Source: Flavobacteriia bacterium
GTDB taxonomy: Bacteria > Bacteroidota > Bacteroidia > Flavobacteriales_D > Crocinitomicaceae
DNA: 64,000 nt
Direction: 5' to 3'
Assembly: GCA_947446925.1 (NCBI GenBank)
Contig: CANFHU010000001.1
Location: 372,001-436,000, forward strand
Shown here: positions 1-64,000 of the stretch, one piece after another
Position numbering within the stretch: position 1 is the stretch's first letter
Layout of the letters: the number at the start of each line of letters is the position of its first letter
Position numbers and translations under genes: made by a program
The notes under the pieces: model-generated
What the model was told of the DNA's origin: nothing
The model's database searches: none
What the model saw: the letters and a program-made list of their open reading frames with translations, nothing else

Positions 1-99
1 CCAAAATATGTGGTTTCGATGGATCCAATTTGGCAAGACAATATAGATGGTGTCAAACATTATCATATTTCGGATTTTTTAAGGAAGTCTGAGTATTAA
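1..99 (+). CDS. C-terminal end of a CDS truncated by the window start
   Basis: Frame 1 open from base 1 (PKYVVSMDPIWQDNIDGVKHYHISDFLRKSEY*) to TAA at 97-99; product not recognisable. Confidence 0.5.
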   Translation, partial: PKYVVSMDPIWQDNIDGVKHYHISDFLRKSEY

Positions 100-139
100 T
101 TTAATCGTACGTAAATTTTCCATTTCATTCTTTATCCCT

Positions 140-147
140 TACCTTTG
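140..147 (+). promoter_or_regulatory. candidate Bacteroidota -7 element (TAnnTTTG)
   Basis: TACCTTTG six bases before the ygiQ ATG; consensus match only, spacing would imply a very short leader. Confidence 0.3.
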
Positions 148-153
148 TAAGGT

Positions 154-2052
154 ATGGAACAACAATTAAGACCAATCACCGACTGGTTACCAATCACCAA
201 GCAAGAAGTTGAAAAACGCGGATGGGACGATGTAGATGTCGTTTTAATTTCTGGGGATGCCTATGTAGATCATCCTGCATTTGGAACGGCTGTCATAGGT
301 CGTATTATTGAGGACGAAGGTTTTCGTATTGCGATCGTTGCGCAACCAAACTGGAAAGATGATTTGCGCGACTTCAAAAAGTTTGGTAAACCGAAGTATT
401 TCTTTGGGGTTACCGCTGGTTGCATGGACTCAATGGTCAACCATTACACTGCTAATAAACGTTTACGTTCCACGGATGCTTATACACCTGGAGGAGAAGC
501 GGGCTATCGACCAGATTATGCTACGATTGTTTATTCCAATATCCTGAAAGAATTATACCCAGATGTTCCAATTTTAATAGGTGGAATCGAGGCTTCCTTG
601 CGTCGTGTGACTCACTACGATTATTGGAAAGATCAATTGATGCCTTCGGTTTTGGTAGATTCCAAAGCAGATATGTTGGTATATGGGATGGGCGAACAAC
701 CATTACGCGAAATGTTGCGTTTATTGAAAAAAGGCGTTCCATTTTCTTCCTTAAAGACTTTAAAGCAAATTGCATTTTTACAACCGAAAGAAGAAGAATT
801 ACCTAAAAATAAACAATGGGAAACCGTTGAATTAGCAAGTCATGAAACCTGTTTAGAAGATAAAATCAAGTATGCGGCAAACTTCAAAATTGTAGAAGTT
901 GAGTCGAATAAATGGGAAGCGAATCGTATTATTCAACACGTTGGTAATCAAACATTGGTAATCAATCCGCCATATAAGACCATGGAGGAAAAAGAAATTG
1001 ATAAATCGTTTGACTTACCGTATACGCGTTTGCCGCATCCAAAATACAAGAAGCGTGGCGCCATTCCTGCGTATGACATGATCAAATTTTCGATCAATAT
1101 GCATCGCGGATGTTTTGGTGGCTGTAGTTTCTGTACGATTTCTGCGCACCAAGGTAAATTTATTGCGTCGCGTAGCGAGAAATCGATTTTGAAAGAGTTA
1201 GAAGAGGTAACAAAACATCCAGAATTTAGAGGATATATTTCTGATTTAGGTGGACCTTCCGCAAACATGTACAAAATGAAAGGGAAAGATGAAGCGATTT
1301 GTAATCGTTGTTCGAGCCCTAGTTGTATACATCCTGTAATTTGTTCGAATTTAGACACTTCCCATAAACCGATGACGGAACTCTACAAAAAAGTAGACCA
1401 GCATCCAAAAGTGAAAAAAGCATTTATTGGTTCGGGGATACGTTACGATTTATTGGTGGACGACTTCAATAAAAATAATGAGGACGGTAACCACGATGAA
1501 TACATCGAACAAGTTGTAAAACACCATATTTCCGGAAGATTAAAAGTCGCGCCAGAACATACTTCAGATGCAACTTTGCGTGTCATGCGTAAACCTTCGT
1601 TTTCCTATTTCCATAAATTCAAGGAAAAATACGATGCGATTTCTGCGAAGCACAATTTAAATCAACCATTGATTCCGTATTTCATTTCTTCGCATCCAGG
1701 GTGTGAGGAAGAAGATATGGCGAATTTGGCGGCAGAAACAAAAGATATGGGCTTTCAATTGGAGCAGGTACAAGATTTTACTCCTACACCAATGACAGTC
1801 GCAGAGGTAATCTATTATTCAGGGGTACATCCATATACGTTAAAACCGATTAAAACCGTTAAAACTAAGGAGGAAAAATTGAATCAAAATCGTTTCTTTT
1901 TTTGGTATAAACGCGAAAATAGGGATTGGATTAAAAACCGTTTGCAAAAAGCAAATCGTCCAGATCTAGCAGAGAAATTATTGGGTTCCGAAAATCACAA
2001 ACAACCGAAAAAAGAGGTCCCAGAGTGGTTAGCGAAACGTAGAAAACGTTGA
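154..2052 (+). CDS. ygiQ: YgiQ family radical SAM protein
   Basis: 632 aa; full-length YgiQ-like sequence with radical SAM CxxxCxxC (GCFGGCSFCTISAHQGKFIASRS). Confidence 0.93.
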   Translation: MEQQLRPITDWLPITKQEVEKRGWDDVDVVLISGDAYVDHPAFGTAVIGRIIEDEGFRIAIVAQPNWKDDLRDFKKFGKPKYFFGVTAGCMDSMVNHYTANKRLRSTDAYTPGGEAGYRPDYATIVYSNILKELYPDVPILIGGIEASLRRVTHYDYWKDQLMPSVLVDSKADMLVYGMGEQPLREMLRLLKKGVPFSSLKTLKQIAFLQPKEEELPKNKQWETVELASHETCLEDKIKYAANFKIVEVESNKWEANRIIQHVGNQTLVINPPYKTMEEKEIDKSFDLPYTRLPHPKYKKRGAIPAYDMIKFSINMHRGCFGGCSFCTISAHQGKFIASRSEKSILKELEEVTKHPEFRGYISDLGGPSANMYKMKGKDEAICNRCSSPSCIHPVICSNLDTSHKPMTELYKKVDQHPKVKKAFIGSGIRYDLLVDDFNKNNEDGNHDEYIEQVVKHHISGRLKVAPEHTSDATLRVMRKPSFSYFHKFKEKYDAISAKHNLNQPLIPYFISSHPGCEEEDMANLAAETKDMGFQLEQVQDFTPTPMTVAEVIYYSGVHPYTLKPIKTVKTKEEKLNQNRFFFWYKRENRDWIKNRLQKANRPDLAEKLLGSENHKQPKKEVPEWLAKRRKR

Positions 2053-2076
2053 TTTTTTTATTGTTAGGGATTTTTA

Positions 2077-2112
2077 ATTCGTAGGTATATGGCATGCCAT
2101 ATACCTACGAAT
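2077..2112. repeat. 36-bp perfect palindrome centred on GGCATGCC
   Basis: ATTCGTAGGTATATGGCATGCCATATACCTACGAAT, zero loop, between convergent genes. Confidence 0.85.
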
Positions 2113-2124
2113 CAAAATTGATAA

Positions 2125-3228
2125 TCAAAACCATACCGTAATGTTTCCAGTGAGTACAAATGTATTATTTGTATGCGATGAAAATTGATATGTAAACATT
2201 GGTTTTTGGGTGTAAAATTGTCGTGCATCAACACGAAATAATATATGTTTCTGTATATTAACATTATAACAGATTCCAGCACTAAAAATACTTATTTTTT
2301 CATTTTTTAATAGATTTGTAATCATACAATTTTGAGGATCATAAAAATATTCTATACGTCCTGCGAGGTTCTGTTTTTTTGAAAAATTCCATTTACCTGA
2401 AACATTCGCTTGCCACCAAAAAGCGTGTTTTTGGTTGGAAAATTTTTGCCATCCACCATAGATACAAGTAATTATATTCCATTTCTTTTTGGGAGAATAG
2501 ATCCAGTAAAAGTCTGAAAAATAGCGCATACGAAAAGTAGGACTCAAATGACTACGTTCATCTCCCACATATGTATTCCAATTCAATACATTCAATACAT
2601 TAGGTCTATATTCAAGTTGTGTTGCAAAAGATTTCGTATTGTTTTGATCGCTTATTTGTTGCCATCCGTTTAAAATATAGGTATATAAATTCCATTTTGA
2701 AGTTAAAGGAATACTAGCCTTTATTCCCGTTAAGTAATATGGCAAATATTCTGGTGCCAAGCTACGTGTATACATAAAATGGTCTTTGGAAATCGCAGTT
2801 TCGTTAGTGAAAGGGGAACTTAGTATACCATATTCAAGCCAAATATTACGTTTTTTAGAAAGACAAATTCCGACAGATGCTTCTACTATATTTTTCATGA
2901 AGCCTTTTTCGTTGGTATAATTTGCCTTCATGTATGAACCAAATCCAGGAATAAATCGTGCGCGAAATCTTGTATTCGTGTATTTCAAATCCAAATAGGA
3001 TAAGTTGATTGAAAAATGGTTATGATTTGCAGCAGAAACAAAGTAGGGAATACTTCTACTTTTCGGTTGATTGAAATCGTAGGTAAAATAGGAATCTAGG
3101 TATCCATTAATAGAAATTTTTTTCTTTTTACTTAGGTATAATGTATCCATAGATGAACTATCTATGAATTGGCTATTTACCGTAAAAACTAGACAAAATA
3201 GATAAATAAAACTGAATAAATAGTTCAT
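2125..3228 (-). CDS. outer-membrane beta-barrel porin (putative OmpL/BBP2-like)
   Basis: Signal peptide, alternating beta-strand pattern, terminal aromatic (VWF); divergent to a KdpD-like kinase. Confidence 0.65.
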   Translation of the reverse strand: MNYLFSFIYLFCLVFTVNSQFIDSSSMDTLYLSKKKKISINGYLDSYFTYDFNQPKSRSIPYFVSAANHNHFSINLSYLDLKYTNTRFRARFIPGFGSYMKANYTNEKGFMKNIVEASVGICLSKKRNIWLEYGILSSPFTNETAISKDHFMYTRSLAPEYLPYYLTGIKASIPLTSKWNLYTYILNGWQQISDQNNTKSFATQLEYRPNVLNVLNWNTYVGDERSHLSPTFRMRYFSDFYWIYSPKKKWNIITCIYGGWQKFSNQKHAFWWQANVSGKWNFSKKQNLAGRIEYFYDPQNCMITNLLKNEKISIFSAGICYNVNIQKHILFRVDARQFYTQKPMFTYQFSSHTNNTFVLTGNITVWF

Positions 3229-3289
3229 GACACAAAAATATGGAAACAGATTTGGAAGGAATCAAACTAAAAATTATTCTACCCAAATC

Positions 3290-3306
3290 TTTATAAAATC
3301 TTTACA
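3290..3306. promoter_or_regulatory. candidate KdpE-like operator TTTATA-N5-TTTACA
   Basis: TTTATAAAATCTTTACA in the divergent intergenic region; 11-bp-spaced hexamers as in the E. coli kdp operator. Confidence 0.4.
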
Positions 3307-3355
3307 ACTTTATGGATAGATTTGTTAAAATAAATATGCCTTAGAGGATAGCTAC

Positions 3356-4438
3356 ATGGTGAATATTATTCTACATAAAATCAGCAAAACAAAACAATAT
3401 TTTATCAGTATTGGTCTTATTTTGATGGTGGCTATTATCTGCTTCTCTCTTTCTTCATTCATCGATTATAAGATTGTTGCTTTAATATTATTAATGACAT
3501 TGTCGTTAATCGCCATGTTTTTTGACATTCTTCCTGTACTTTCTGCAGCGATGTTGAGTGCTGTGATTTGGATTTATTTTTTCATACCACCTATTTTTAC
3601 TTGGATAGTAAAAAGCACGGACGATTTGATGATGTTTTTTATGTATTTCATCATTGCAATGGTAAATACGGTATTAACATTTAAAATTCGCGCTATTGAA
3701 AAAGCTGCTAATGTGCGTGAAGAGAAAGAAAACACATTGCGTTTATACAATACAATGCTAAATTCATTATCGCACGAATTACGTACCCCGATTGCAACGA
3801 TTGTAGGTGCTACGGATAATTTGCAAGATAAGCGAGAACATTTGACGGAGGACTTGAAAGAAGAGTTGATTTCAGAAATTTCAAAGGCATCCATCCGTTT
3901 GAATGCACAAGTAGAAAATTTACTCAATATGTCGCGTTTAGAAACAGAATACATGCAACCAAAAATGGATTGGTGTGATGTAAATGATTTAGTTCATCGC
4001 CTCGTTTTTTCTTTAAAAGAAGAATTAGAAGAAAGAATAATATCGATTGAAAATCAAGATAATTTGCCTCTTTGTAAGTTAGATAGTGTCTTAATGGAGC
4101 AGGTTTTAAAAAACTTGATTGTGAACGCACATTTATACACCGAAAGGAAATGTACAATTAAAATTCATTCTTCCATTGTTGCACAGCAGTTATGTATAAT
4201 TGTGGAAGATAGTGGCAAAGGATTTCCAGAAGATGAAATGTCTTTTGTTTTTGATAAATTTTATCGATTAAAACACTCTAAAACAGGAGGAACAGGGCTT
4301 GGGTTATCCATTGTTAAAGGATTTATTGAGGTGCACAATGGTACCATTAGTTTAGAAAATAAAGTAGAAGGTGGTGCAAAATTTACAATTCTATTACCCG
4401 TAGAAACAAATTATATTAACAATTATACGAATGAATAA
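3356..4438 (+). CDS. DUF4118-containing sensor histidine kinase (short KdpD-like)
   Basis: TM segment similar to KdpD (DUF4118), H-box SLSHELRTPIATIVGATDNL, N-box, G-boxes (GGTGLGLSIVKGF). Confidence 0.88.
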   Translation: MVNIILHKISKTKQYFISIGLILMVAIICFSLSSFIDYKIVALILLMTLSLIAMFFDILPVLSAAMLSAVIWIYFFIPPIFTWIVKSTDDLMMFFMYFIIAMVNTVLTFKIRAIEKAANVREEKENTLRLYNTMLNSLSHELRTPIATIVGATDNLQDKREHLTEDLKEELISEISKASIRLNAQVENLLNMSRLETEYMQPKMDWCDVNDLVHRLVFSLKEELEERIISIENQDNLPLCKLDSVLMEQVLKNLIVNAHLYTERKCTIKIHSSIVAQQLCIIVEDSGKGFPEDEMSFVFDKFYRLKHSKTGGTGLGLSIVKGFIEVHNGTISLENKVEGGAKFTILLPVETNYINNYTNE

Positions 4439-5108
4439 TGTAGAAATATTAATTGTGGATGATGAGGTTCAGATTCGTAAAATGTTATTTATTACACTTC
4501 AGAGTAATGCTTATAAAGTTTCAGAAGCATCCAACGCAAAAGACGCAATAATTCGAGCAGCCAACCATCCTCCAGAATTGATTTTGTTGGATTTAGGCTT
4601 ACCGGATGAAAATGGACACATTGTACTCCAAAAATTACGGGAATGGTATACGAAACCTATTATCATTTTATCCGCACATAGTAGTGAGGAAGATATTGTA
4701 AAAGCCTTGGATAATGGTGCGAATGATTATTTAGTTAAACCCTTTCGTACAGGAGAATTATTAGCTCGTATCCGATCTGTGTTACGAAGTAGTAAACTAG
4801 AAGACGAAAGTCCTTTATTGAAATTTGGGGATTTAGATCTGGATTTATCATCGAGAATTGTACGTAAAAAGGAAGAAGTGGTTAAACTAACTTCTACAGA
4901 ATATGCGCTATTTAGTTTGCTATGTAAAAACGATGGTAAAGTACTAACGCATCATTATTTATTGAAACAAATTTGGGGTCCAAGTTATGTGAATGAATCA
5001 CAGTATTTGCGTGTTTTTATTGCGCAACTTCGCAAAAAAATAGAAGATGATCCAAATAGACCAACGCATATTATTACAGAATCTGGAGTTGGGTATCGTT
5101 TTCTATAA
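4431..5108 (+). CDS. OmpR/KdpE-family response regulator
   Basis: Receiver domain (LIVDDEVQIRKML, DLGLPDENG) plus winged-helix; overlaps the kinase by 8 nt. Confidence 0.92.
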   Translation: MNNVEILIVDDEVQIRKMLFITLQSNAYKVSEASNAKDAIIRAANHPPELILLDLGLPDENGHIVLQKLREWYTKPIIILSAHSSEEDIVKALDNGANDYLVKPFRTGELLARIRSVLRSSKLEDESPLLKFGDLDLDLSSRIVRKKEEVVKLTSTEYALFSLLCKNDGKVLTHHYLLKQIWGPSYVNESQYLRVFIAQLRKKIEDDPNRPTHIITESGVGYRFL

Positions 5109-5113
5109 TTCTC

Positions 5114-5130
5114 TTTATAAAATCTTTATA
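5114..5130. promoter_or_regulatory. second candidate KdpE-like operator TTTATA-N5-TTTATA
   Basis: TTTATAAAATCTTTATA shares its first 14 bases with the site at 3290-3306. Confidence 0.33.
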
Positions 5131-5201
5131 TCCATCCCTTTTTCTTGATAAATTATTTACAACGATTTTATGTTATTTGTACAATACAAAACCAATGACT
5201 T

Positions 5202-5768
5202 ATGAAATCGATATTATTGCTATTCTTCCTTTTTGTTCTATCCAACTCCGTTTTTTATAGTCAAGGTATATTTAAAACTGCAGAAGACTTCAGAAAGGGA
5301 AATTATTTAATTAAAGCAATTTCTGCTTCTGCCTATAAAGTTTGTGCGAACAGACTTTTGAAAGCAAAAAAAATTAAAGTGATTAATGGGGATAGCACTT
5401 ACACATTTTTAAAGTCAGACATATACGGATACCAAGACTTCAAAAATTACTATCGTTTTAATAATAATGATGTATACACGATTTTAAATCCAAAGGAAAC
5501 TATTATCATTTATGAAAAAATAAAATTAGCAGGACCTAAGGGTAACCTTCCTACTAAAATGTATTTTTTTAGTAAAAACGAAAGTAGTGAAATACTTCCC
5601 TTTACCATTGAAAATCTAAAATGGGTATTTCAGAATGAAGGAGAATTTTATGATTTAATAGAGATACATTACAAGGAAGATATCGATCTTCTTCGCTTTG
5701 ATTCTTTACGGAAAATGTATTTTATTAATTATTTATTTAATAGAACAAACCAGCAAGAATATCCCTAG
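5202..5768 (+). CDS. secreted hypothetical protein
   Basis: 188 aa with N-terminal signal peptide; no recognised family. Confidence 0.6.
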   Translation: MKSILLLFFLFVLSNSVFYSQGIFKTAEDFRKGNYLIKAISASAYKVCANRLLKAKKIKVINGDSTYTFLKSDIYGYQDFKNYYRFNNNDVYTILNPKETIIIYEKIKLAGPKGNLPTKMYFFSKNESSEILPFTIENLKWVFQNEGEFYDLIEIHYKEDIDLLRFDSLRKMYFINYLFNRTNQQEYP

Positions 5769-5909
5769 ATATTATTGGCGAAATTTCCCAACAGGTATTT
5801 ATAAAAAAACATACAATTTATTAACACCTACTACTCAAAACTTTATCCATTCATTTTGAAGAAACATCCACGAATTTGAAATATCTTCGTAACATCAAAA
5901 ATAGGCAGA

Positions 5910-6101
5910 ATGGTAACAATGACAGACGAAGCAATTACACTAGAAATTGCAACATTAAAAACAAAATTAACTGGGAATTTATTCGAAGATGGTGAAACAA
6001 TGCAAGCTATCTATGAATTAAAAAAACAATTAAATCCAGAAATTGAATTCAACCCAACAGCGGAAGAAGACGAGGATGGTTGCCTTTATTGCGGAAGTTA
6101 A
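5910..6101 (+). CDS. small hypothetical protein with C-terminal CxxC-type tail
   Basis: 63 aa ending EDEDGCLYCGS; followed by a terminator hairpin. Confidence 0.6.
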   Translation: MVTMTDEAITLEIATLKTKLTGNLFEDGETMQAIYELKKQLNPEIEFNPTAEEDEDGCLYCGS

Positions 6102-6148
6102 AACCATCTAGGTTTTAGTACCCAATAATTTTTATAAACGAATTAAAG

Positions 6149-6183
6149 CAAAAGTGTGTCTGATTTTGGGCACACTTTTTTCT
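6149..6183 (+). terminator. Rho-independent terminator
   Basis: AAAGTGTG...CACACTTT hairpin followed by T run. Confidence 0.7.
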
Positions 6184-6279
6184 TGTTTACACGTTTCCTT
6201 TTTGTTTACAAACATTTTGTTTTTGAAAATATGTAGCAACCGATAAAAGAATAGTCAGATTACTCTTTACATTTGTTGC

Positions 6280-6603
6280 ATGAAAAGTGCAGTTTACAAT
6301 AGCAAATGGATGCTTTGGATACAAAGTAAATCGAAATATTACAAAAATAAATATGTAGTAACACTTTTCATTTTTTCATTCTATGGAATGTTTTTGGATG
6401 ATGTAGATATTTTTACCATTATTTCTCAGAATATTAAATTACACAAACTGAAAGAAGAAAAAACCTTAGTAGAAACGAAGTTAGTGAAAACTAAAAACAC
6501 CCTCGAAAAATTACGATATACTTCTGAACTTGAGGCTTATGCGCGTGAAAATAAACTTTTCAAAAAAGACGATGAAGATATTTTTATTATTACCTATAAG
6601 TAA
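6280..6603 (+). CDS. septum formation initiator-like (FtsB/DivIC family) protein
   Basis: 107 aa, single TM then coiled coil then ARENKLFKKDDEDIFIITY, typical of Bacteroidota DivIC-like proteins. Confidence 0.75.
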   Translation: MKSAVYNSKWMLWIQSKSKYYKNKYVVTLFIFSFYGMFLDDVDIFTIISQNIKLHKLKEEKTLVETKLVKTKNTLEKLRYTSELEAYARENKLFKKDDEDIFIITYK

Positions 6604-7821
6604 TTAGTCTTCTGTTCGGTAAGGAGAACATAAAAATAAATTTCCGCGTTGGCTAAAAAAGGCGTCTTCCGCTACATTGTGAATCTGTATCCCTGGAAAA
6701 TAATAGATAGCAATTTGGAGGTAGTTGTATTTATATTTTGCCATATGCATGGCTCCTTCTTGACATAAACCTACTCCATGACCATAACCTCTTCCGCGAA
6801 TTAATACATCCTTTCCATCCAAGTAATTACTGAAATAGGTGGATTTTAATTTAAATTCTTGTCGAATATCGCGTAAAGGAATTCCTAATATTGGATTATG
6901 ATAAAATGCGAGTCGCTCTGTTTGTGTGAAATTAAATACCAATGGTCCTAGAATTGAATCACTTATAGGATAATTATACCGCTTAATAAGAAAATCTGCC
7001 CATTGTTGTTTTGGAATTCGTTTTTCCCAAGTTGCTTGCTTGGTATAAATACAAAATGTGTCTTTAAATGTATTTAGATAATCTACCCGATTATTCCATA
7101 TATAGTCTGCTTCACTGGTTTGACCACCGCAATTGGCGTGAAAATATGCATCCACCAAGTTCCCGCGTTCATCTTCCATCACGATATTTTCGGTCGCTCT
7201 CACTGCTTTTTCGATATCCGGTGTAAAACGCAGTTTGTAATGGTATGCTTGACAATGCACACGATCGCATAAGTTGAATCCTTCTTTCACATGTTTAGAG
7301 AGATATTTCAGGGCATACGTGCGACTCATTAGCGCTTGGACTTTGTAATATTCAATTTCTTTGCCTGTTCCGCCTTCCGATTCAACAACGCCAGATAGGT
7401 AATTATTAATATTCACCATATTTACCAAAGTCAGTCCTTTTAGTCCTGGTGTAATTTCAAAATCATCTTGGTATTTTCGAGTTTTAACAGTTGGAATTGT
7501 GGGTGTAAGTTCGATACTCGCGTTTTCTTGTATTGCAATAAGGGATATTTTATCAAAAATTCCTTGCGAAATGATTCCCACAAATAATTCTAAGCGTTTA
7601 TCATTAGTTTGTTGGATTTCAACATAGCCTTCGTTTACTAGTTCGCCAACATACGAAGTATCTGCAAAAACACTGTAATTTATTCCATCATGGGCAAATA
7701 CGATACGTTGAATATCATTATCACGATATACGCCGATACGAATTTGTTGTCCATATGAGTATAGCGAAAGAAAACAAAGAAAAATAAATGCTAATAGTGT
7801 TTTCACGCGACAAAAATACAA
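6604..7821 (-). CDS. SpoIID/LytB domain-containing protein
   Basis: NYLSGVVESEGG...VQALMSRTYAL, ...GRGYGHGVGLCQEGAMHMA motifs; signal peptide. Confidence 0.88.
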   Translation of the reverse strand: MYFCRVKTLLAFIFLCFLSLYSYGQQIRIGVYRDNDIQRIVFAHDGINYSVFADTSYVGELVNEGYVEIQQTNDKRLELFVGIISQGIFDKISLIAIQENASIELTPTIPTVKTRKYQDDFEITPGLKGLTLVNMVNINNYLSGVVESEGGTGKEIEYYKVQALMSRTYALKYLSKHVKEGFNLCDRVHCQAYHYKLRFTPDIEKAVRATENIVMEDERGNLVDAYFHANCGGQTSEADYIWNNRVDYLNTFKDTFCIYTKQATWEKRIPKQQWADFLIKRYNYPISDSILGPLVFNFTQTERLAFYHNPILGIPLRDIRQEFKLKSTYFSNYLDGKDVLIRGRGYGHGVGLCQEGAMHMAKYKYNYLQIAIYYFPGIQIHNVAEDAFFSQRGNLFLCSPYRTED

Positions 7822-8012
7822 GAATTTCTTGGCTTGAATTCACATTTTTAGAATGTTCTGTCCGGGAATAATTCATCGCATTCTAAACGAACTGTTCCTC
7901 TTTCCAGAAAAAAAAATAAAAACTTTTTTATTTTACCTTGTAAATTCAGCAATTAATATATTTTTGCCAAAGATTAAGCATTCAACAATAAATAACAGGA
8001 AATTTTTAGATT

Positions 8013-8372
8013 ATGTCGAAAAAACGTGCGATAGTTAGTTATGACAAGCTTTCAGAAGACATGAAAGACCGATTAGAAGATGCATTTCCAGAAGGATTTG
8101 GTGGAGGTATGACACAAATCAAAACACCTACTGGAGAAACTTTAGATGCGCTTTTATGGGAAACAGATGATATTATTTACTTAATTAAATTAAATAAGGT
8201 AAATAAAAAACCTGTTGTTATTCCAGATGATGATGAGGAAGAAGAAGACGATATTGATGATATCGAAGAGGAAGAAGTAAAAGTGGATGAAGCAGAGGAT
8301 GTTGCAGATGACGAGGAAGATGATTTCGACGAACCAGCAGAAGACGATGACGAGGATTCTGACGAAGAATAA
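8013..8372 (+). CDS. conserved hypothetical protein with long acidic C-terminal tail
   Basis: 119 aa; N-terminal folded part, then D/E-rich tail. Confidence 0.75.
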   Translation: MSKKRAIVSYDKLSEDMKDRLEDAFPEGFGGGMTQIKTPTGETLDALLWETDDIIYLIKLNKVNKKPVVIPDDDEEEEDDIDDIEEEEVKVDEAEDVADDEEDDFDEPAEDDDEDSDEE

Positions 8373-8390
8373 TCGTTTAAAACAGATAGT

Positions 8391-8420
8391 AAGCTACTTC
8401 ATTTTGGGGTAGCTTTTTTT
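8391..8420 (+). terminator. Rho-independent terminator
   Basis: AAGCTAC...GTAGCTT hairpin plus T run. Confidence 0.7.
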
Positions 8421-8505
8421 GTGCCTTTTAAATAAAATACGAATAAAATACTTTTTTAGCAAGTGTCTACATCTCCTTTGTTGTGTTTAATTTTAAGTTA
8501 CAAAC

Positions 8506-9606
8506 TTGAAAATTAGCATGAGTCTCCAATATCAGATAGCATTAACTTTACTTACCGGCGGTGGAAAAAAGAAAATTCGAAAAATATTAACCCATTTTGA
8601 AGATAGCGCAGATTTTTTTAAAGCAAGCAAACATCGTTTAAAAACAATTCCTGGCATTGGAGAGAAATTTTTACAGCAATTAGATCGAGAGAGAGCGTTA
8701 CGAGAAGCAGAAAAACACGTAGCGTATATGGATAAACATCGGATTAAAACCATGTTTTATACAGATGCTATATTTCCGTATCGCTTGAACCAATGCGAAG
8801 ATGCACCAGTTTTGATGTATACCTTGGGGGAGATGGATTGTAACTTGCCACGGATAGTTTCAATTGTCGGTACCCGCAATGCGAGTAGTTATGGGCGTAA
8901 AATATGTGAAGATTTGCTACATTCTTTTGTTGGAAAAGACATTGTTGTGGTGAGTGGTTTGGCGTATGGAATAGACATCTATGCACACAAACTATGCACG
9001 GAATTAGGGATACAAACGATTGGTGTGCTCGGACATGGTTTAGACCGAATTTATCCACAAGCACATATACCAATCGCACAGAAGATGTTGGAAAATGGAG
9101 GGTTATTGACAGAATTTCTTCCAGGAAGTAAACCAGATAGGGAAAACTTTCCGATGCGGAACCGCATTGTAGCCGGAATGTGTGATGCAACAATCGTCAT
9201 TGAAAGTGGTGAACGAGGAGGTTCTCTAATCACTGCAGAGTTAGCCAATGATTATGCGCGGGATGTATTTGCTTTTCCGGGCGATATAACACGCGAATAC
9301 TCCAAAGGGTGTAATTATCTCATTCAAAAAAATAAAGCGCATCTCATCACGTCATCGGATGATTTTTTTGAAATGATGGATTGGAAGGATACTACCAAAA
9401 CAGAAAATAAGCAGTTACAACTCTTTGCAGAACTCGACGAACAGGAACAAAAGATAGTCACCTTATTAAAAGAAAGTCAGGAAGTAAGTCTAGATGTTTT
9501 AGCTATCAAAACAGAAATTCCAGTGCGCTTAATGAGTGGAATTTTGTTGGGATTAGAATTAAAAGGAGTGGTGAAAGCCTTACCAGGGAAACGATTTGGT
9601 TTGTAA
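8506..9606 (+). CDS. dprA: DNA-processing protein DprA (start may be 8518)
   Basis: VGTRNASSYGRKICEDL, GLAYGIDIYAHK, ENFPMRNRIVAGM motifs. Confidence 0.93.
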   Translation: MKISMSLQYQIALTLLTGGGKKKIRKILTHFEDSADFFKASKHRLKTIPGIGEKFLQQLDRERALREAEKHVAYMDKHRIKTMFYTDAIFPYRLNQCEDAPVLMYTLGEMDCNLPRIVSIVGTRNASSYGRKICEDLLHSFVGKDIVVVSGLAYGIDIYAHKLCTELGIQTIGVLGHGLDRIYPQAHIPIAQKMLENGGLLTEFLPGSKPDRENFPMRNRIVAGMCDATIVIESGERGGSLITAELANDYARDVFAFPGDITREYSKGCNYLIQKNKAHLITSSDDFFEMMDWKDTTKTENKQLQLFAELDEQEQKIVTLLKESQEVSLDVLAIKTEIPVRLMSGILLGLELKGVVKALPGKRFGL

Positions 9607-9619
9607 AATGAATTCAAAA

Positions 9620-10468
9620 TTACTTTTTATCAAAAACATAATTTATTTGAAAACCTAGAATTGAGTAATCGTTGAAAGGGAGATTCACTTTTTGTTTGTC
9701 GGTCATACTATTTTTAGGTGAACTATAATTTATGTTATGCCCCCCTAAACCAGTTAAATTAAATTCTTTTTGCCCTGCAACATATAACATTAGGTCTAAT
9801 TTTTTGAATGCTTTAATCGGTTTTATTTTAAATCCTAAACGATAACGGTAACGATGCAATCCATTGGGAGAATAATATCCATCCAAAGTATTATCCGAAT
9901 TGTAGTAGGAAATAGGTTCTCCATTTAGATAATAGTATAAAATCATTTGTGCAAATGGTTCAAATTCCAAAGGCCATTTTTTGTTATCATAGGTTAGTTT
10001 AGATCCTAATGTAACACGTGCATGGTATTTTTCCATAGATGGCGTAAAATATTGAAAGGTTATGTTCTCTTCTAGTTCCAATTTTTTGTTGAAATTGAAT
10101 TTATATTTTACACCTACCGTTGGACGGTGAAAATAAATTGCGCCCAAAGAAATGTCATTGCGATAGGCTTTTAAATATTGTGGACTCCAATTATTGACAT
10201 AAATAGCATCCCCTAACATTAATATAAATTTTTTAGTCACTTTGTAGTTGAATGTCAGGTCATTCTGCATAAAATTGAAAATGTGACGCCTAGAATCAAA
10301 GCACATTAAATTGAAATTATCGATATACATTTTCTTGTTAACTCTAAAATAGAGGTAACTACTATATTCAAATTTCTTTTCACCAGACAAATCTTGCGCA
10401 ACCAATTGCTGATTACTCCAAATACATACAAGTAATAGAAAATAGACTTTTCGGAGTGAATTAGTCAT
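9620..10468 (-). CDS. outer-membrane beta-barrel protein (DUF2490-like)
   Basis: Start at 10468 gives signal peptide MTNSLRKVYFLLLVCIWSNQQLVAQ and an 8-nt overlap with the upstream gene; beta-barrel pattern. Confidence 0.6.
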   Translation of the reverse strand: MTNSLRKVYFLLLVCIWSNQQLVAQDLSGEKKFEYSSYLYFRVNKKMYIDNFNLMCFDSRRHIFNFMQNDLTFNYKVTKKFILMLGDAIYVNNWSPQYLKAYRNDISLGAIYFHRPTVGVKYKFNFNKKLELEENITFQYFTPSMEKYHARVTLGSKLTYDNKKWPLEFEPFAQMILYYYLNGEPISYYNSDNTLDGYYSPNGLHRYRYRLGFKIKPIKAFKKLDLMLYVAGQKEFNLTGLGGHNINYSSPKNSMTDKQKVNLPFNDYSILGFQINYVFDKK

Positions 10469-11165
10469 TAACATCAAAATTGATATTTTTGATAATGTCG
10501 TTATTTTTAACAATTGAAACAATCGTATCTAATAACAAATACGGAGGTGTAGCAACTGTATTTTTAGAATATACATATATTTTATATTTTCCTATTGGTA
10601 AGTTGTTAAACGTATAATTGCCACTATAATCCGTGTAACTAGCATTCGTATTGGTCGAATCTAACATATCTGTTAAATATACTTTTTCATGAATAGCAGT
10701 ATAAGAAGCACCTAGTTTGTGCCCCGTAATATTCCCGGAGATAGAAGCATTTCCTTTTAAAGGAGCATTGTCAGCAGTTTTTAAGATACCTGCATTTACC
10801 AATTGTTTGTTTTTTGTGATTTTGACCGCTAGTGTAATTGGAATTTGAGCGGAACTCAACATCGTAGTGTCATTAGAATAAACAAATAATTTATAATCAC
10901 CAGGTACCAAGTGATTAAAATTAAATGAACCATCATAACTTGTTTTTACTTTATCGCCATACCCTTGTCCATCTTGAAAAACAATATATACATCCGCATT
11001 CGCAAGTACAGTCTCTTCGCGGAGAACCGAATAATCGGAATTGAATTTGCGTACTTTGACAATACCTGTAATACCACAATTTCCTCCATATCCTGGTGTT
11101 TTATCACAAGAACTAAAGAAAAATGTAAAACCGATAAGTAGGATAAATAAACCAGTTAGTTTCAT
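10461..11165 (-). CDS. lipoprotein with two carboxypeptidase-regulatory/Cna-B-like beta-sandwich repeats
   Basis: Lipobox FFSSC; 'SYDGSFNFNHLVPGDYKLFVYS' and 'YSGNYTFNNLPIGKYKIYVYS' repeats. Confidence 0.75.
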   Translation of the reverse strand: MKLTGLFILLIGFTFFFSSCDKTPGYGGNCGITGIVKVRKFNSDYSVLREETVLANADVYIVFQDGQGYGDKVKTSYDGSFNFNHLVPGDYKLFVYSNDTTMLSSAQIPITLAVKITKNKQLVNAGILKTADNAPLKGNASISGNITGHKLGASYTAIHEKVYLTDMLDSTNTNASYTDYSGNYTFNNLPIGKYKIYVYSKNTVATPPYLLLDTIVSIVKNNDIIKNINFDVND

Positions 11166-11167
11166 CG

Positions 11168-12073
11168 TTATTTTGTTTTAATTTTAGTGTTCGAATTAAT
11201 TAAGAGTAAGGCAGATTTTTTCTTATCTTCCAATGAAAATTCATAGGTATGTATTCCTTTTGGTAAATTTAAATAGATTACGTTGGAATTACCTGGAATT
11301 AGTTTTTTCTCATCTACGTATTCTGTTTCTTGCGATTTTTCTCCAGAGATTTTAAAGGATTTTACAATGGTTCCTTTTTCTTTTACCGTTAAGATAATCG
11401 GTTTTCCGGATTGGTCTTTGTAATCTAACTCTGCTTTAATAATGATTTTTAGTTGCGTAGTATCCGTTGTATTTAAAACAAATTTTTTCTCATTCGTAAT
11501 TCTATAAAATGTTACAATGGAGTTATGCTTGTTTAAATATTTTACGCGAACAGTATCCAAAGTTAGTGCTGCTTGCATTTGTTTCCAGTTCGGCTGATTT
11601 TTGTCTTTTAAATATTTAAATTCAGCATGAATTTTTTGATCTGTATCTCCTTTATATAGTTTAACAAAGTGTTTTCCAGGTGGTACGTGAATAAAAACTT
11701 TCCCAGCAGCACTTGGTTTTCCAGTTAGTTTTTTGCTCTTATAGTTTAAACTTTTTGATACTTTTTCACTTTTTAAAGTGTCAATTTTCATTTTTTTATC
11801 GTCTAAGACATGTTGAATGGTATATGGCAAACTACTTTTCGTTGTATCTTCTAAACGAACACGTAATAATACCTCTATTTTACCAGGACCTGTTACTACC
11901 AATTCGGTGCGTTCTTTGTGTGAAAGAGCATAATAGGTTAAAAGTTTTTTAGATTGCATCTTAACAATGCTTACATGGTGTTTCGGTTTTAGTTTTTTCC
12001 CCTTTCCCTTTTGGCCAAATACCAAAGAACTCGAACTTAATAGTATTGCAATAACTAATGTGTAAATTTTCAT
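11168..12073 (-). CDS. secreted hypothetical protein of the pgs-type operon
   Basis: 301 aa, signal peptide, 2 nt from the next gene in the same direction. Confidence 0.7.
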   Translation of the reverse strand: MKIYTLVIAILLSSSSLVFGQKGKGKKLKPKHHVSIVKMQSKKLLTYYALSHKERTELVVTGPGKIEVLLRVRLEDTTKSSLPYTIQHVLDDKKMKIDTLKSEKVSKSLNYKSKKLTGKPSAAGKVFIHVPPGKHFVKLYKGDTDQKIHAEFKYLKDKNQPNWKQMQAALTLDTVRVKYLNKHNSIVTFYRITNEKKFVLNTTDTTQLKIIIKAELDYKDQSGKPIILTVKEKGTIVKSFKISGEKSQETEYVDEKKLIPGNSNVIYLNLPKGIHTYEFSLEDKKKSALLLINSNTKIKTK

Positions 12074-12078
12074 AATTT

Positions 12079-13185
12079 TTAATCGTTTGTTTTTATAATT
12101 TCATTGCCCAAAGCATGTTGTTTTTTATCTAAATAGATAGTAACTAGCAATAAACCTACTAAGAAGAATAAAGCTGTCCCTACAATTCCTACTTGGTATT
12201 TTAACGAATAATATAATTTACCTTTTCCTATTTCAGGTAACGGAATAGGTTCCATAGGTAAATCGAAAGTATTCATTAATTGCTCGACATTTTTTAAGTG
12301 AATAATTGGAATATTTTTCTTTGCCATTTCAAACATGACCCCTTTTTTGTCCGGGAAGTCCTTTAGTTTCAATGTTTCATGATACCCCGCACGAATGGCA
12401 TCGCCATTGTTATCACTACCATTACTTGCAACACCTCCACCAATATTTATAAATGCTTTTATATTCTTATGTTGGTTAAATAGTTGAATTCTTTTTGCAA
12501 TATTTCCTTCAAAACTTCCTGTATGGATGTAAGATAAGTGATTTCTTTTTATTGCAGCTTCCACTAAATCACGTCCTTCTCCACTCAATGCTCTACCGAT
12601 ATCTAAATTACCCCCCATAGAAGCCGCAATGGAATGATTCGTGAAAATTTTATCCTCAAATAATTCATGTTCCATATCTACCCAAGTAAATTCAGGGTCA
12701 TTTGCACCCCAAGAAGATGCTGTTACGGAGGATATGATAATTGGTTTAATTCCTAGTGTTTGAATTGCAGCCAATGCAGCAACATTTAAGCCAGGGAAGG
12801 ATCCAGTCATACAAATCGCTACTTTATCCCCTTTTTTTAGCTTCGCGTCTTTTAATAGTTGCACAATCATCCCTCCAAAATTTGGATTCATCGTCGATGC
12901 CTTAATAGGTAAAGAACCACTTCCAGTTGTTATAGGCGTATATTGTTCACCAATCAATCCTGTTTCATTAGGATCGTTGATATTGTCTACGAAATCTACA
13001 TTTTCAAAGCGTTCATTTTTTAAGTGTAATAATGCTTTTTGTGTCAATCTAGAAGCAGCAATTTTTTCCGTATACCATGCTTCTTTGACGTTCTTCTTAC
13101 TTGTTTCTACGATATATAATAGCCCGATTGCAAGTAGTGCTAATGTAGTTAGAACAGATGTCGAACGGATGGATATTTTTGCCAT
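12079..13185 (-). CDS. poly-gamma-glutamate system protein (PgsW-like)
   Basis: N- and C-terminal TM; KKGDKVAICMTGSFPGLNVAALAAIQTLGIKPIIISSVTASSWGAN as in the 'poly-gamma-glutamate system protein' family; between pgsC and envelope genes. Confidence 0.8.
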   Translation of the reverse strand: MAKISIRSTSVLTTLALLAIGLLYIVETSKKNVKEAWYTEKIAASRLTQKALLHLKNERFENVDFVDNINDPNETGLIGEQYTPITTGSGSLPIKASTMNPNFGGMIVQLLKDAKLKKGDKVAICMTGSFPGLNVAALAAIQTLGIKPIIISSVTASSWGANDPEFTWVDMEHELFEDKIFTNHSIAASMGGNLDIGRALSGEGRDLVEAAIKRNHLSYIHTGSFEGNIAKRIQLFNQHKNIKAFINIGGGVASNGSDNNGDAIRAGYHETLKLKDFPDKKGVMFEMAKKNIPIIHLKNVEQLMNTFDLPMEPIPLPEIGKGKLYYSLKYQVGIVGTALFFLVGLLLVTIYLDKKQHALGNEIIKTND

Positions 13186-13189
13186 GAAA

Positions 13190-13645
13190 TTAAATATTTG
13201 ATATTAATGCTCCTCCAAAACAAACGATTACGGTTAGTCTAACAATGATAGAAGTTATTGCTAACATTGCTATTGTTTTTGGATAACCTTGTTTTGCGGA
13301 CCAATGTGCTATTAATCCAGGAATAACCCATCCAATTGCACTAAATTCAGCAGTACTATTTTCCGTATTAAAAATTAAAAAGTGATGGGATAAGATGGAT
13401 AATAATGTTCCAACTAAAAGTGCTACAACCATTTGTCGTCGTCCAAACAGAAAGGTGAATTTGGATATAAGTAAAATGATTAAGTATGTAGCTAAGGAAA
13501 TTACGACAGTTCCTATTAATTTATCTGGGCTATTTAATTGTAAAGCAATGTAACCAGGAATGATTACTCCACCGGCAGCTAGTCCGAAGGCTTCTATAAA
13601 AAACAAACTGAGTACAATTCCCAGTGTGATTGCTAATTCTACCAT
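13190..13645 (-). CDS. pgsC: poly-gamma-glutamate biosynthesis protein PgsC/CapC
   Basis: 151 aa multi-TM; EAFGLAAGGVIIPGYIAL as in PgsC; overlaps pgsB by 1 nt. Confidence 0.85.
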   Translation of the reverse strand: MVELAITLGIVLSLFFIEAFGLAAGGVIIPGYIALQLNSPDKLIGTVVISLATYLIILLISKFTFLFGRRQMVVALLVGTLLSILSHHFLIFNTENSTAEFSAIGWVIPGLIAHWSAKQGYPKTIAMLAITSIIVRLTVIVCFGGALISNI

Positions 13646-14820
13646 TATTTTACTTGTTTACTTTCAAAATATTTCACTAATTCGGCACCACCGGCACCCA
13701 TATTTCCTATCCCAACAATTGTCGTTTTCTTTTTCGAAGCATTGCATAAGTCAATATATACTTCTTCGGTTGGTTTACTTCCTATTGGAACAATGTCTTC
13801 GCGTTTGATTTTTTGTTTGATTCCCATTTCTACTACTAAATCTACCACATCACCAATTAAGGCTACAGAACTATAATTCAATTTTAATGCAATCAATTCG
13901 ATGAGTTGTTTTGCTCTATCTTGTCGATCTTTTCGCGTATTTAGTAAAATGATGAGGTGTTCGTCTGCATCTACATGTTTTACAATGCTATTCCATATCA
14001 TCAATGAAGATTCAGGGTCATTTGCAGCAAATGCATTGTAGAAATTAATGCGCTTATCGTCATAGTTTACTGTCACTTTCGTCAACACTCCCTCATCTGG
14101 AATTGTCTTTTTCATTTCTGCTAAAGCAAGTTCACGATCGACTCCTAATTCTGCGCAAATATCTAATGCTAAAGAAACATTTTCTTTGTGTTCTATATAG
14201 GTAAAACCCAGCATATCTTCATCGGTAATAGTACTTGCTAGTGCTTGATGAATATGTGTATTTCGTTTTTTAGCAACCGCTTCAAACATATCTAAACGTC
14301 GATCTTCACTCGTGAAAATTTTGGAGTTTTTTGGAATCGTTCCACACAACGCTCGACCAACATCGTCTAATCCTGGTCCCATGACATCTAAGTGGTCTAA
14401 ACGAACGTTGGTAATAACACCAATCGTAGACTTCACCATTTGTAATTCGGTAATACGTTGGTATTGTGGTTGTAAAGCCATGCATTCAATGATCAACACT
14501 TGCGCATTGTTTTTAGCACAAAATTTTATTACTTTCAGTTGTTCTAAGATGTTTGCTTTCTCGTTTCGGTGAATGGCTGCTTCACTTCCGTCCGGGAGTA
14601 TGATGCGTGGAAATGTTCCAGTAACTTTCGTGTAGGTTTTGTATCCACCAGCTCTCAAACCTGCACCAATTAATCGAGTCACACTTGATTTTCCTCGCGT
14701 ACCATTGACATGTATTCTTACTGGTATCGATTTTACATAACGTTGATGTATTTGGTATTCAAGGATACCATAAGCGATAAGAATTGATAATAAAATGAAG
14801 GTGACGTAAAAACTAATCAT
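13645..14820 (-). CDS. pgsB: poly-gamma-glutamate synthase PgsB/CapB
   Basis: Mur-ligase-type P-loop HVNGTRGKSSVTRLIGAGLRAGG; ITNVRLDHLDVMGP. Confidence 0.9.
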   Translation of the reverse strand: MISFYVTFILLSILIAYGILEYQIHQRYVKSIPVRIHVNGTRGKSSVTRLIGAGLRAGGYKTYTKVTGTFPRIILPDGSEAAIHRNEKANILEQLKVIKFCAKNNAQVLIIECMALQPQYQRITELQMVKSTIGVITNVRLDHLDVMGPGLDDVGRALCGTIPKNSKIFTSEDRRLDMFEAVAKKRNTHIHQALASTITDEDMLGFTYIEHKENVSLALDICAELGVDRELALAEMKKTIPDEGVLTKVTVNYDDKRINFYNAFAANDPESSLMIWNSIVKHVDADEHLIILLNTRKDRQDRAKQLIELIALKLNYSSVALIGDVVDLVVEMGIKQKIKREDIVPIGSKPTEEVYIDLCNASKKKTTIVGIGNMGAGGAELVKYFESKQVK

Positions 14821-14927
14821 AACTTGACTTCAAGACGTCAAATCTATAAAAAGTTGTCTATTCTATATCAAATAATATAAATCTAGATTGATTCTAAATT
14901 AAAAATACGATTATTTCATAATTCCTA

Positions 14928-16169
14928 TCACCCTTTCACCAACTCTATCACCGTAATCTCCGGTAAAATTCCAACCCTTCCTGGGAATCCTAAGAATCCA
15001 AAACCACGGTTTACATAAATATGTTGGTCGTCCTTTGGATATAAGCCCGCCCATTGTGGGTAGATGTATTTCACCGGGCTCCATTTGATTCCTGGTATTT
15101 CGATACCAAATTGCATTCCGTGGGTGTGACCTGCCAAGGTTAAGTGCACTTTTTTCTCATGTGGTACCGTAACCGCTTCCCAATGGGATGGGTCGTGGGA
15201 TAATAATACTTTAAACATTGAATCTTCAATAGGAGCAATGGCTTTATCCAAATCTCCATGTTTTACAAATCCACGTTTCCCCCAGTTTTCCACTCCAATT
15301 AGTGCAATTTTTTCTCCGTCTTTTTCCAAATACAAACTTTCATTCAATAACAAACGGAATCCGATTTTACCATGCACCTCTTTTAAATCTTGCAAGTTTT
15401 TTTCTTTCGCTTCCTCTGAAGGCCATTGCACATAATCGCCATAGTCATGATTTCCCAAAATAGAAAACTTACCGTGTGGTGCATCTAATTGCGAAAAATG
15501 TTCTATCCAAGGATCCATTTCGCTTGCAACGTTGTTTACCAAGTCACCCGTAAAGACCAATATATCGCTTTTTTGAGCATTTGCTAGTTCAATTCCTCGT
15601 CTAACTGCTGCTACATCGTCCAAGGAGCCAGAATGTATATCCGAAAGTTGCGTGATTTTAAATCCATGAAAAGCATCCGGTAAATCTTTAAATGCAATTT
15701 TTACTTTATGTACGCGGTAATCGTATTTTCCTTTAATCATTCCCCAGGCCGTTCCAACGAATGGAATCGCTGCTAATCCTAAAGCTATTTGACTCACAAA
15801 TTTTCGTCGACCCCACATGTGTAAATCTTCCGCACCAACAGCATGACGCATTTTTTGGATGCCTACATATCCACCTTGGATCAAACGAACGATGTCTTCA
15901 ATCAATAAAAATGGGGTAACAATGATTTTTGGAGCTAAGGAAAGAATGGCTAATCCCATGATGTAACTTCCGCCTTTTGGAGGTCCACCCGCCATTTTAC
16001 CGGATGCACCTACGTAGATGATAATCACCATTAATACAATGTCAAACAACCAGTAGGCATAATTTACATAGACCGCTTTGGGACCTGTAAAAACCGTTTT
16101 CATTGCTTGAAAAACATATAAATCAACCAATAACCAAATGGCAATAAAAATTAAAAAGCGAAAAATCAT
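14928..16169 (-). CDS. membrane-anchored metallophosphoesterase (YaeI-like)
   Basis: ITQLSDIHSGS, VFTGDLVN, LGNHDYGDY, LSHDP, LAGHTHGMQ motifs. Confidence 0.9.
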   Translation of the reverse strand: MIFRFLIFIAIWLLVDLYVFQAMKTVFTGPKAVYVNYAYWLFDIVLMVIIIYVGASGKMAGGPPKGGSYIMGLAILSLAPKIIVTPFLLIEDIVRLIQGGYVGIQKMRHAVGAEDLHMWGRRKFVSQIALGLAAIPFVGTAWGMIKGKYDYRVHKVKIAFKDLPDAFHGFKITQLSDIHSGSLDDVAAVRRGIELANAQKSDILVFTGDLVNNVASEMDPWIEHFSQLDAPHGKFSILGNHDYGDYVQWPSEEAKEKNLQDLKEVHGKIGFRLLLNESLYLEKDGEKIALIGVENWGKRGFVKHGDLDKAIAPIEDSMFKVLLSHDPSHWEAVTVPHEKKVHLTLAGHTHGMQFGIEIPGIKWSPVKYIYPQWAGLYPKDDQHIYVNRGFGFLGFPGRVGILPEITVIELVKG

Positions 16170-16266
16170 ACGTAATTATTATTAAGAATGATTAAAGATA
16201 AGAAAAGGAAAAGGAGGATTGGTAATAAAATCGATGAAGGGGGAAATAAAGTAGATGGAGGTAGAG

Positions 16267-16389
16267 GTCACCTTCCTTAGTCCCTCCTCCAGGAGGGAAA
16301 ACTATAGTTCACTTCGAAATAGTATGAACCACATTAAACTTTAATGACTGTAAAGCTTCCCTCCTTGAGGAGGGATCGAGGGAGGTGAC
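16267..16389. mobile_element. MITE-like element, copy 1 (no transposase)
   Basis: 33-bp imperfect terminal inverted repeats GTCACCTTCCTTAGTCCCTCCTCCAGGAGGGAA / TTCCCTCCTTGAGGAGGGATCGAGGGAGGTGAC; homologous to 20708-20829 in reverse orientation. Confidence 0.75.
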
Positions 16390-16470
16390 AATTCAAAAAA
16401 AGTGTAAATTTTAAAGTAATACGGTAACATATTGTAATCGTACATTTTAATTTCTAATTGAATGCTTCTA

Positions 16471-16539
16471 TTTCCTATTGAATTTAAGAAAAAAGAGGGT
16501 TAAGTGCAAGGGGATAACGGAAAGAAGTTTGATCGAATA
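16471..16539. repeat. dispersed repeat (GAATTTAAGAAAAAAGAGG family), copy 1
   Basis: Shares TTGAATTTAAGAAAAAAGAGGGTTAAG..AAGG.GATAA.GGAAAGAA with 17457 and 20580 regions. Confidence 0.75.
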
Positions 16540-16612
16540 AAGTTCAAAACGTATTCTTTACATTCTTTTTGAAAAATCTAATATATTTAATAAATTTGTT
16601 TAAAATCTTACC

Positions 16613-16786
16613 ATGGGACGTTTAATAAAGTTTAAAAAAAACACTACTGATTCAATGACGGTACATACTGAGCAGTTGAAAAAGAAGTTATATCGTCCTA
16701 TCAACGAATTTAAATGGAAAGATGCATCTGAAAAAGAAATAAAATTAGAAGCAATTGAGCATTATTCTAAGATTTATCAATTATAA
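16613..16786 (+). CDS. possible small protein (57 aa)
   Basis: ATG..TAA reading MGRLIKFKKNTTDSMTVHTEQLKKKLYRPINEFKWKDASEKEIKLEAIEHYSKIYQL; below the ORF-track cutoff. Confidence 0.35.
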   Translation: MGRLIKFKKNTTDSMTVHTEQLKKKLYRPINEFKWKDASEKEIKLEAIEHYSKIYQL

Positions 16787-16975
16787 TCTGAAAGATTGAG
16801 CAAAATACTTTATCATTCTATTTGAAAAATAAAACCGAGCGGAATCAATGAACTTGATTCCGTTTCTTTTTCGAATGGATTACAAGAAATCCTATTATTT
16901 GGGCTAAACTTAACGTGTATTCAACATAAAAAACGTAGGTATATCATTGAATTACATAATTATGAAGCCTTTTCA

Positions 16976-17446
16976 ATGGTTAAATTTTATCCTGCATGTG
17001 CCAAATATAATTACCGTAAATATGAACTAAGAGGGATCCATGAAATTGGATTTACGATATCTAAGAAAACATTCTTTGAAATTGTTTTTCAATGTGCGCT
17101 CATCATGAAAAACTACCTAGATAATCATCCTCATAAATTTGTTGGATATATCGGACAAACAGATAGAATTGATTTCAAAAGAAATAACAGGACTTCCCAA
17201 CGAAGCGATGTATACAATAGAATTACCTCTTCGGTATTTAACTCAACAGAATATCAACACGCAACAAAAGAAATTTTTCAGGAAATAAACTTACGATTAT
17301 TCAGAAAAACACATCCAAATAGTCCGAATGAACTCAGTGTTGAACAAGCTGAAAATTATAGTCATATTCTAACCCTATTTGAAGAAAATAGTGAATTATT
17401 GTACGAATTAATGACTCCTTTGACTCGACAAGAATTTTTAAGGTAA
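16976..17446 (+). CDS. hypothetical protein; open frame extends upstream to 16826 without an ATG
   Basis: 156 aa from first ATG; upstream in-frame sequence also looks coding. Confidence 0.5.
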   Translation: MVKFYPACAKYNYRKYELRGIHEIGFTISKKTFFEIVFQCALIMKNYLDNHPHKFVGYIGQTDRIDFKRNNRTSQRSDVYNRITSSVFNSTEYQHATKEIFQEINLRLFRKTHPNSPNELSVEQAENYSHILTLFEENSELLYELMTPLTRQEFLR

Positions 17447-17456
17447 TCTTTTCTGT

Positions 17457-17662
17457 TTTCTATTCAATTTAAGAAAAAAGAGGGTTAAGTTAAAGGAGAT
17501 AATGGAAAGAAATTTGAAAGAATTGTGGGTTATTCTTTTTGAACTGTCGCAAATTTTGAGACAGTTGAATGGTTATCAAATTTTTTGTTTGTAAACACCT
17601 TGTTGATTCGAGTAGGATTTACTTCGTAGCTACAAAGTCGAATAAATCCAAATTAGCTCTGA
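17457..17662. repeat. dispersed repeat, copy 2, with hairpin tail
   Basis: Body at 17457-17524; tail GAGTAGGATTTACTTCGTAGCTAC..AAATCC shared with 20646-20700. Confidence 0.7.
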
Positions 17663-17682
17663 CAATTTGTTTTTCATTGCTT

Positions 17683-18090
17683 TTATAAAATAAAATGTAT
17701 ATAAATTTCCAAAAGTATTGCAAAAAGTACACAACCCAATAATATAGGACTATTGTCAAATAATTCCATTATACTCAAATTATTGGATTTTTTTTCAATC
17801 GTATTTAAACTCTCATATTCATTATTAGATTCATTAATTGGATTTTGATAATTTAATCCGCTTGATGCATTAATTTTCTTCTCAATCTCTTTTAGTTTTC
17901 TATTATTTTTGACATTTGACCGAATATTAACAGCCCAAATCACTAATAATATCCATAATACTACACCAGCTCCAAATAAAGCCGAGGTGAAAATGGCAAC
18001 AACTTGTAATATTATTGCAATTAAACCAGAAATGATTCTACCGTTTAAAAGCATTGAAAAACCAGGGAGTAAGATTGCGAGTAGTAGCAT
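17683..18090 (-). CDS. small membrane protein, tandem paralogue A
   Basis: 135 aa; first ~75 aa nearly identical to the 18097-18585 product. Confidence 0.7.
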   Translation of the reverse strand: MLLLAILLPGFSMLLNGRIISGLIAIILQVVAIFTSALFGAGVVLWILLVIWAVNIRSNVKNNRKLKEIEKKINASSGLNYQNPINESNNEYESLNTIEKKSNNLSIMELFDNSPILLGCVLFAILLEIYIHFIL

Positions 18091-18585
18091 TGTTTATTAT
18101 GAATAAATGGTCAGTAAAACACCAAAAATGATGAAAATTAACACGATAACAATTTCAATATTTTTAAAAAAATTAAAATGTTTTTTATCCAAAGTAATAT
18201 TTTGTTCCTGTGAATTTACAATCTCTTTTTTTTCAAATAGTCTATCTGTTTCTTGAATAAACACTTCCTCAGAAATTACACCTCTGTCTAACATCGATTT
18301 TAAACTCAAAAATTCAGTTTTAGATTCATTAATTGGATTTTCATTATTTAATTCACGTGACGAATTAATTTTCTTCTCAATCTCTTTTAGTTTTCTATTA
18401 TTTTTGACATTTGACCGAATATTAACAGCCCAAATCACTAATAATATCCATAATACAACACCAGCTCCAAATAAAGCCGAGGTGAAAATGGCAACAACTT
18501 GTAATATTATTGCAATTAAACCAGATATAATTCTTCCATTTAAAAGCATTGATAAGCCGGGGATTGTGATTGCGAGTAGTAACAT
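17826..18585. repeat. tandem duplication, 495-bp period
   Basis: Bases ~17826-18090 are near-identical to ~18321-18585. Confidence 0.85.
18097..18585 (-). CDS. small membrane protein, tandem paralogue B with SHOCT-like segment
   Basis: 162 aa; shared N-terminus with paralogue A, then FLSLKSMLDRGVISEEVFIQETDRL resembling SHOCT. Confidence 0.7.
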   Translation of the reverse strand: MLLLAITIPGLSMLLNGRIISGLIAIILQVVAIFTSALFGAGVVLWILLVIWAVNIRSNVKNNRKLKEIEKKINSSRELNNENPINESKTEFLSLKSMLDRGVISEEVFIQETDRLFEKKEIVNSQEQNITLDKKHFNFFKNIEIVIVLIFIIFGVLLTIYS

Positions 18586-18640
18586 GGTGAGTTATTTTAA
18601 AAATAATAAAAGTTGATTTATTTATTGTTTACCTTTATTA

Positions 18641-19363
18641 CTATTTATTAAGTAGGGTGTTTTTCCTTTTTTCAAATTCTTCTTTTGTTATTATTCCTTC
18701 ATCAAGAAGTTTCTTAAATTCCCTCACCTCATTAAAAAGTGCATACGGAACATTTTCTATAGTCTGAAAAGTTGATTTTGAACTAAATTGATTTGAGAAA
18801 ATTGCAAGTATTAATTGTATTATTGATGTTGATAATAGCACGTATATTCCTGAACCTAAAGAAACTGTTCCAGCAATTAGGTCAACGAGTATATTTTCAG
18901 TGTCTTTCAATGATTGAATGCGACAATAAAACTCAAAGCTTACAATTATGTCAATTACTAACATAATTATTGCAAACATAAAATCTAAATTTTCTGTTTT
19001 TGCTCCTTTATATGATATTTTTTTTATTGCAACAATTCCTGAAAAAATGATTAGAAATAAATGCGTTATTACAAATAGAATTAGGTATATCGAATCTTCA
19101 TCTCTACGAGATAAAAAATCAATTATATTCATTGTTTCTAATGGTGTTTGAATTATAGGAAGAAGTAACGCAAAGAAGCTTAATATGCTTATTACAAAAG
19201 AGATAATAAATGGAGTAGAAATTACTTTAATTGTGTTATTTTTAACAAATTTCAAGTCTTGATTTATTTTGACAAAATACATTACTATTGAAATTAACGT
19301 TAAAATTGAGATAAAAACGTAACATTCAACTGGTATAAAAGGTGCGCCTATTTTGGGAATCAT
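18641..19363 (-). CDS. multi-pass membrane protein with C-terminal SHOCT-like motif
   Basis: Several TM segments; C-terminus VREFKKLLDEGIITKEEFEKRKNTLL. Confidence 0.72.
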   Translation of the reverse strand: MIPKIGAPFIPVECYVFISILTLISIVMYFVKINQDLKFVKNNTIKVISTPFIISFVISILSFFALLLPIIQTPLETMNIIDFLSRRDEDSIYLILFVITHLFLIIFSGIVAIKKISYKGAKTENLDFMFAIIMLVIDIIVSFEFYCRIQSLKDTENILVDLIAGTVSLGSGIYVLLSTSIIQLILAIFSNQFSSKSTFQTIENVPYALFNEVREFKKLLDEGIITKEEFEKRKNTLLNK

Positions 19364-19467
19364 AATTGTTATTATTTTGAGGATAAAAAATGTTTATCAC
19401 AAATTTAACATTCAACAGTTAAAAACTTTGAGTATAATTTTCCAAATTTGAATAATTATTTCTATTT

Positions 19468-19848
19468 TTGAACTATTACGGCTTAAACACAAAATGTATG
19501 ATCGACCATCCAGAACTTAAAATAAAACAAATCAGAGAGTTAAAAAATGTATCGCAAGAATTTGTCGCGAATCAATTAGGACTTTCAATACGCGCGTATT
19601 CAAAAATCGAAACTGGAGAAACACAATTGACGATCAATCGTTTGAATGAAATAAGTAAAGCCTTGGGGGTTAATCCTATAGAAGTTTTAGGTTTCGACGA
19701 GAAAAATATCTTTAATTTTAATAATTCACAAGGAAATATGGGAATTAACCATATTAATATTCCCGAAAAACTCATGCAACAATATGAAAAAACGATTTCT
19801 TTATTAGAAGATGAGGTAAAGTTATTGAAAGGCTTGTTGGGGAATTAA
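19468..19848 (+). CDS. XRE-family HTH regulator (start may be 19498)
   Basis: IKQIRELKNVSQEFVANQLGLSIRAYSKIETGETQLTINRLNEISKALGVNPIEVL; C-terminal coiled coil. Confidence 0.82.
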   Translation: MNYYGLNTKCMIDHPELKIKQIRELKNVSQEFVANQLGLSIRAYSKIETGETQLTINRLNEISKALGVNPIEVLGFDEKNIFNFNNSQGNMGINHINIPEKLMQQYEKTISLLEDEVKLLKGLLGN

Positions 19849-20309
19849 GCCACTTCAGAGCGCTGTATTTTCATTAAAAATTCTTCTACTAATACATCCG
19901 TTAAACCAATCATACTACTGGTCTGAAGTAAATTTTCTTTCAAATTAGAAGGTAAATCATTGAGCGATTTATCATCGTCTAAAATAATGAATGTTTTCAA
20001 AGCGACTTGATCATTTAACCAGTTTAAAATCTCTTCCCTACGATTTAGAAACGCAGTGTTTTCAGGTAGTCGTTCTAAGGTATTTAGTTCAATCCCTCTA
20101 ATCTGAAATATAGCAATCCACTCTGCAATAGAATACGTTGATTTGTGCGAAGTAGTTAGTACAACAGTTGCATTGGTTTCTTTCAATATTCGCTGTAGTG
20201 CTTTGGTAGCTTTACTACTAAACATAGGAAAGTTATCTGATAAAAAATCAGGACGTTTCCATGGAGAGATCGGAACCATTACACCATCTATGTCTAATAA
20301 CAATTTCAT
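19845..20309 (-). CDS. HAD-domain protein (Swiss-army-knife RNA-repair HAD-like)
   Basis: MKLLLDIDGVMVP, VVLTTSHKS, FIILDDDKSL; overlaps the XRE gene tail-to-tail by 4 nt. Confidence 0.72.
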   Translation of the reverse strand: MKLLLDIDGVMVPISPWKRPDFLSDNFPMFSSKATKALQRILKETNATVVLTTSHKSTYSIAEWIAIFQIRGIELNTLERLPENTAFLNRREEILNWLNDQVALKTFIILDDDKSLNDLPSNLKENLLQTSSMIGLTDVLVEEFLMKIQRSEVA

Positions 20310-20537
20310 AGTTGTAAAATTACAACCTAAAATGATTTCTATAATTGATTTGTAAATATTTCCACCTTCTTTTTCTGCAAACTATAAAAAAGTTAAATTT
20401 TAATGTTTACTCAATTTTTGATAGATACTTTTAATGTCAAAATGAGTAGTAGACATTAAAAAATGGACAAAGTATAGTTTGCTAAGTTGTTACTGAACTG
20501 TTGCAAAAAATGCAATAGTTGAAATTTCTTTCAGTTC

Positions 20538-20568
20538 AGTGGTATGTGCAAATTTTGCACATACCACT
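20538..20568. repeat. hairpin with 15-bp perfect arms
   Basis: AGTGGTATGTGCAAA-T-TTTGCACATACCACT. Confidence 0.85.
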
Positions 20569-20579
20569 TTTAGATAATT

Positions 20580-20700
20580 CTGCAATTGAATTTAAGAAAA
20601 AAGAGGACTTATTGCAAGGGGAAACGGAAAGTATTTTAATAGAATTGAGCAGGATTTACTTCGTAGCTACTACGTGGTACAAATCCAGCTCAGCGGGAAA
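20580..20700. repeat. dispersed repeat, copy 3, with hairpin tail
   Basis: TTGAATTTAAGAAAAAAGAGG... plus GAGCAGGATTTACTTCGTAGCTAC...AAATCCAGCTC. Confidence 0.75.
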
Positions 20701-20707
20701 TTAATTG

Positions 20708-20829
20708 GTCACCTCCCTCGGTCCCTCCTCAAGGAGGGAAGATTTGACATTCATTCAATTTGTTAAAATTCAATATTTTTCGAAGTGAGCCACAGTTTCC
20801 CTCCTTGAGGAGGGATTAAGGGAGGTGAC
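20708..20829. mobile_element. MITE-like element, copy 2 (inverted relative to copy 1)
   Basis: 33-bp imperfect TIRs; reverse-complement interior AACTGTGGCTCACTTCGAAA matches copy 1 AACTATAGTTCACTTCGAAA. Confidence 0.75.
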
Positions 20830-20891
20830 TTAGATATAACAAAAAATGGCCGCGATATTCCGCGGCCATAACATTTATAAATTCAAAAATT

Positions 20892-23800
20892 TTAACTCTT
20901 CACCAACCCAATTTTCGCATCTCCTTCTTCAACTAAATCCACGATTAACGCTTCTCCATCAAAAGTATCAAATGAAATTTCAGTTGCTAGTACCTCGTTG
21001 CAAACATACTCTTCGTTTTGAGCAATAGCAGCTTGAATTTCATTCGCACATTCTACAGTCAAACGAATTTTATCGGTCACTTCCAGACCTGAATCTTTAC
21101 GTAAATTTTGTACGCGGTTTACTAACTCACGTGCAATACCTTCCGATTTCAATTCGTCTGTGATGGTAATATCTAATGCAACCGTTAATCCTCCTTCCGT
21201 ACTTACCAACCATCCTGGGATGTCTTGTGCTAAGATTTCAAAGTCTTTGATGTCTAAGACGATGTTTTCTCCATCGATATCGCCCGACCAACCTTGATTT
21301 TTCTCCACAGCAGCAATGTCATCCGCGGTCATTTTACCAACTAACGCAGCAATCGACTTCATTTGTTTTCCGTATTTCGGACCAATCGTTTTAAAGTTTG
21401 GTTTGATGCTTTTCACCAAGACACCGCTTCCTTCTTCTAACAAACGCAATTCTTTCACGTTCACTTCTGATAAAATCAACTCTTTCACATGCATAATGTT
21501 GTCGGAGAAGGTTTGATTTAAGGTTGGAACCATAATCGTTTGTAGCGGTTGACGTACACGAATACGTTCTTTCTTACGAATTCCTAACACTAAGGAAGAA
21601 ACGCGTTGTGCGATGTCCATCTGTGCTTCTAATGCGGTATCAATCAATGCTGGATTTACTTTCGGGAAGTCTGCTAAATGCACAGAAATCACATCGTGAC
21701 GTTTCGTAACTGCATTTAAATCGCTGAATAGTTGATCCATAAAGAAAGGTGCGATTGGCGCTCCCAAAATGGAAACTGTTTCCAAACACGTATACAATGT
21801 TTGGTACGCCGACAATTTATCTTTTGAATCATCGCTTTTCCAGAATCTTCTACGACACAAACGTACATACCAATTCGATAATTGATCTGTCACGAAGTCT
21901 TGAATCAAACGACCTGCTTTTGTTGGTTCAAATGTCTCATAAGCCTCATCTACATTTTGGATCAAGGAATGCAATTGCGAGATAATCCAACGATCAATTT
22001 CTGGTCGCTCGTTAATATCTAAATCTGCTGCAGCATAATCAAAACCATCGATATTTGCGTACAATGTAAAGAACGAGTAGGTGTTGTATAATGTTCCGAA
22101 GAATTTACGTTGTACCTCTGTTATTCCGTCTAAATCGAATTTTAAGTTATCCCATGGCTGCGCATTGGTAATCATGTACCAACGAGTAGCATCTGGACCA
22201 AATTTATCTAAGGTTGTAAATGGATCCACAGCATTTCCTAAACGTTTCGACATTTTTTGTCCGTTTTTGTCTAATACCAATCCATTAGAAATAACGTTTT
22301 TGTATGCTACTTTGTCGAATACCATCGTCGCGATTGCGTGTAGGGTATAGAACCATCCACGTGTTTGGTCAACCCCTTCCGCGATAAAGTCTGCTGGGAA
22401 ACTTGCGTGATTGTCTATGTATTCTTTGTTTTCAAATGGATAGTGCCATTGTGCATAGGGCATCGAACCTGAATCAAACCAAACATCGATTAAGTCAGCT
22501 TCGCGTTGCATTGGTTTTCCAGTCGCAGAAACTAAGGTAATTGTATCTACATAGTTTTTATGTAAATCGATTTTCGCATAGTTTTCGTTTGACATATCTC
22601 CAACCACATAGTCAGCTAATGGGTTTGTTGTCATAACACCTGCTTGAACTGCTTTGTCGCATTCGTTTTTTAATTGTTCAACAGAAGAAATGATGATACG
22701 CTCATCACCTTCTTTTGTTGACCAAATTGGAATTGGAATACCCCAATAACGCGATCTAGAAAGGTTCCAATCGTTTAGATTTTCCAACCATTTTCCAAAA
22801 CGTCCAGTACCTGTAGATTCTGGTTTCCAGTTGATTGTTTTGTTCAATTCCATCATGCGTTCTTTCGCAGCAGTTGCTTTGATGAACCATGAATCTAATG
22901 GGTAATACAATACTGGTTTGTCTGTTCTCCAACAGTGTGGATAACTGTGTTCGTATTTTGCTACCGCAAATGCTTTATTTTCTTCTTTCAATAAGATGGC
23001 AATCTGAACATCTGCTGAACGTTCCGGTGCTTCCCCGTCGTTGTAGTATTCGTTTTTCACGTACATTCCTGCAAAAGGACCAACTTCTGGACGGAATTTA
23101 CCTTGTAAATCTACCAATGGAACTAAATTTCCATGTGCATCTTTTACCAACATTCCTGGTACACCTGCATCGGCAGCTACGCGCGCATCGTCCGCACCAA
23201 ATGTAGGTGCAATGTGTACGATACCCGTACCATCAGAAGTAGTTACGAAATCACCACTGATCACTCTAAACGCTTCTTCTGGAGTTTCATCCGGAAGTAC
23301 GAAAGGCAATAATTGCTCGTATTTGATACCAACTAAATCTGTACCCAAACATTCTCCAGCAACGAAGAAAGGAATCGTTTTATCCCCTTGTTTGTAAGAC
23401 GCCAATTCTTCGGCAGAAGTTACAGCTGTAAATCCTTTTCCGAATTGGTAACCTACCAAGTTTTTCGCTAAAATAACATTGATTGGTTCGAAGGTATATT
23501 GGTTGAATGATTTCACCAATACGTATTCAATTTTTGGTCCAACACACAATGCAGTATTGGATGGAAGTGTCCAAGGGGTTGTCGTCCATGCCAAAAAATG
23601 ATATGTATTTTCATTCTGTAGCGATAGGGCATGCCCTATCGCTACAGAATTTGAAACGGCATGCCCAAACGGGGTTTTTTCGCCATCTTTCACCTTAAAC
23701 TGTGCTACCACCGTTGTATCTTTCACATCACGGTAACACCCTGGTTGATTAATTTCGTGCGATGACAAACCTGTTCCCGCTTTTGGAGAATACGGTTGAA

Positions 23801-24338
23801 TCGTATAACCTTTGTAAATTAAGTTTTTCTCGTACAATTGTCCTAATAACCACCAAACAGACTCCATGTATTTGGAATCGTAGGTAATATAAGGATCGTT
23901 CATGTCTACCCAATACCCCATTTGTTGGGTCAAGTTGTTCCAAATATCGGTGTAACGCATAACAGTTTCCTTACACGCTTTGTTGTAATCTTCTACGGAG
24001 ATTTTTGTTCCGATATCTTCTTTAGTAATTCCTAATTCTTTCTCAACACCTAATTCGATTGGCAAACCATGTGTATCCCAACCAGCCTTACGTTTTACTT
24101 GAAACCCTTTTAAGGTTTTGTAACGACAAAAAATATCTTTGATTGAACGTGCCATAACGTGGTGAATTCCTGGAAGTCCATTCGCTGATGGAGGTCCTTC
24201 GAAAAACACGAAAGGTTTGTGACCTTCACGTGTAGACATGGATTTCTCAAACACTTGTTGATTTTCCCATTTTTCTAGTACGTTTTTAGCGACTTCTGGT
24301 AGATTCAACCCTTTGTATTCGTTGTATTTTGTGCTCAT
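20892..24338 (-). CDS. ileS: isoleucyl-tRNA synthetase
   Basis: 1148 aa; FFEGPPSANGLPGIHHVMARSIKDIFCRYKTLKGFQV, KMSKRLGNAVDP. Confidence 0.96.
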   Translation of the reverse strand: MSTKYNEYKGLNLPEVAKNVLEKWENQQVFEKSMSTREGHKPFVFFEGPPSANGLPGIHHVMARSIKDIFCRYKTLKGFQVKRKAGWDTHGLPIELGVEKELGITKEDIGTKISVEDYNKACKETVMRYTDIWNNLTQQMGYWVDMNDPYITYDSKYMESVWWLLGQLYEKNLIYKGYTIQPYSPKAGTGLSSHEINQPGCYRDVKDTTVVAQFKVKDGEKTPFGHAVSNSVAIGHALSLQNENTYHFLAWTTTPWTLPSNTALCVGPKIEYVLVKSFNQYTFEPINVILAKNLVGYQFGKGFTAVTSAEELASYKQGDKTIPFFVAGECLGTDLVGIKYEQLLPFVLPDETPEEAFRVISGDFVTTSDGTGIVHIAPTFGADDARVAADAGVPGMLVKDAHGNLVPLVDLQGKFRPEVGPFAGMYVKNEYYNDGEAPERSADVQIAILLKEENKAFAVAKYEHSYPHCWRTDKPVLYYPLDSWFIKATAAKERMMELNKTINWKPESTGTGRFGKWLENLNDWNLSRSRYWGIPIPIWSTKEGDERIIISSVEQLKNECDKAVQAGVMTTNPLADYVVGDMSNENYAKIDLHKNYVDTITLVSATGKPMQREADLIDVWFDSGSMPYAQWHYPFENKEYIDNHASFPADFIAEGVDQTRGWFYTLHAIATMVFDKVAYKNVISNGLVLDKNGQKMSKRLGNAVDPFTTLDKFGPDATRWYMITNAQPWDNLKFDLDGITEVQRKFFGTLYNTYSFFTLYANIDGFDYAAADLDINERPEIDRWIISQLHSLIQNVDEAYETFEPTKAGRLIQDFVTDQLSNWYVRLCRRRFWKSDDSKDKLSAYQTLYTCLETVSILGAPIAPFFMDQLFSDLNAVTKRHDVISVHLADFPKVNPALIDTALEAQMDIAQRVSSLVLGIRKKERIRVRQPLQTIMVPTLNQTFSDNIMHVKELILSEVNVKELRLLEEGSGVLVKSIKPNFKTIGPKYGKQMKSIAALVGKMTADDIAAVEKNQGWSGDIDGENIVLDIKDFEILAQDIPGWLVSTEGGLTVALDITITDELKSEGIARELVNRVQNLRKDSGLEVTDKIRLTVECANEIQAAIAQNEEYVCNEVLATEISFDTFDGEALIVDLVEEGDAKIGLVKS
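23613..23650. repeat. 38-bp perfect palindrome inside ileS
   Basis: ATTCTGTAGCGATAGGGCATGCCCTATCGCTACAGAAT; encodes NSVAIGHALSLQN in IleS. Confidence 0.9.
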
Positions 24339-24390
24339 TCAATCAAAAATTTGGTGACAAGTAACAAAGATAAGAAATTTGAGGGGAATT

Positions 24391-25533
24391 TTATAAAATC
24401 TCCAAAAGTCGAGCAACCAACTTTTTCTCTTCTTTTTCCCAACAATATTCTTCGCGTGCTTTTTGGGTGTTTTCTTTCCAAATTGCGAGTTGATTTTGGT
24501 TTGCAAAGATGGTTTCAATGCTTTGTGCTATGTCTTTTGGTTCGTGAGAAGGTAGCAATTTTCCGACATCGTATTTGTCTAATATAGCGCACAATTCTGT
24601 TAAAGGACTTACCAAAATTGGAACTCCAGAAGCGAGGTAATCAAACACTTTATTGGGTAGAGCGTAACGGTAATTTAAATTTGTCGATTTTTCCAAGGAA
24701 ACTCCTAAATCCGCCTGAATTGTATATGCTGCAAGTTCACCAAATGGAATTTGTCCTAAGAAATGCACCTGTTTTAATTTCAATACCTCGGTTTTTTCAA
24801 TTAATGTTTGGTACACATCCCCTGTACCAATAATCAATAGATGATACGTTTTAGGTAGAAACGTAAATGCTTGAATCAATTCTTCTAAACCACGGTCTTT
24901 GTTGACAGCGCCTTGGTAAATTAACAAATGATCGGAAAGTGCGACACCATATTTTTTGCGAATATTTAGCGCGTTTTCGTTCTTCCTATAACCTTCTAAT
25001 TTCGGAACGTTTCTAACCGTATGCACAGGAATATGGTACTTATCAGAATAAACTTCTGCCAAGGTATCGTTGACGGTAAACATTGTTTTTAGTTTCGGAA
25101 CCATGTACGATTCGAGACGCAACCATATATCACGGATACGTTCGCGACCAATCAATTCTGGTACTTCGGTGAAATATTCATGACTATCGTAAATTAACTT
25201 AGAACCTTTTAATCTTGACATCAAAAAGTTAGGAAGCAAGGTGTCTAAATCGTTTGAAAAGTAAACGCCACGTCGTCTAAATAATAAATAAAAAAATAAG
25301 CGTAGATTATATTCTGCATAAAATTTAAACCCTTTTTCAAATCGTAATGGCATACGATGTACGTTATAAGTACGCTGATTTACAGGTTGGCTCTCTATTT
25401 TTAGTCGACCGATTAAGGTAATTTTATATTCTGGGAAATTGGAACAAATCGTTTCACATACTTTGTGCACACGTTGGTCGGTTACCAAGTCGTTACTTAC
25501 AGAAATATAAATATGTTTACATTTGGAGGCCAT
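24391..25533 (-). CDS. glycosyltransferase (GT4-like)
   Basis: LLIYQGAVNKDRGLEELIQAF, LLIIGTGD, LPNKVFDYLASGVPILVS. Confidence 0.85.
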   Translation of the reverse strand: MASKCKHIYISVSNDLVTDQRVHKVCETICSNFPEYKITLIGRLKIESQPVNQRTYNVHRMPLRFEKGFKFYAEYNLRLFFYLLFRRRGVYFSNDLDTLLPNFLMSRLKGSKLIYDSHEYFTEVPELIGRERIRDIWLRLESYMVPKLKTMFTVNDTLAEVYSDKYHIPVHTVRNVPKLEGYRKNENALNIRKKYGVALSDHLLIYQGAVNKDRGLEELIQAFTFLPKTYHLLIIGTGDVYQTLIEKTEVLKLKQVHFLGQIPFGELAAYTIQADLGVSLEKSTNLNYRYALPNKVFDYLASGVPILVSPLTELCAILDKYDVGKLLPSHEPKDIAQSIETIFANQNQLAIWKENTQKAREEYCWEKEEKKLVARLLEIL

Positions 25534-25553
25534 CTTAACTAATCACTTAATTT

Positions 25554-26255
25554 TTATAGTGTTGTCAATAAATAGGGTAATTCTCCTAGGTTTTTAATTT
25601 TATGTTGACCAGCTGATTTTCGGTGTTTTTCGTTTGGATCAAATAAAACGGCTTGCATCCCCACTTGAATTGCTCCAAGAATATCCGTCGTATGGTCGTC
25701 TCCAATCATCACGCTTTCTTGAGGAGTTGCTTTGGCTTCTGACAAAGCATAATTAAAAATATCGCGGTGCGGTTTCGTTTTACCCACCATTTCAGAGCAT
25801 ACAATGACATCAAAAAAATCGAATAGTTTGGAGGCTTTTAGTTTTACAAATTGCGCCTCTGCAAAACCATTTGTGATGATGTGTAATTGATAGCGTTTTT
25901 TGAGTTCAATTAATGTTTCTGCTGCATTTGGAAATAAGATGGTTTCTTTAGGCGCTGTTGCTACGTAGTCAATGTTTAGTTTGTCCGCAAAGGCTAAATC
26001 ATACACTTCCACACGCTCCAATGTTTTTTGAAAACGAACAATACGGAGTTCATCCTTGGAGATTTTTCCTTTCCCATATTTCTTCCATAAATCATTATTG
26101 ATGTTGTGGTAGACTTTATGAAAATGTAAAAAATGATCGAAATGTTTGGATAAATCGTGTTGATCGTAAATTTTCTGCAAGGCATTTCGAGAATTTTGTT
26201 CGAAATCCCATAATGTTCTGTCTAAATCAAAAAATACGTGTTTGAGAAAAATCAT
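25554..26255 (-). CDS. HAD hydrolase, YjjG-type pyrimidine nucleotidase
   Basis: HVFFDLDRTLWDFE, HIITNGF, KPHRDIFNYAL, MIGDDHTTDILGA. Confidence 0.85.
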   Translation of the reverse strand: MIFLKHVFFDLDRTLWDFEQNSRNALQKIYDQHDLSKHFDHFLHFHKVYHNINNDLWKKYGKGKISKDELRIVRFQKTLERVEVYDLAFADKLNIDYVATAPKETILFPNAAETLIELKKRYQLHIITNGFAEAQFVKLKASKLFDFFDVIVCSEMVGKTKPHRDIFNYALSEAKATPQESVMIGDDHTTDILGAIQVGMQAVLFDPNEKHRKSAGQHKIKNLGELPYLLTTL

Positions 26256-26725
26256 TAGAAGAAAGAAGCAATTGCAAACGCAATACCTGTGGTTAACAGT
26301 CCATTACATACCATTCCTAGTACGATGAGGGGATAGGTGAATTTATTTTTTCCGAAAAATTTAGCACTTACAATGGTTCCAACAGGTACAGACATAAATA
26401 AGGGAGCAAAAAACGAAATTCCTACAATTCCAAGTTTACGTTTCATTTTGACTACCCCTTTATTGAGAGGAGTAAAAGTCTTTTTTTGTTTGATTGGAAT
26501 CCCTGTTTTCATAGACTCGTGGTATGCTGCATGTTTTTTAGCGCGCGCTTTTTTTAATAAAAATTCCCCTAAAAAATAGAAGATAGTTCCACTAAAAATA
26601 CCTCCTGCTAAACAGGAAAAATAGGTTTCGAAAAATGTCAATCCTGCAGCAGGTCCACCGAAAGGAGTAAACAAAAATTTTACTGTCGAAAGTAAAAAGA
26701 AGGTGCTGTAGGTAGCTAAATTCAT
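26255..26725 (-). CDS. conserved membrane protein of unknown function
   Basis: 156 aa with multiple TM segments; overlaps the YjjG-like gene by one base. Confidence 0.65.
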   Translation of the reverse strand: MNLATYSTFFLLSTVKFLFTPFGGPAAGLTFFETYFSCLAGGIFSGTIFYFLGEFLLKKARAKKHAAYHESMKTGIPIKQKKTFTPLNKGVVKMKRKLGIVGISFFAPLFMSVPVGTIVSAKFFGKNKFTYPLIVLGMVCNGLLTTGIAFAIASFF

Positions 26726-26736
26726 TGTTTAATGAA

Positions 26737-27384
26737 CTAACATTTAATTCCAAATGCTAAATCACCAGCGTCACCCATACCTGGGACAATGTATGCTTGA
26801 GCAGTTAATTCTTGGTCAATTGCCCCAACAAAATATTGTGTTGATTCTGGTAAATAGTTTTTTAAGTATTCCAATGCTTCAGGCGAAGCAATTGCGGAAA
26901 CAATAAATAATTTACCAGGATTTCCTTGCTTTAATAGCGCTTTGTATACACTTACCATCGAGCTACCAGTTGCTAACATTGGATCAACGATAATTAATGC
27001 TTTTCCTTCAAACGTTGGAGCAGCAACATATTCCACATGAATTTCAAATTCATCGTTGTGAACATGTTTGCGGTATGCAGAAACAAAAGCAGAATCTGCT
27101 TTGTCAAAGACATTTAAAAATCCTTGGTGCATAGGTAAACCTGCACGTAAAATCGTAGCTAAAATAGGTTGTTCAACCAATTGGTATTCTTTGGCTTGAC
27201 CTAAAGGAGTGGTTATAACTTCGGTTGTATAATCTAATTTTTTAGAAACTTCATACGCCAAAATTTCTCCTAAACGTTCTAGATTTTTTCTGAAACGCAT
27301 GGAATCTTTCTGAATCTGTACATCGCGTAATTCCGCTAAAATAGGACCAACGATGGATTTGTTTTCGCTAAAATTGATGATCAT
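26737..27384 (-). CDS. upp: uracil phosphoribosyltransferase
   Basis: LATILRAGLPMHQGFL, LIIVDPMLATGSSM, PGMGDAGDLAFG; likely start at 27384. Confidence 0.92.
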   Translation of the reverse strand: MIINFSENKSIVGPILAELRDVQIQKDSMRFRKNLERLGEILAYEVSKKLDYTTEVITTPLGQAKEYQLVEQPILATILRAGLPMHQGFLNVFDKADSAFVSAYRKHVHNDEFEIHVEYVAAPTFEGKALIIVDPMLATGSSMVSVYKALLKQGNPGKLFIVSAIASPEALEYLKNYLPESTQYFVGAIDQELTAQAYIVPGMGDAGDLAFGIKC

Positions 27385-27481
27385 AACTGTGCTTTTTGTA
27401 AAGGTAAAATAAAAAAGGCAACAATGCGACATTTAGTGGGCATGAAAAAAGTGACTTTTATAATTTGAGACTACTTTTACT

Positions 27482-28075
27482 TTATAGAACATTCTTGTAA
27501 AATCGATCAATGTTAATGAAGTATACATCCGTTTCAGAAGCTTTATGAAATCGTTCTAAATTTTGTTCAACAGTTTGCATCGCTGATTTTGAAATTTTTT
27601 GAAACATCAAAGTATAGAAAATAACGATCGTATATTTTTTTTCATTTTTAATGGATGGATAAATTAATTTTAATTTACTCAAAGTCAAATTTATACTATC
27701 TAATTGTACAGCCGATTTAGGAATAAATTGTTCAAAACGTTGCGCTGTATTCCAATTAATATTAGTTAAACCACCTTTTGCAGTACAATTTATATGGTAT
27801 GATTTTAAACTATCGTTTTCAAAATAAAAAAGTTGAATAGGTTGATATAAATCTTTAGCTAATTTTTCACTTAAGACAAACTGACCTAATGAACTAAATT
27901 GAGAAGAATCACTAACGATGTGTTTATAATCAAGTTTCGATTTTAAATCCGTTAAAAATTTCATGTCTGAGGTTTCAGTATAGGATGTTATAGGATTTAC
28001 TCCGTACATTTTATAAAGTACACTCGAGCAACTAGAAAGCAAGAAAAAAGAAAGTAAGAAAAAATAGATTTTCAT
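27482..28075 (-). CDS. hypothetical lipoprotein
   Basis: Lipobox FLLSSCSS; no recognised family. Confidence 0.6.
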   Translation of the reverse strand: MKIYFFLLSFFLLSSCSSVLYKMYGVNPITSYTETSDMKFLTDLKSKLDYKHIVSDSSQFSSLGQFVLSEKLAKDLYQPIQLFYFENDSLKSYHINCTAKGGLTNINWNTAQRFEQFIPKSAVQLDSINLTLSKLKLIYPSIKNEKKYTIVIFYTLMFQKISKSAMQTVEQNLERFHKASETDVYFINIDRFYKNVL

Positions 28076-28195
28076 AAACTTATGAATGCGTTGATTGTTC
28101 CCATAACAAATATAGTTTTTTGAACGCTACATTTATATAAACGAACAATTCCTTTGAAACTTTAGCATCCCAATCTTTTCTGTTAAATTTGTACT

Positions 28196-29965
28196 ATGCG
28201 TAAGGAATCGAAAATGGATTTTAATGTCTTTAAACGTCTTTTGCAGTTCGTTAAGAACTACAAGCGTTTAATGATTTACTCTTTCATTTGTACCATAACT
28301 CTTTCAATAGTAGGTCCTATGCGACCAAAATTAATCGGTCAAATGGTTGACAAATACATCATTTCCACCAAAAATCCAGATGCCTTATTACATTGGTCCT
28401 TATTGATTTTAGGCTTGTTGGTCTTGGAAGGGGTGTTCCAATTTTTTAATGCCTTGGTGAGTAATTTATTAGCACAATCCATCATTCGCGATATCCGTCA
28501 AAAGCTATTTAAGCACATGCTTTCCTTTCGTATGAAGTATTTCGACCAAACACCAATTGGTTCGTTGGTGACACGCTTAATTTCTGATATTGAAGCGATT
28601 GCAGAAGTTTTTTCATCAGGGATGATTGAAATTGTAGGCGATTTCTTAATGTTGTTTTTCGTAATTTTCATCATGTTTTTTAGTAATTGGCAATTGACTT
28701 TATTGACCTTAATTCCAATTCCACTATTACTTATAGCGACTCGTATTTTTGCGAATGCGATGAAAAAATCCTTCCAACAAGAACGTCTGCAAGTCACGCG
28801 TTTGAGTTCGTTTGTGCAAGAACACATTTCAGGAATGGCAATTGTGCAACTTTTTTCTAGGGAAAAACAAGAAGAAAAATTGTTTGATGAAATTAATCAG
28901 GACCATAAAAAAGCACACGTAAATGCTGTCTGGGCGTTTTCCATTTTCTTTCCGGTAGTAGAGATTTTGAGTTCGCTTTCGATTGCGTTTTTGTTAGTAT
29001 GGGGCGCATTTCAATTTATGGGGGATGTTCCTCCGAATCCAGAACAAATGTATGGGGAAATCATTTCCTTCACTTTATGGGTAAACATGCTGTTCCGACC
29101 GATTCGTCAATTGGCTGATAAATTCAACATCTTACAGCGTGGAATTGTGCGTGCTGAACGCGTTTTCGAAATTTTGGATTTGAACGAACATACCCAAAAA
29201 GATGGTACGATTACCCAATTGGATTTTCATCAAGATATTCATTTCCAAAACCTTCATTTTGCCTATAAAAATGAAGATTGGGTATTGAAAAACATCAACC
29301 TAACCATCGAAAAAGGAAAAACGGTTGCTTTTGTTGGAGCGACAGGTGCTGGAAAATCGACGATTGTAAACTTATTGGGACGTTTTTACGAATACCAAAA
29401 AGGCGATATTTTCATTGGAACTACGAATGTACAAGATATTCAATTGGATGTTCTTCGTAAAAACATTGCCATTGTACTTCAAGATGTATTTTTGTTTTCC
29501 GATTCGATTTACCACAACATCACCTTGCGCGATCCATCCATTAGTTTAGAGCAAGTCATGGATGCCTCAAAAGCGGTGGGTGCACACGATTTTATAATGA
29601 AATTACCAAATGGTTATGATTACCACGTCGGCGAACGAGGAGGCGTGTTGTCGGTGGGTCAACGTCAATTGCTTTCGTTTATTCGTGCTTATGTCTACAA
29701 TCCATCCATTTTGATACTAGACGAAGCAACTTCCAGCGTAGACAACGAATCGGAAGAAATGATTCAACGCGCTACCGAAAAATTAACGGAAGGAAGAACG
29801 TCGATTGTCATAGCACACCGACTTTCCACCATCCAAAAGGCAGATAAGATTGTAGTAGTGGATAAGGGAGAATTAGTAGAACAAGGATCCCACCATGAAT
29901 TATTGCAAATTGATGGATTTTATAAGAAGTTATATGAAATCCAATTTTTGAAACGAGAGAAATAA
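28196..29965 (+). CDS. ABC transporter, fused permease/ATPase (MsbA-like; start may be 28214)
   Basis: Walker A GATGAGKST, signature LSVGQRQ, Walker B ILILDEATSSVD. Confidence 0.92.
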   Translation: MRKESKMDFNVFKRLLQFVKNYKRLMIYSFICTITLSIVGPMRPKLIGQMVDKYIISTKNPDALLHWSLLILGLLVLEGVFQFFNALVSNLLAQSIIRDIRQKLFKHMLSFRMKYFDQTPIGSLVTRLISDIEAIAEVFSSGMIEIVGDFLMLFFVIFIMFFSNWQLTLLTLIPIPLLLIATRIFANAMKKSFQQERLQVTRLSSFVQEHISGMAIVQLFSREKQEEKLFDEINQDHKKAHVNAVWAFSIFFPVVEILSSLSIAFLLVWGAFQFMGDVPPNPEQMYGEIISFTLWVNMLFRPIRQLADKFNILQRGIVRAERVFEILDLNEHTQKDGTITQLDFHQDIHFQNLHFAYKNEDWVLKNINLTIEKGKTVAFVGATGAGKSTIVNLLGRFYEYQKGDIFIGTTNVQDIQLDVLRKNIAIVLQDVFLFSDSIYHNITLRDPSISLEQVMDASKAVGAHDFIMKLPNGYDYHVGERGGVLSVGQRQLLSFIRAYVYNPSILILDEATSSVDNESEEMIQRATEKLTEGRTSIVIAHRLSTIQKADKIVVVDKGELVEQGSHHELLQIDGFYKKLYEIQFLKREK

Positions 29966-29973
29966 ATTTTAAT

Positions 29974-30939
29974 ATGATTATAGTAACAGGAGCAGCAGGT
30001 TTCATTGGTAGTTGTTTAGTAAGTAAACTAAACCAAGCAGGATTTAACAACGTAGTAGTTGTAGATGATTTCACGAAACATGAAAAAGACAAAAACTTAG
30101 AGGGTAAAATCTTCGAAGCAAAAGTAGAACGTGGAGTGTTGGCAGATTGGTTAGCGACCAACCAAAAACAAATCGACATCATTTTTCACATTGGTGCGCG
30201 TACAGATACTACCGAGTTTGATAAGGCTATTTTTGATGCGTTGAATGTGGAATACACACAAATGGTGTGGAATTTCTGTGCAGATCACTCCATCCCGTTG
30301 GTATATGCAAGTTCTGCAGCGACCTATGGCTTGGGTGAATTTGGATACGAGGATAACCACGAAGTGATTGCTAAATTGAAACCATTGAATCCGTATGGAG
30401 ATTCAAAAAATGACTTTGATATATGGGCATTGCAACAGGAAAAGCAACCTCCATTTTGGGCAGGATTGAAATTTTTCAATGTCTATGGACCAAACGAATA
30501 CCACAAAGGAAGAATGGCTTCGGTGATTTTCCATGCATTTAATCAAATTAAAGCAAATGGTGGCATGAAATTGTTCCGTTCGCACAACCCGAATTACACG
30601 GATGGCGGACAATTACGTGATTTCGTCTATGTGAAAGACGTTGTGGAAGTGTGTATGTATTTGATGAACGAACAACCAACTTCAGGTATTTACAATTTAG
30701 GCTCTGGAAAAGCACGTACCTTCTTGGACTTAGCAACAAATACTTTCCATGCATTGAAAGTGGCACCCAACATTGATTTCATCGATACACCGATTGACAT
30801 ACGCGATAAATACCAATATTTCACCGAGGCAAACATGAATAAGTTAGTTTCTTCAGGATACAAAATACCATTTCATACTTTAGAAGAAGGCGTAAAGGAT
30901 TACGTTGAAAATTACCTAACCGAGCATAAATACTATTAA
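29974..30939 (+). CDS. rfaD: ADP-glyceromanno-heptose 6-epimerase
   Basis: MIIVTGAAGFIGSCLV, HIGARTDTTE, YASSAATYG, NPYGDSKNDFD. Confidence 0.9.
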   Translation: MIIVTGAAGFIGSCLVSKLNQAGFNNVVVVDDFTKHEKDKNLEGKIFEAKVERGVLADWLATNQKQIDIIFHIGARTDTTEFDKAIFDALNVEYTQMVWNFCADHSIPLVYASSAATYGLGEFGYEDNHEVIAKLKPLNPYGDSKNDFDIWALQQEKQPPFWAGLKFFNVYGPNEYHKGRMASVIFHAFNQIKANGGMKLFRSHNPNYTDGGQLRDFVYVKDVVEVCMYLMNEQPTSGIYNLGSGKARTFLDLATNTFHALKVAPNIDFIDTPIDIRDKYQYFTEANMNKLVSSGYKIPFHTLEEGVKDYVENYLTEHKYY

Positions 30940-30940
30940 T

Positions 30941-31390
30941 ATGCACCAATTTATTCGAAAACAATTTGTCAAAACGGATTTGCAAACGTGTTGGGATTTT
31001 TTCTCTTCACCAGCAAATTTGAAACGTATTACTCCGTCGTACATGGGATTTGATGTGAAAACAGAAGTTCCCACACAAATGTATGAAGGTTTAATTATTG
31101 CGTATACGGTAAAACCTTTATTAGGAATTCCGGTAGAATGGGTGACTGAAATTACACACGTGAAAGACAAATCGTTTTTCGTAGATGAACAACGCAAAGG
31201 TCCTTATACTATGTGGCACCACGAACATCACTTTAAAGAAGTGGAAGGTGGAGTAGAAATGACGGATATTGTTTCGTACATTATCCCTTTGGGTATCATT
31301 GGTAAAATGGTGCATCCCTTCTTAGTGAAACCGAAATTAGAAGAAATTTTCGCCTACCGATTCAAGATCGTAGAGGAAGTTTTTGGATAG
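30941..31390 (+). CDS. SRPBCC/START-like family protein
   Basis: 149 aa; LQTCWDFFSSPANLKRITPSYMGF pattern. Confidence 0.8.
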   Translation: MHQFIRKQFVKTDLQTCWDFFSSPANLKRITPSYMGFDVKTEVPTQMYEGLIIAYTVKPLLGIPVEWVTEITHVKDKSFFVDEQRKGPYTMWHHEHHFKEVEGGVEMTDIVSYIIPLGIIGKMVHPFLVKPKLEEIFAYRFKIVEEVFG

Positions 31391-31471
31391 AATTTTTGAA
31401 GCCTTAAATGGCCATATATGAAGTGTACGTAGAAAATAAGTTAAATGTAACGTAGTCAAACCCTTGTTTGA

Positions 31472-31528
31472 ACCCAGCCTTCTAATTTTTAGTATAAAAA
31501 TTAGCGAAAGGCGTTTGTGAGTTTGGGT
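31472..31528. other. candidate structured intergenic element
   Basis: Nested complementary segments ACCCA/TGGGT, CCTT/AAGG and CTAATTTTTA/TAAAAATTAG. Confidence 0.35.
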
Positions 31529-31590
31529 GCAGACAGTGAAATGAAACGTAATTTTCAAGGAACTTCATAAAGGCCTAGACTTTTTTGGCT

Positions 31591-31621
31591 CCACCTTTTT
31601 TTGGTAATGAAAAAAAGGTGG
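31591..31621. repeat. strong hairpin
   Basis: CCACCTTTTTTT-GGTAATG-AAAAAAAGGTGG. Confidence 0.65.
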
Positions 31622-31695
31622 AAATAAAATAAATAGTAATTTTAGTATTGATTGCATCGAGAGTATTATTTAATACTATAGTTAATAAAAATAAC

Positions 31696-32130
31696 GTGAG
31701 TAAAACTGTCTATATCATCCGAAAAGAACATTTCAATGCAGCTCATAAATTGTGGCGTAATGACTGGTCTGACGAAAAAAACGAAGAAATTTTTGGGAAA
31801 TGTGCTAACAAAAATTGGCATGGGCATAATTTTAATTTAATTGTCACAGTAAAAGGAATTCCAAATCCAGAAACGGGGTTTGTAATAAACTTAAAAGACT
31901 TGAGTAAAATTATCAAAACAGAAGTGGTAGATATTTTCGACCATAAGAATTTGAACCTCGACGTGGATTGTATGAAAGATATTCTTGCTTCTACCGAAAA
32001 CATGGTTATTAAAATATGGGAAATTTTAGAACTACCTATATTAAATGCTGGTGGTATCCTTGCAAAAATTCGATTGGAAGAAACAGAAAACAATTTCGTC
32101 GAATATTTCGGTGGAAATGAACCTTATTAA
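31696..32130 (+). CDS. 6-pyruvoyl-tetrahydropterin synthase/QueD family
   Basis: EHFNAAHKLW, CANKNWHGHNFNL, DHKNLNLD; ORF track start 31648, GTG at 31696 looks more likely. Confidence 0.85.
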   Translation: MSKTVYIIRKEHFNAAHKLWRNDWSDEKNEEIFGKCANKNWHGHNFNLIVTVKGIPNPETGFVINLKDLSKIIKTEVVDIFDHKNLNLDVDCMKDILASTENMVIKIWEILELPILNAGGILAKIRLEETENNFVEYFGGNEPY

Positions 32131-32180
32131 TTATTTTAGTTCTTTATTATTTAGAATTAATCTAATTTAACATTTATAAC

Positions 32181-32768
32181 ATGGAAAAATATTACAAACA
32201 AGAAATTACAGACAAAATTTCAACCGCTTATACGGAAATCTTGTCCGATTTAGGAGAGAATGCACAACGTGAAGGATTATTAAAAACGCCAGAGCGTGTA
32301 GCAAAAGCATTACAATTTTTAACCCATGGATATGATATCAATCCTGCGGATATATTAAAGTCTGCTTTATTTCACGAAGAATATTCTGAAATGGTATTGG
32401 TGAAAGACATTGAAGTATATTCTTTGTGTGAGCACCACATGTTGCCATTTTTCGGTAAAGCACACGTTGCATATATTCCTGATGGCACGATTGTTGGATT
32501 AAGTAAAATACCACGTGTAGTAGATGCTTTTGCACGAAGATTACAGGTACAAGAGCGTTTGACCATTGAAATTCGTGACTGTATTCAAGAAACGTTGAAA
32601 CCTAAAGGCGTAGCTGTCGTAATAGAATGTTGTCATATGTGTATGCAAATGCGAGGTGTACAAAAACAAAATTCAGTAACAACATCTAGTGCTTTTACAG
32701 GTTTGTTTTTACAAAACGATTCTACACGTAAGGAGTTTATTAGCTTGGTGCAAGCCAAATTACATTAA
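32181..32768 (+). CDS. folE: GTP cyclohydrolase I
   Basis: [54 protein letters not shown]. Confidence 0.95.
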
Positions 32769-32784
32769 TTTAAAACGTTAAACT

Positions 32785-33540
32785 ATGTTTGAAAATTTAT
32801 TAAATCGTCAAGAGTACGATGCAAATGCAAAAACAATGTCGTCTGACTTTTTCAGAAATGTGTACACGTACATGTTTGTGGCACTTGGACTTTCAGGAGG
32901 AATTGCATATTACATCGGGGCAGGAGAGTCTATTACTTTAGCGAATGGACATAAACTACCTTTATTGTTTATTAAATTATTCATTTCTGAGTCTGGAGGT
33001 TTATCTCCATTGTTTTGGGTGGTTGCACTAGCACCTGTTGGATTAGGTTGGTTGATTCAATCATCTTACAATCGCTTCTCTATGTCAACTTTGACCTTAT
33101 TGTTTGCGATTTACTCAATTTTAATGGGGTTAAGTTTGAGCGTAATTTTTATTCGTTATGATTTAGGTTCAATCACTTCTACATTCTTCGTTTCTGCAGG
33201 AGCTTTCGCAGGGATGGCAATATTAGGTTATACTACAAAAACAGACTTAACCAAATTTGGTAGTTTACTATTTATGGTGTTTATCGGAATCTTCATCGCA
33301 GGAATTGTAAATATTTTCTTGAAAAATGATACAATGGGATTCGTGATTGCTGCGCTTGGAGTTTTTGTATTCACAGGCTTAACAGCGTATCAAATGCAAC
33401 AATTGAAACACATTAGTAATGATCCAAATTTAGAAGGTGTAGAACGTAACAAATTAGCCTTAATTGGCGGATTGATGTTGTACATCTTATTCATCAACTT
33501 ATTCCTTTCGTTATTACGTTTGTTAGGAAATAGAGATTAA
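32785..33540 (+). CDS. Bax inhibitor-1/YccA family membrane protein
   Basis: Seven TM; VFTGLTAYQMQQLKHI, LALIGGLMLYILFINLFLSLLRLLG. Confidence 0.9.
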   Translation: MFENLLNRQEYDANAKTMSSDFFRNVYTYMFVALGLSGGIAYYIGAGESITLANGHKLPLLFIKLFISESGGLSPLFWVVALAPVGLGWLIQSSYNRFSMSTLTLLFAIYSILMGLSLSVIFIRYDLGSITSTFFVSAGAFAGMAILGYTTKTDLTKFGSLLFMVFIGIFIAGIVNIFLKNDTMGFVIAALGVFVFTGLTAYQMQQLKHISNDPNLEGVERNKLALIGGLMLYILFINLFLSLLRLLGNRD

Positions 33541-33560
33541 GAGTACTTAGTCAAAAGTTT

Positions 33561-33594
33561 GAGTCCTGGTAGAAATTCTATCAGGACTTTTTTG
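33561..33594 (+). terminator. Rho-independent terminator
   Basis: AGTCCTGGTAGAAATTCTATCAGGACT followed by T run. Confidence 0.75.
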
Positions 33595-33596
33595 TA

Positions 33597-34373
33597 TTAG
33601 ATATCTTTCAAAAATTGTAATTGCGTTCGTACTTCCGTCAAATGGTCCGCAGATAAAACAACCGTTTTTACTTTTTCTTTGTGTGCTTTAACTTTACCTA
33701 TAGTTTCCCCATAGGAGTTGATAACCGCTGAATCACCGCTATACGTCAAACCTTTTCCATCTTCTCCCACGCGATTCACCCCAACTACGTAACATTGATT
33801 TTCAATTGCGCGGGCAGTTAATAACGCTTTCCAGTGGGTGTTTCGTTTTTCTGGCCAGTTAGCCACGTATAACAAGGCATCAAATTTCGCTGATTTATGG
33901 TCTTGTAAACCGTTTCTGGAAATTTCAGGAAAACGTAAATCATAACAAATTTGTAGTTGGATTTTCCAGCCTTTGTAGTTCACGCGTGTTTTTACATGTC
34001 CAGCTTTAAATACTTTCTCTTCTCCAGCTAAGGTGAATAATTTGCGCTTATCGTAATGCGTATATTTTCCAGATGGTTCCACAAATACACCGCGATTAAA
34101 ATAATAATCGTCTTCTTTCGCAATAAACGAAGTGTAAATAGCCGCTTTTTTTTGTGCAGCCATGGATTGTAACCAACTAATTGCAGATGATTTTTTCATC
34201 TCTTCTGCAAATTTCTTAGCATTCATGGTAAACCCTGTATGAAACATTTCTGGTAGTACAATAATGTCTGTCTCTGTAACTTCCGCTAATAATTCTTCGA
34301 AGTGTTTAATATTCTCTTTTTTATCTTCCCAAATTTGATTGGCTTGTACTATGGTAACTTTTAAATCTTGCAT
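33597..34373 (-). CDS. nitrilase-family omega-amidase (YafV-like)
   Basis: VLPEMFHTGF, YDKRKLF, LQICYDLRFPE; likely start 34373. Confidence 0.85.
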   Translation of the reverse strand: MQDLKVTIVQANQIWEDKKENIKHFEELLAEVTETDIIVLPEMFHTGFTMNAKKFAEEMKKSSAISWLQSMAAQKKAAIYTSFIAKEDDYYFNRGVFVEPSGKYTHYDKRKLFTLAGEEKVFKAGHVKTRVNYKGWKIQLQICYDLRFPEISRNGLQDHKSAKFDALLYVANWPEKRNTHWKALLTARAIENQCYVVGVNRVGEDGKGLTYSGDSAVINSYGETIGKVKAHKEKVKTVVLSADHLTEVRTQLQFLKDI

Positions 34374-35491
34374 AATTTTTCTGCTGCGGTTATTAAGGTT
34401 TGATCGTCTTTGGCAAAGCAAAAACGAATGGTATGTGTATCTGTTTGATCTGCATAAAATACGGAAAGCGGAATTGCTGCAACACCATATTCTTTAACTA
34501 AACGTTCACAAAATGCTACATCTCCTTCTTTTGAGATAGCATCGTAGCGAACGGTTTGAAAATAGGAACCTTCCGAAGGTAATAAGGTAAATCTACTTTT
34601 CGCTAGTAATTTTCGAAAGAAGTCACGCTTTTCCTGGTAATAAGCGCCAAGCGTTTGTACATCTTTTTCACGTAAATATTTCGCCAAGGTAATTTGAGCG
34701 ACACTATTCACACAAAATACCAAAAATTGGTGTACTTTTTTAATTTCTACCATAATTGCTTCTGGTGCAATTAAATATCCCATTTTCCAACCTGTAATGT
34801 GAAAGGTTTTTCCAAAGGAAGAAACAATCACTGTTCGGTTCAACAAAGGATTGCGTGTATTAGCAGAAATGTGTTTTTGCTCAAACGTAATGTATTCATA
34901 CACTTCATCGGATAGTAAAACCATATTTGGATATTTTGCTAATATTGCTTCTATCGCTTGGATGTCTGCTTCTTGAAAGATCCGTCCAGATGGATTATGT
35001 GGATTATTAACAAATAAAATTTTTGTTCGTTCGTTACAAGCACGTTCAATTTTATCCCAATCTGCTGTAAAATCTGCTTCTAAAGAAACATGTACAGGTT
35101 TACCTCCAGCCAATAAAACAGAAGGTGCATAGCAATCATACGCAGGGTCTAAAATCACCACTTCGTCGTTGGTGTGAACCAATGCTTGAAGAATCGTAAA
35201 AATCGCTTGGGTTGCTCCAGCAGTTACCAATACTTCGGTAGTTGGATTTACTGTACGACCATAACTTTTGTCAGTCAGTATAGCAATTTCTTGTAATAAC
35301 AAGGGATGACCAGCCATTGGGGCATATTGGTGTGCGTTTTCAGTGCTTGTTTCTTGCAATAGTTGGATAAGACGTTCATCCACTGGAAAATTTGGAAATC
35401 CTTGTGCTAAGTTGATCGCTTGATAATCATTTGCCATTTTCGACATCGTAGTAAAAATGGTCGTTCCGATATGTGGTAATTTTGATTGCAT
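34361..35491 (-). CDS. class I aminotransferase, YbdL-like methionine aminotransferase
   Basis: INLAQGFPNFPVD, NNPHNPSGR, SFGKTFHITGWKMGY; overlaps the omega-amidase gene. Confidence 0.88.
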   Translation of the reverse strand: MQSKLPHIGTTIFTTMSKMANDYQAINLAQGFPNFPVDERLIQLLQETSTENAHQYAPMAGHPLLLQEIAILTDKSYGRTVNPTTEVLVTAGATQAIFTILQALVHTNDEVVILDPAYDCYAPSVLLAGGKPVHVSLEADFTADWDKIERACNERTKILFVNNPHNPSGRIFQEADIQAIEAILAKYPNMVLLSDEVYEYITFEQKHISANTRNPLLNRTVIVSSFGKTFHITGWKMGYLIAPEAIMVEIKKVHQFLVFCVNSVAQITLAKYLREKDVQTLGAYYQEKRDFFRKLLAKSRFTLLPSEGSYFQTVRYDAISKEGDVAFCERLVKEYGVAAIPLSVFYADQTDTHTIRFCFAKDDQTLITAAEKLCKI

Positions 35492-35612
35492 AAATGAAAT
35501 TCGTGTTAAAATTATATCAATCGTAAATATAATACATTACAATTTTTATTACCAAATAATTAACCTTGCTAAACATTCTGTTAATTTTGGGGAATATTTA
35601 AATTCTATTACT

Positions 35613-35876
35613 ATGAAATCTTTTATCCTTGGTGTTAGCACATGTATCTTTATATTAAGTTTGACAGCTTGTTCTTCGAATACAGAAATCTGTTCGTGTC
35701 TTGCTGCTGGAAAAAAATTAGAAACTTTCTCTTCTGAATTATTGCAACGCGAAGCAACCGCGAAAGATTTAAAAAAAATGAAAAAACTAAAAGCAGACCA
35801 AGAAAAAAAATGTGCTGATTTTCAAACGATGGATGGTGCTAAAATGCTTGAACTGAAAGAAGCGTGTGGGGAATAG
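35613..35876 (+). CDS. small lipoprotein
   Basis: Start at 35613 gives MKSFILGVSTCIFILSLTACSS lipobox. Confidence 0.65.
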   Translation: MKSFILGVSTCIFILSLTACSSNTEICSCLAAGKKLETFSSELLQREATAKDLKKMKKLKADQEKKCADFQTMDGAKMLELKEACGE

Positions 35877-36155
35877 AGTTTTATTGCGCAGAGATTATTG
35901 AGGTTTTTGACGATAACACGTTTTTGAGAACGCAGAGATATTTTTGACAAAGTCAAAAATGAATACGCTTTAATTTTCTACTAAAAGTAGAAAACTCTGC
36001 GTCCTCTAAAATTCCGTCAAATACTTCACTATCTCCAGATTCTCAGCGGAAATCTTTGTGTTTCTTTGCGTCATTGTGACCTCTGTGTTACTAAATCGCA
36101 AAGTCTATAAAACGTAACAAATTTAAGTACCTTTGTACCTTCAATTCTTACCGCC

Positions 36156-37502
36156 ATGCGTTTCAACCTTACGAAAGAATTTTTAGAGCAAGTTCATACC
36201 GCAATCCAAAACAATGATGTTGAATGGATTGACAAAAATGTCTTGGAACTTCACTTCGTGGATATTGCTGAAATTCTAGACGAACTTCCCAATGAAGATG
36301 CGAAAGTGATCTATTTCCGAATGGATGAAGAAACTCAAGCGGATGTTTTGATGGAGTTGGAAGAGGAGGTCCGGGATCGTTTCTTAAAATCGCTTTCTAA
36401 GAAGGAAATTGCAGAACAATTAGAAAACTTGGATTCCGATGATGCAGCGGATATCTTATACGAGTACGACGATACTGAGATTCAGGAAGTAATCTCCCAC
36501 ATGGAGGATGATGAAGCGGCTGACGATATCGTTGATCTTTTAAATTACGACGAAGATACTGCAGGGGGACTCATGCAAAAAGAGTTTCTGCATGCCGAGA
36601 TAGATTGGACGGTTGAACAGTGTTTAACGGAAATAAGGGAACAAGCAAAAGAGGTAGATAAAGTGTATACAATCTACGTAGTAGACACACTTAATAAATT
36701 AGTTGGAGTTTTGTCTTTAAAGGCTTTATTCTTCTCAGAACCAGGGTTTAAGATTCGTGATTTATACCAATCTAAAAATATTATTTCGGTAAAGGTAACC
36801 GATGATCAAGATGAGGTAATGCGTTTGTTTGATAAATATGGTTTGGTATCCATTCCCGTATTAGATTATCAAAATAAATTAGTTGGTCGTATTACGATTG
36901 ACGACGTAGTAGATATTATCCGCGAAGAAGCTGATCGTGATTTCCAATTAGCAACTGGTATCACCGAAAAAGTAGAGGACAATGCGAGTATTTTTCGTAT
37001 TACCAAAGCACGATTACCATGGTTAATCATTGGTATGTTGGGGGGAACACTTGGTGCTAAAGTAATTTCTTCGTTTGAAGGAAGTATTAGTCACGTACCA
37101 GCATTGGCTTTCTTTATTCCTATGATAACCGCTATGGGTGGAAATGTCGGAGTACAATCTTCTGCGATCGTTGTTCAATCCTTAGCAAAAGGAAATCAAT
37201 TTAAAAGTTTGTTTTCGAAACTTGGAAAAGAAGTATTAGTAGGTTTATTTAATGGTCTTATTTGTTCTTCGTTAATCTTTGGTATCGCGAGTGTTTTTGG
37301 AACTATAGATTTAGGTATAGTAGTAAGTGCTTCGTTATTTGTAGTGATTGTTTTTGCTGCAGTTATGGGAACTTTAATACCATTGATTCTTGATAAATAT
37401 GACATAGATCCAGCGCTTGCTACAGGTCCATTTATCACCACATTGAACGATGTCCTTGGCTTGTTTATCTATTTTAGTATTGGAATGTTAATGTATGCAT
37501 AA
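36156..37502 (+). CDS. mgtE: magnesium transporter MgtE
   Basis: N-domain, two CBS domains, GGNVGVQSSAIVVQSLA, LDKYDIDPALATGPFITTLNDVLG. Confidence 0.95.
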   Translation: MRFNLTKEFLEQVHTAIQNNDVEWIDKNVLELHFVDIAEILDELPNEDAKVIYFRMDEETQADVLMELEEEVRDRFLKSLSKKEIAEQLENLDSDDAADILYEYDDTEIQEVISHMEDDEAADDIVDLLNYDEDTAGGLMQKEFLHAEIDWTVEQCLTEIREQAKEVDKVYTIYVVDTLNKLVGVLSLKALFFSEPGFKIRDLYQSKNIISVKVTDDQDEVMRLFDKYGLVSIPVLDYQNKLVGRITIDDVVDIIREEADRDFQLATGITEKVEDNASIFRITKARLPWLIIGMLGGTLGAKVISSFEGSISHVPALAFFIPMITAMGGNVGVQSSAIVVQSLAKGNQFKSLFSKLGKEVLVGLFNGLICSSLIFGIASVFGTIDLGIVVSASLFVVIVFAAVMGTLIPLILDKYDIDPALATGPFITTLNDVLGLFIYFSIGMLMYA

Positions 37503-37853
37503 ATGAAACGAATTTATCACCTTTCTACGTGTTCTACATGTAAACGCATTTTAAAAGAAATTAATCCAGATTCAACGATAGAATTAGTGGATATAAAAGT
37601 CACTAATATTGATGCTTCTACGCTAGATTGGATCCAATCAAAAGTTGGTTCGTATGAAGCCTTATTTTCTAAGAAAGCGCAAAAATTTCGTTTGCAAGGT
37701 CTGCATGAAAAACAATTGTCTGAAGATGATTATCGTTCGTTGTTATTAGAGGAATATACGTTTTTGAAACGTCCATTTTGTATCAACGGTGAAAATGTGA
37801 CTATTGGTAATACCAAAGACCAGGTCGCAAAGGCTGTTGAGATGTTTAACTAA
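37503..37853 (+). CDS. ArsC/Spx-family thioredoxin-fold protein
   Basis: IYHLSTCSTCKRIL, ArsC-like layout. Confidence 0.82.
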   Translation: MKRIYHLSTCSTCKRILKEINPDSTIELVDIKVTNIDASTLDWIQSKVGSYEALFSKKAQKFRLQGLHEKQLSEDDYRSLLLEEYTFLKRPFCINGENVTIGNTKDQVAKAVEMFN

Positions 37854-37924
37854 GCGTTTTTTTTAATTTACTTTTTCATTTACGAGGAATTTATAGTATC
37901 TTTAAGTATGTAAACTAAATATTT

Positions 37925-38155
37925 ATGGCACTTTCTTTTCATATAAATGATTTTTCAAATCCTGAAGTAAATGCTTTTATTGAGTATATTAAATCATTAT
38001 CTTTTATTACAGTAGAAGATGACTTTGTTTTGTCAGATGAGCAAGTTGTTGCTGTCAAAGAAGCAGAAGTTTCTTTAAATTTGGAAGGTGGTGTTCCACA
38101 TCAAGAAGTCATGGCTTCTATGAGAAAGAAATATCCTTGGGCTTTTAGTGAATGA
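37925..38155 (+). CDS. putative type II antitoxin (DUF2683-like)
   Basis: 76 aa overlapping a RelE/ParE-like gene by 4 nt. Confidence 0.7.
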   Translation: MALSFHINDFSNPEVNAFIEYIKSLSFITVEDDFVLSDEQVVAVKEAEVSLNLEGGVPHQEVMASMRKKYPWAFSE

Positions 38156-38442
38156 GAATAATTTGGTCAAAAAAAGCAATTCAAGATTTTGAAAATAATA
38201 TTGAATTTTTAAATACTGAATGGAATCAATCTGTTGTTCAAAGTTTTACATTAGAAATTCAAAGAGTATTTAAAACAATTGAATTAAATCCAAAATTATT
38301 TAAATTTGATAAGAATAACAATTGTTATGTCGTAACAATTACCAAACATATATCACTATTTTATCGTATAAAAAGAGATCAAATAATTTTGTTTATATTT
38401 TGGAATAATTATCAAAACCCGAATCAAATGAATATTTCCTAA
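38152..38442 (+). CDS. RelE/ParE-like toxin
   Basis: MRIIWSKKAIQDFENNIEFLNTEWNQS.. and ILFIFWNNYQNP, ParE-like. Confidence 0.75.
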   Translation: MRIIWSKKAIQDFENNIEFLNTEWNQSVVQSFTLEIQRVFKTIELNPKLFKFDKNNNCYVVTITKHISLFYRIKRDQIILFIFWNNYQNPNQMNIS

Positions 38443-38511
38443 TTCTTCTATAGCCTTATATGGTTTTCCCATTTAATTATTTCTAAATTAGCATCGTTAA
38501 TATTTTAACCG

Positions 38512-39849
38512 ATGAAAACAATACTTCTTTTGGGTGCAGGACTTTCCAGTTCTTCTTTAATTCGCTATTTTTTAGAACATTCTGAAAAATTTGATTGGCA
38601 ACTACGTGTGTGTGACCAAGATTTAGCATTGGTTCAACATAAGTTAAATGGGCATAGACGTGGAGTAGCATTATCGTTCAATGCATTAGATCCAATAGAA
38701 AGACAACCTGAAATTGAAAAAGCAGATTTGGTGATTAGTATGTTACCAGCACGTTTTCACTTAGATGTAGCGAAAGATTGTATTGCACTTAAAACGAATC
38801 TGATTACTCCATCGTATGTTTCGGAGGAAATGAAAGCATTGGATGCAGATGCAAAAGCGGCTGGTATCATCATTATGAATGAAATTGGGGTGGATCCAGG
38901 AATTGACCATATGTCTGCTTCTAAAATCTTAGACGAAATAAGAACACAAACTGCCGAAATACATAGTTTTAAGTCATTTTGTGGTGGTTTAATCGCACCA
39001 AGCAACGATACCAATCCGTGGAATTATAAGTTTACATGGAACCCGCGCAATGTGGTAATCGCTGGACAAGGACCGGCAGCTGCATTTATCGAAGAGAAAG
39101 AATATAAATATATTCCATACAATCGTTTATTTCAACGTCTAGAAACTATTGAAATTGAAGGGTATGGAAAATTTGAAGGGTATGCGAATCGTAATTCACT
39201 TTCGTATAGACCTATCTATCAATTAGATAATATCCCAACTATTTATAGAGGTACTTTACGTAGACCTGGATTTTCCTATGCGTGGAATATTTTTGTGGAG
39301 TTAGGAATGACGGAGGATAGTTACAAATTAGAAAATTCAGAACACTTAACACCACGTAATTTTATCAATGCTTTTCTGCCTTTTCAAGTAGGGGAGTCGG
39401 TAGAAGACAAATTTAAGCGTTTGTTCACGAAAGGGGATGATGAATTATTCCATAAATTTAAGTGGCTTGGTATTTTTGAGAATGAAACACCGATTGGTTT
39501 GAAAAATGCTTCTCCAGCGCAACTATTGGAGAAAATTTTGGTGGAAAAATGGGTTCTGGAAGAAAACGATAAGGATATGTTGGTAATGTACCATGATTTT
39601 GAATACTCGATCAGTGGTACACGACATAAAATTATTTCTTCGATGGTAAATATTGGCGAAAATCAAGTGTTTACCGCCATGAGTAATACGGTAGGCTTAC
39701 CAGTTGCTATTTGTGGAAAAATGATTCTAAACGGAACTTTAACTTTAAAAGGGGTGCAAATACCAGTGATGAAAGAGGTATATGATCCTATTTTATCGGA
39801 ATTAGAAAATTATGGAATCACATTCACAGAAAAACATTCCATTATTTAA
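38512..39849 (+). CDS. saccharopine dehydrogenase family protein
   Basis: ILLLGAGLSSSSLIRYF, DLVISMLPARFHLDVAKDCI, NEIGVDPGIDHMSA. Confidence 0.88.
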   Translation: MKTILLLGAGLSSSSLIRYFLEHSEKFDWQLRVCDQDLALVQHKLNGHRRGVALSFNALDPIERQPEIEKADLVISMLPARFHLDVAKDCIALKTNLITPSYVSEEMKALDADAKAAGIIIMNEIGVDPGIDHMSASKILDEIRTQTAEIHSFKSFCGGLIAPSNDTNPWNYKFTWNPRNVVIAGQGPAAAFIEEKEYKYIPYNRLFQRLETIEIEGYGKFEGYANRNSLSYRPIYQLDNIPTIYRGTLRRPGFSYAWNIFVELGMTEDSYKLENSEHLTPRNFINAFLPFQVGESVEDKFKRLFTKGDDELFHKFKWLGIFENETPIGLKNASPAQLLEKILVEKWVLEENDKDMLVMYHDFEYSISGTRHKIISSMVNIGENQVFTAMSNTVGLPVAICGKMILNGTLTLKGVQIPVMKEVYDPILSELENYGITFTEKHSII

Positions 39850-39873
39850 TAATATCAATCCATTTTCCCGAAC

Positions 39874-39893
39874 GGTCGCGACGCATCGCGACC
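39874..39893. repeat. near-perfect palindrome
   Basis: GGTCGCGACGCATCGCGACC, one mismatched pair. Confidence 0.7.
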
Positions 39894-39930
39894 CCATTTT
39901 TTTGGAATTAAATTGCAAAAAAATATTTAT

Positions 39931-40299
39931 TTATATCATTTTCATCCCCAAAATCACACCCCCAATTCCCAGCACCACACTTCCAGCCACGTTCGCAAAC
40001 AATAACCCATAATTTCCATTTTCCAACAACTGTAAATTCTCTGCAGCAAATGTTGAGAATGTCGTAAATCCACCACAAAACCCAGTAATCAACAATAATT
40101 TTAATTGTGGATTCCATCCTTCATTTTTCCCGAAGTAACCAATTAATAATCCGATAATTAAACAGCCTAAAAAATTAGTTATGAATGTTGATAATGGAAA
40201 TATTCCCTTAAAATAGTGTTTTCCTACATTTGCCAAAAGATACCGCATCACACTACCAACACCTCCTCCAATTCCAACAAATACAATCGATTTTAGCAT
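39931..40299 (-). CDS. crcB: fluoride efflux transporter CrcB
   Basis: GGGVGSVMRYLLA, FPLSTFITNFLGCLIIGLL, GFCGGFTTFSTFAAE. Confidence 0.92.
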   Translation of the reverse strand: MLKSIVFVGIGGGVGSVMRYLLANVGKHYFKGIFPLSTFITNFLGCLIIGLLIGYFGKNEGWNPQLKLLLITGFCGGFTTFSTFAAENLQLLENGNYGLLFANVAGSVVLGIGGVILGMKMI

Positions 40300-40332
40300 A
40301 TTTCGAAAATTTTTTTCATCATGTATTAGTAC

Positions 40333-40352
40333 GGATAGGGCATGCCCTATCC
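40333..40352. repeat. 20-bp perfect palindrome centred on GGCATGCC
   Basis: GGATAGGGCATGCCCTATCC; same core GATAGGGCATGCCCTATC as the ileS copy. Confidence 0.85.
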
Positions 40353-40390
40353 CTAAACAGCTTCTCTTATCGTCACTTCGTCACTCGTCT

Positions 40391-43258
40391 CTACTTCACT
40401 TTACTCATAATCTCATCGGCTTTCTGATTCGCTTCTTGTTCGATACGTTGCGCTTTATCTTCAGCTGTTTTACGCAATTTAGTTGCTGCAACTTCTGCTA
40501 ATTTCTTTTTGATAGGATTTCCTCCTGCTTCTGCAACTAATGCATCTGCTTGTTTATTTCCTTCAGCACGAACTACATCTGCCGCACGTTTTGCCTCTGC
40601 TTTTACATTGTCCGCTTGTTTTTGAGCGTCTGCAATTAATTGTTGTTTCTTTTTTGTTAAGTCTTCTTTTACTTCGTTGACTTTCTCTGTTACTTTTTGT
40701 TTTACAATCGTTTTAACAGAATCTTTTGCTTGTTTAACAGCATCTTTTAACGAATTTTTTAGGTTCCCTGTTAACTTGCCAATAGACTCTTTCAAATCAA
40801 CGGAAACTATAGGTTTAGTTATTTTACCTGTAATTGTCGCATTTACAGGTATAATAGATGGTAATTCTTGAACTTTTAATTTAATAGGTAAACCATTTAA
40901 TTTTGCAAGTCCATTTTCTATTGTTTTTAGTGCTCCTGCAGGAATTTCCTCCCTAGGAATATTTAATACTAATTTGTAATCTAGTTCTTGTTCAAAAGAG
41001 GTTGATCCAGAAACATCGGTATTAATTTTCCCTAGTTTTACGGTAAATGGTGTTAATGTAATTTTTCCATTGGCAAATTTGAATTTTGCTTTAAAATCAC
41101 GCATTGTTTGAGAGGCTAATTTGGGCATATTTAATTCACTAGACAATTTTGTTAGTGGTTCATATCCAGACACATTGATTTCGTTGGATGAGATATCTCC
41201 ATTTCCAGTCAATGTGCTGTAAACTGGTTCCATCGATGCTTGGAGAATCGTTTTCATCGTAAATGTAGTTGAAATTTTACCTTTCACATATTTTGCGATT
41301 GGTGCTAGTTTTTCAATTGTTACAAAATTCTTCGCTAAATCAGCTACACCAATCTGTTGGATATCATAGCTAAAATTAACACTTGGCTTATGATGATTTT
41401 GCGTATTATAGGTTCCATCTAAACCAACTTTACCACCAAGTACTTGCATGGTTAACTGATTCAACGAAGCAATTTCCTCTTTCATCCCAACTGAACCTTT
41501 TGTATTTTGAATGGTAATCCCATTGTATTTTATGGTTTTTACATCCATGTTTAAGTTGACATCTAAATTGTCAGGAATTAAAAAGGCTTCCGTTGCTTTT
41601 GTTTCCGCTGTATTTGTTGTTTGTTCCGTTGGTGTTGGAGCTGCAGGAGTAGCACTTGTTCCCATTAATGCGTCTAAATCTAAGGTATTACTCGAAAAAT
41701 TGAAATTTCCTTTTAATAGTTCATTTTTAAATACATAGGCTAAATAATTGTCAATTGTACCTTGCATAGCAAAATCACTCGCGCCCATTTTTGCTTGTAA
41801 ATTTTCCAAACGTAAATTTTGTGGTGTAAAATGCAGTTTCATGTCTGCTACTTCAACGGCTGCAGGTAAATCTTTCGATTTGTAAAGAATATCAATTAAT
41901 TCAATAATTCCATCTGCATCAAACGCTTCATATCGTTCTTGTTCGATGGTACTCATGTTTCCTTTCAATGCAATATCTGCAAGTAGTTTCCCTTGGTAGG
42001 ATTCACCTTCAGTCATTGGCATAACTTTTCCTAATGTTGCTAAGTTAATTTTAGCCTTAATTTTAGCTGCAATTGCCGGATCACTCATCGGATTGCGTAG
42101 TTGCATAGACATGTCTATTAGATTACCTGCAAAGTCTGCATGAAATTTTGAAACATCTAATTTCATTTGGTCTAAATTGGAACCTCCAGCAAAACTTGAA
42201 TTAGCATCTATTGCTATGTTTTTAATGGATTGTGGTAAACCGGCATATTGAATGGAAGCATTTTTCACTTGAATACCCGCATCCCAACCTGGCATATTTT
42301 TATCATCCAGCACTCCTTTTACTTTTGCATGCATGGCTAAGGTTCCTTGCGTTAACATGCCTTCGTAACCGGATTGATAGAAGGATGGAATTAAGGATAA
42401 AAAGTCTTTAAATGTAGCTTCTTTTGCATCCAATGTTAAATCCATATTGTCTTTATGTTCCAACATTTCATAGAATCCATCCAACGAAAAATTTAGTGCA
42501 TTTAATTCAAACGTATTTTCTTTAAGCGTGAATTTTGAAGTCTTTTCGGTGAATTCCATTATTAAATTAACTACGAAATTCGTTTTTACTTTTTTCAAGT
42601 AACTCATACCGTCCATTTCATAAGTTAATGCATCCATGGAGGTCGTAGTCTCGAAATCGATCACATCGGCAGTTAAATCTCCTTTACCTACATGGGTTAA
42701 ATTTTGTATGTCTGCGAATAAATCCATGCTTTGATCATCGTAACGAATATTCGCTTCATTGATCTCGTACTTTTGCATGCTCAATTTAAAGCTGGAAGGT
42801 TCAGATTTTTCTTCCGGTGTTTTGATGGAGTCTGGTTTAACGATGTTGTAATTTGCAGTTCCATCCTTCAAAACACGCACATCAAATTTTGGTTTGTTAA
42901 GTACGATTCCTACAATTTCCATTTTGTCACCACCAACGACGCTCCAGAAATTTAGATTTGCCTCAAAACTTTCCATCTCTGCCAATACAACTCCTTTGAA
43001 GTTTTTGTCTGTTCCGGTAACTTTTAGTCCCTCTAACTTCGCTGAAATATGTGGAAACGAACTTAAAAATGTTAGGTCAAAACCTTTTAGTTCAATATCC
43101 GCGAGCAACTGATTTTTCATTTCTTTTTCAACCATACCTTTAAGCTCATCTTTATAGATATAAGGGACAATGATTGCTAATAATAACAGAACTCCAAGCG
43201 AAATTCCTGTCCATTTAAAGATTCTTTTTGCGACACTTTTCTTCACTTTTTCTTCCAT
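40391..43258 (-). CDS. AsmA-family protein
   Basis: 955 aa; N-terminal TM, AsmA-like middle and C-terminal domains, Ala/Lys-rich helical tail. Confidence 0.85.
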   Translation of the reverse strand: MEEKVKKSVAKRIFKWTGISLGVLLLLAIIVPYIYKDELKGMVEKEMKNQLLADIELKGFDLTFLSSFPHISAKLEGLKVTGTDKNFKGVVLAEMESFEANLNFWSVVGGDKMEIVGIVLNKPKFDVRVLKDGTANYNIVKPDSIKTPEEKSEPSSFKLSMQKYEINEANIRYDDQSMDLFADIQNLTHVGKGDLTADVIDFETTTSMDALTYEMDGMSYLKKVKTNFVVNLIMEFTEKTSKFTLKENTFELNALNFSLDGFYEMLEHKDNMDLTLDAKEATFKDFLSLIPSFYQSGYEGMLTQGTLAMHAKVKGVLDDKNMPGWDAGIQVKNASIQYAGLPQSIKNIAIDANSSFAGGSNLDQMKLDVSKFHADFAGNLIDMSMQLRNPMSDPAIAAKIKAKINLATLGKVMPMTEGESYQGKLLADIALKGNMSTIEQERYEAFDADGIIELIDILYKSKDLPAAVEVADMKLHFTPQNLRLENLQAKMGASDFAMQGTIDNYLAYVFKNELLKGNFNFSSNTLDLDALMGTSATPAAPTPTEQTTNTAETKATEAFLIPDNLDVNLNMDVKTIKYNGITIQNTKGSVGMKEEIASLNQLTMQVLGGKVGLDGTYNTQNHHKPSVNFSYDIQQIGVADLAKNFVTIEKLAPIAKYVKGKISTTFTMKTILQASMEPVYSTLTGNGDISSNEINVSGYEPLTKLSSELNMPKLASQTMRDFKAKFKFANGKITLTPFTVKLGKINTDVSGSTSFEQELDYKLVLNIPREEIPAGALKTIENGLAKLNGLPIKLKVQELPSIIPVNATITGKITKPIVSVDLKESIGKLTGNLKNSLKDAVKQAKDSVKTIVKQKVTEKVNEVKEDLTKKKQQLIADAQKQADNVKAEAKRAADVVRAEGNKQADALVAEAGGNPIKKKLAEVAATKLRKTAEDKAQRIEQEANQKADEIMSKVK

Positions 43259-43289
43259 GAGGTGGTTTTTTATTTATGGTAAAGGTAGT

Positions 43290-44108
43290 TTATTTCAATA
43301 ATTTTTTATTCTCAACATTTTGTAAAATATTCATTTGTTGAATTGCAATTTTATTCAACTTAATTAATCTGTCATGTTGAGTTATATTTTCTCCTATCAA
43401 TATTGCATTAATATTTTCTAAATTGCTTAAGCAAATTAATTGATTTATAGTAGCATAATCGCGAATATTACCAGTTATTTTTATGTTTTGCTCCCTCCAT
43501 GTTTTTGCAGTAATGCCAAAAAGAGCCATATTTAATACATCGGCTTCATTTGCATAAATTTTCGATATTTGATGACTTTTAAGTTCTAAAGGAATTAGAT
43601 TTTGTTTTATAGCATCAGTGTGAATATTGTAATTAATTTTTGCTAATTCTCTTTTAACAGACCATCCTATTTGCTTTTGTTCCTCTTCTTTAAGTCTTTG
43701 AAATTCTTTTATTAGATATAATTCAAATTCAACGGATACCCATGAAGCAAATTTAAATGCTATATCTTTTTGTGCGTAAGTACCTCCTCCGGCTCCATTC
43801 TTTGTAATTATTCCAATAGCATTGGTTAATTCGACCCATCGAGATGGACTTAATGTGAATGCATTACTTCCTGCTTCATTATAAAGGGGGTCGAATTCGA
43901 CCCCTTTAAATTTAGAATTATTTAATTTCTCCCATAAACCCAAATATTCTAACGTATTTTTTAATCTCATCCAGTTTTTAACAACATCTTTTGGTTCAAG
44001 TGGATTTTTTTGTTTCGCAATATCTGTAATACTGATGTAATCTAAATTATTAATTGTGAAAGTTTTAATTTCAGTAGTGTTAACTTTTAATGTTTTATTT
44101 TTTATCAT
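43290..44108 (-). CDS. KilA-N domain-containing protein
   Basis: YISITDIAKQKNP...VVKNWMRLKNTLEYLGLWEKLNN, GGTYAQKDIAFKFASWVSVEFELYLIKEFQRL. Confidence 0.88.
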   Translation of the reverse strand: MIKNKTLKVNTTEIKTFTINNLDYISITDIAKQKNPLEPKDVVKNWMRLKNTLEYLGLWEKLNNSKFKGVEFDPLYNEAGSNAFTLSPSRWVELTNAIGIITKNGAGGGTYAQKDIAFKFASWVSVEFELYLIKEFQRLKEEEQKQIGWSVKRELAKINYNIHTDAIKQNLIPLELKSHQISKIYANEADVLNMALFGITAKTWREQNIKITGNIRDYATINQLICLSNLENINAILIGENITQHDRLIKLNKIAIQQMNILQNVENKKLLK

Positions 44109-44362
44109 TTATTATCTCGTTTATGTCTTATTTCACAAGTTAATTTACATTTTATTATTCAGTTGAAAAAGTTATTTTTAAGATTTTGGTCTTTTTATCT
44201 ACTCTTTGCTTATTTAATCTATTTTTAGTTAATATAAATTAACACATTCTTAATTGTTGCAGAATTGCAAATCAAATCCTAAATTTGTTCTACTTCTTTG
44301 TTTTATTTATTAAATTCATAGAAAGAAGTTGTTTATTAATTATTTAAAAAGACAAAAGTTTT

Positions 44363-45523
44363 ATGCCTTTTTACGCGAAACTTGGTAAGTTCCCTTCCAA
44401 ACGTCACATTACGTTTGAAAAACCGGAAGGTGGATATTACTATGAACAGTTGTTTGGTACGGAAGGTTTTCATGGATTCGCATCCTTGTTATACCACGTA
44501 CACAGACCAACACAAGTAAGATCGGTTTCCTCACCGATTGACTTAACACCGATTGCTGCAATCGACAAAAATATCTCTTCCCAAATGTTAAGAGGTTTTG
44601 AAGTTGCTCCAAAAGAGGATTTTCTAGATAGCCGTACGATAGTATTGTTTAATAATGACTTAAACATTGCTCTAGCAGCGCCAAAAAAATCGCTTCGTAC
44701 GTATTTCTATAAAAATGCAGATGCAGATGAAGTAATTTTTATTCATAAAGGTTCCGGAAAACTGCGTACTTTTTTAGGAAATATCGACTTTGAATATGGA
44801 GATTATTTGGTTATTCCAAGAGGAATTATTTATCAAATAGATTTTGATACAGAAGATAACCGTTTATTTATTGTAGAATCTTTTAGTCCAGTAGTCACTC
44901 CAAAAAGATACCGTAATAATTTTGGTCAATTATTAGAGCATTCTCCTTTTTGTGAGCGTGATTTTAAATTGCCTACAGAATTAGAAACGTATGATGAAAA
45001 AGGAAGTTATACCATCAAAATCAAGAAAGAAAATGTACTACACGAAGTAGTATATGCCTCACATCCTTTTGATGTTGTAGGTTGGGATGGTTTCAATTTC
45101 CCATATGCTTTTTCGATTCATAATTTTGAACCGATAACTGGGCGTGTGCATCAACCACCCCCAGTACACCAAACGTTTGAAGCGCATAACTATGTGATTT
45201 GTTCGTTTGTTCCGCGTTTGTATGATTATCATCCACAATCTATTCCTGCGCCTTATAACCACAGTAATATCGATTCAGATGAAGTTCTATACTACGTGGA
45301 TGGAGACTTTATGTCTAGAAATCATGTAGAAAAAGGATATATCTCGCTTCACCCAGGTGGAATTCCTCATGGACCTCACCCAGGTGCGATGGAACGTAGT
45401 ATTGGCCAAAAAGAAACTGCAGAATTAGCAGTGATGGTAGATACATTCAAACCATTAAAAATTACACAAGCTGCAGTAGATATTGCAGATAAAGATTACC
45501 TAACTAGTTGGTTAGAAGACTAA
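44363..45523 (+). CDS. hmgA: homogentisate 1,2-dioxygenase
   Basis: NHSNIDSDEVLYYVDGDF, HPGGIPHGPHPG, GWDGFNFPYAFSIHNFEP. Confidence 0.93.
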   Translation: MPFYAKLGKFPSKRHITFEKPEGGYYYEQLFGTEGFHGFASLLYHVHRPTQVRSVSSPIDLTPIAAIDKNISSQMLRGFEVAPKEDFLDSRTIVLFNNDLNIALAAPKKSLRTYFYKNADADEVIFIHKGSGKLRTFLGNIDFEYGDYLVIPRGIIYQIDFDTEDNRLFIVESFSPVVTPKRYRNNFGQLLEHSPFCERDFKLPTELETYDEKGSYTIKIKKENVLHEVVYASHPFDVVGWDGFNFPYAFSIHNFEPITGRVHQPPPVHQTFEAHNYVICSFVPRLYDYHPQSIPAPYNHSNIDSDEVLYYVDGDFMSRNHVEKGYISLHPGGIPHGPHPGAMERSIGQKETAELAVMVDTFKPLKITQAAVDIADKDYLTSWLED

Positions 45524-45544
45524 ATGACTTAAACAAATTGCTTT

Positions 45545-45634
45545 TTCTTCGTTTAACTGTAAAATTAAACTCCTCATATACTCATGTATACTCCGGATTT
45601 AATTTTTTGTTTGCCTCGAAAAATCTAATTTTTT
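45545..45634. repeat. ~90-bp structured repeat, copy 1 (after hmgA)
   Basis: AAAATTAAACTCCTCATATACTCATGTATACTCCGGATTTAATTTTTTGTTTGCCTCGAAAA core. Confidence 0.75.
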
Positions 45635-45669
45635 AAAGTCACTTATATTAACAATTTAACTAAAAAACA

Positions 45670-46830
45670 ATGAGTAAAGAAATCAAAAACGTAGAATACG
45701 GTTTAGAAAAAATCTTCGAAGGTGCACAAGATTTCCTTCCATTATTAGGAACAGATTACGTAGAGTTTTATGTTGGGAATGCAAAACAAGCGGCACACTT
45801 CTATAAAACTGCTTTCGGTTTTCAATCCTATGCATATGCTGGTTTAGAAACTGGTCTTACGGACCGTGTTTCCTACGTATTGAAACAAGATAAAATTCGT
45901 TTAGTTTTAACTACAGCGTTAACTAGTGATTCTCCAATTGGGGAACACGTAAAAAAACATGGTGACGGGGTGAAAGTTGTTGCTTTGTGGGTGGAAGATG
46001 CTCGTAAAGCATACGAAGAAACAATCAAACGTGGTGCTAGATCGTACCAAGAACCAACAGTTGAAAAAGACGAAAACGGAGAAACAGTTCGCGCAGGTAT
46101 TTATACTTACGGAGAAACGGTACACATGTTCGTAGAACGTAAAAATTATACTGGTTCTTTCTTACCTGGTTTCGTAGAATGGAAATCGGATTATAACCCA
46201 GCACCAGTAGGTTTAAAATTCATTGACCACATGGTTGGAAATGTTGGTTGGGGTGAAATGAATACTTGGGTAAAATGGTACGAAGATGTAATGGGATTCG
46301 TAAACTTCCTTTCATTTGACGATAAACAAATTCACACAGAATATTCTGCGTTAATGAGTAAAGTAATGTCGAACGGTAATGGACGTATTAAATTCCCGAT
46401 TAACGAACCAGCAAAAGGAAACAAACGTTCTCAAATTGAAGAATATTTGGATTTCTATGAAGGTCCAGGGGTACAACACATCGCTGTAGCAACGGATGAT
46501 ATTATCAAAACAGTTGGTGAATTAAGAGCACGTGGAATTGAATTTTTACCACCACCACCACAAGCATATTACGATGAGATTCCTGGACGTTTAGGGGTAC
46601 ACATGGATATGATGAAAGAAGATATCAAAGAACTTCAAAAATTATCCATCCTTGTAGATGCGGATGAAGAAGGATATTTGTTACAAATCTTTACAAAACC
46701 AGTAGAAGATAGACCAACGTTATTCTTTGAAATTATCCAACGTATGGGTGCTAAAGGTTTTGGAGCAGGTAACTTTAAAGCGTTGTTTGAGTCTATCGAA
46801 AGAGAACAAGCAAAAAGAGGAACTCTTTAG
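45670..46830 (+). CDS. hppD: 4-hydroxyphenylpyruvate dioxygenase
   Basis: DYVEFYVGNAKQAAHFYKTAFGFQSYAY, GPGVQHIAVATDDI, FFEIIQRMGAKGFGAGNFKALFESIEREQ. Confidence 0.95.
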   Translation: MSKEIKNVEYGLEKIFEGAQDFLPLLGTDYVEFYVGNAKQAAHFYKTAFGFQSYAYAGLETGLTDRVSYVLKQDKIRLVLTTALTSDSPIGEHVKKHGDGVKVVALWVEDARKAYEETIKRGARSYQEPTVEKDENGETVRAGIYTYGETVHMFVERKNYTGSFLPGFVEWKSDYNPAPVGLKFIDHMVGNVGWGEMNTWVKWYEDVMGFVNFLSFDDKQIHTEYSALMSKVMSNGNGRIKFPINEPAKGNKRSQIEEYLDFYEGPGVQHIAVATDDIIKTVGELRARGIEFLPPPPQAYYDEIPGRLGVHMDMMKEDIKELQKLSILVDADEEGYLLQIFTKPVEDRPTLFFEIIQRMGAKGFGAGNFKALFESIEREQAKRGTL

Positions 46831-46847
46831 GCGAATCTAAAAAATTA

Positions 46848-46937
46848 TTTTCATCGTTCGACTTCAAAATTAATCTCCTCATTTACTGATGTAAACTGCG
46901 GAATTAATTTTTTGTCTGCCTCGAAAATTTAATTTTT
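46848..46937. repeat. ~90-bp structured repeat, copy 2 (after hppD)
   Basis: AAAATTAATCTCCTCATTTACTGATGTAAACTGCGGAATTAATTTTTTGTCTGCCTCGAAAA core. Confidence 0.75.
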
Positions 46938-46961
46938 ATTCTTCACCTATTAAATCATATT

Positions 46962-46991
46962 AAAGGCGATTCGTGAGAGTCGCCTTTTTTT
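46962..46991. terminator. Rho-independent terminator (bidirectional shape)
   Basis: AAAGGCGATTCGTGAGAGTCGCCTTTTTTT. Confidence 0.75.
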
Positions 46992-47004
46992 GTGCTATAA
47001 ATAT

Positions 47005-47253
47005 TTAAATTCCTTTTATTAATTGTTCTAAGGATAATCCTAAAGCGTCTGCAAGTATTGCAATAGTTGCTATATTGGGAGTTACTTTACCACTTTCAAT
47101 TTTATATAAGTACTGTCTGTCTTTACCAACGGCTTCTGCTAATTGTGTTTGAGAAATCTTTCTCTTTGATCTTGCTTGTTTTATTAGGTTACCAATAAAA
47201 ATGGGTGTTTCTTCTTTAAGTTGATTAATACGTTCATCAGACAAGTTTTTCAT
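47005..47253 (-). CDS. XRE-family HTH regulator
   Basis: IKQARSKRKISQTQLAEAVGKDRQYLYKIESGKVTPNIATIAILADALGL. Confidence 0.88.
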   Translation of the reverse strand: MKNLSDERINQLKEETPIFIGNLIKQARSKRKISQTQLAEAVGKDRQYLYKIESGKVTPNIATIAILADALGLSLEQLIKGI

Positions 47254-47276
47254 AAATGAAAATTGCCACTATAGAG

Positions 47277-47288
47277 ACAAATATTTGT
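47277..47288. promoter_or_regulatory. candidate XRE operator palindrome
   Basis: ACAAATATTTGT just upstream of the XRE gene. Confidence 0.3.
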
Positions 47289-47320
47289 AACCTTAAAATA
47301 CTGCATTTAAAAATAATTTT

Positions 47321-47328
47321 TATATTTG
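47321..47328 (+). promoter_or_regulatory. candidate -7 element TATATTTG
   Basis: TAnnTTTG match 63 nt upstream of the T9SS-domain gene. Confidence 0.3.
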
Positions 47329-47391
47329 TTTGTAATCATATAGTACTACATAAATTACAGTTATTTTTTAATTATTTTTTCAAATAAAAGT

Positions 47392-47877
47392 ATGATGGTA
47401 AAAACAGTGGCATTCATTGCAATCGTGTGTTCAGGTACTTCTTATGCGCAAAACTCACTCAATGCAGCAGCAGGAGAAATGAAAGAGAATAATGGAGCAA
47501 TAAGTTATTCATTAGGTCAATTAACTACTAATGTTGTGGTTGGTGCAGGTAAAGAAATTTCATTATCCACAGGAATACAACAAGTCTTTACTATTAGTAA
47601 TTCAACAAATAACCTTAATGAATTAGAAGTTAAGTATCAAATAGTTGTTTTTCCAAATCCAACAAACGAATTATTGATTTTATCGATTGCAAATTTAGAA
47701 AATGAAAATTTTGAATATCAGTTAATGGATATGAATGGAAAGTTAAATGCTAGTTCTAGAATAACTTCAGAACAGACAAAAATTGATATGCTAAAACTTC
47801 CATCTGCAAATTATTGTTTAGACATATATGTGGCAGATAGAAAAGTGAAGTCTTTTAAAATTCTTAAAAACAAATAA
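47392..47877 (+). CDS. T9SS type A sorting domain-containing protein
   Basis: [15 protein letters not shown]...[10 protein letters not shown]...KSFKILKNK. Confidence 0.85.
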
Positions 47878-47879
47878 AA

Positions 47880-48599
47880 ATGAAGAAAATAATTACTTTA
47901 ATTACACTAACATTCGTAAGTGTCTCTTTGTGGGCGCAAGTGCCTCAAAAAATGAGTTATCAAGCAGTTGTTCGAAATCAAAACAATCAGGTTATTGTTA
48001 ATGGATCTATTGGTTTAAAAATTAGCATTTTACAGTCGAGCGAAAATGGAACTCCTGTTTATATGGAAGAACATAAAACTACATCAAATCAAAATGGAGT
48101 AGTTGACATAATTATTGGTAATGGGAAAATTGTACAAGGAAATTTCGCAACTATTAATTGGGGAACAGGTGTTTATTATTTAAAAACAGAAGTGGATCTC
48201 TATGGAAATGGATTCTATTTATTTTCTGGAGTTACACAATTATTAAGTGTACCATATGCTTTGTATGCTGCTAATTCTGCTAATGCACAACAAGGGCCAA
48301 AAGGAGATAAGGGTGAGATTGGACCACAAGGTATAACAGGTCCGAAAGGAGATACAGGACCGCAAGGTATTCAAGGACCACAAGGTGATAAAGGTATTCA
48401 AGGCCCACAAGGAGGCAAAGGCGACCAAGGCCCACAAGGAGAAAAAGGTGCACCAGGAACGGCACCTATTGGAAATGTTAAGGGTCAATTAATTTATTGG
48501 GATGGGACAAATTGGGTAGTACTACAACCTGGATATCAAGGACAATCTTTAACAATTTGTGATGGTGTTCCAACTTGGTGTTTACAAGGTTGTCCATGA
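47880..48599 (+). CDS. collagen-like secreted protein
   Basis: Signal peptide plus [34 protein letters not shown] Gly-X-Y repeats. Confidence 0.85.
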
Positions 48600-48633
48600 T
48601 TTACGTTTACTATTCACTACTTAAATTTTTAAA

Positions 48634-50169
48634 ATGAAATATATATTTTTTCTTTTTCTGTTACTCGGAGTTTCTTTAGAATTATTTGCCCAGCAACCTT
48701 CAAAGTTTAGTTATCAATTTAGGGTAATCAACAATGCCAATTTAATTGTTTCTCAACAAAAAGTCTCCGTTAGAGTCAATATATTACAAGGAAATATTAA
48801 TGGTAATTCAGTTTATGAAGAAATTCATCAAGTAACAACTAACTTAGATGGATTGGGAAGTATTCAGATCGGTGGCGGTGCAAGCAATTTTGGAGATTTT
48901 TCTAAAATTAATTGGTCGTTAGGTAATTACTTTATCAAAACAGAGACAGATCCTAATGGTGGTTCAAATTATACTTTACTAAATTCAAACCAATTATTAT
49001 CCGTTCCTTTTGCATTATTCGCAGAAAACGTGTTAGGAAGCAAAGGAGAAAAAGGAGATATTGGTAACGCAGGACCACAAGGTTTACCCGGTGATACTGG
49101 ATTACCAGGAGTAGTAGGGCCAAAAGGGATTATTGGAAATTCTGGTGACGCAGGTATAAAAGGTGTTCAAGGAGATGTTGGAATAAAAGGGGAACAAGGA
49201 ACTTCAGTTTTTTCAACAGGAGTCAATAAAGGCGATATGTTTTATTGGAATGGAACTAATTGGCAGTTGATTCCAATAGGTAGTAACGGAATGAAATTAA
49301 TGTATTGTGATACTACTCTAACTTGGTCAAATGGCTTTTGTAAAGGTAAAATATCTTCTATTGATTGTGGTTCATTTAAGCAAATTGGTAATTTTTATTC
49401 TGAAATTTCGTCTTCAGGAATAATTAAAATTCCATATTTTGGAGGTAATGGGGGTTTTATCGAAAATCAATCAATTAATTCTATTGATGTATTGGGATTA
49501 ACCGCTACACTTGATGCGACTTTTTTAAAAAATGGAAGTGATACTTTAGTATTTAAAATAAATGGTATTCCTTTAAACTTTGGTACAGCATCATTTAATT
49601 TTACTATTTTAAATCATACTTGTGCTTTTAAATTAAATGTTAGGCCTTCAAAAGGTTATGGGGAAGACATTAAGGATGTAGATGTTTGGCCTAATACATA
49701 TAAAACAGTTTACATTGGGACACAGCAATGGATGCAAAGTAATTTAAAAGCTTATAAGTATAATGATGGCTCAGAGATTATGAATTGGAAGTATAAAGAT
49801 TCTTGTGATTATGCTATATTATCAACAGCATTTAGTAATGGTCAATTTCTCTACAATTGGTATGCAGTAAGTCCAAAATTTAATGGTAATAGAAATGTTT
49901 GTCCCGTTGGATGGCATGTTCCAAGTTCGAATGAATGGACAGTTTTGCTTGATTATTTAGGGAAAAACCCCACGGCTAAAACTTTATTTAATGCTATTAA
50001 ATATGGGTGTAAAGATCCTGCAGGCGTACAAAAATGGGAAAAAACTACTGCAATATGGTGGTGTTCAGATGAAGAAACACAAACTACAGCTAAATTTATG
50101 AATGATTTAGCTGGTTTCGGTGGTTTTGATAAACATTATTTCCTTTCCATTCGATGTATAAAAGATTAA
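48634..50169 (+). CDS. collagen-like secreted protein with C-terminal FISUMP-type domain
   Basis: Gly-X-Y tract (GSKGEKGDIGNAGPQGLPGDTGLPG); YIGTQQWMQSNLKAYKYNDGSEI...YNWYAV...CPVGWHVPSSNEW. Confidence 0.85.
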   Translation: MKYIFFLFLLLGVSLELFAQQPSKFSYQFRVINNANLIVSQQKVSVRVNILQGNINGNSVYEEIHQVTTNLDGLGSIQIGGGASNFGDFSKINWSLGNYFIKTETDPNGGSNYTLLNSNQLLSVPFALFAENVLGSKGEKGDIGNAGPQGLPGDTGLPGVVGPKGIIGNSGDAGIKGVQGDVGIKGEQGTSVFSTGVNKGDMFYWNGTNWQLIPIGSNGMKLMYCDTTLTWSNGFCKGKISSIDCGSFKQIGNFYSEISSSGIIKIPYFGGNGGFIENQSINSIDVLGLTATLDATFLKNGSDTLVFKINGIPLNFGTASFNFTILNHTCAFKLNVRPSKGYGEDIKDVDVWPNTYKTVYIGTQQWMQSNLKAYKYNDGSEIMNWKYKDSCDYAILSTAFSNGQFLYNWYAVSPKFNGNRNVCPVGWHVPSSNEWTVLLDYLGKNPTAKTLFNAIKYGCKDPAGVQKWEKTTAIWWCSDEETQTTAKFMNDLAGFGGFDKHYFLSIRCIKD

Positions 50170-50195
50170 CCTTATAAATTTAAAAATACATAATT

Positions 50196-50981
50196 ATGTC
50201 TAATATACAGTCAAATATAATAAAGTTTGTTTCCAACAATATTCTAACGCTCTCTACTGAAGAAGTGGAAGAAATTTACGCTGAGTTTTTAAATATGGAA
50301 GAAAGTTCGGATAAATTAGTTCGTATTGATCCTACTAAAATACAATTAGGTTTTTCTAAATATCTAGATTTTAAAGAAATAAATAAAGTACAATTCGATT
50401 TACCTTTTTATATCGATAATAAGAAAGAACAAACAATAATGATAGTTGGTATCGATGCGAAAGCATCCCACAATACCGATGAAATTATTTTAAGTACTCC
50501 TTATTATTTGCAATCTATTAAAGGAAGAGAAACGAATAAAAATTACTATTGGAAAATTATCAAATTATTAGGTGAACATTATAATATTTACCTAACAGAT
50601 GTTTTTAAAATGTATTTTGAAAAGGAGGTAATTGTTAGTAATGAAATTTCAGAATATATATCCGACCCTTTACATTTATCGCTTTTAAATAAAGAAATTA
50701 TAGAAATTGTTAATCCGATAGCAATTGTTTCATGGGGGGATAAATCTAGAAATTTAATCGCTAATTTATATGATTTAAAACTTCGGAATAGTATTTCGAA
50801 AGATAATTTGTCCTTACCTTATTATATTAATGATAACATCAAATTTATAGCAACTCCTCATCCTTCTAGAAGAACATTGTCGGAGCATTGGGAAGATTTC
50901 TTCTTGTCAAATGATATTAAAAATGAAACTAATTCTCTCGATAAAAAATCAGTAACATTAATTGTTAATTCTTTGAAGTAA
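50196..50981 (+). CDS. possible uracil-DNA-glycosylase-superfamily protein
   Basis: TIMIVGIDAKASHN, IYLTDVFKMY, PIAIVSWGDKSRNL, FIATPHPSRRT resemble UDG-fold motif order. Confidence 0.5.
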   Translation: MSNIQSNIIKFVSNNILTLSTEEVEEIYAEFLNMEESSDKLVRIDPTKIQLGFSKYLDFKEINKVQFDLPFYIDNKKEQTIMIVGIDAKASHNTDEIILSTPYYLQSIKGRETNKNYYWKIIKLLGEHYNIYLTDVFKMYFEKEVIVSNEISEYISDPLHLSLLNKEIIEIVNPIAIVSWGDKSRNLIANLYDLKLRNSISKDNLSLPYYINDNIKFIATPHPSRRTLSEHWEDFFLSNDIKNETNSLDKKSVTLIVNSLK

Positions 50982-51005
50982 AATTAATTCATAATACATA
51001 ACTAT

Positions 51006-51036
51006 AAAAAGCGATTCGCGAGAGTCGCCTTTTTTT
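51006..51036. terminator. Rho-independent terminator, second copy of the GCGATTCG-GAGAGTCGC hairpin
   Basis: AAAAAGCGATTCGCGAGAGTCGCCTTTTTTT. Confidence 0.7.
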
Positions 51037-51047
51037 GTTGTCAAATT

Positions 51048-51920
51048 TTATTTTTGAAGCAGAATATTATCAGATATTTCTTTCATTTTTTGGGATAATT
51101 GGTCCGTTGGTAAATCATTATCATCATCACCAAATGGATCTTCAATTTCTTCTGCCAGTACTTCCATACTTACCAATACATAAAAAACAAATGTTGCTAT
51201 TAATGCGGATAAATATCCAAATACAGAGACAAAAGCAAGTGGTAAAGTCAATACATAGATGAATATAAATTTCTTAATAAATAAAGAGTAAGAAAATGGG
51301 ATAGGGGTATTTTTTATTCGTTCACATGCACCACATGCTTCTAAAAATCCATTTAAATTTTTATCTAAAACAATTAAATCTTCTTTATACAATTCTCCTT
51401 TTTTTACGTGTTCATGAACTTTAGTATACATCCATCCAACAATGCTTGTTGGTATGTGTTTGGAAGAGTTTAACAAATATTTTTCTTCTAGTGTAAAAGG
51501 TAGTTCTTCCATAGGAACTCCTTTTCGTAAATGTTCTTTCATCGAAAAGACAAATAAATGAATTAACCTCGCAAATTCTGCTTTATCTTCTGCTTTTGCT
51601 AGCATCGCATTTAATTTAACAGAAAAATTTCGAGTATCATTTACTAATTCTCCCCACTTTCTTCTTCCTTCCCACCAACGGTCATAGGCTGTATTTGTTC
51701 TGAACACTAAAAGCAATGAAATCACAAATCCTATAAGGGAGTAAACGGCAATTAATTTATCTAAATAATCTACTTTTGGGAAAAAATGAATTTTTAAAAA
51801 AGCGATAAGCAAGGTAAATATACCCATGTATATTAACTCTTTCCACAACATGCGTAAGGTGTCACTTTTATGTAAAGCAAATATTAAGGTCAGCCAATTA
51901 CGCGGGTTATAATCAATCAT
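51048..51920 (-). CDS. bestrophin-family channel protein
   Basis: FRTNTAYDRWWEGRRKWGELVNDTRNF; C-terminal GDDDNDLPTD. Confidence 0.9.
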   Translation of the reverse strand: MIDYNPRNWLTLIFALHKSDTLRMLWKELIYMGIFTLLIAFLKIHFFPKVDYLDKLIAVYSLIGFVISLLLVFRTNTAYDRWWEGRRKWGELVNDTRNFSVKLNAMLAKAEDKAEFARLIHLFVFSMKEHLRKGVPMEELPFTLEEKYLLNSSKHIPTSIVGWMYTKVHEHVKKGELYKEDLIVLDKNLNGFLEACGACERIKNTPIPFSYSLFIKKFIFIYVLTLPLAFVSVFGYLSALIATFVFYVLVSMEVLAEEIEDPFGDDDNDLPTDQLSQKMKEISDNILLQK

Positions 51921-51971
51921 AGATGTAATTAAATTAGTTACTTTTGAATCTGTTAATTTATATAGTTTATT

Positions 51972-52805
51972 TTGAATTATTTGATTAGATTTTCAAATTT
52001 CTTGTTTTTTTTAATTTTTGTTTGGGGTTCAATATCCTTTACTTCTCAAAATTTGTTTGCTCAAAAATCCTATCACAAACAACACTTAACACTCGATTCC
52101 ATCTATAAAAACTTTGGTGTAACTGGTGCGTGTGTGGTTTTTAATCAAATTAAAAATATCTATTATTATAGTGATACCATAAAAATACAAACCTTACAAT
52201 CCCCAAATAATTCGTTTCATTTATATGCAGGATTAATCGGTTTAGAAAGTGGTGTTATCAAAAATTATGAGACTCCAAATGGGGATGACACGCTAACCCA
52301 AGAGCATTTAATTAAAGCATTGAAGTCTCCTAATCCAGTTTTTTTCTCGGTGAATGCACGTAGAATTAAACAAGAAAAATTACAAAATTGGTTAAATCTA
52401 CTAAATTATGGAAACCGCGATATTTCTGGAGGTGTACAAACATGTTGGGAGAATAGTAGTCTGAAAATCTCTACCAAACAACAATTCGATTTACTGAAAA
52501 AGTTGTACTACTATAACTTACCATTCTCCTTTGAGAATATTCGATTGGTAAAGTCAACCTTTCATGTAACCAAATTGGTAAATAAAAATGTGTATACCTA
52601 TAAAGTAACGGGGTTTCAAAATGGAAAACAACACGCTTGGTATATTGGTTATGTAGAATTTCTAAATAATACCTACATGTTTGTGCAGTCTCTCGAAAGC
52701 AATCAACTTGCTTCAACTACATTTGAAGCGCTTAATGGGGAAGTCATGTACCAAATTCTTCATTCACTTGGGGTGTTGGGTGAAGAAGCGTGTGGGCATT
52801 TATAA
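51972..52805 (+). CDS. class D beta-lactamase-fold protein, catalytic motifs degenerate
   Basis: LQSPNNSFHLYAGLIGLESG, ARRIKQEKLQNWLNLLNYGNRDISGG, KLYYYNLPFSFENI, YKVTGFQ...AWYIGYVE. Confidence 0.8.
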   Translation: MNYLIRFSNFLFFLIFVWGSISFTSQNLFAQKSYHKQHLTLDSIYKNFGVTGACVVFNQIKNIYYYSDTIKIQTLQSPNNSFHLYAGLIGLESGVIKNYETPNGDDTLTQEHLIKALKSPNPVFFSVNARRIKQEKLQNWLNLLNYGNRDISGGVQTCWENSSLKISTKQQFDLLKKLYYYNLPFSFENIRLVKSTFHVTKLVNKNVYTYKVTGFQNGKQHAWYIGYVEFLNNTYMFVQSLESNQLASTTFEALNGEVMYQILHSLGVLGEEACGHL

Positions 52806-53207
52806 AACTGTCTGTTGACGTTTCATTTTAACTACCCAAATGAATATAGTCAGGGTAATACAATAAACTAAAGCTAATTTCATTGAAGCTGTACCTCCGA
52901 TATATAAAAAGGTGAGATAAACACAAATATTTGCTACAAACATCGATATACTTCTTACAAGTAAATTTGATATTTTTCTACGCTTTAAAAAGTGGTAGTT
53001 AATTAGAAATACTCCAAGAGTTGGTAAAGAGTAAAGTCCACCTAGTATGTAAAATACAGGTAGTACTTTGAACATTTCTAAAATATCAACTGTTTTGTTT
53101 CCATTTATTATTAGATTGATTAACATAATAATAAGTGGAGTAATCAAAATAGTAAATATCCAAGTAAATAAAGGATAGTTATAAGTTTCTTGATTAGTAT
53201 TATCCAT
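52800..53207 (-). CDS. small membrane protein of unknown function
   Basis: 135 aa with about four TM segments. Confidence 0.6.
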   Translation of the reverse strand: MDNTNQETYNYPLFTWIFTILITPLIIMLINLIINGNKTVDILEMFKVLPVFYILGGLYSLPTLGVFLINYHFLKRRKISNLLVRSISMFVANICVYLTFLYIGGTASMKLALVYCITLTIFIWVVKMKRQQTVL

Positions 53208-53221
53208 ATTCTTAAATACAA

Positions 53222-54907
53222 CTATACCATAGTTAATTCTTCCAATAAGGCTTTACGTTGTGGGTATTGTTTTCTGAAAATTTCGATTAATTCATTTACT
53301 TGTTGATTGCCACCTAATTTTTTCATTCTTCGTAAGTACCTACATGCTGATTGATAATAATTTCTACCAACATATTTTTTTACATAATTCGTTATTCTTT
53401 CACTGTATAGCTCAATTAATTCGGTTGAATAATCATTTGCTAAATAAATTTCATTTTCTTCAATATTTTCTAAAGATAGATTTTCTTTCAGCATCAATAA
53501 TAATCTATCCCACCATGCTTCATGAATGTAAATTTGACGAACAAGTGGCACATACGTCCATCTATTTTTTGGAGTAACATCGCTGATTATTTCTTCTAAA
53601 AAGGGATGCCAATTAGAAGGTTCTACATTGTCTTTAAGTATTTGATAGTAGTCTTCTGTACCTCTAAAATTGTTAATTAATCTATATCGTGCAAATTTAA
53701 TTATGTTGGACTTATTATTTTCAAGTAAAGCAATTTTTAAGAGCCAGTCATACCACTCTTTAACTAGACCAGGTTTTTTTTCTTCATCTAGAAGTATACC
53801 ATCTATAGCCAATGTTTTAATTTTTTCAAAATGATGATTTTCAAATGCATATTCAATTTCCAGTTTTCGGATTTTCGGATTTGAAATATTTTCATGAATA
53901 AATTCGTCAACTATTTTTTGGTTTTTATATTTTCTCAAAAGTTCCAATTTATACAATTGAGCGTTTTCTTTTTCATATTCTCCACGTACAGTATCCAATA
54001 AAGTTAGAATAACGTCTGCATCGTTTTCATTTTCTACAATATCTCCACCAAGATGAATAATACCTAAGTGCCAATCCCATCCTTCAAAAATTCGTGTTTT
54101 AAATGCTGATATACAATAATCAAATAGTCCTTTCTTTAGTGATTCAGGAGTATTTTCTTTAGCTGTTTTTGAGAGAAATTCCATCGAAGAATGAATAAAA
54201 TATCCAATCTCTCCATTGCTATCATCTGCAAATTGAAGAGCTTTTGTCATTTCTTCCAAAATGGAAGTACTTATATAAAAGACATTCTCAAATTTTTTCT
54301 TTTGAAAATATTGTTCAGCATTTTCCAAAAATGGTTGAGTAGCATTCATGACATATTTCATATCTGACCAACCAATCCAACCATTTTTTCCTGCTGCTGA
54401 TTTAAGTATCGATTGAATTTGCTTTTGATAAAATGCTTTTGATTGGATAGAACTTAAGTGTCCAAATGATGCTAAAAAATAGTTGCTAAATTTTTTATCT
54501 TTCTTACAATTTTCTTCAACAAATCGAATTAATTCATCATGGTTGATAGTCTTTAATAATTCCTTTATTTGTTGACTTACAGATATTGTTTTTTCTTTTT
54601 TCTTTGGAGGAGTGTGTAATGTTTCGTTTAAATCAAGTTTATCTTGCTGGATATAAAAAATAGCGGCAACTATATGTTTACAGATAGGTCCTAAATCATA
54701 AGGACAATCACAATTATGTTCTACGATTAAATTGTTTTTTATTTCTAAGTGAACGGTGTAATCTTCAGTTCCTGAAACAATTGCTTCGTATTCTCCAAAA
54801 GAAATTTCCACAAAATCTTGAATTGCTCCTTTTTTATAATAGGTTAAGCCTTTTTTTAGGATGTTTTCATGAATGTGTTGCTCAAATTCATTTAGTGGGA
54901 TAATCAT
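53222..54907 (-). CDS. SWIM zinc-finger domain-containing protein
   Basis: HNCDCPYDLGPICKHIVAAIFYIQ. Confidence 0.85.
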   Translation of the reverse strand: MIIPLNEFEQHIHENILKKGLTYYKKGAIQDFVEISFGEYEAIVSGTEDYTVHLEIKNNLIVEHNCDCPYDLGPICKHIVAAIFYIQQDKLDLNETLHTPPKKKEKTISVSQQIKELLKTINHDELIRFVEENCKKDKKFSNYFLASFGHLSSIQSKAFYQKQIQSILKSAAGKNGWIGWSDMKYVMNATQPFLENAEQYFQKKKFENVFYISTSILEEMTKALQFADDSNGEIGYFIHSSMEFLSKTAKENTPESLKKGLFDYCISAFKTRIFEGWDWHLGIIHLGGDIVENENDADVILTLLDTVRGEYEKENAQLYKLELLRKYKNQKIVDEFIHENISNPKIRKLEIEYAFENHHFEKIKTLAIDGILLDEEKKPGLVKEWYDWLLKIALLENNKSNIIKFARYRLINNFRGTEDYYQILKDNVEPSNWHPFLEEIISDVTPKNRWTYVPLVRQIYIHEAWWDRLLLMLKENLSLENIEENEIYLANDYSTELIELYSERITNYVKKYVGRNYYQSACRYLRRMKKLGGNQQVNELIEIFRKQYPQRKALLEELTMV

Positions 54908-54917
54908 AAATATACTT

Positions 54918-55688
54918 TTAATCTCTTTTTGAAACCGGGGTCTTTTCTAAATCATAAATAATCGTTGAAGTTTCTACATGAAACCATTCGTTAAACATTT
55001 TGAAAGTGCGATTTTGTGGCCAATCTTTTTTGTTTAAGTGCACCGCTTCTAATTCAATTTCAAAAATTTTGTCGAATTTCTTATTTAACCATGTTTCCAA
55101 ATTATGATTTTCATCAATTAAATAGGTGTTAATTTCATTTTCATCTAATGGATCACCAGGATATAACGTGTTTGCCCAATCAATAAATGGTTTTTTAGTT
55201 TTTATAATAATTGCAGTTCGATCAATGTAATTTTCCTCAAAATCATCTTGTGTTGTAGTACGATTCATTTCTTCCATGTGATCCATATGCTCAAACATGG
55301 TTCCAAAATAATCATCTTGTTCTTGAGTAACGACAGTTAATACAGGTTCTTCGTTTGTTTTTTCACATTCAAAGTCGACAATAAAATTAGTGTATTCACT
55401 AAAATTACTGACTTTGTGATCAATCATTCTTTTTAATAAATCAACATCTATTTCGTCGTCTTCTATGGAATTTAGTAAACTTTCATTTTTATTTTCTGGT
55501 AAAATAATCTGTAAATTTCCAAAATTCCATGCTTGAATAGCAAATTCAAAAATGTCTTCCATATATTCTACATTTTTGAATTCGTTTGCAAATGGTTCTA
55601 AGAAATTTTCTAATAATGAAGAATATTTTACTCCGTTATTCTGGACCATTTTTTGTTTATTAAATAGTGGAATTACTTTGTTTTTCAT
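54918..55688 (-). CDS. conserved hypothetical protein
   Basis: 256 aa, 10 nt upstream of the SWIM gene in the same direction. Confidence 0.6.
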   Translation of the reverse strand: MKNKVIPLFNKQKMVQNNGVKYSSLLENFLEPFANEFKNVEYMEDIFEFAIQAWNFGNLQIILPENKNESLLNSIEDDEIDVDLLKRMIDHKVSNFSEYTNFIVDFECEKTNEEPVLTVVTQEQDDYFGTMFEHMDHMEEMNRTTTQDDFEENYIDRTAIIIKTKKPFIDWANTLYPGDPLDENEINTYLIDENHNLETWLNKKFDKIFEIELEAVHLNKKDWPQNRTFKMFNEWFHVETSTIIYDLEKTPVSKRD

Positions 55689-55700
55689 TTTCGATTGAAT

Positions 55701-56687
55701 TTAAGAATTATATAAGCGATTAACCTCCGCTACAATCCTACCAACATCTTGCAAATTCATGCACGAAAAATGCTTTTTGGGGCACGATTGAAATCCAATT
55801 TTAGAACACGGTCTACATCCTAATCTTTCCACTTGATGTATGCTGTAATTTTTGCTGTTTTGTGGCATATACGGATACATTCCCAACGATGGAGTAGTAT
55901 TCCCCCAAATGCTAACGATACGTTTGTTAAACGCAGAAGCAATATGCATTAATCCGGTGTCGTGGGTGACTAATAACTGTGCTTGGTGAACCACACTTGC
56001 AGATTGACCTAAACGTAACGTACCACACTGTGATTGGATGTTTCCCGTAGATTGTGAAATAATTGCTTTTGCAGTTTCAGCATCCTCTGGTCCTCCAAGC
56101 AAAACGACTGGTTTTTCGATAGCATTACAAACTTCAATAAGTTTAGAGGTAGGCATGCGTTTGGTCGCGAATTGTGCACCTATAGCAAACGCAACATATG
56201 AATTTGGTTCCAAACCTAAACTAGTTACATCCACCTGATCTTCGGAAGCAATGAAATAATCACAAGGTTGCTGATCATTCGTTACGCCTAGACTTTTAAC
56301 GGTTTCAAAATAACGTTCTACGATGTGTATGTCGGGTAACTTGTTGATTTTAAATCGGACATACAACCACTTTTTGAAATTCAATTTTGGAAAACTTGCG
56401 GAAGGAACACGTAATTTCCAAATCAGACTTTTTGTACGTAAATTGGTATGTAAGTCAACCACAAAGTCAAATTTCTCCGATTTTAAGGTAGGTAGGACTT
56501 CGTTAATGGAACGATTAATGGTATGAAGTTTGTCGATGTGTGGATTCGAAGAAAGAATTCCCGCAAACTTTTTTTTGGTTAAAAAATGGATTTCAACCCC
56601 AGGTAGTTGCTGCTTTAGACAACGAACAACAGGTGTAGTCAACACAATGTCACCGATAGAACTAAAACGTACAACCAAAATCTTCAT
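55701..56687 (-). CDS. glycosyltransferase family 9 (heptosyltransferase-like)
   Basis: ILVVRFSSIGDIVLTTPVVRCLKQQLP, THDTGLMHIASAFNKRIVSIWG. Confidence 0.9.
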   Translation of the reverse strand: MKILVVRFSSIGDIVLTTPVVRCLKQQLPGVEIHFLTKKKFAGILSSNPHIDKLHTINRSINEVLPTLKSEKFDFVVDLHTNLRTKSLIWKLRVPSASFPKLNFKKWLYVRFKINKLPDIHIVERYFETVKSLGVTNDQQPCDYFIASEDQVDVTSLGLEPNSYVAFAIGAQFATKRMPTSKLIEVCNAIEKPVVLLGGPEDAETAKAIISQSTGNIQSQCGTLRLGQSASVVHQAQLLVTHDTGLMHIASAFNKRIVSIWGNTTPSLGMYPYMPQNSKNYSIHQVERLGCRPCSKIGFQSCPKKHFSCMNLQDVGRIVAEVNRLYNS

Positions 56688-56725
56688 GGCGTAAAAATAC
56701 GAAGGATTTTAGAGAGACGGTTTAT

Positions 56726-57454
56726 TTAGAAAAAAACGGCACGTGAAATCGAAAAGATTCCGGTTATTAATAACAAAACCAATACCATGTTTTTGAAGGT
56801 TTGTTGGGAGACTTTTGCTAAAATCAATTTTCCGATATAGGTGCCTACAATACTTGCGATGATTAAAAACGGGAGTAAATAGAAATCGTGATAATGAACA
56901 AATCCGTTTATATAATATATCACTGCGCGACTAGAATCAACTCCTAAATCGATGATAGCGGAGGTCGCAATAAATACCTCTGTTTTTAAGTTAAATGCTG
57001 CTAAGGTAATTCCACGGATAGAACCTCCAGTTCCTATGAGTCCAGCCATTAATCCGGAAAAAGTACCTCCAAGCAAGGAATTTACGGTGGTTGGTTTGAG
57101 CGATAAATTTTTAATCAGTAAAAATGCCAAACTTGTTACAATTAAAAAGATGGCTAGTCCTATTTCTAATTTTTTGACATCGATATATTTGCTGAAATAA
57201 GCGCCTATCACAACAAATACCAAGGCAGGTATCCCAACTTTTAATATTAAACCTTTATCAAAACCATGTTTAAAAAAAACAATTTTGGTAATATTACTTG
57301 AAACGTGAAATAGTGCTGTAATACCAAGTACGGATTGAAAATCTAAAAATAAACTTGCAATGGGAACAAAAAACACAGAAGAACCAAAACCTCCAATGGT
57401 TCCTAAAATTTCTGCTAGTAAGGCTAGAACAATAAATAAGATGACATTGTCCAT
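56726..57454 (-). CDS. TauE/SafE-family (TSUP) permease
   Basis: Two-repeat TM architecture with GTIGGFGSS and GLIGTGGSIRG motifs. Confidence 0.85.
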   Translation of the reverse strand: MDNVILFIVLALLAEILGTIGGFGSSVFFVPIASLFLDFQSVLGITALFHVSSNITKIVFFKHGFDKGLILKVGIPALVFVVIGAYFSKYIDVKKLEIGLAIFLIVTSLAFLLIKNLSLKPTTVNSLLGGTFSGLMAGLIGTGGSIRGITLAAFNLKTEVFIATSAIIDLGVDSSRAVIYYINGFVHYHDFYLLPFLIIASIVGTYIGKLILAKVSQQTFKNMVLVLLLITGIFSISRAVFF

Positions 57455-57616
57455 GGAAGAGTTCTTTTTTTTCGAAGGTAATGTATAATTACTTTACTTT
57501 CATTTTTCGTGAATCGAATTCATATTTTTTTGTAACTTAAATAAAAATTAACTAAAAAACACGCTCCTCTGGAATTGTATTCCTGCGGCATTTCAACAAA
57601 AACAAATAATTAACTC

Positions 57617-59350
57617 ATGTCAAAAATCTGGAAATTAAAACATCAACCTACAAACAAAGAGATTGAATCCTTACAAACAGAACTAAACATTCCAAACACA
57701 TTTGCAAAAATTCTAGTCCAACGCGACATCCAAAATTTTGATCAAGCACGTGCTTTTTTTCGTCCAGATTGGTCCTTAATCAACGACCCGTTTTTGATGC
57801 TGAATATGGATCGTGCAGTCAAACGAATCAATCAAGCTTTCATCAACAAAGAACGAATCATGTTGTTCGGAGATTACGATGTGGACGGTACAACCGCAGT
57901 TGCAGTGATGTGGAATGTACTTCATTTCTACTACAAAAATTTGGAATGTTATATTCCGGATCGTTATGCAGAAGGCTATGGGATCAGCACGCAAGGAATT
58001 GATACCGCTAAAGCAAACGGTGTTTCATTGATCATTTCGTTAGACTGTGGTATTCGTGCGGTGGATAAAATCGCTTACGCGAATTCCTTAGGAATTGATT
58101 TCATTGTTTGCGATCACCACCATCCTGGAGAAGAGTTACCGGAAGCTATTATTTTGGATCCAATGCAAAAGGAGTGTAGCTATCCATACAAAGGATTGTC
58201 GGGTTGTGGGGTAGGATACAAATTACTCCAAGCACTGCAACAAACCAATAACTGGGATACACAATTATTACTGGATCAACTCGATCTCGTAGCAATTAGT
58301 ATCGGTGCGGATATTGTTCCAATTACGGATGAAAACCGCATTTTATGTTACCACGGGTTACAAAAACTAAATACTTCGCCGCGCAAAGGAGTTGTGGCTT
58401 TATTACAGATTGCAAACAAACAATTGCCCCTCAAATTAGAAGATGTGGTTTTTGTCCTTGCGCCACGTATCAATGCTGCTGGACGTATACAATCCGGTAG
58501 AAAAGCGGTGGAATTAATGATTTCTACGAATACTACCATAATTCAAGAAATCGCAACCAGTATTGAGTTAGATAATCAAGAACGTCGCGAATTAGACGCC
58601 CAAATTACCTTTGAAGCATTGCAACAAATTGAGGAGGACACTACTTTTAGTCAGCGTAAAACAACCGTAGTTTTTAGCAAGCAATGGCACAAAGGGGTGA
58701 TTGGTATTGTTGCATCTAGATTGATTGAAACGCATTATAAACCAACGATCGTACTGACCGAATCTAATGGTAAATTGACAGGTTCTGCGCGAAGTATCAA
58801 AGGCCTTGATATTCACGAAGCGTTAACACACTGCGAAGATGTACTCGAACAATTTGGTGGACATACTTTTGCAGCTGGGATGACCCTCCATCCAGATAAT
58901 TACGAGTTATTCAGAGAAAAATTTGAAACAGTAGTCGATCAGCTCCTTTTACAAGAAGAAAAAACAGAGGAGGTCGTAATTGATTCCGACCTTTCATTTG
59001 ATGAACTTTTTGAACTTAACGAAGCAAATTTTCAACTGCCGAAATTCTCGCGTTTACTCAACCAAATGGAGCCATACGGACCAGGAAATAGGAAACCAAT
59101 CTTTCGTACTAGTAGGGTAGAAGTATGCGAAGCTACGCTTTTAAAAGGCGAACACATCAAAGCTGTTTTCACAGAAGGCACCCAACAACGAAAAATTCCT
59201 GCAATCGGTTTCCGTATGGTGGAATTGTTTGACCTCCTACAAACCGGTAAACCTTGCGATATTCTTTACACCATCGAATCCAACACCTGGAAAGAAAAAA
59301 CAACGATACAATTGAATATCAAGGATATTCGATTGAGTGAAAAGGAATGA
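57617..59350 (+). CDS. recJ: single-stranded-DNA exonuclease RecJ
   Basis: MLFGDYDVDGTTAVAVM, DCGIRAVDKIA, CDHHHPGEELP, APRINAAGRI. Confidence 0.95.
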   Translation: MSKIWKLKHQPTNKEIESLQTELNIPNTFAKILVQRDIQNFDQARAFFRPDWSLINDPFLMLNMDRAVKRINQAFINKERIMLFGDYDVDGTTAVAVMWNVLHFYYKNLECYIPDRYAEGYGISTQGIDTAKANGVSLIISLDCGIRAVDKIAYANSLGIDFIVCDHHHPGEELPEAIILDPMQKECSYPYKGLSGCGVGYKLLQALQQTNNWDTQLLLDQLDLVAISIGADIVPITDENRILCYHGLQKLNTSPRKGVVALLQIANKQLPLKLEDVVFVLAPRINAAGRIQSGRKAVELMISTNTTIIQEIATSIELDNQERRELDAQITFEALQQIEEDTTFSQRKTTVVFSKQWHKGVIGIVASRLIETHYKPTIVLTESNGKLTGSARSIKGLDIHEALTHCEDVLEQFGGHTFAAGMTLHPDNYELFREKFETVVDQLLLQEEKTEEVVIDSDLSFDELFELNEANFQLPKFSRLLNQMEPYGPGNRKPIFRTSRVEVCEATLLKGEHIKAVFTEGTQQRKIPAIGFRMVELFDLLQTGKPCDILYTIESNTWKEKTTIQLNIKDIRLSEKE

Positions 59351-59584
59351 AAATTTTTAATTTTGTAAAACATTATTGTTCGAAGTGAGACATTGTCGCA
59401 TTATTTTTTGATGGAAAGGAACGAATTGAAATGCTGGTACCGTGAAGTAGCTCAAAGCGGAGCGGAGAGATCACTGATACGGTAGCAATTTCAAGAGTGA
59501 AATGAACAGAAAAAAATTAAGCGACGAGTTTTCTTTTGCTTCTTCTCTTTTGCGGAAAAAGAAAAGAAGATATAGGTAATTAAT

Positions 59585-59965
59585 ATGATTATGACAGAAT
59601 CAAAATACGAGAAAGTACAACTTCAAATAGAAGCTCTACTTCAAAAAAGTATAAATAACGGAGGATTTAAAGTATTGTCTTCCGACGAAGTTGCTTTGCT
59701 TAACAAGTTATCATTGGCTGCCGAACAATACGAAGATAATCTTCAAATGATGCCTATTAAAACGCCAACAACATTAGTAGAAATGATTCGCTATAAAATG
59801 TTTGAAATGAATTTAAAGCAAAAACAACTAGCTAACCTACTTGAAATTAGTGAAACCAGAATTTCTGAACTGTTGTGTGGTAAACGAAAATTGAATTTAG
59901 AGCTGGCAAAAAAATTACACCAAAAATTAAATATTGATGCTGCTTTTTTGTTGAGTGGGAATTGA
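59585..59965 (+). CDS. HigA-like helix-turn-helix protein without an adjacent HigB
   Basis: MIRYKMFEMNLKQKQLANLLEISETRISELLCGKRKLNLELAKKLHQKLNIDAAFLL. Confidence 0.8.
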   Translation: MIMTESKYEKVQLQIEALLQKSINNGGFKVLSSDEVALLNKLSLAAEQYEDNLQMMPIKTPTTLVEMIRYKMFEMNLKQKQLANLLEISETRISELLCGKRKLNLELAKKLHQKLNIDAAFLLSGN

Positions 59966-60017
59966 AATAGTAGGTTAAATGGTTAACTATTTTTCAATCT
60001 TTTAGATATATCAAGAT

Positions 60018-60653
60018 TCAACTTTGTAAATCATTATATCTAATTGTTTTTGTCCTTGCAGTTGAGTCAATTTTTATCACTTTCCATTCTTCTGAATCCC
60101 ATCTTTTTATATCATTAAACTTATCGTTAATTCCTAATTCAAAAAGAATTTCAACAGAATAATCGCCTAAAAAGTCATCTTCTGAATATGAAATATTTAT
60201 AGCTTTTGATTGCAGTGGTAACTCAGGAAAGTTGTTACTATTAGCTATAAATTGATATTCTTTGATACTTAAATTTTTTGAATTACAAGCTCTAATATTG
60301 CTTGTGCTTTTCTCACAAATACTTAGTTTAAGTGAGTCATTTAAAAAATTTTGTATAATTATCGAAATTGGATAAAGCAACGATAGAAATGAAATAAATA
60401 CAAATGAGTAGATTTTAAAGCGTTGTGAATATTTAATCTCGACTTTATTTTTTATGATTCTATATAAAAATCGACCAATTGATAAAATCATTAGTGAAAC
60501 AATTGGTGATGTTATAATAACTATAAAATCATAAAGTGAAAAAACATTATATATTTCTAAAGCAGCACAGTTTTTACTAAACCAAATTGCAAGTAGATTG
60601 AATATCAACCAAATTAATAAATATATTATTCGATATAGCTTTTTTTTTAACAT
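60018..60653 (-). CDS. membrane protein of unknown function
   Basis: 211 aa, several TM segments. Confidence 0.55.
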   Translation of the reverse strand: MLKKKLYRIIYLLIWLIFNLLAIWFSKNCAALEIYNVFSLYDFIVIITSPIVSLMILSIGRFLYRIIKNKVEIKYSQRFKIYSFVFISFLSLLYPISIIIQNFLNDSLKLSICEKSTSNIRACNSKNLSIKEYQFIANSNNFPELPLQSKAINISYSEDDFLGDYSVEILFELGINDKFNDIKRWDSEEWKVIKIDSTARTKTIRYNDLQS

Positions 60654-60763
60654 GTTTTTTCTAAATCTTTATTCAAACTTAAAAATCTTATATGCCTTAT
60701 ATGGTTCCCCATGAGCAAAGCGAATCCCCCATCTCATCGTCACTTCGTCGCTTCCGTCACTCC

Positions 60764-60810
60764 GAGCCTAGTTTACCTTGAGCTTAGTTTACCTTGAGCC
60801 TGTCGAAAGG
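60764..60810. repeat. two 16-bp tandem units followed by CCTTGAGCCTGTCGAAAGG
   Basis: GAGCCTAGTTTACCTT GAGCTTAGTTTACCTT GAGCCTGTCGAAAGG. Confidence 0.8.
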
Positions 60811-60813
60811 TCA

Positions 60814-61800
60814 CTACAAAATTCCTTTCTTAATCAACAATTGAGCTATTTGTACCGCATTCGTCGCTGCTCCTTTACGCAAGTTATCTGCCACAATCCA
60901 CATATTTAAAGTATTTGCTTGCGATTCATCTCTACGAATTCTTCCCACAAACACATCGTCTTTCCCTTCCGCATATTTCGGCATCGGGTAACTATTTGTT
61001 GTTGGATCATCTTTCAAAGTAATTCCAGATGTTTCGTGTAAGAGTTTACGCACGTCTGCTAATTCGAAATCATTTTCAAATTCAACGTTCACCGCTTCGG
61101 AATGTCCACCAACTACTGGTACACGTACCGCAGTCGCAGTCACTTGAATGCTTGGATCTAAAATTTTCTTAGGCTCATTCATCAACTTCAACTCTTCTTT
61201 TGTGTAACCGTTTTCGGTAAATGAATCACAATGAGGGATACAGTTTTTGTCGATTGGATATGCATACGCCATTTCGCCTGAAATTCCTGCACGCTCATTT
61301 TCCATTTGGGTAACCGCTTTTACTCCTGTTCCTGTAATGGATTGATAGGTAGAAACAATCACACGTTTTATATTGTATTTTCGGTGTAATGGAGCCAATG
61401 CTAATACCATTTGTATGGTACTACAATTTGGATTCGCAATGATTTTATCTTCGGAAGTTAGTATATCTCCATTAATTTCTGGAACGATCAAACATTTCGT
61501 AGGATCCATACGCCAAGCAGAACTATTGTCAATCACAAACGTTCCAACTTCTGCAAATTTTGGAGCCCATTCCAACGAGGTATCTCCTCCAGCTGAAAAA
61601 ATAGCCAAATCTGGTTTCATCGATACTGCGGTAGCCAAACCAACAACGGTACATTCCATACCCCCAAAATCAATTTTTTGACCCACTGATTTTTCAGAGG
61701 CTACTGGAATTAATTCGGTGATTGGAAAACTTTGTTCACGTAATACTTGAAGCATTACATTACCTACCATACCTGTTGCGCCGACTACTGCTACTCTCAT
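60814..61800 (-). CDS. asd: aspartate-semialdehyde dehydrogenase
   Basis: MRVAVVGATGMVGNVML, NPNCSTIQMVLALAPL, TYQSITGTG; likely start 61800. Confidence 0.93.
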   Translation of the reverse strand: MRVAVVGATGMVGNVMLQVLREQSFPITELIPVASEKSVGQKIDFGGMECTVVGLATAVSMKPDLAIFSAGGDTSLEWAPKFAEVGTFVIDNSSAWRMDPTKCLIVPEINGDILTSEDKIIANPNCSTIQMVLALAPLHRKYNIKRVIVSTYQSITGTGVKAVTQMENERAGISGEMAYAYPIDKNCIPHCDSFTENGYTKEELKLMNEPKKILDPSIQVTATAVRVPVVGGHSEAVNVEFENDFELADVRKLLHETSGITLKDDPTTNSYPMPKYAEGKDDVFVGRIRRDESQANTLNMWIVADNLRKGAATNAVQIAQLLIKKGIL

Positions 61801-61862
61801 TTTTCTTAACTTTAATAGATGTGATTCAAAATTACAATTTTTTAATACCATTGATTTAGTTT

Positions 61863-64000
61863 ATGCGTTACTTTCTATTAATTTTCTGTTCTTTTTTGTA
61901 TTTTATTGATTATGCACAAATTACAGAGACATTTACAGACGGAAATTTTACCTTGAATCCGAATTGGGTAGGTTCTGACACTAAATTTGAGGTCAATAAT
62001 TCCTTTCAATTACACTCAAAAAGCACTACTTCGGATTCTATTTTTTTGGTTCTTGAAAACAAGCTCGATTTTCAAAATTCGGTCGAATGGCACTTCTGGA
62101 TGAAGCATTCTTTCTCTCCATCGAGTAATAATTTTTCTCGTTTTTATTTGATTACCAATATATTAGATTTAAAATCGAATCCGGATGGGTTTTACCTTCA
62201 GTTCGGAGAAACGGGTACCAACGACGCAATTCGACTTTTTAAGCGAAAAAACAGTATTTCTACGCAAATTTGCGCTGGTACAATTGGAGCTATTTCGACC
62301 AATTTTATCACTTCGATCAAAGTTGTTAGAGAGCCATCTGGGGAATGGAAAATCTACTCGGATTTTAATGGTGGTGAAAATTATACACTCGAAGCTTCGG
62401 CAATCGATAATGCGCAAGTGTCTGGTAAATATTCGGGCGTGTATTGTCAATTTACGAAGACCTATGCGACCAAGTTTTATTACGATAATTTTTACTTCGG
62501 ACCCAAAGTTGTCGATAAAACACCACCTACATGCCAACAAATTCAAGTACTCGACAACAAATACCTGAAGTTAACCTTTTCGGAAACGATCGATTCTATC
62601 AGCGCGAATATCCCTGAAAATTATGCATTTATAAATTCGAATTATTCAATTTTCAGTGCTAATCGCATGATAAATACAACATCATGTGTCATTCTCGAAC
62701 TTGATGCACCACTTCAAAACGCGACGAATTATACATTGAGTATTAGTCAAATTTCCGATTTGTCTGGAAATGTGATGCTTCCAGAAACCAAAAACGTGTT
62801 TTACATTATCGCAGAAAAACCAGAAAAAGGAGATGTGATTATCAATGAAATCATGAGCAATCCTAGTCCTGTAGTCGGATTACCAGAAATCGAATACATC
62901 GAAATCTACAACAAAAGCAACAAGTATTTTAACCTCGAAAATTGGATTATAACGGATGGAACGAGCAATGGAAAAATGGCATCCGCTTGGTTAGGACCAC
63001 ATGAATACAAAGTGTTATGCGGTACAAGTGGACTCCCATTTTTGAATCCAGCGGTAGGGGTAACTTCCTTTCCAAGTCTAAATAATTCGGGAGATAAAAT
63101 CACTTTGTTGGATTCACTTGGAAATCGGTTGGATGAGGTGAATTATGCACTTTCTTGGTATAAAATGGACGGAAAATCAACGGGTGGAATTAGCCTCGAA
63201 CGGATAAATCCTTTTCATCCATGTTCGGATGCGTCAAACTGGATGGGTTCAACTCATCCAGATGGTGGTACGCCCAATGAAAAAAATTCGGTGTATGATA
63301 CCTTACCTAATTTTTCACCGATAGCAATTTCGGAACTTAGTGTAATTTCAGATACTTTGCTCGAAATGCATTTTTCAAAACAAGTGGATTCAAGTATGGT
63401 GTTTGAAAATGAGGTAATGTTTACTCCTGAAATAGATTGGAAATCAATAAGTTTTAATAATAATATATTGCAAATTGCTTTTCCAACGTCACTTGAAAAA
63501 TCGAAAGAATATACAATTCAACTTTCTAATTTAAAAGATTGTTGGTTGCACACGTATTCCTTGGCTACAACTTTTGCAAATACCGAAATGATGGATGCCA
63601 AAGATATCGTAATTAATGAGTTACTATTTAATCCTTATCCCGATGGTGCTGATTTTATTGAGTTATACAATAATTCAGAAAAATGGATTAACCTAAAAGG
63701 CCTTACATTATTTTCACTTGAAAAAGGCTTACTATCAAGTCCTAAAGTAATCGAGCAAAATAGAATTCTAAAACCCCATGAGTATGTTTTTCTCACACCT
63801 TCCATTGCTTCTCAAGAAAAAATGTATCCAAACACGAATAAATTACATGGAATACAAATGTCCATTCCAACCATGAATAATGATTCTGGGACGGTTATTC
63901 TAATGTATAACAAGCAGGCGATAGATAAAGCGACGTATGCGGAATCTTGGCACTTTTCGTTAGTGTATGATAAAGAAGGTAAGTCCTTAGAACGTTTAAG
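61863..64000 (+). CDS. lamin-tail-domain (LTD) secreted protein, truncated by window end
   Basis: Read directly: signal peptide MRYFLLIFCSFLYFIDYAQ; LTD-like GDVIINEIMSNPSP..EYIEIYNKSNKYFNLENWII and a second DIVINELLFNPYPDGADFIELYNNSEKWINL. No stop before 64000; absent from the ORF track. Confidence 0.8.
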   Translation, partial: MRYFLLIFCSFLYFIDYAQITETFTDGNFTLNPNWVGSDTKFEVNNSFQLHSKSTTSDSIFLVLENKLDFQNSVEWHFWMKHSFSPSSNNFSRFYLITNILDLKSNPDGFYLQFGETGTNDAIRLFKRKNSISTQICAGTIGAISTNFITSIKVVREPSGEWKIYSDFNGGENYTLEASAIDNAQVSGKYSGVYCQFTKTYATKFYYDNFYFGPKVVDKTPPTCQQIQVLDNKYLKLTFSETIDSISANIPENYAFINSNYSIFSANRMINTTSCVILELDAPLQNATNYTLSISQISDLSGNVMLPETKNVFYIIAEKPEKGDVIINEIMSNPSPVVGLPEIEYIEIYNKSNKYFNLENWIITDGTSNGKMASAWLGPHEYKVLCGTSGLPFLNPAVGVTSFPSLNNSGDKITLLDSLGNRLDEVNYALSWYKMDGKSTGGISLERINPFHPCSDASNWMGSTHPDGGTPNEKNSVYDTLPNFSPIAISELSVISDTLLEMHFSKQVDSSMVFENEVMFTPEIDWKSISFNNNILQIAFPTSLEKSKEYTIQLSNLKDCWLHTYSLATTFANTEMMDAKDIVINELLFNPYPDGADFIELYNNSEKWINLKGLTLFSLEKGLLSSPKVIEQNRILKPHEYVFLTPSIASQEKMYPNTNKLHGIQMSIPTMNNDSGTVILMYNKQAIDKATYAESWHFSLVYDKEGKSLERL

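Follow-up and report, generated by a model that had tools for sequence, protein, structure and literature searches.

The closest described relatives of the locus analyzed here are the poly-gamma-glutamate (PGA) operons of Bacillus, pgsBCA(E) and capBCADE. The initial annotation of this DNA held that CapA/PgsA is needed in such systems in addition to the synthetase pair PgsB and PgsC, which was too strong a statement: in B. subtilis, pgsBC suffice for PGA production, and PgsA was judged not essential in that work (PMC6029982). CapsuleFinder defines a PGA system by mandatory CapB and CapC, accessory CapA and CapE, and forbidden PgsS (PMC5542703). Gram-negative Francisella has capBCA, described as a three-gene locus (PMC4230796), with a ‘capA’ product annotated as ‘poly-gamma-glutamate system protein’ (PMC5362203), and a PGA operon with CapB, CapC and a CapA-like gene is reported from Candidatus Cloacimonadota, a candidate phylum outside the Gram-positives (PMC13082233). 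The papers searched contain no description of how PGA passes the periplasm and outer membrane of diderm cells.

The window (the whole 64,000-nucleotide stretch of Flavobacteriia DNA that was analyzed) contains six minus-strand genes at 9620-14820, which we call, in order of transcription, pgsB, pgsC, pgsW, T1, T2 and T3. The features of the region are as follows.

8506-9606, plus strand: dprA, flanking gene, outside the cassette
9607..14927, no strand assigned: whole cassette, between dprA and a metallophosphoesterase gene, neither of which is a member
9620..10468, minus strand: T3, 282 aa, pI 9.4; predicted outer-membrane beta-barrel of ~12 strands, with a signal peptide
10461..11165, minus strand: T2, 234 aa; lipoprotein with two carboxypeptidase-regulatory-like (transthyretin-like) domains
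11168..12073, minus strand: T1, 301 aa, pI 9.9; secreted, cationic; two tandem CBM-like jelly rolls (fold predicted on a homolog)
12079..13185, minus strand: pgsW, 368 aa; poly-gamma-glutamate system protein, TM - alpha/beta domain (probably periplasmic) - TM
13190..13645, minus strand: pgsC, 151 aa; multi-TM membrane subunit
13645..14820, minus strand: pgsB, 391 aa; poly-gamma-glutamate synthetase, Mur-ligase-type amide ligase with one N-terminal TM and the P-loop GTRGKSSV
14928-16169, minus strand: housekeeping metallophosphoesterase gene (PF00149), flanking, outside the cassette, 107 nt upstream of pgsB

All six genes were confirmed at these coordinates, and their tight same-strand packing (overlaps of 1-8 nt and gaps of 2-5 nt) is as originally described. 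pgsB and pgsC overlap by 1 nt; gaps of 4, 5 and 2 nt separate pgsC from pgsW, pgsW from T1, and T1 from T2; and T2 overlaps T3 by 8 nt (ATGACTAA), given that T3 is taken to start at the ATG at 10468 (282 aa) and not at the mechanical ORF start, a TTG at 10522. The gaps leave no space between the operon genes for a small single-TM peptide of the CapE/PgsE kind. Promoter and terminator scans gave scores no better than those of shuffled sequence. In three congeners (L123, L124 and L125) a gap of 3-43 nt is all that separates the two flanking genes, and the six-gene block is absent as a unit. Because the flanking genes sit back to back in these genomes, the block is one cassette, and because it is missing whole from three congeners while pgsB-pgsC-pgsW-T1 recurs across several phyla, its arrangement is not a product of chance.

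The identities first proposed for PgsB, PgsC and the PgsW-like protein are borne out by curated family models. PgsB scored 425.8 bits against TIGR04012 (cut-off 222.7), and its P-loop and the surrounding residues are invariant among relatives; PgsC, with four hydrophobic segments, scored 126.8 bits against TIGR04011 (cut-off 96.45) and matched PF14102 with an E-value of 2e-32. The two genes that CapsuleFinder makes mandatory, CapB/PgsB and an adjoining CapC/PgsC, are therefore both present. PgsW scored 322.8 bits against TIGR04332 (cut-off 100), with residues 12-316 aligned to positions 3-306 of 307, and has hydrophobic segments at 4-22 and 332-350. The NCBIfam name for this family says merely ‘system protein’, and the literature searched yielded no paper that uses PgsW or TIGR04332 with this meaning. 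Sequence searches of solved structures gave no useful match for PgsB, PgsW or T1.

The genome (50 contigs) has a completeness rating of 100%, and several components of the Gram-positive systems are absent from it. The window had been said to hold no CapA-like (PF09587) gene, and a search for a capA homolog elsewhere found no match in the whole genome; seven control genomes gave matches. PgsW itself does not match PF09587. The genome also contains no CapD/GGT (gamma-glutamyltranspeptidase family, PF01019) and, with respect to the forbidden PgsS, no PGA hydrolase of PF05908, the one hydrolase family that the search covered. A set composed of PgsW, T1 and a barrel would explain the absence of CapA without postulating a missing gene. 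CapA is also of the metallophosphoesterase fold, and the adjacent PF00149 gene, located on the same strand just upstream of pgsB, could be imagined to replace it. This candidate was ruled out, and we regard the idea as improbable in the extreme: the gene is found beside dprA in congeners from which the entire pgs cassette is missing, and in the sister genome L021 it lies several genes away from pgsB.

To determine how widely the arrangement is conserved, we scanned 85,488 species genomes (GTDB) using a PgsW alignment as the query, and found 63 loci with a full PgsW, mostly in the FCB superphylum. In 59 of the 61 loci that could be tested, from several phyla, T1 either follows PgsW or forms one protein with it, and a barrel gene is present within the cluster in 48 of 52. 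Among 249 genomes sampled from the phylum, PgsB above cut-off and PgsW occur in the same nine, adjacent in every one, and the T1 profile matches just four, all PgsW-positive and all with the match at the cluster; T1 was not found away from a pgs cluster in any of the 249. In five genomes PgsW and T1 form a single protein with topologically coherent TM segments, and PgsW is accordingly likely to be part of the export route, since it is fused to T1. An apparent PgsB-C-W triple fusion at locus L078 was an artefact, with pgsC read out of frame and pgsB missing a stretch.

These distributions bear on whether pgsB-pgsC-pgsW alone constitutes the system, as in other Gram-negative capBCA loci, with the tail genes as hitch-hikers. 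T2 occurs in just eight loci, T3 is confined to one clade, and T1 is absent from a second PgsBCW subtype (L013-L017) and from the non-FCB loci L093 and L099, so PgsBCW can function without it. The near-constant placement of T1 behind PgsW and its absence off-cluster in the 249 sampled genomes are, however, difficult to reconcile with hitch-hiking, as is locus L080, in which the gene order is permuted and yet T2, T3 and T1 still lie beside pgsBCW. Together, the synteny and fusion data argue strongly against this explanation, and we consider it very improbable.

T1 has a signal-peptide-like N terminus and no match of note in Pfam or NCBIfam. It carries an internal repeat (HHalign 99.8%, E 1.9e-27) and is an ancient duplication. 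An AlphaFold2 model of a PgsW-T1 fusion, a distant homolog of the T1 in the window, places the alpha/beta domain of PgsW between two long helices and predicts two CBM-like jelly rolls in T1; its Foldseek matches include a CBM22 tandem, CBM51 and BcsB. The jelly-roll fold is common and demonstrates neither ligand nor role. In the T1 family, 53 of 54 members have a pI above 8.5, and the net charge is +7.3 per 100 aa, compared with -1.2 in other secreted ORFs, a strong positive charge that would suit binding of a polyanion.

T3 was the only barrel protein for which we built a structure model. The AlphaFold2 model (pLDDT 79, pTM 0.75) is all-beta with an N-terminal helix and of the outer-membrane beta-barrel type, and its top Foldseek matches are membrane barrels (PcoB, LpxR, OmpG, NanC and FadL). 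T3 was originally described as a DUF2490-like barrel; DUF2490 (PF10677) did not match T3 itself but did match 3 of 14 close relatives (best E 1.4e-7). T3 resembles no known polymer exporter in sequence, nor closely in structure (best Foldseek TM-score ~0.45 by query length). A 12-strand barrel such as that predicted for T3 could be narrow or closed. Across the loci the slot is occupied by three barrel-like families, brl5, T3 and ‘var’. HHalign gave no homology of T3 to the others (4.7% with brl5, 0.6% with ‘var’) and weak homology between brl5 and ‘var’ (66% over the C-terminal third). On the PgsW tree the occupant of the slot was replaced two or more times (from brl5 to T3 and on to ‘var’), and because its place is kept while the occupying family changes, the pathway appears to have an outer-membrane need. 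That conservation weighs against the possibility that the product is periplasmic, or is another gamma-linked peptide serving as an osmoprotectant or envelope modification, with the barrel used for uptake or envelope integrity. In favor of that possibility, PgsB is assigned by homology alone and the genome has no PF05908 hydrolase, but on balance we think it quite unlikely.

T2 is, as initially annotated, a carboxypeptidase-regulatory lipoprotein; it matches PF13620 in two stretches (42.9 bits, cut-off 32.3), and its SC lipobox is kept in relatives. The tail genes are unequal: T1 belongs to the core, the barrel position is conserved but filled by different families, and T2 is an accessory, late, lineage-specific addition. 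The proposal that the last three genes could form a periplasm-to-outer-membrane route is plausible, with T1 and a barrel accompanying pgsBC in nearly all relatives; PgsW has to be added to the proposed route.

The second PgsBCW subtype (L013-L017) resembles this locus in that pgsB, pgsC and a TIGR04332 gene are adjacent, but differs in lacking T1 and in having a gamma-glutamyltransferase in the cluster. The L015 cluster contains DUF6305, AstE/AspA-like, DctM-like and PorV/PorQ genes, and proteins with a T9SS sorting tail follow PgsW in L013-L015. The comparison separates two diderm subtypes, one with T1 and a barrel and one with gamma-glutamyltransferase. This pattern, as if the two were alternatives, would fit a model in which the polymer leaves the cell elsewhere and T1, T2 and the barrel hold the capsule at the surface, as CapD does in B. 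anthracis; the present genome lacks GGT/CapD, and the domains of the lipoprotein T2 are of a binding type. The fusions of T1 to inner-membrane PgsW, by contrast, place T1 at the synthase and not at the surface, and we consider anchoring unlikely.

We think it probable that the operon is a PGA synthesis and export system adapted to a two-membrane cell, where we infer the identity of the polymer, its transport and the direction of that transport, its contact with T1 and the role of the barrel as exit. PgsB (a cytoplasmic ATP-dependent ligase) and PgsC (the membrane subunit) would polymerize glutamate through gamma-amide bonds and extrude the chain across the inner membrane. PgsW, held by two TM anchors, would expose its alpha/beta domain to the periplasm, sit on the synthase and take the place of CapA; T1, bound to PgsW, would receive the polyanionic chain and guide it across the periplasm; and the outer-membrane barrel, here T3, would allow exit of the chain or its retention at the surface, with T2 as an accessory lipoprotein that probably braces or anchors the outer-membrane end. 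The analysis names likely parts of a diderm PGA route that travel jointly across several phyla, with the PgsW-T1 fusions as a physical link. The carriers include Winogradskyella haliclonae CCM 8681, a named strain available from a culture collection, so the idea is open to experimental test.

In its layout the proposed export system resembles the cellulose system BcsA-BcsB-BcsC, which consists of an inner-membrane synthase, a periplasmic protein that is anchored in the membrane and carries two CBD-like repeats and alpha/beta domains, and an outer-membrane barrel (PMC11379886). The polymer and synthase are different, no sequence homology was detected, and the operon has no TPR-barrel BcsC; the relationship is one of analogy, not membership. 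A possible BcsB-like guide role for PgsW-T1 is favored by the fold resemblance and by the fusions, though there is no sequence homology to a solved structure. More tentatively, and with slightly less than even confidence, we propose that PgsBC, PgsW, T1 and the barrel constitute a complete trans-envelope poly-amino acid secretion machine, with a PgsW-T1 complex as BcsB-like guide and exchangeable barrels as exit, that arose a single time in the FCB superphylum and then spread in cassette form. Francisella capBCA may correspond to PgsBCW, by annotation and not by sequence comparison, as the product name of its ‘capA’ is that of TIGR04332. The Candidatus Cloacimonadota operon differs in being reported as typical Gram-positive organization, and the passages found in that source do not mention outer-membrane genes (PMC13082233). 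Like the Bacillus operons, the locus has pgsB and pgsC in the same order and above curated family cut-offs; unlike them, it encodes PgsW, T1 and an outer-membrane barrel, in a genome without CapA/PgsA, CapD or a PF05908 hydrolase. It is best read as a known PGA synthase pair, PgsBC, in a new diderm variant with PgsW, T1 and a barrel.

The initial annotation's six same-strand genes with few-base junctions at 9620-14820 were found as described: neighbors overlap by 1 or 8 nt, or else are separated by gaps of 2-5 nt. In transcription order, these poly-gamma-glutamate (PGA)-type genes are:

13645-14820, minus strand, pgsB
13190-13645, minus strand, pgsC
12079-13185, minus strand, pgsW (TIGR04332 protein)
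11168-12073, minus strand, T1, secreted protein, 301 aa
10461-11165, minus strand, T2, lipoprotein, 234 aa
9620-10468, minus strand, T3, outer-membrane barrel, 282 aa

PgsB, PgsC and PgsW clearly exceed the curated NCBIfam cut-offs, and T2 has a lipobox with a conserved SC and two carboxypeptidase-regulatory-like stretches. A search for a family match to T1 returned none, and the T3 of the window has none of its own (3 of 14 T3 relatives match DUF2490). The mechanical T3 ORF begins with a TTG at 10522; translation of T3 most likely begins at 10468, at an ATG within ATGACTAA, a stretch that contains the T2 stop codon as well. Elsewhere in the window (17683-18585), a recent tandem duplication has left two adjoining small membrane proteins, paralogues of 135 and 162 aa whose N-terminal halves are nearly identical.

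The block is flanked by dprA and a metallophosphoesterase gene. In three congeners (L123, L124 and L125) only 3-43 nt separate these two genes, and in a sister genome (L021) the same six-gene set occupies the same site, with additional genes separating pgsB from the metallophosphoesterase gene; the six genes were therefore gained or lost together as a cassette. The metallophosphoesterase was rejected as a member of the system because it is present beside dprA in congeners that lack the six genes. Distribution of the trait is patchy: TIGR04332 was detected in 9 of 249 genomes of the phylum and 4 of 100 of the family, and above-cut-off PgsB occurred in exactly the same 9 of the 249, adjoining PgsW.

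A PgsW alignment scanned against the species genomes of GTDB yielded 73 loci (63 with full-length PgsW), mainly from Bacteroidota, Ignavibacteriota/Chlorobiota, Zixiibacteriota, Krumholzibacteriota, Calditrichota, Electryoneota and Neomarinimicrobiota, whose neighborhoods we classified with HMMs built in this analysis. Where upstream sequence sufficed, pgsB was present at 53 of 54 loci, as was pgsC (53/54, hidden cases being resolved by a frame-by-frame check). An apparent 902-aa fusion on an Ignavibacteria metagenome contig (L078, 3888-6596) was false, with the pgsC frame broken and a pgsB stretch missing. T1 followed or was fused to PgsW at 59 of 61 loci (directly after, 53; fused, 5; hidden by a shadow ORF, 1), and was missing at L093 and L099, both outside the FCB superphylum; L093 has a gamma-glutamyltransferase (GGT) gene downstream of PgsW. 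A barrel-type protein from one of three families was encoded at 48 of 52 loci, and at a further locus, L088, a TonB-receptor-like gene occupies that position. The idea that the three tail genes travel with pgsBC holds for T1 and a barrel at nearly all loci; T2 is lineage-specific, found at 8. Against the 249 phylum genomes, the T1 profile matched four, all PgsW-positive and all at the cluster; since the HMMs were derived from the loci they scored and PgsW served as the seed for the GTDB search, the statement that T1 never occurs without PgsW rests on this 249-genome sample. The T3 profile matched the window genome and gave weaker hits in three others, the stronger two of which have an unrelated gene setting. 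Distant T3-like barrels occur in two genomes without pgs genes (L111, 5501-6292; L112, 8231-9043). Each is next to a similar ~360-aa protein, beyond which lies the gene for a putative transporter (566 and 349 aa); this may be a further conserved cluster.

In five Krumholzibacteriota-type genomes, PgsW and T1 are encoded by a single gene of 670-686 codons:

L075, 9950-12007
L081, 4401-6461
L082, 9977-12007
L085, 4474-6486
L095, 5056-7077

Each scores 377-391 bits for PgsW and then 88-106 bits for T1. The hydrophobic segments fit an N-in topology with a periplasmic PgsW domain, a short basic cytoplasmic loop and a third segment at the position of the T1 signal peptide, which would return T1 to the periplasm. 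Because such natural fusions constitute Rosetta-stone evidence, PgsW and T1 are likely a physical pair, with T1 periplasmic. A brl5-type barrel gene (brl5 being one of the alternative families) comes next at all five loci, followed in L075 and L082 by a gene for an 815-817-aa LVIVD and FGE-sulfatase-domain protein; L081 and L095 have genes of similar size.

T1 contains an internal duplication (HHalign 99.8%, E 1.9e-27). An AlphaFold2 model of the L082 fusion (pLDDT 89), a homologue to whose alignment the window T1 contributes one row, predicts two jelly rolls and a PgsW domain of alpha/beta type flanked by two long helices. Foldseek matched the jelly rolls to a CBM22 tandem, CBM51, N-glycanase tandems and BcsB, at fold level and with low whole-chain TM-scores; the PgsW domain had no clear match among those listed. 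Of 54 T1 members, 53 are basic; the median pI is 9.8 and the net charge +7.3 per 100 aa, versus -1.2 in other secreted ORFs (p 5e-17 by rank test, without correction for kinship). Among T1 rows, 98% conserve R71 and 88% carry Arg at the K213 position.

A 63-row IQ-TREE phylogeny of PgsW nests the T3 clade among brl5 loci, and a group with a third barrel, 'var' (Winogradskyella, Seonamhaeicola and one more Flavobacteriaceae), is nested within the T3 clade. HHalign found no homology of T3 to brl5 or 'var' barrels. All three families bear barrel hallmarks, with mostly aromatic or hydrophobic C-termini and an average hydrophobicity alternation well above that of other ORFs. T3, the one barrel modeled (~12 strands, pLDDT 79, pTM 0.75) and basic in 13 of 13 members, has only membrane barrels as its nearest solved folds (e.g., PcoB, LpxR, OmpG, NanC and FadL), at low TM-scores (0.29-0.45, best ten). 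The slot persists even though its occupant has been exchanged, which argues that an outer-membrane barrel is needed by the pathway but does not reveal its role. At two brl5 loci (L010 and L011), a ~1,250-aa C25 (gingipain-like) peptidase with a T9SS-type sorting tail lies beside the operon and a ~330-350-aa LVIVD lipoprotein comes after the barrel; many other brl5 loci have genes matching these in size.

A second subtype (L013-L017) combines pgsBC-pgsW with a GGT gene and lacks T1. In L013-L015, PgsW is followed by a protein carrying a T9SS sorting tail, and L015 is surrounded by DUF6305, AstE/AspA-like, DctM-like and PorV/PorQ-family genes. GGT and the T1-barrel set appear to be alternatives to each other. 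The mixed locus L012 has T1 and a barrel, and its GGT gene lies upstream of pgsB at a distance of two genes.

The CapA-like (PF09587) gene noted as not visible was also absent from the entire window genome (3.15 Mb, completeness rating 100%), as were PF01019 (GGT/CapD) and the PF05908 PGA hydrolase, with control genomes positive for each. The initial annotation took CapA/PgsA to be needed as well, which is contradicted by B. subtilis, where pgsBC alone yields PGA, L-rich (PMC6029982). Since pgsBC suffices there and CapsuleFinder ranks CapA as accessory (PMC5542703), its absence is no defect. PF09587 is missing altogether in 20 of 44 other PgsW-positive genomes, many being metagenome assemblies of unknown completeness; in some PgsW-positive FCB genomes it lies within ~1,000-aa open frames versus the usual CapA of ~380 aa.

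PGA capsule genes have been reported from most phyla (PMC5542703), and neither the synthase nor the TIGR04332 family is new. Among the papers searched, none described T1, the PgsW-T1 fusion or the barrel slot, and none used the names PgsW or TIGR04332 with this meaning.

Bacillus PgsBC polymerize and extrude the PGA chain, and PgsBC would do the same here. PgsW, given its constant place between pgsC and T1, may bind the synthase at the inner membrane; the predicted cationic jelly rolls of T1, judged by fold and charge, could take up the polyanion in the periplasm; and the barrel, whose slot is conserved, may pass the chain out or hold it, with T2 a probable accessory restricted to this lineage. 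Without any claim of homology, this putative layout is similar to that of cellulose secretion, in which BcsB has two CBD-like and flavodoxin-like repeats and BcsC is an outer-membrane barrel (PMC11379886).
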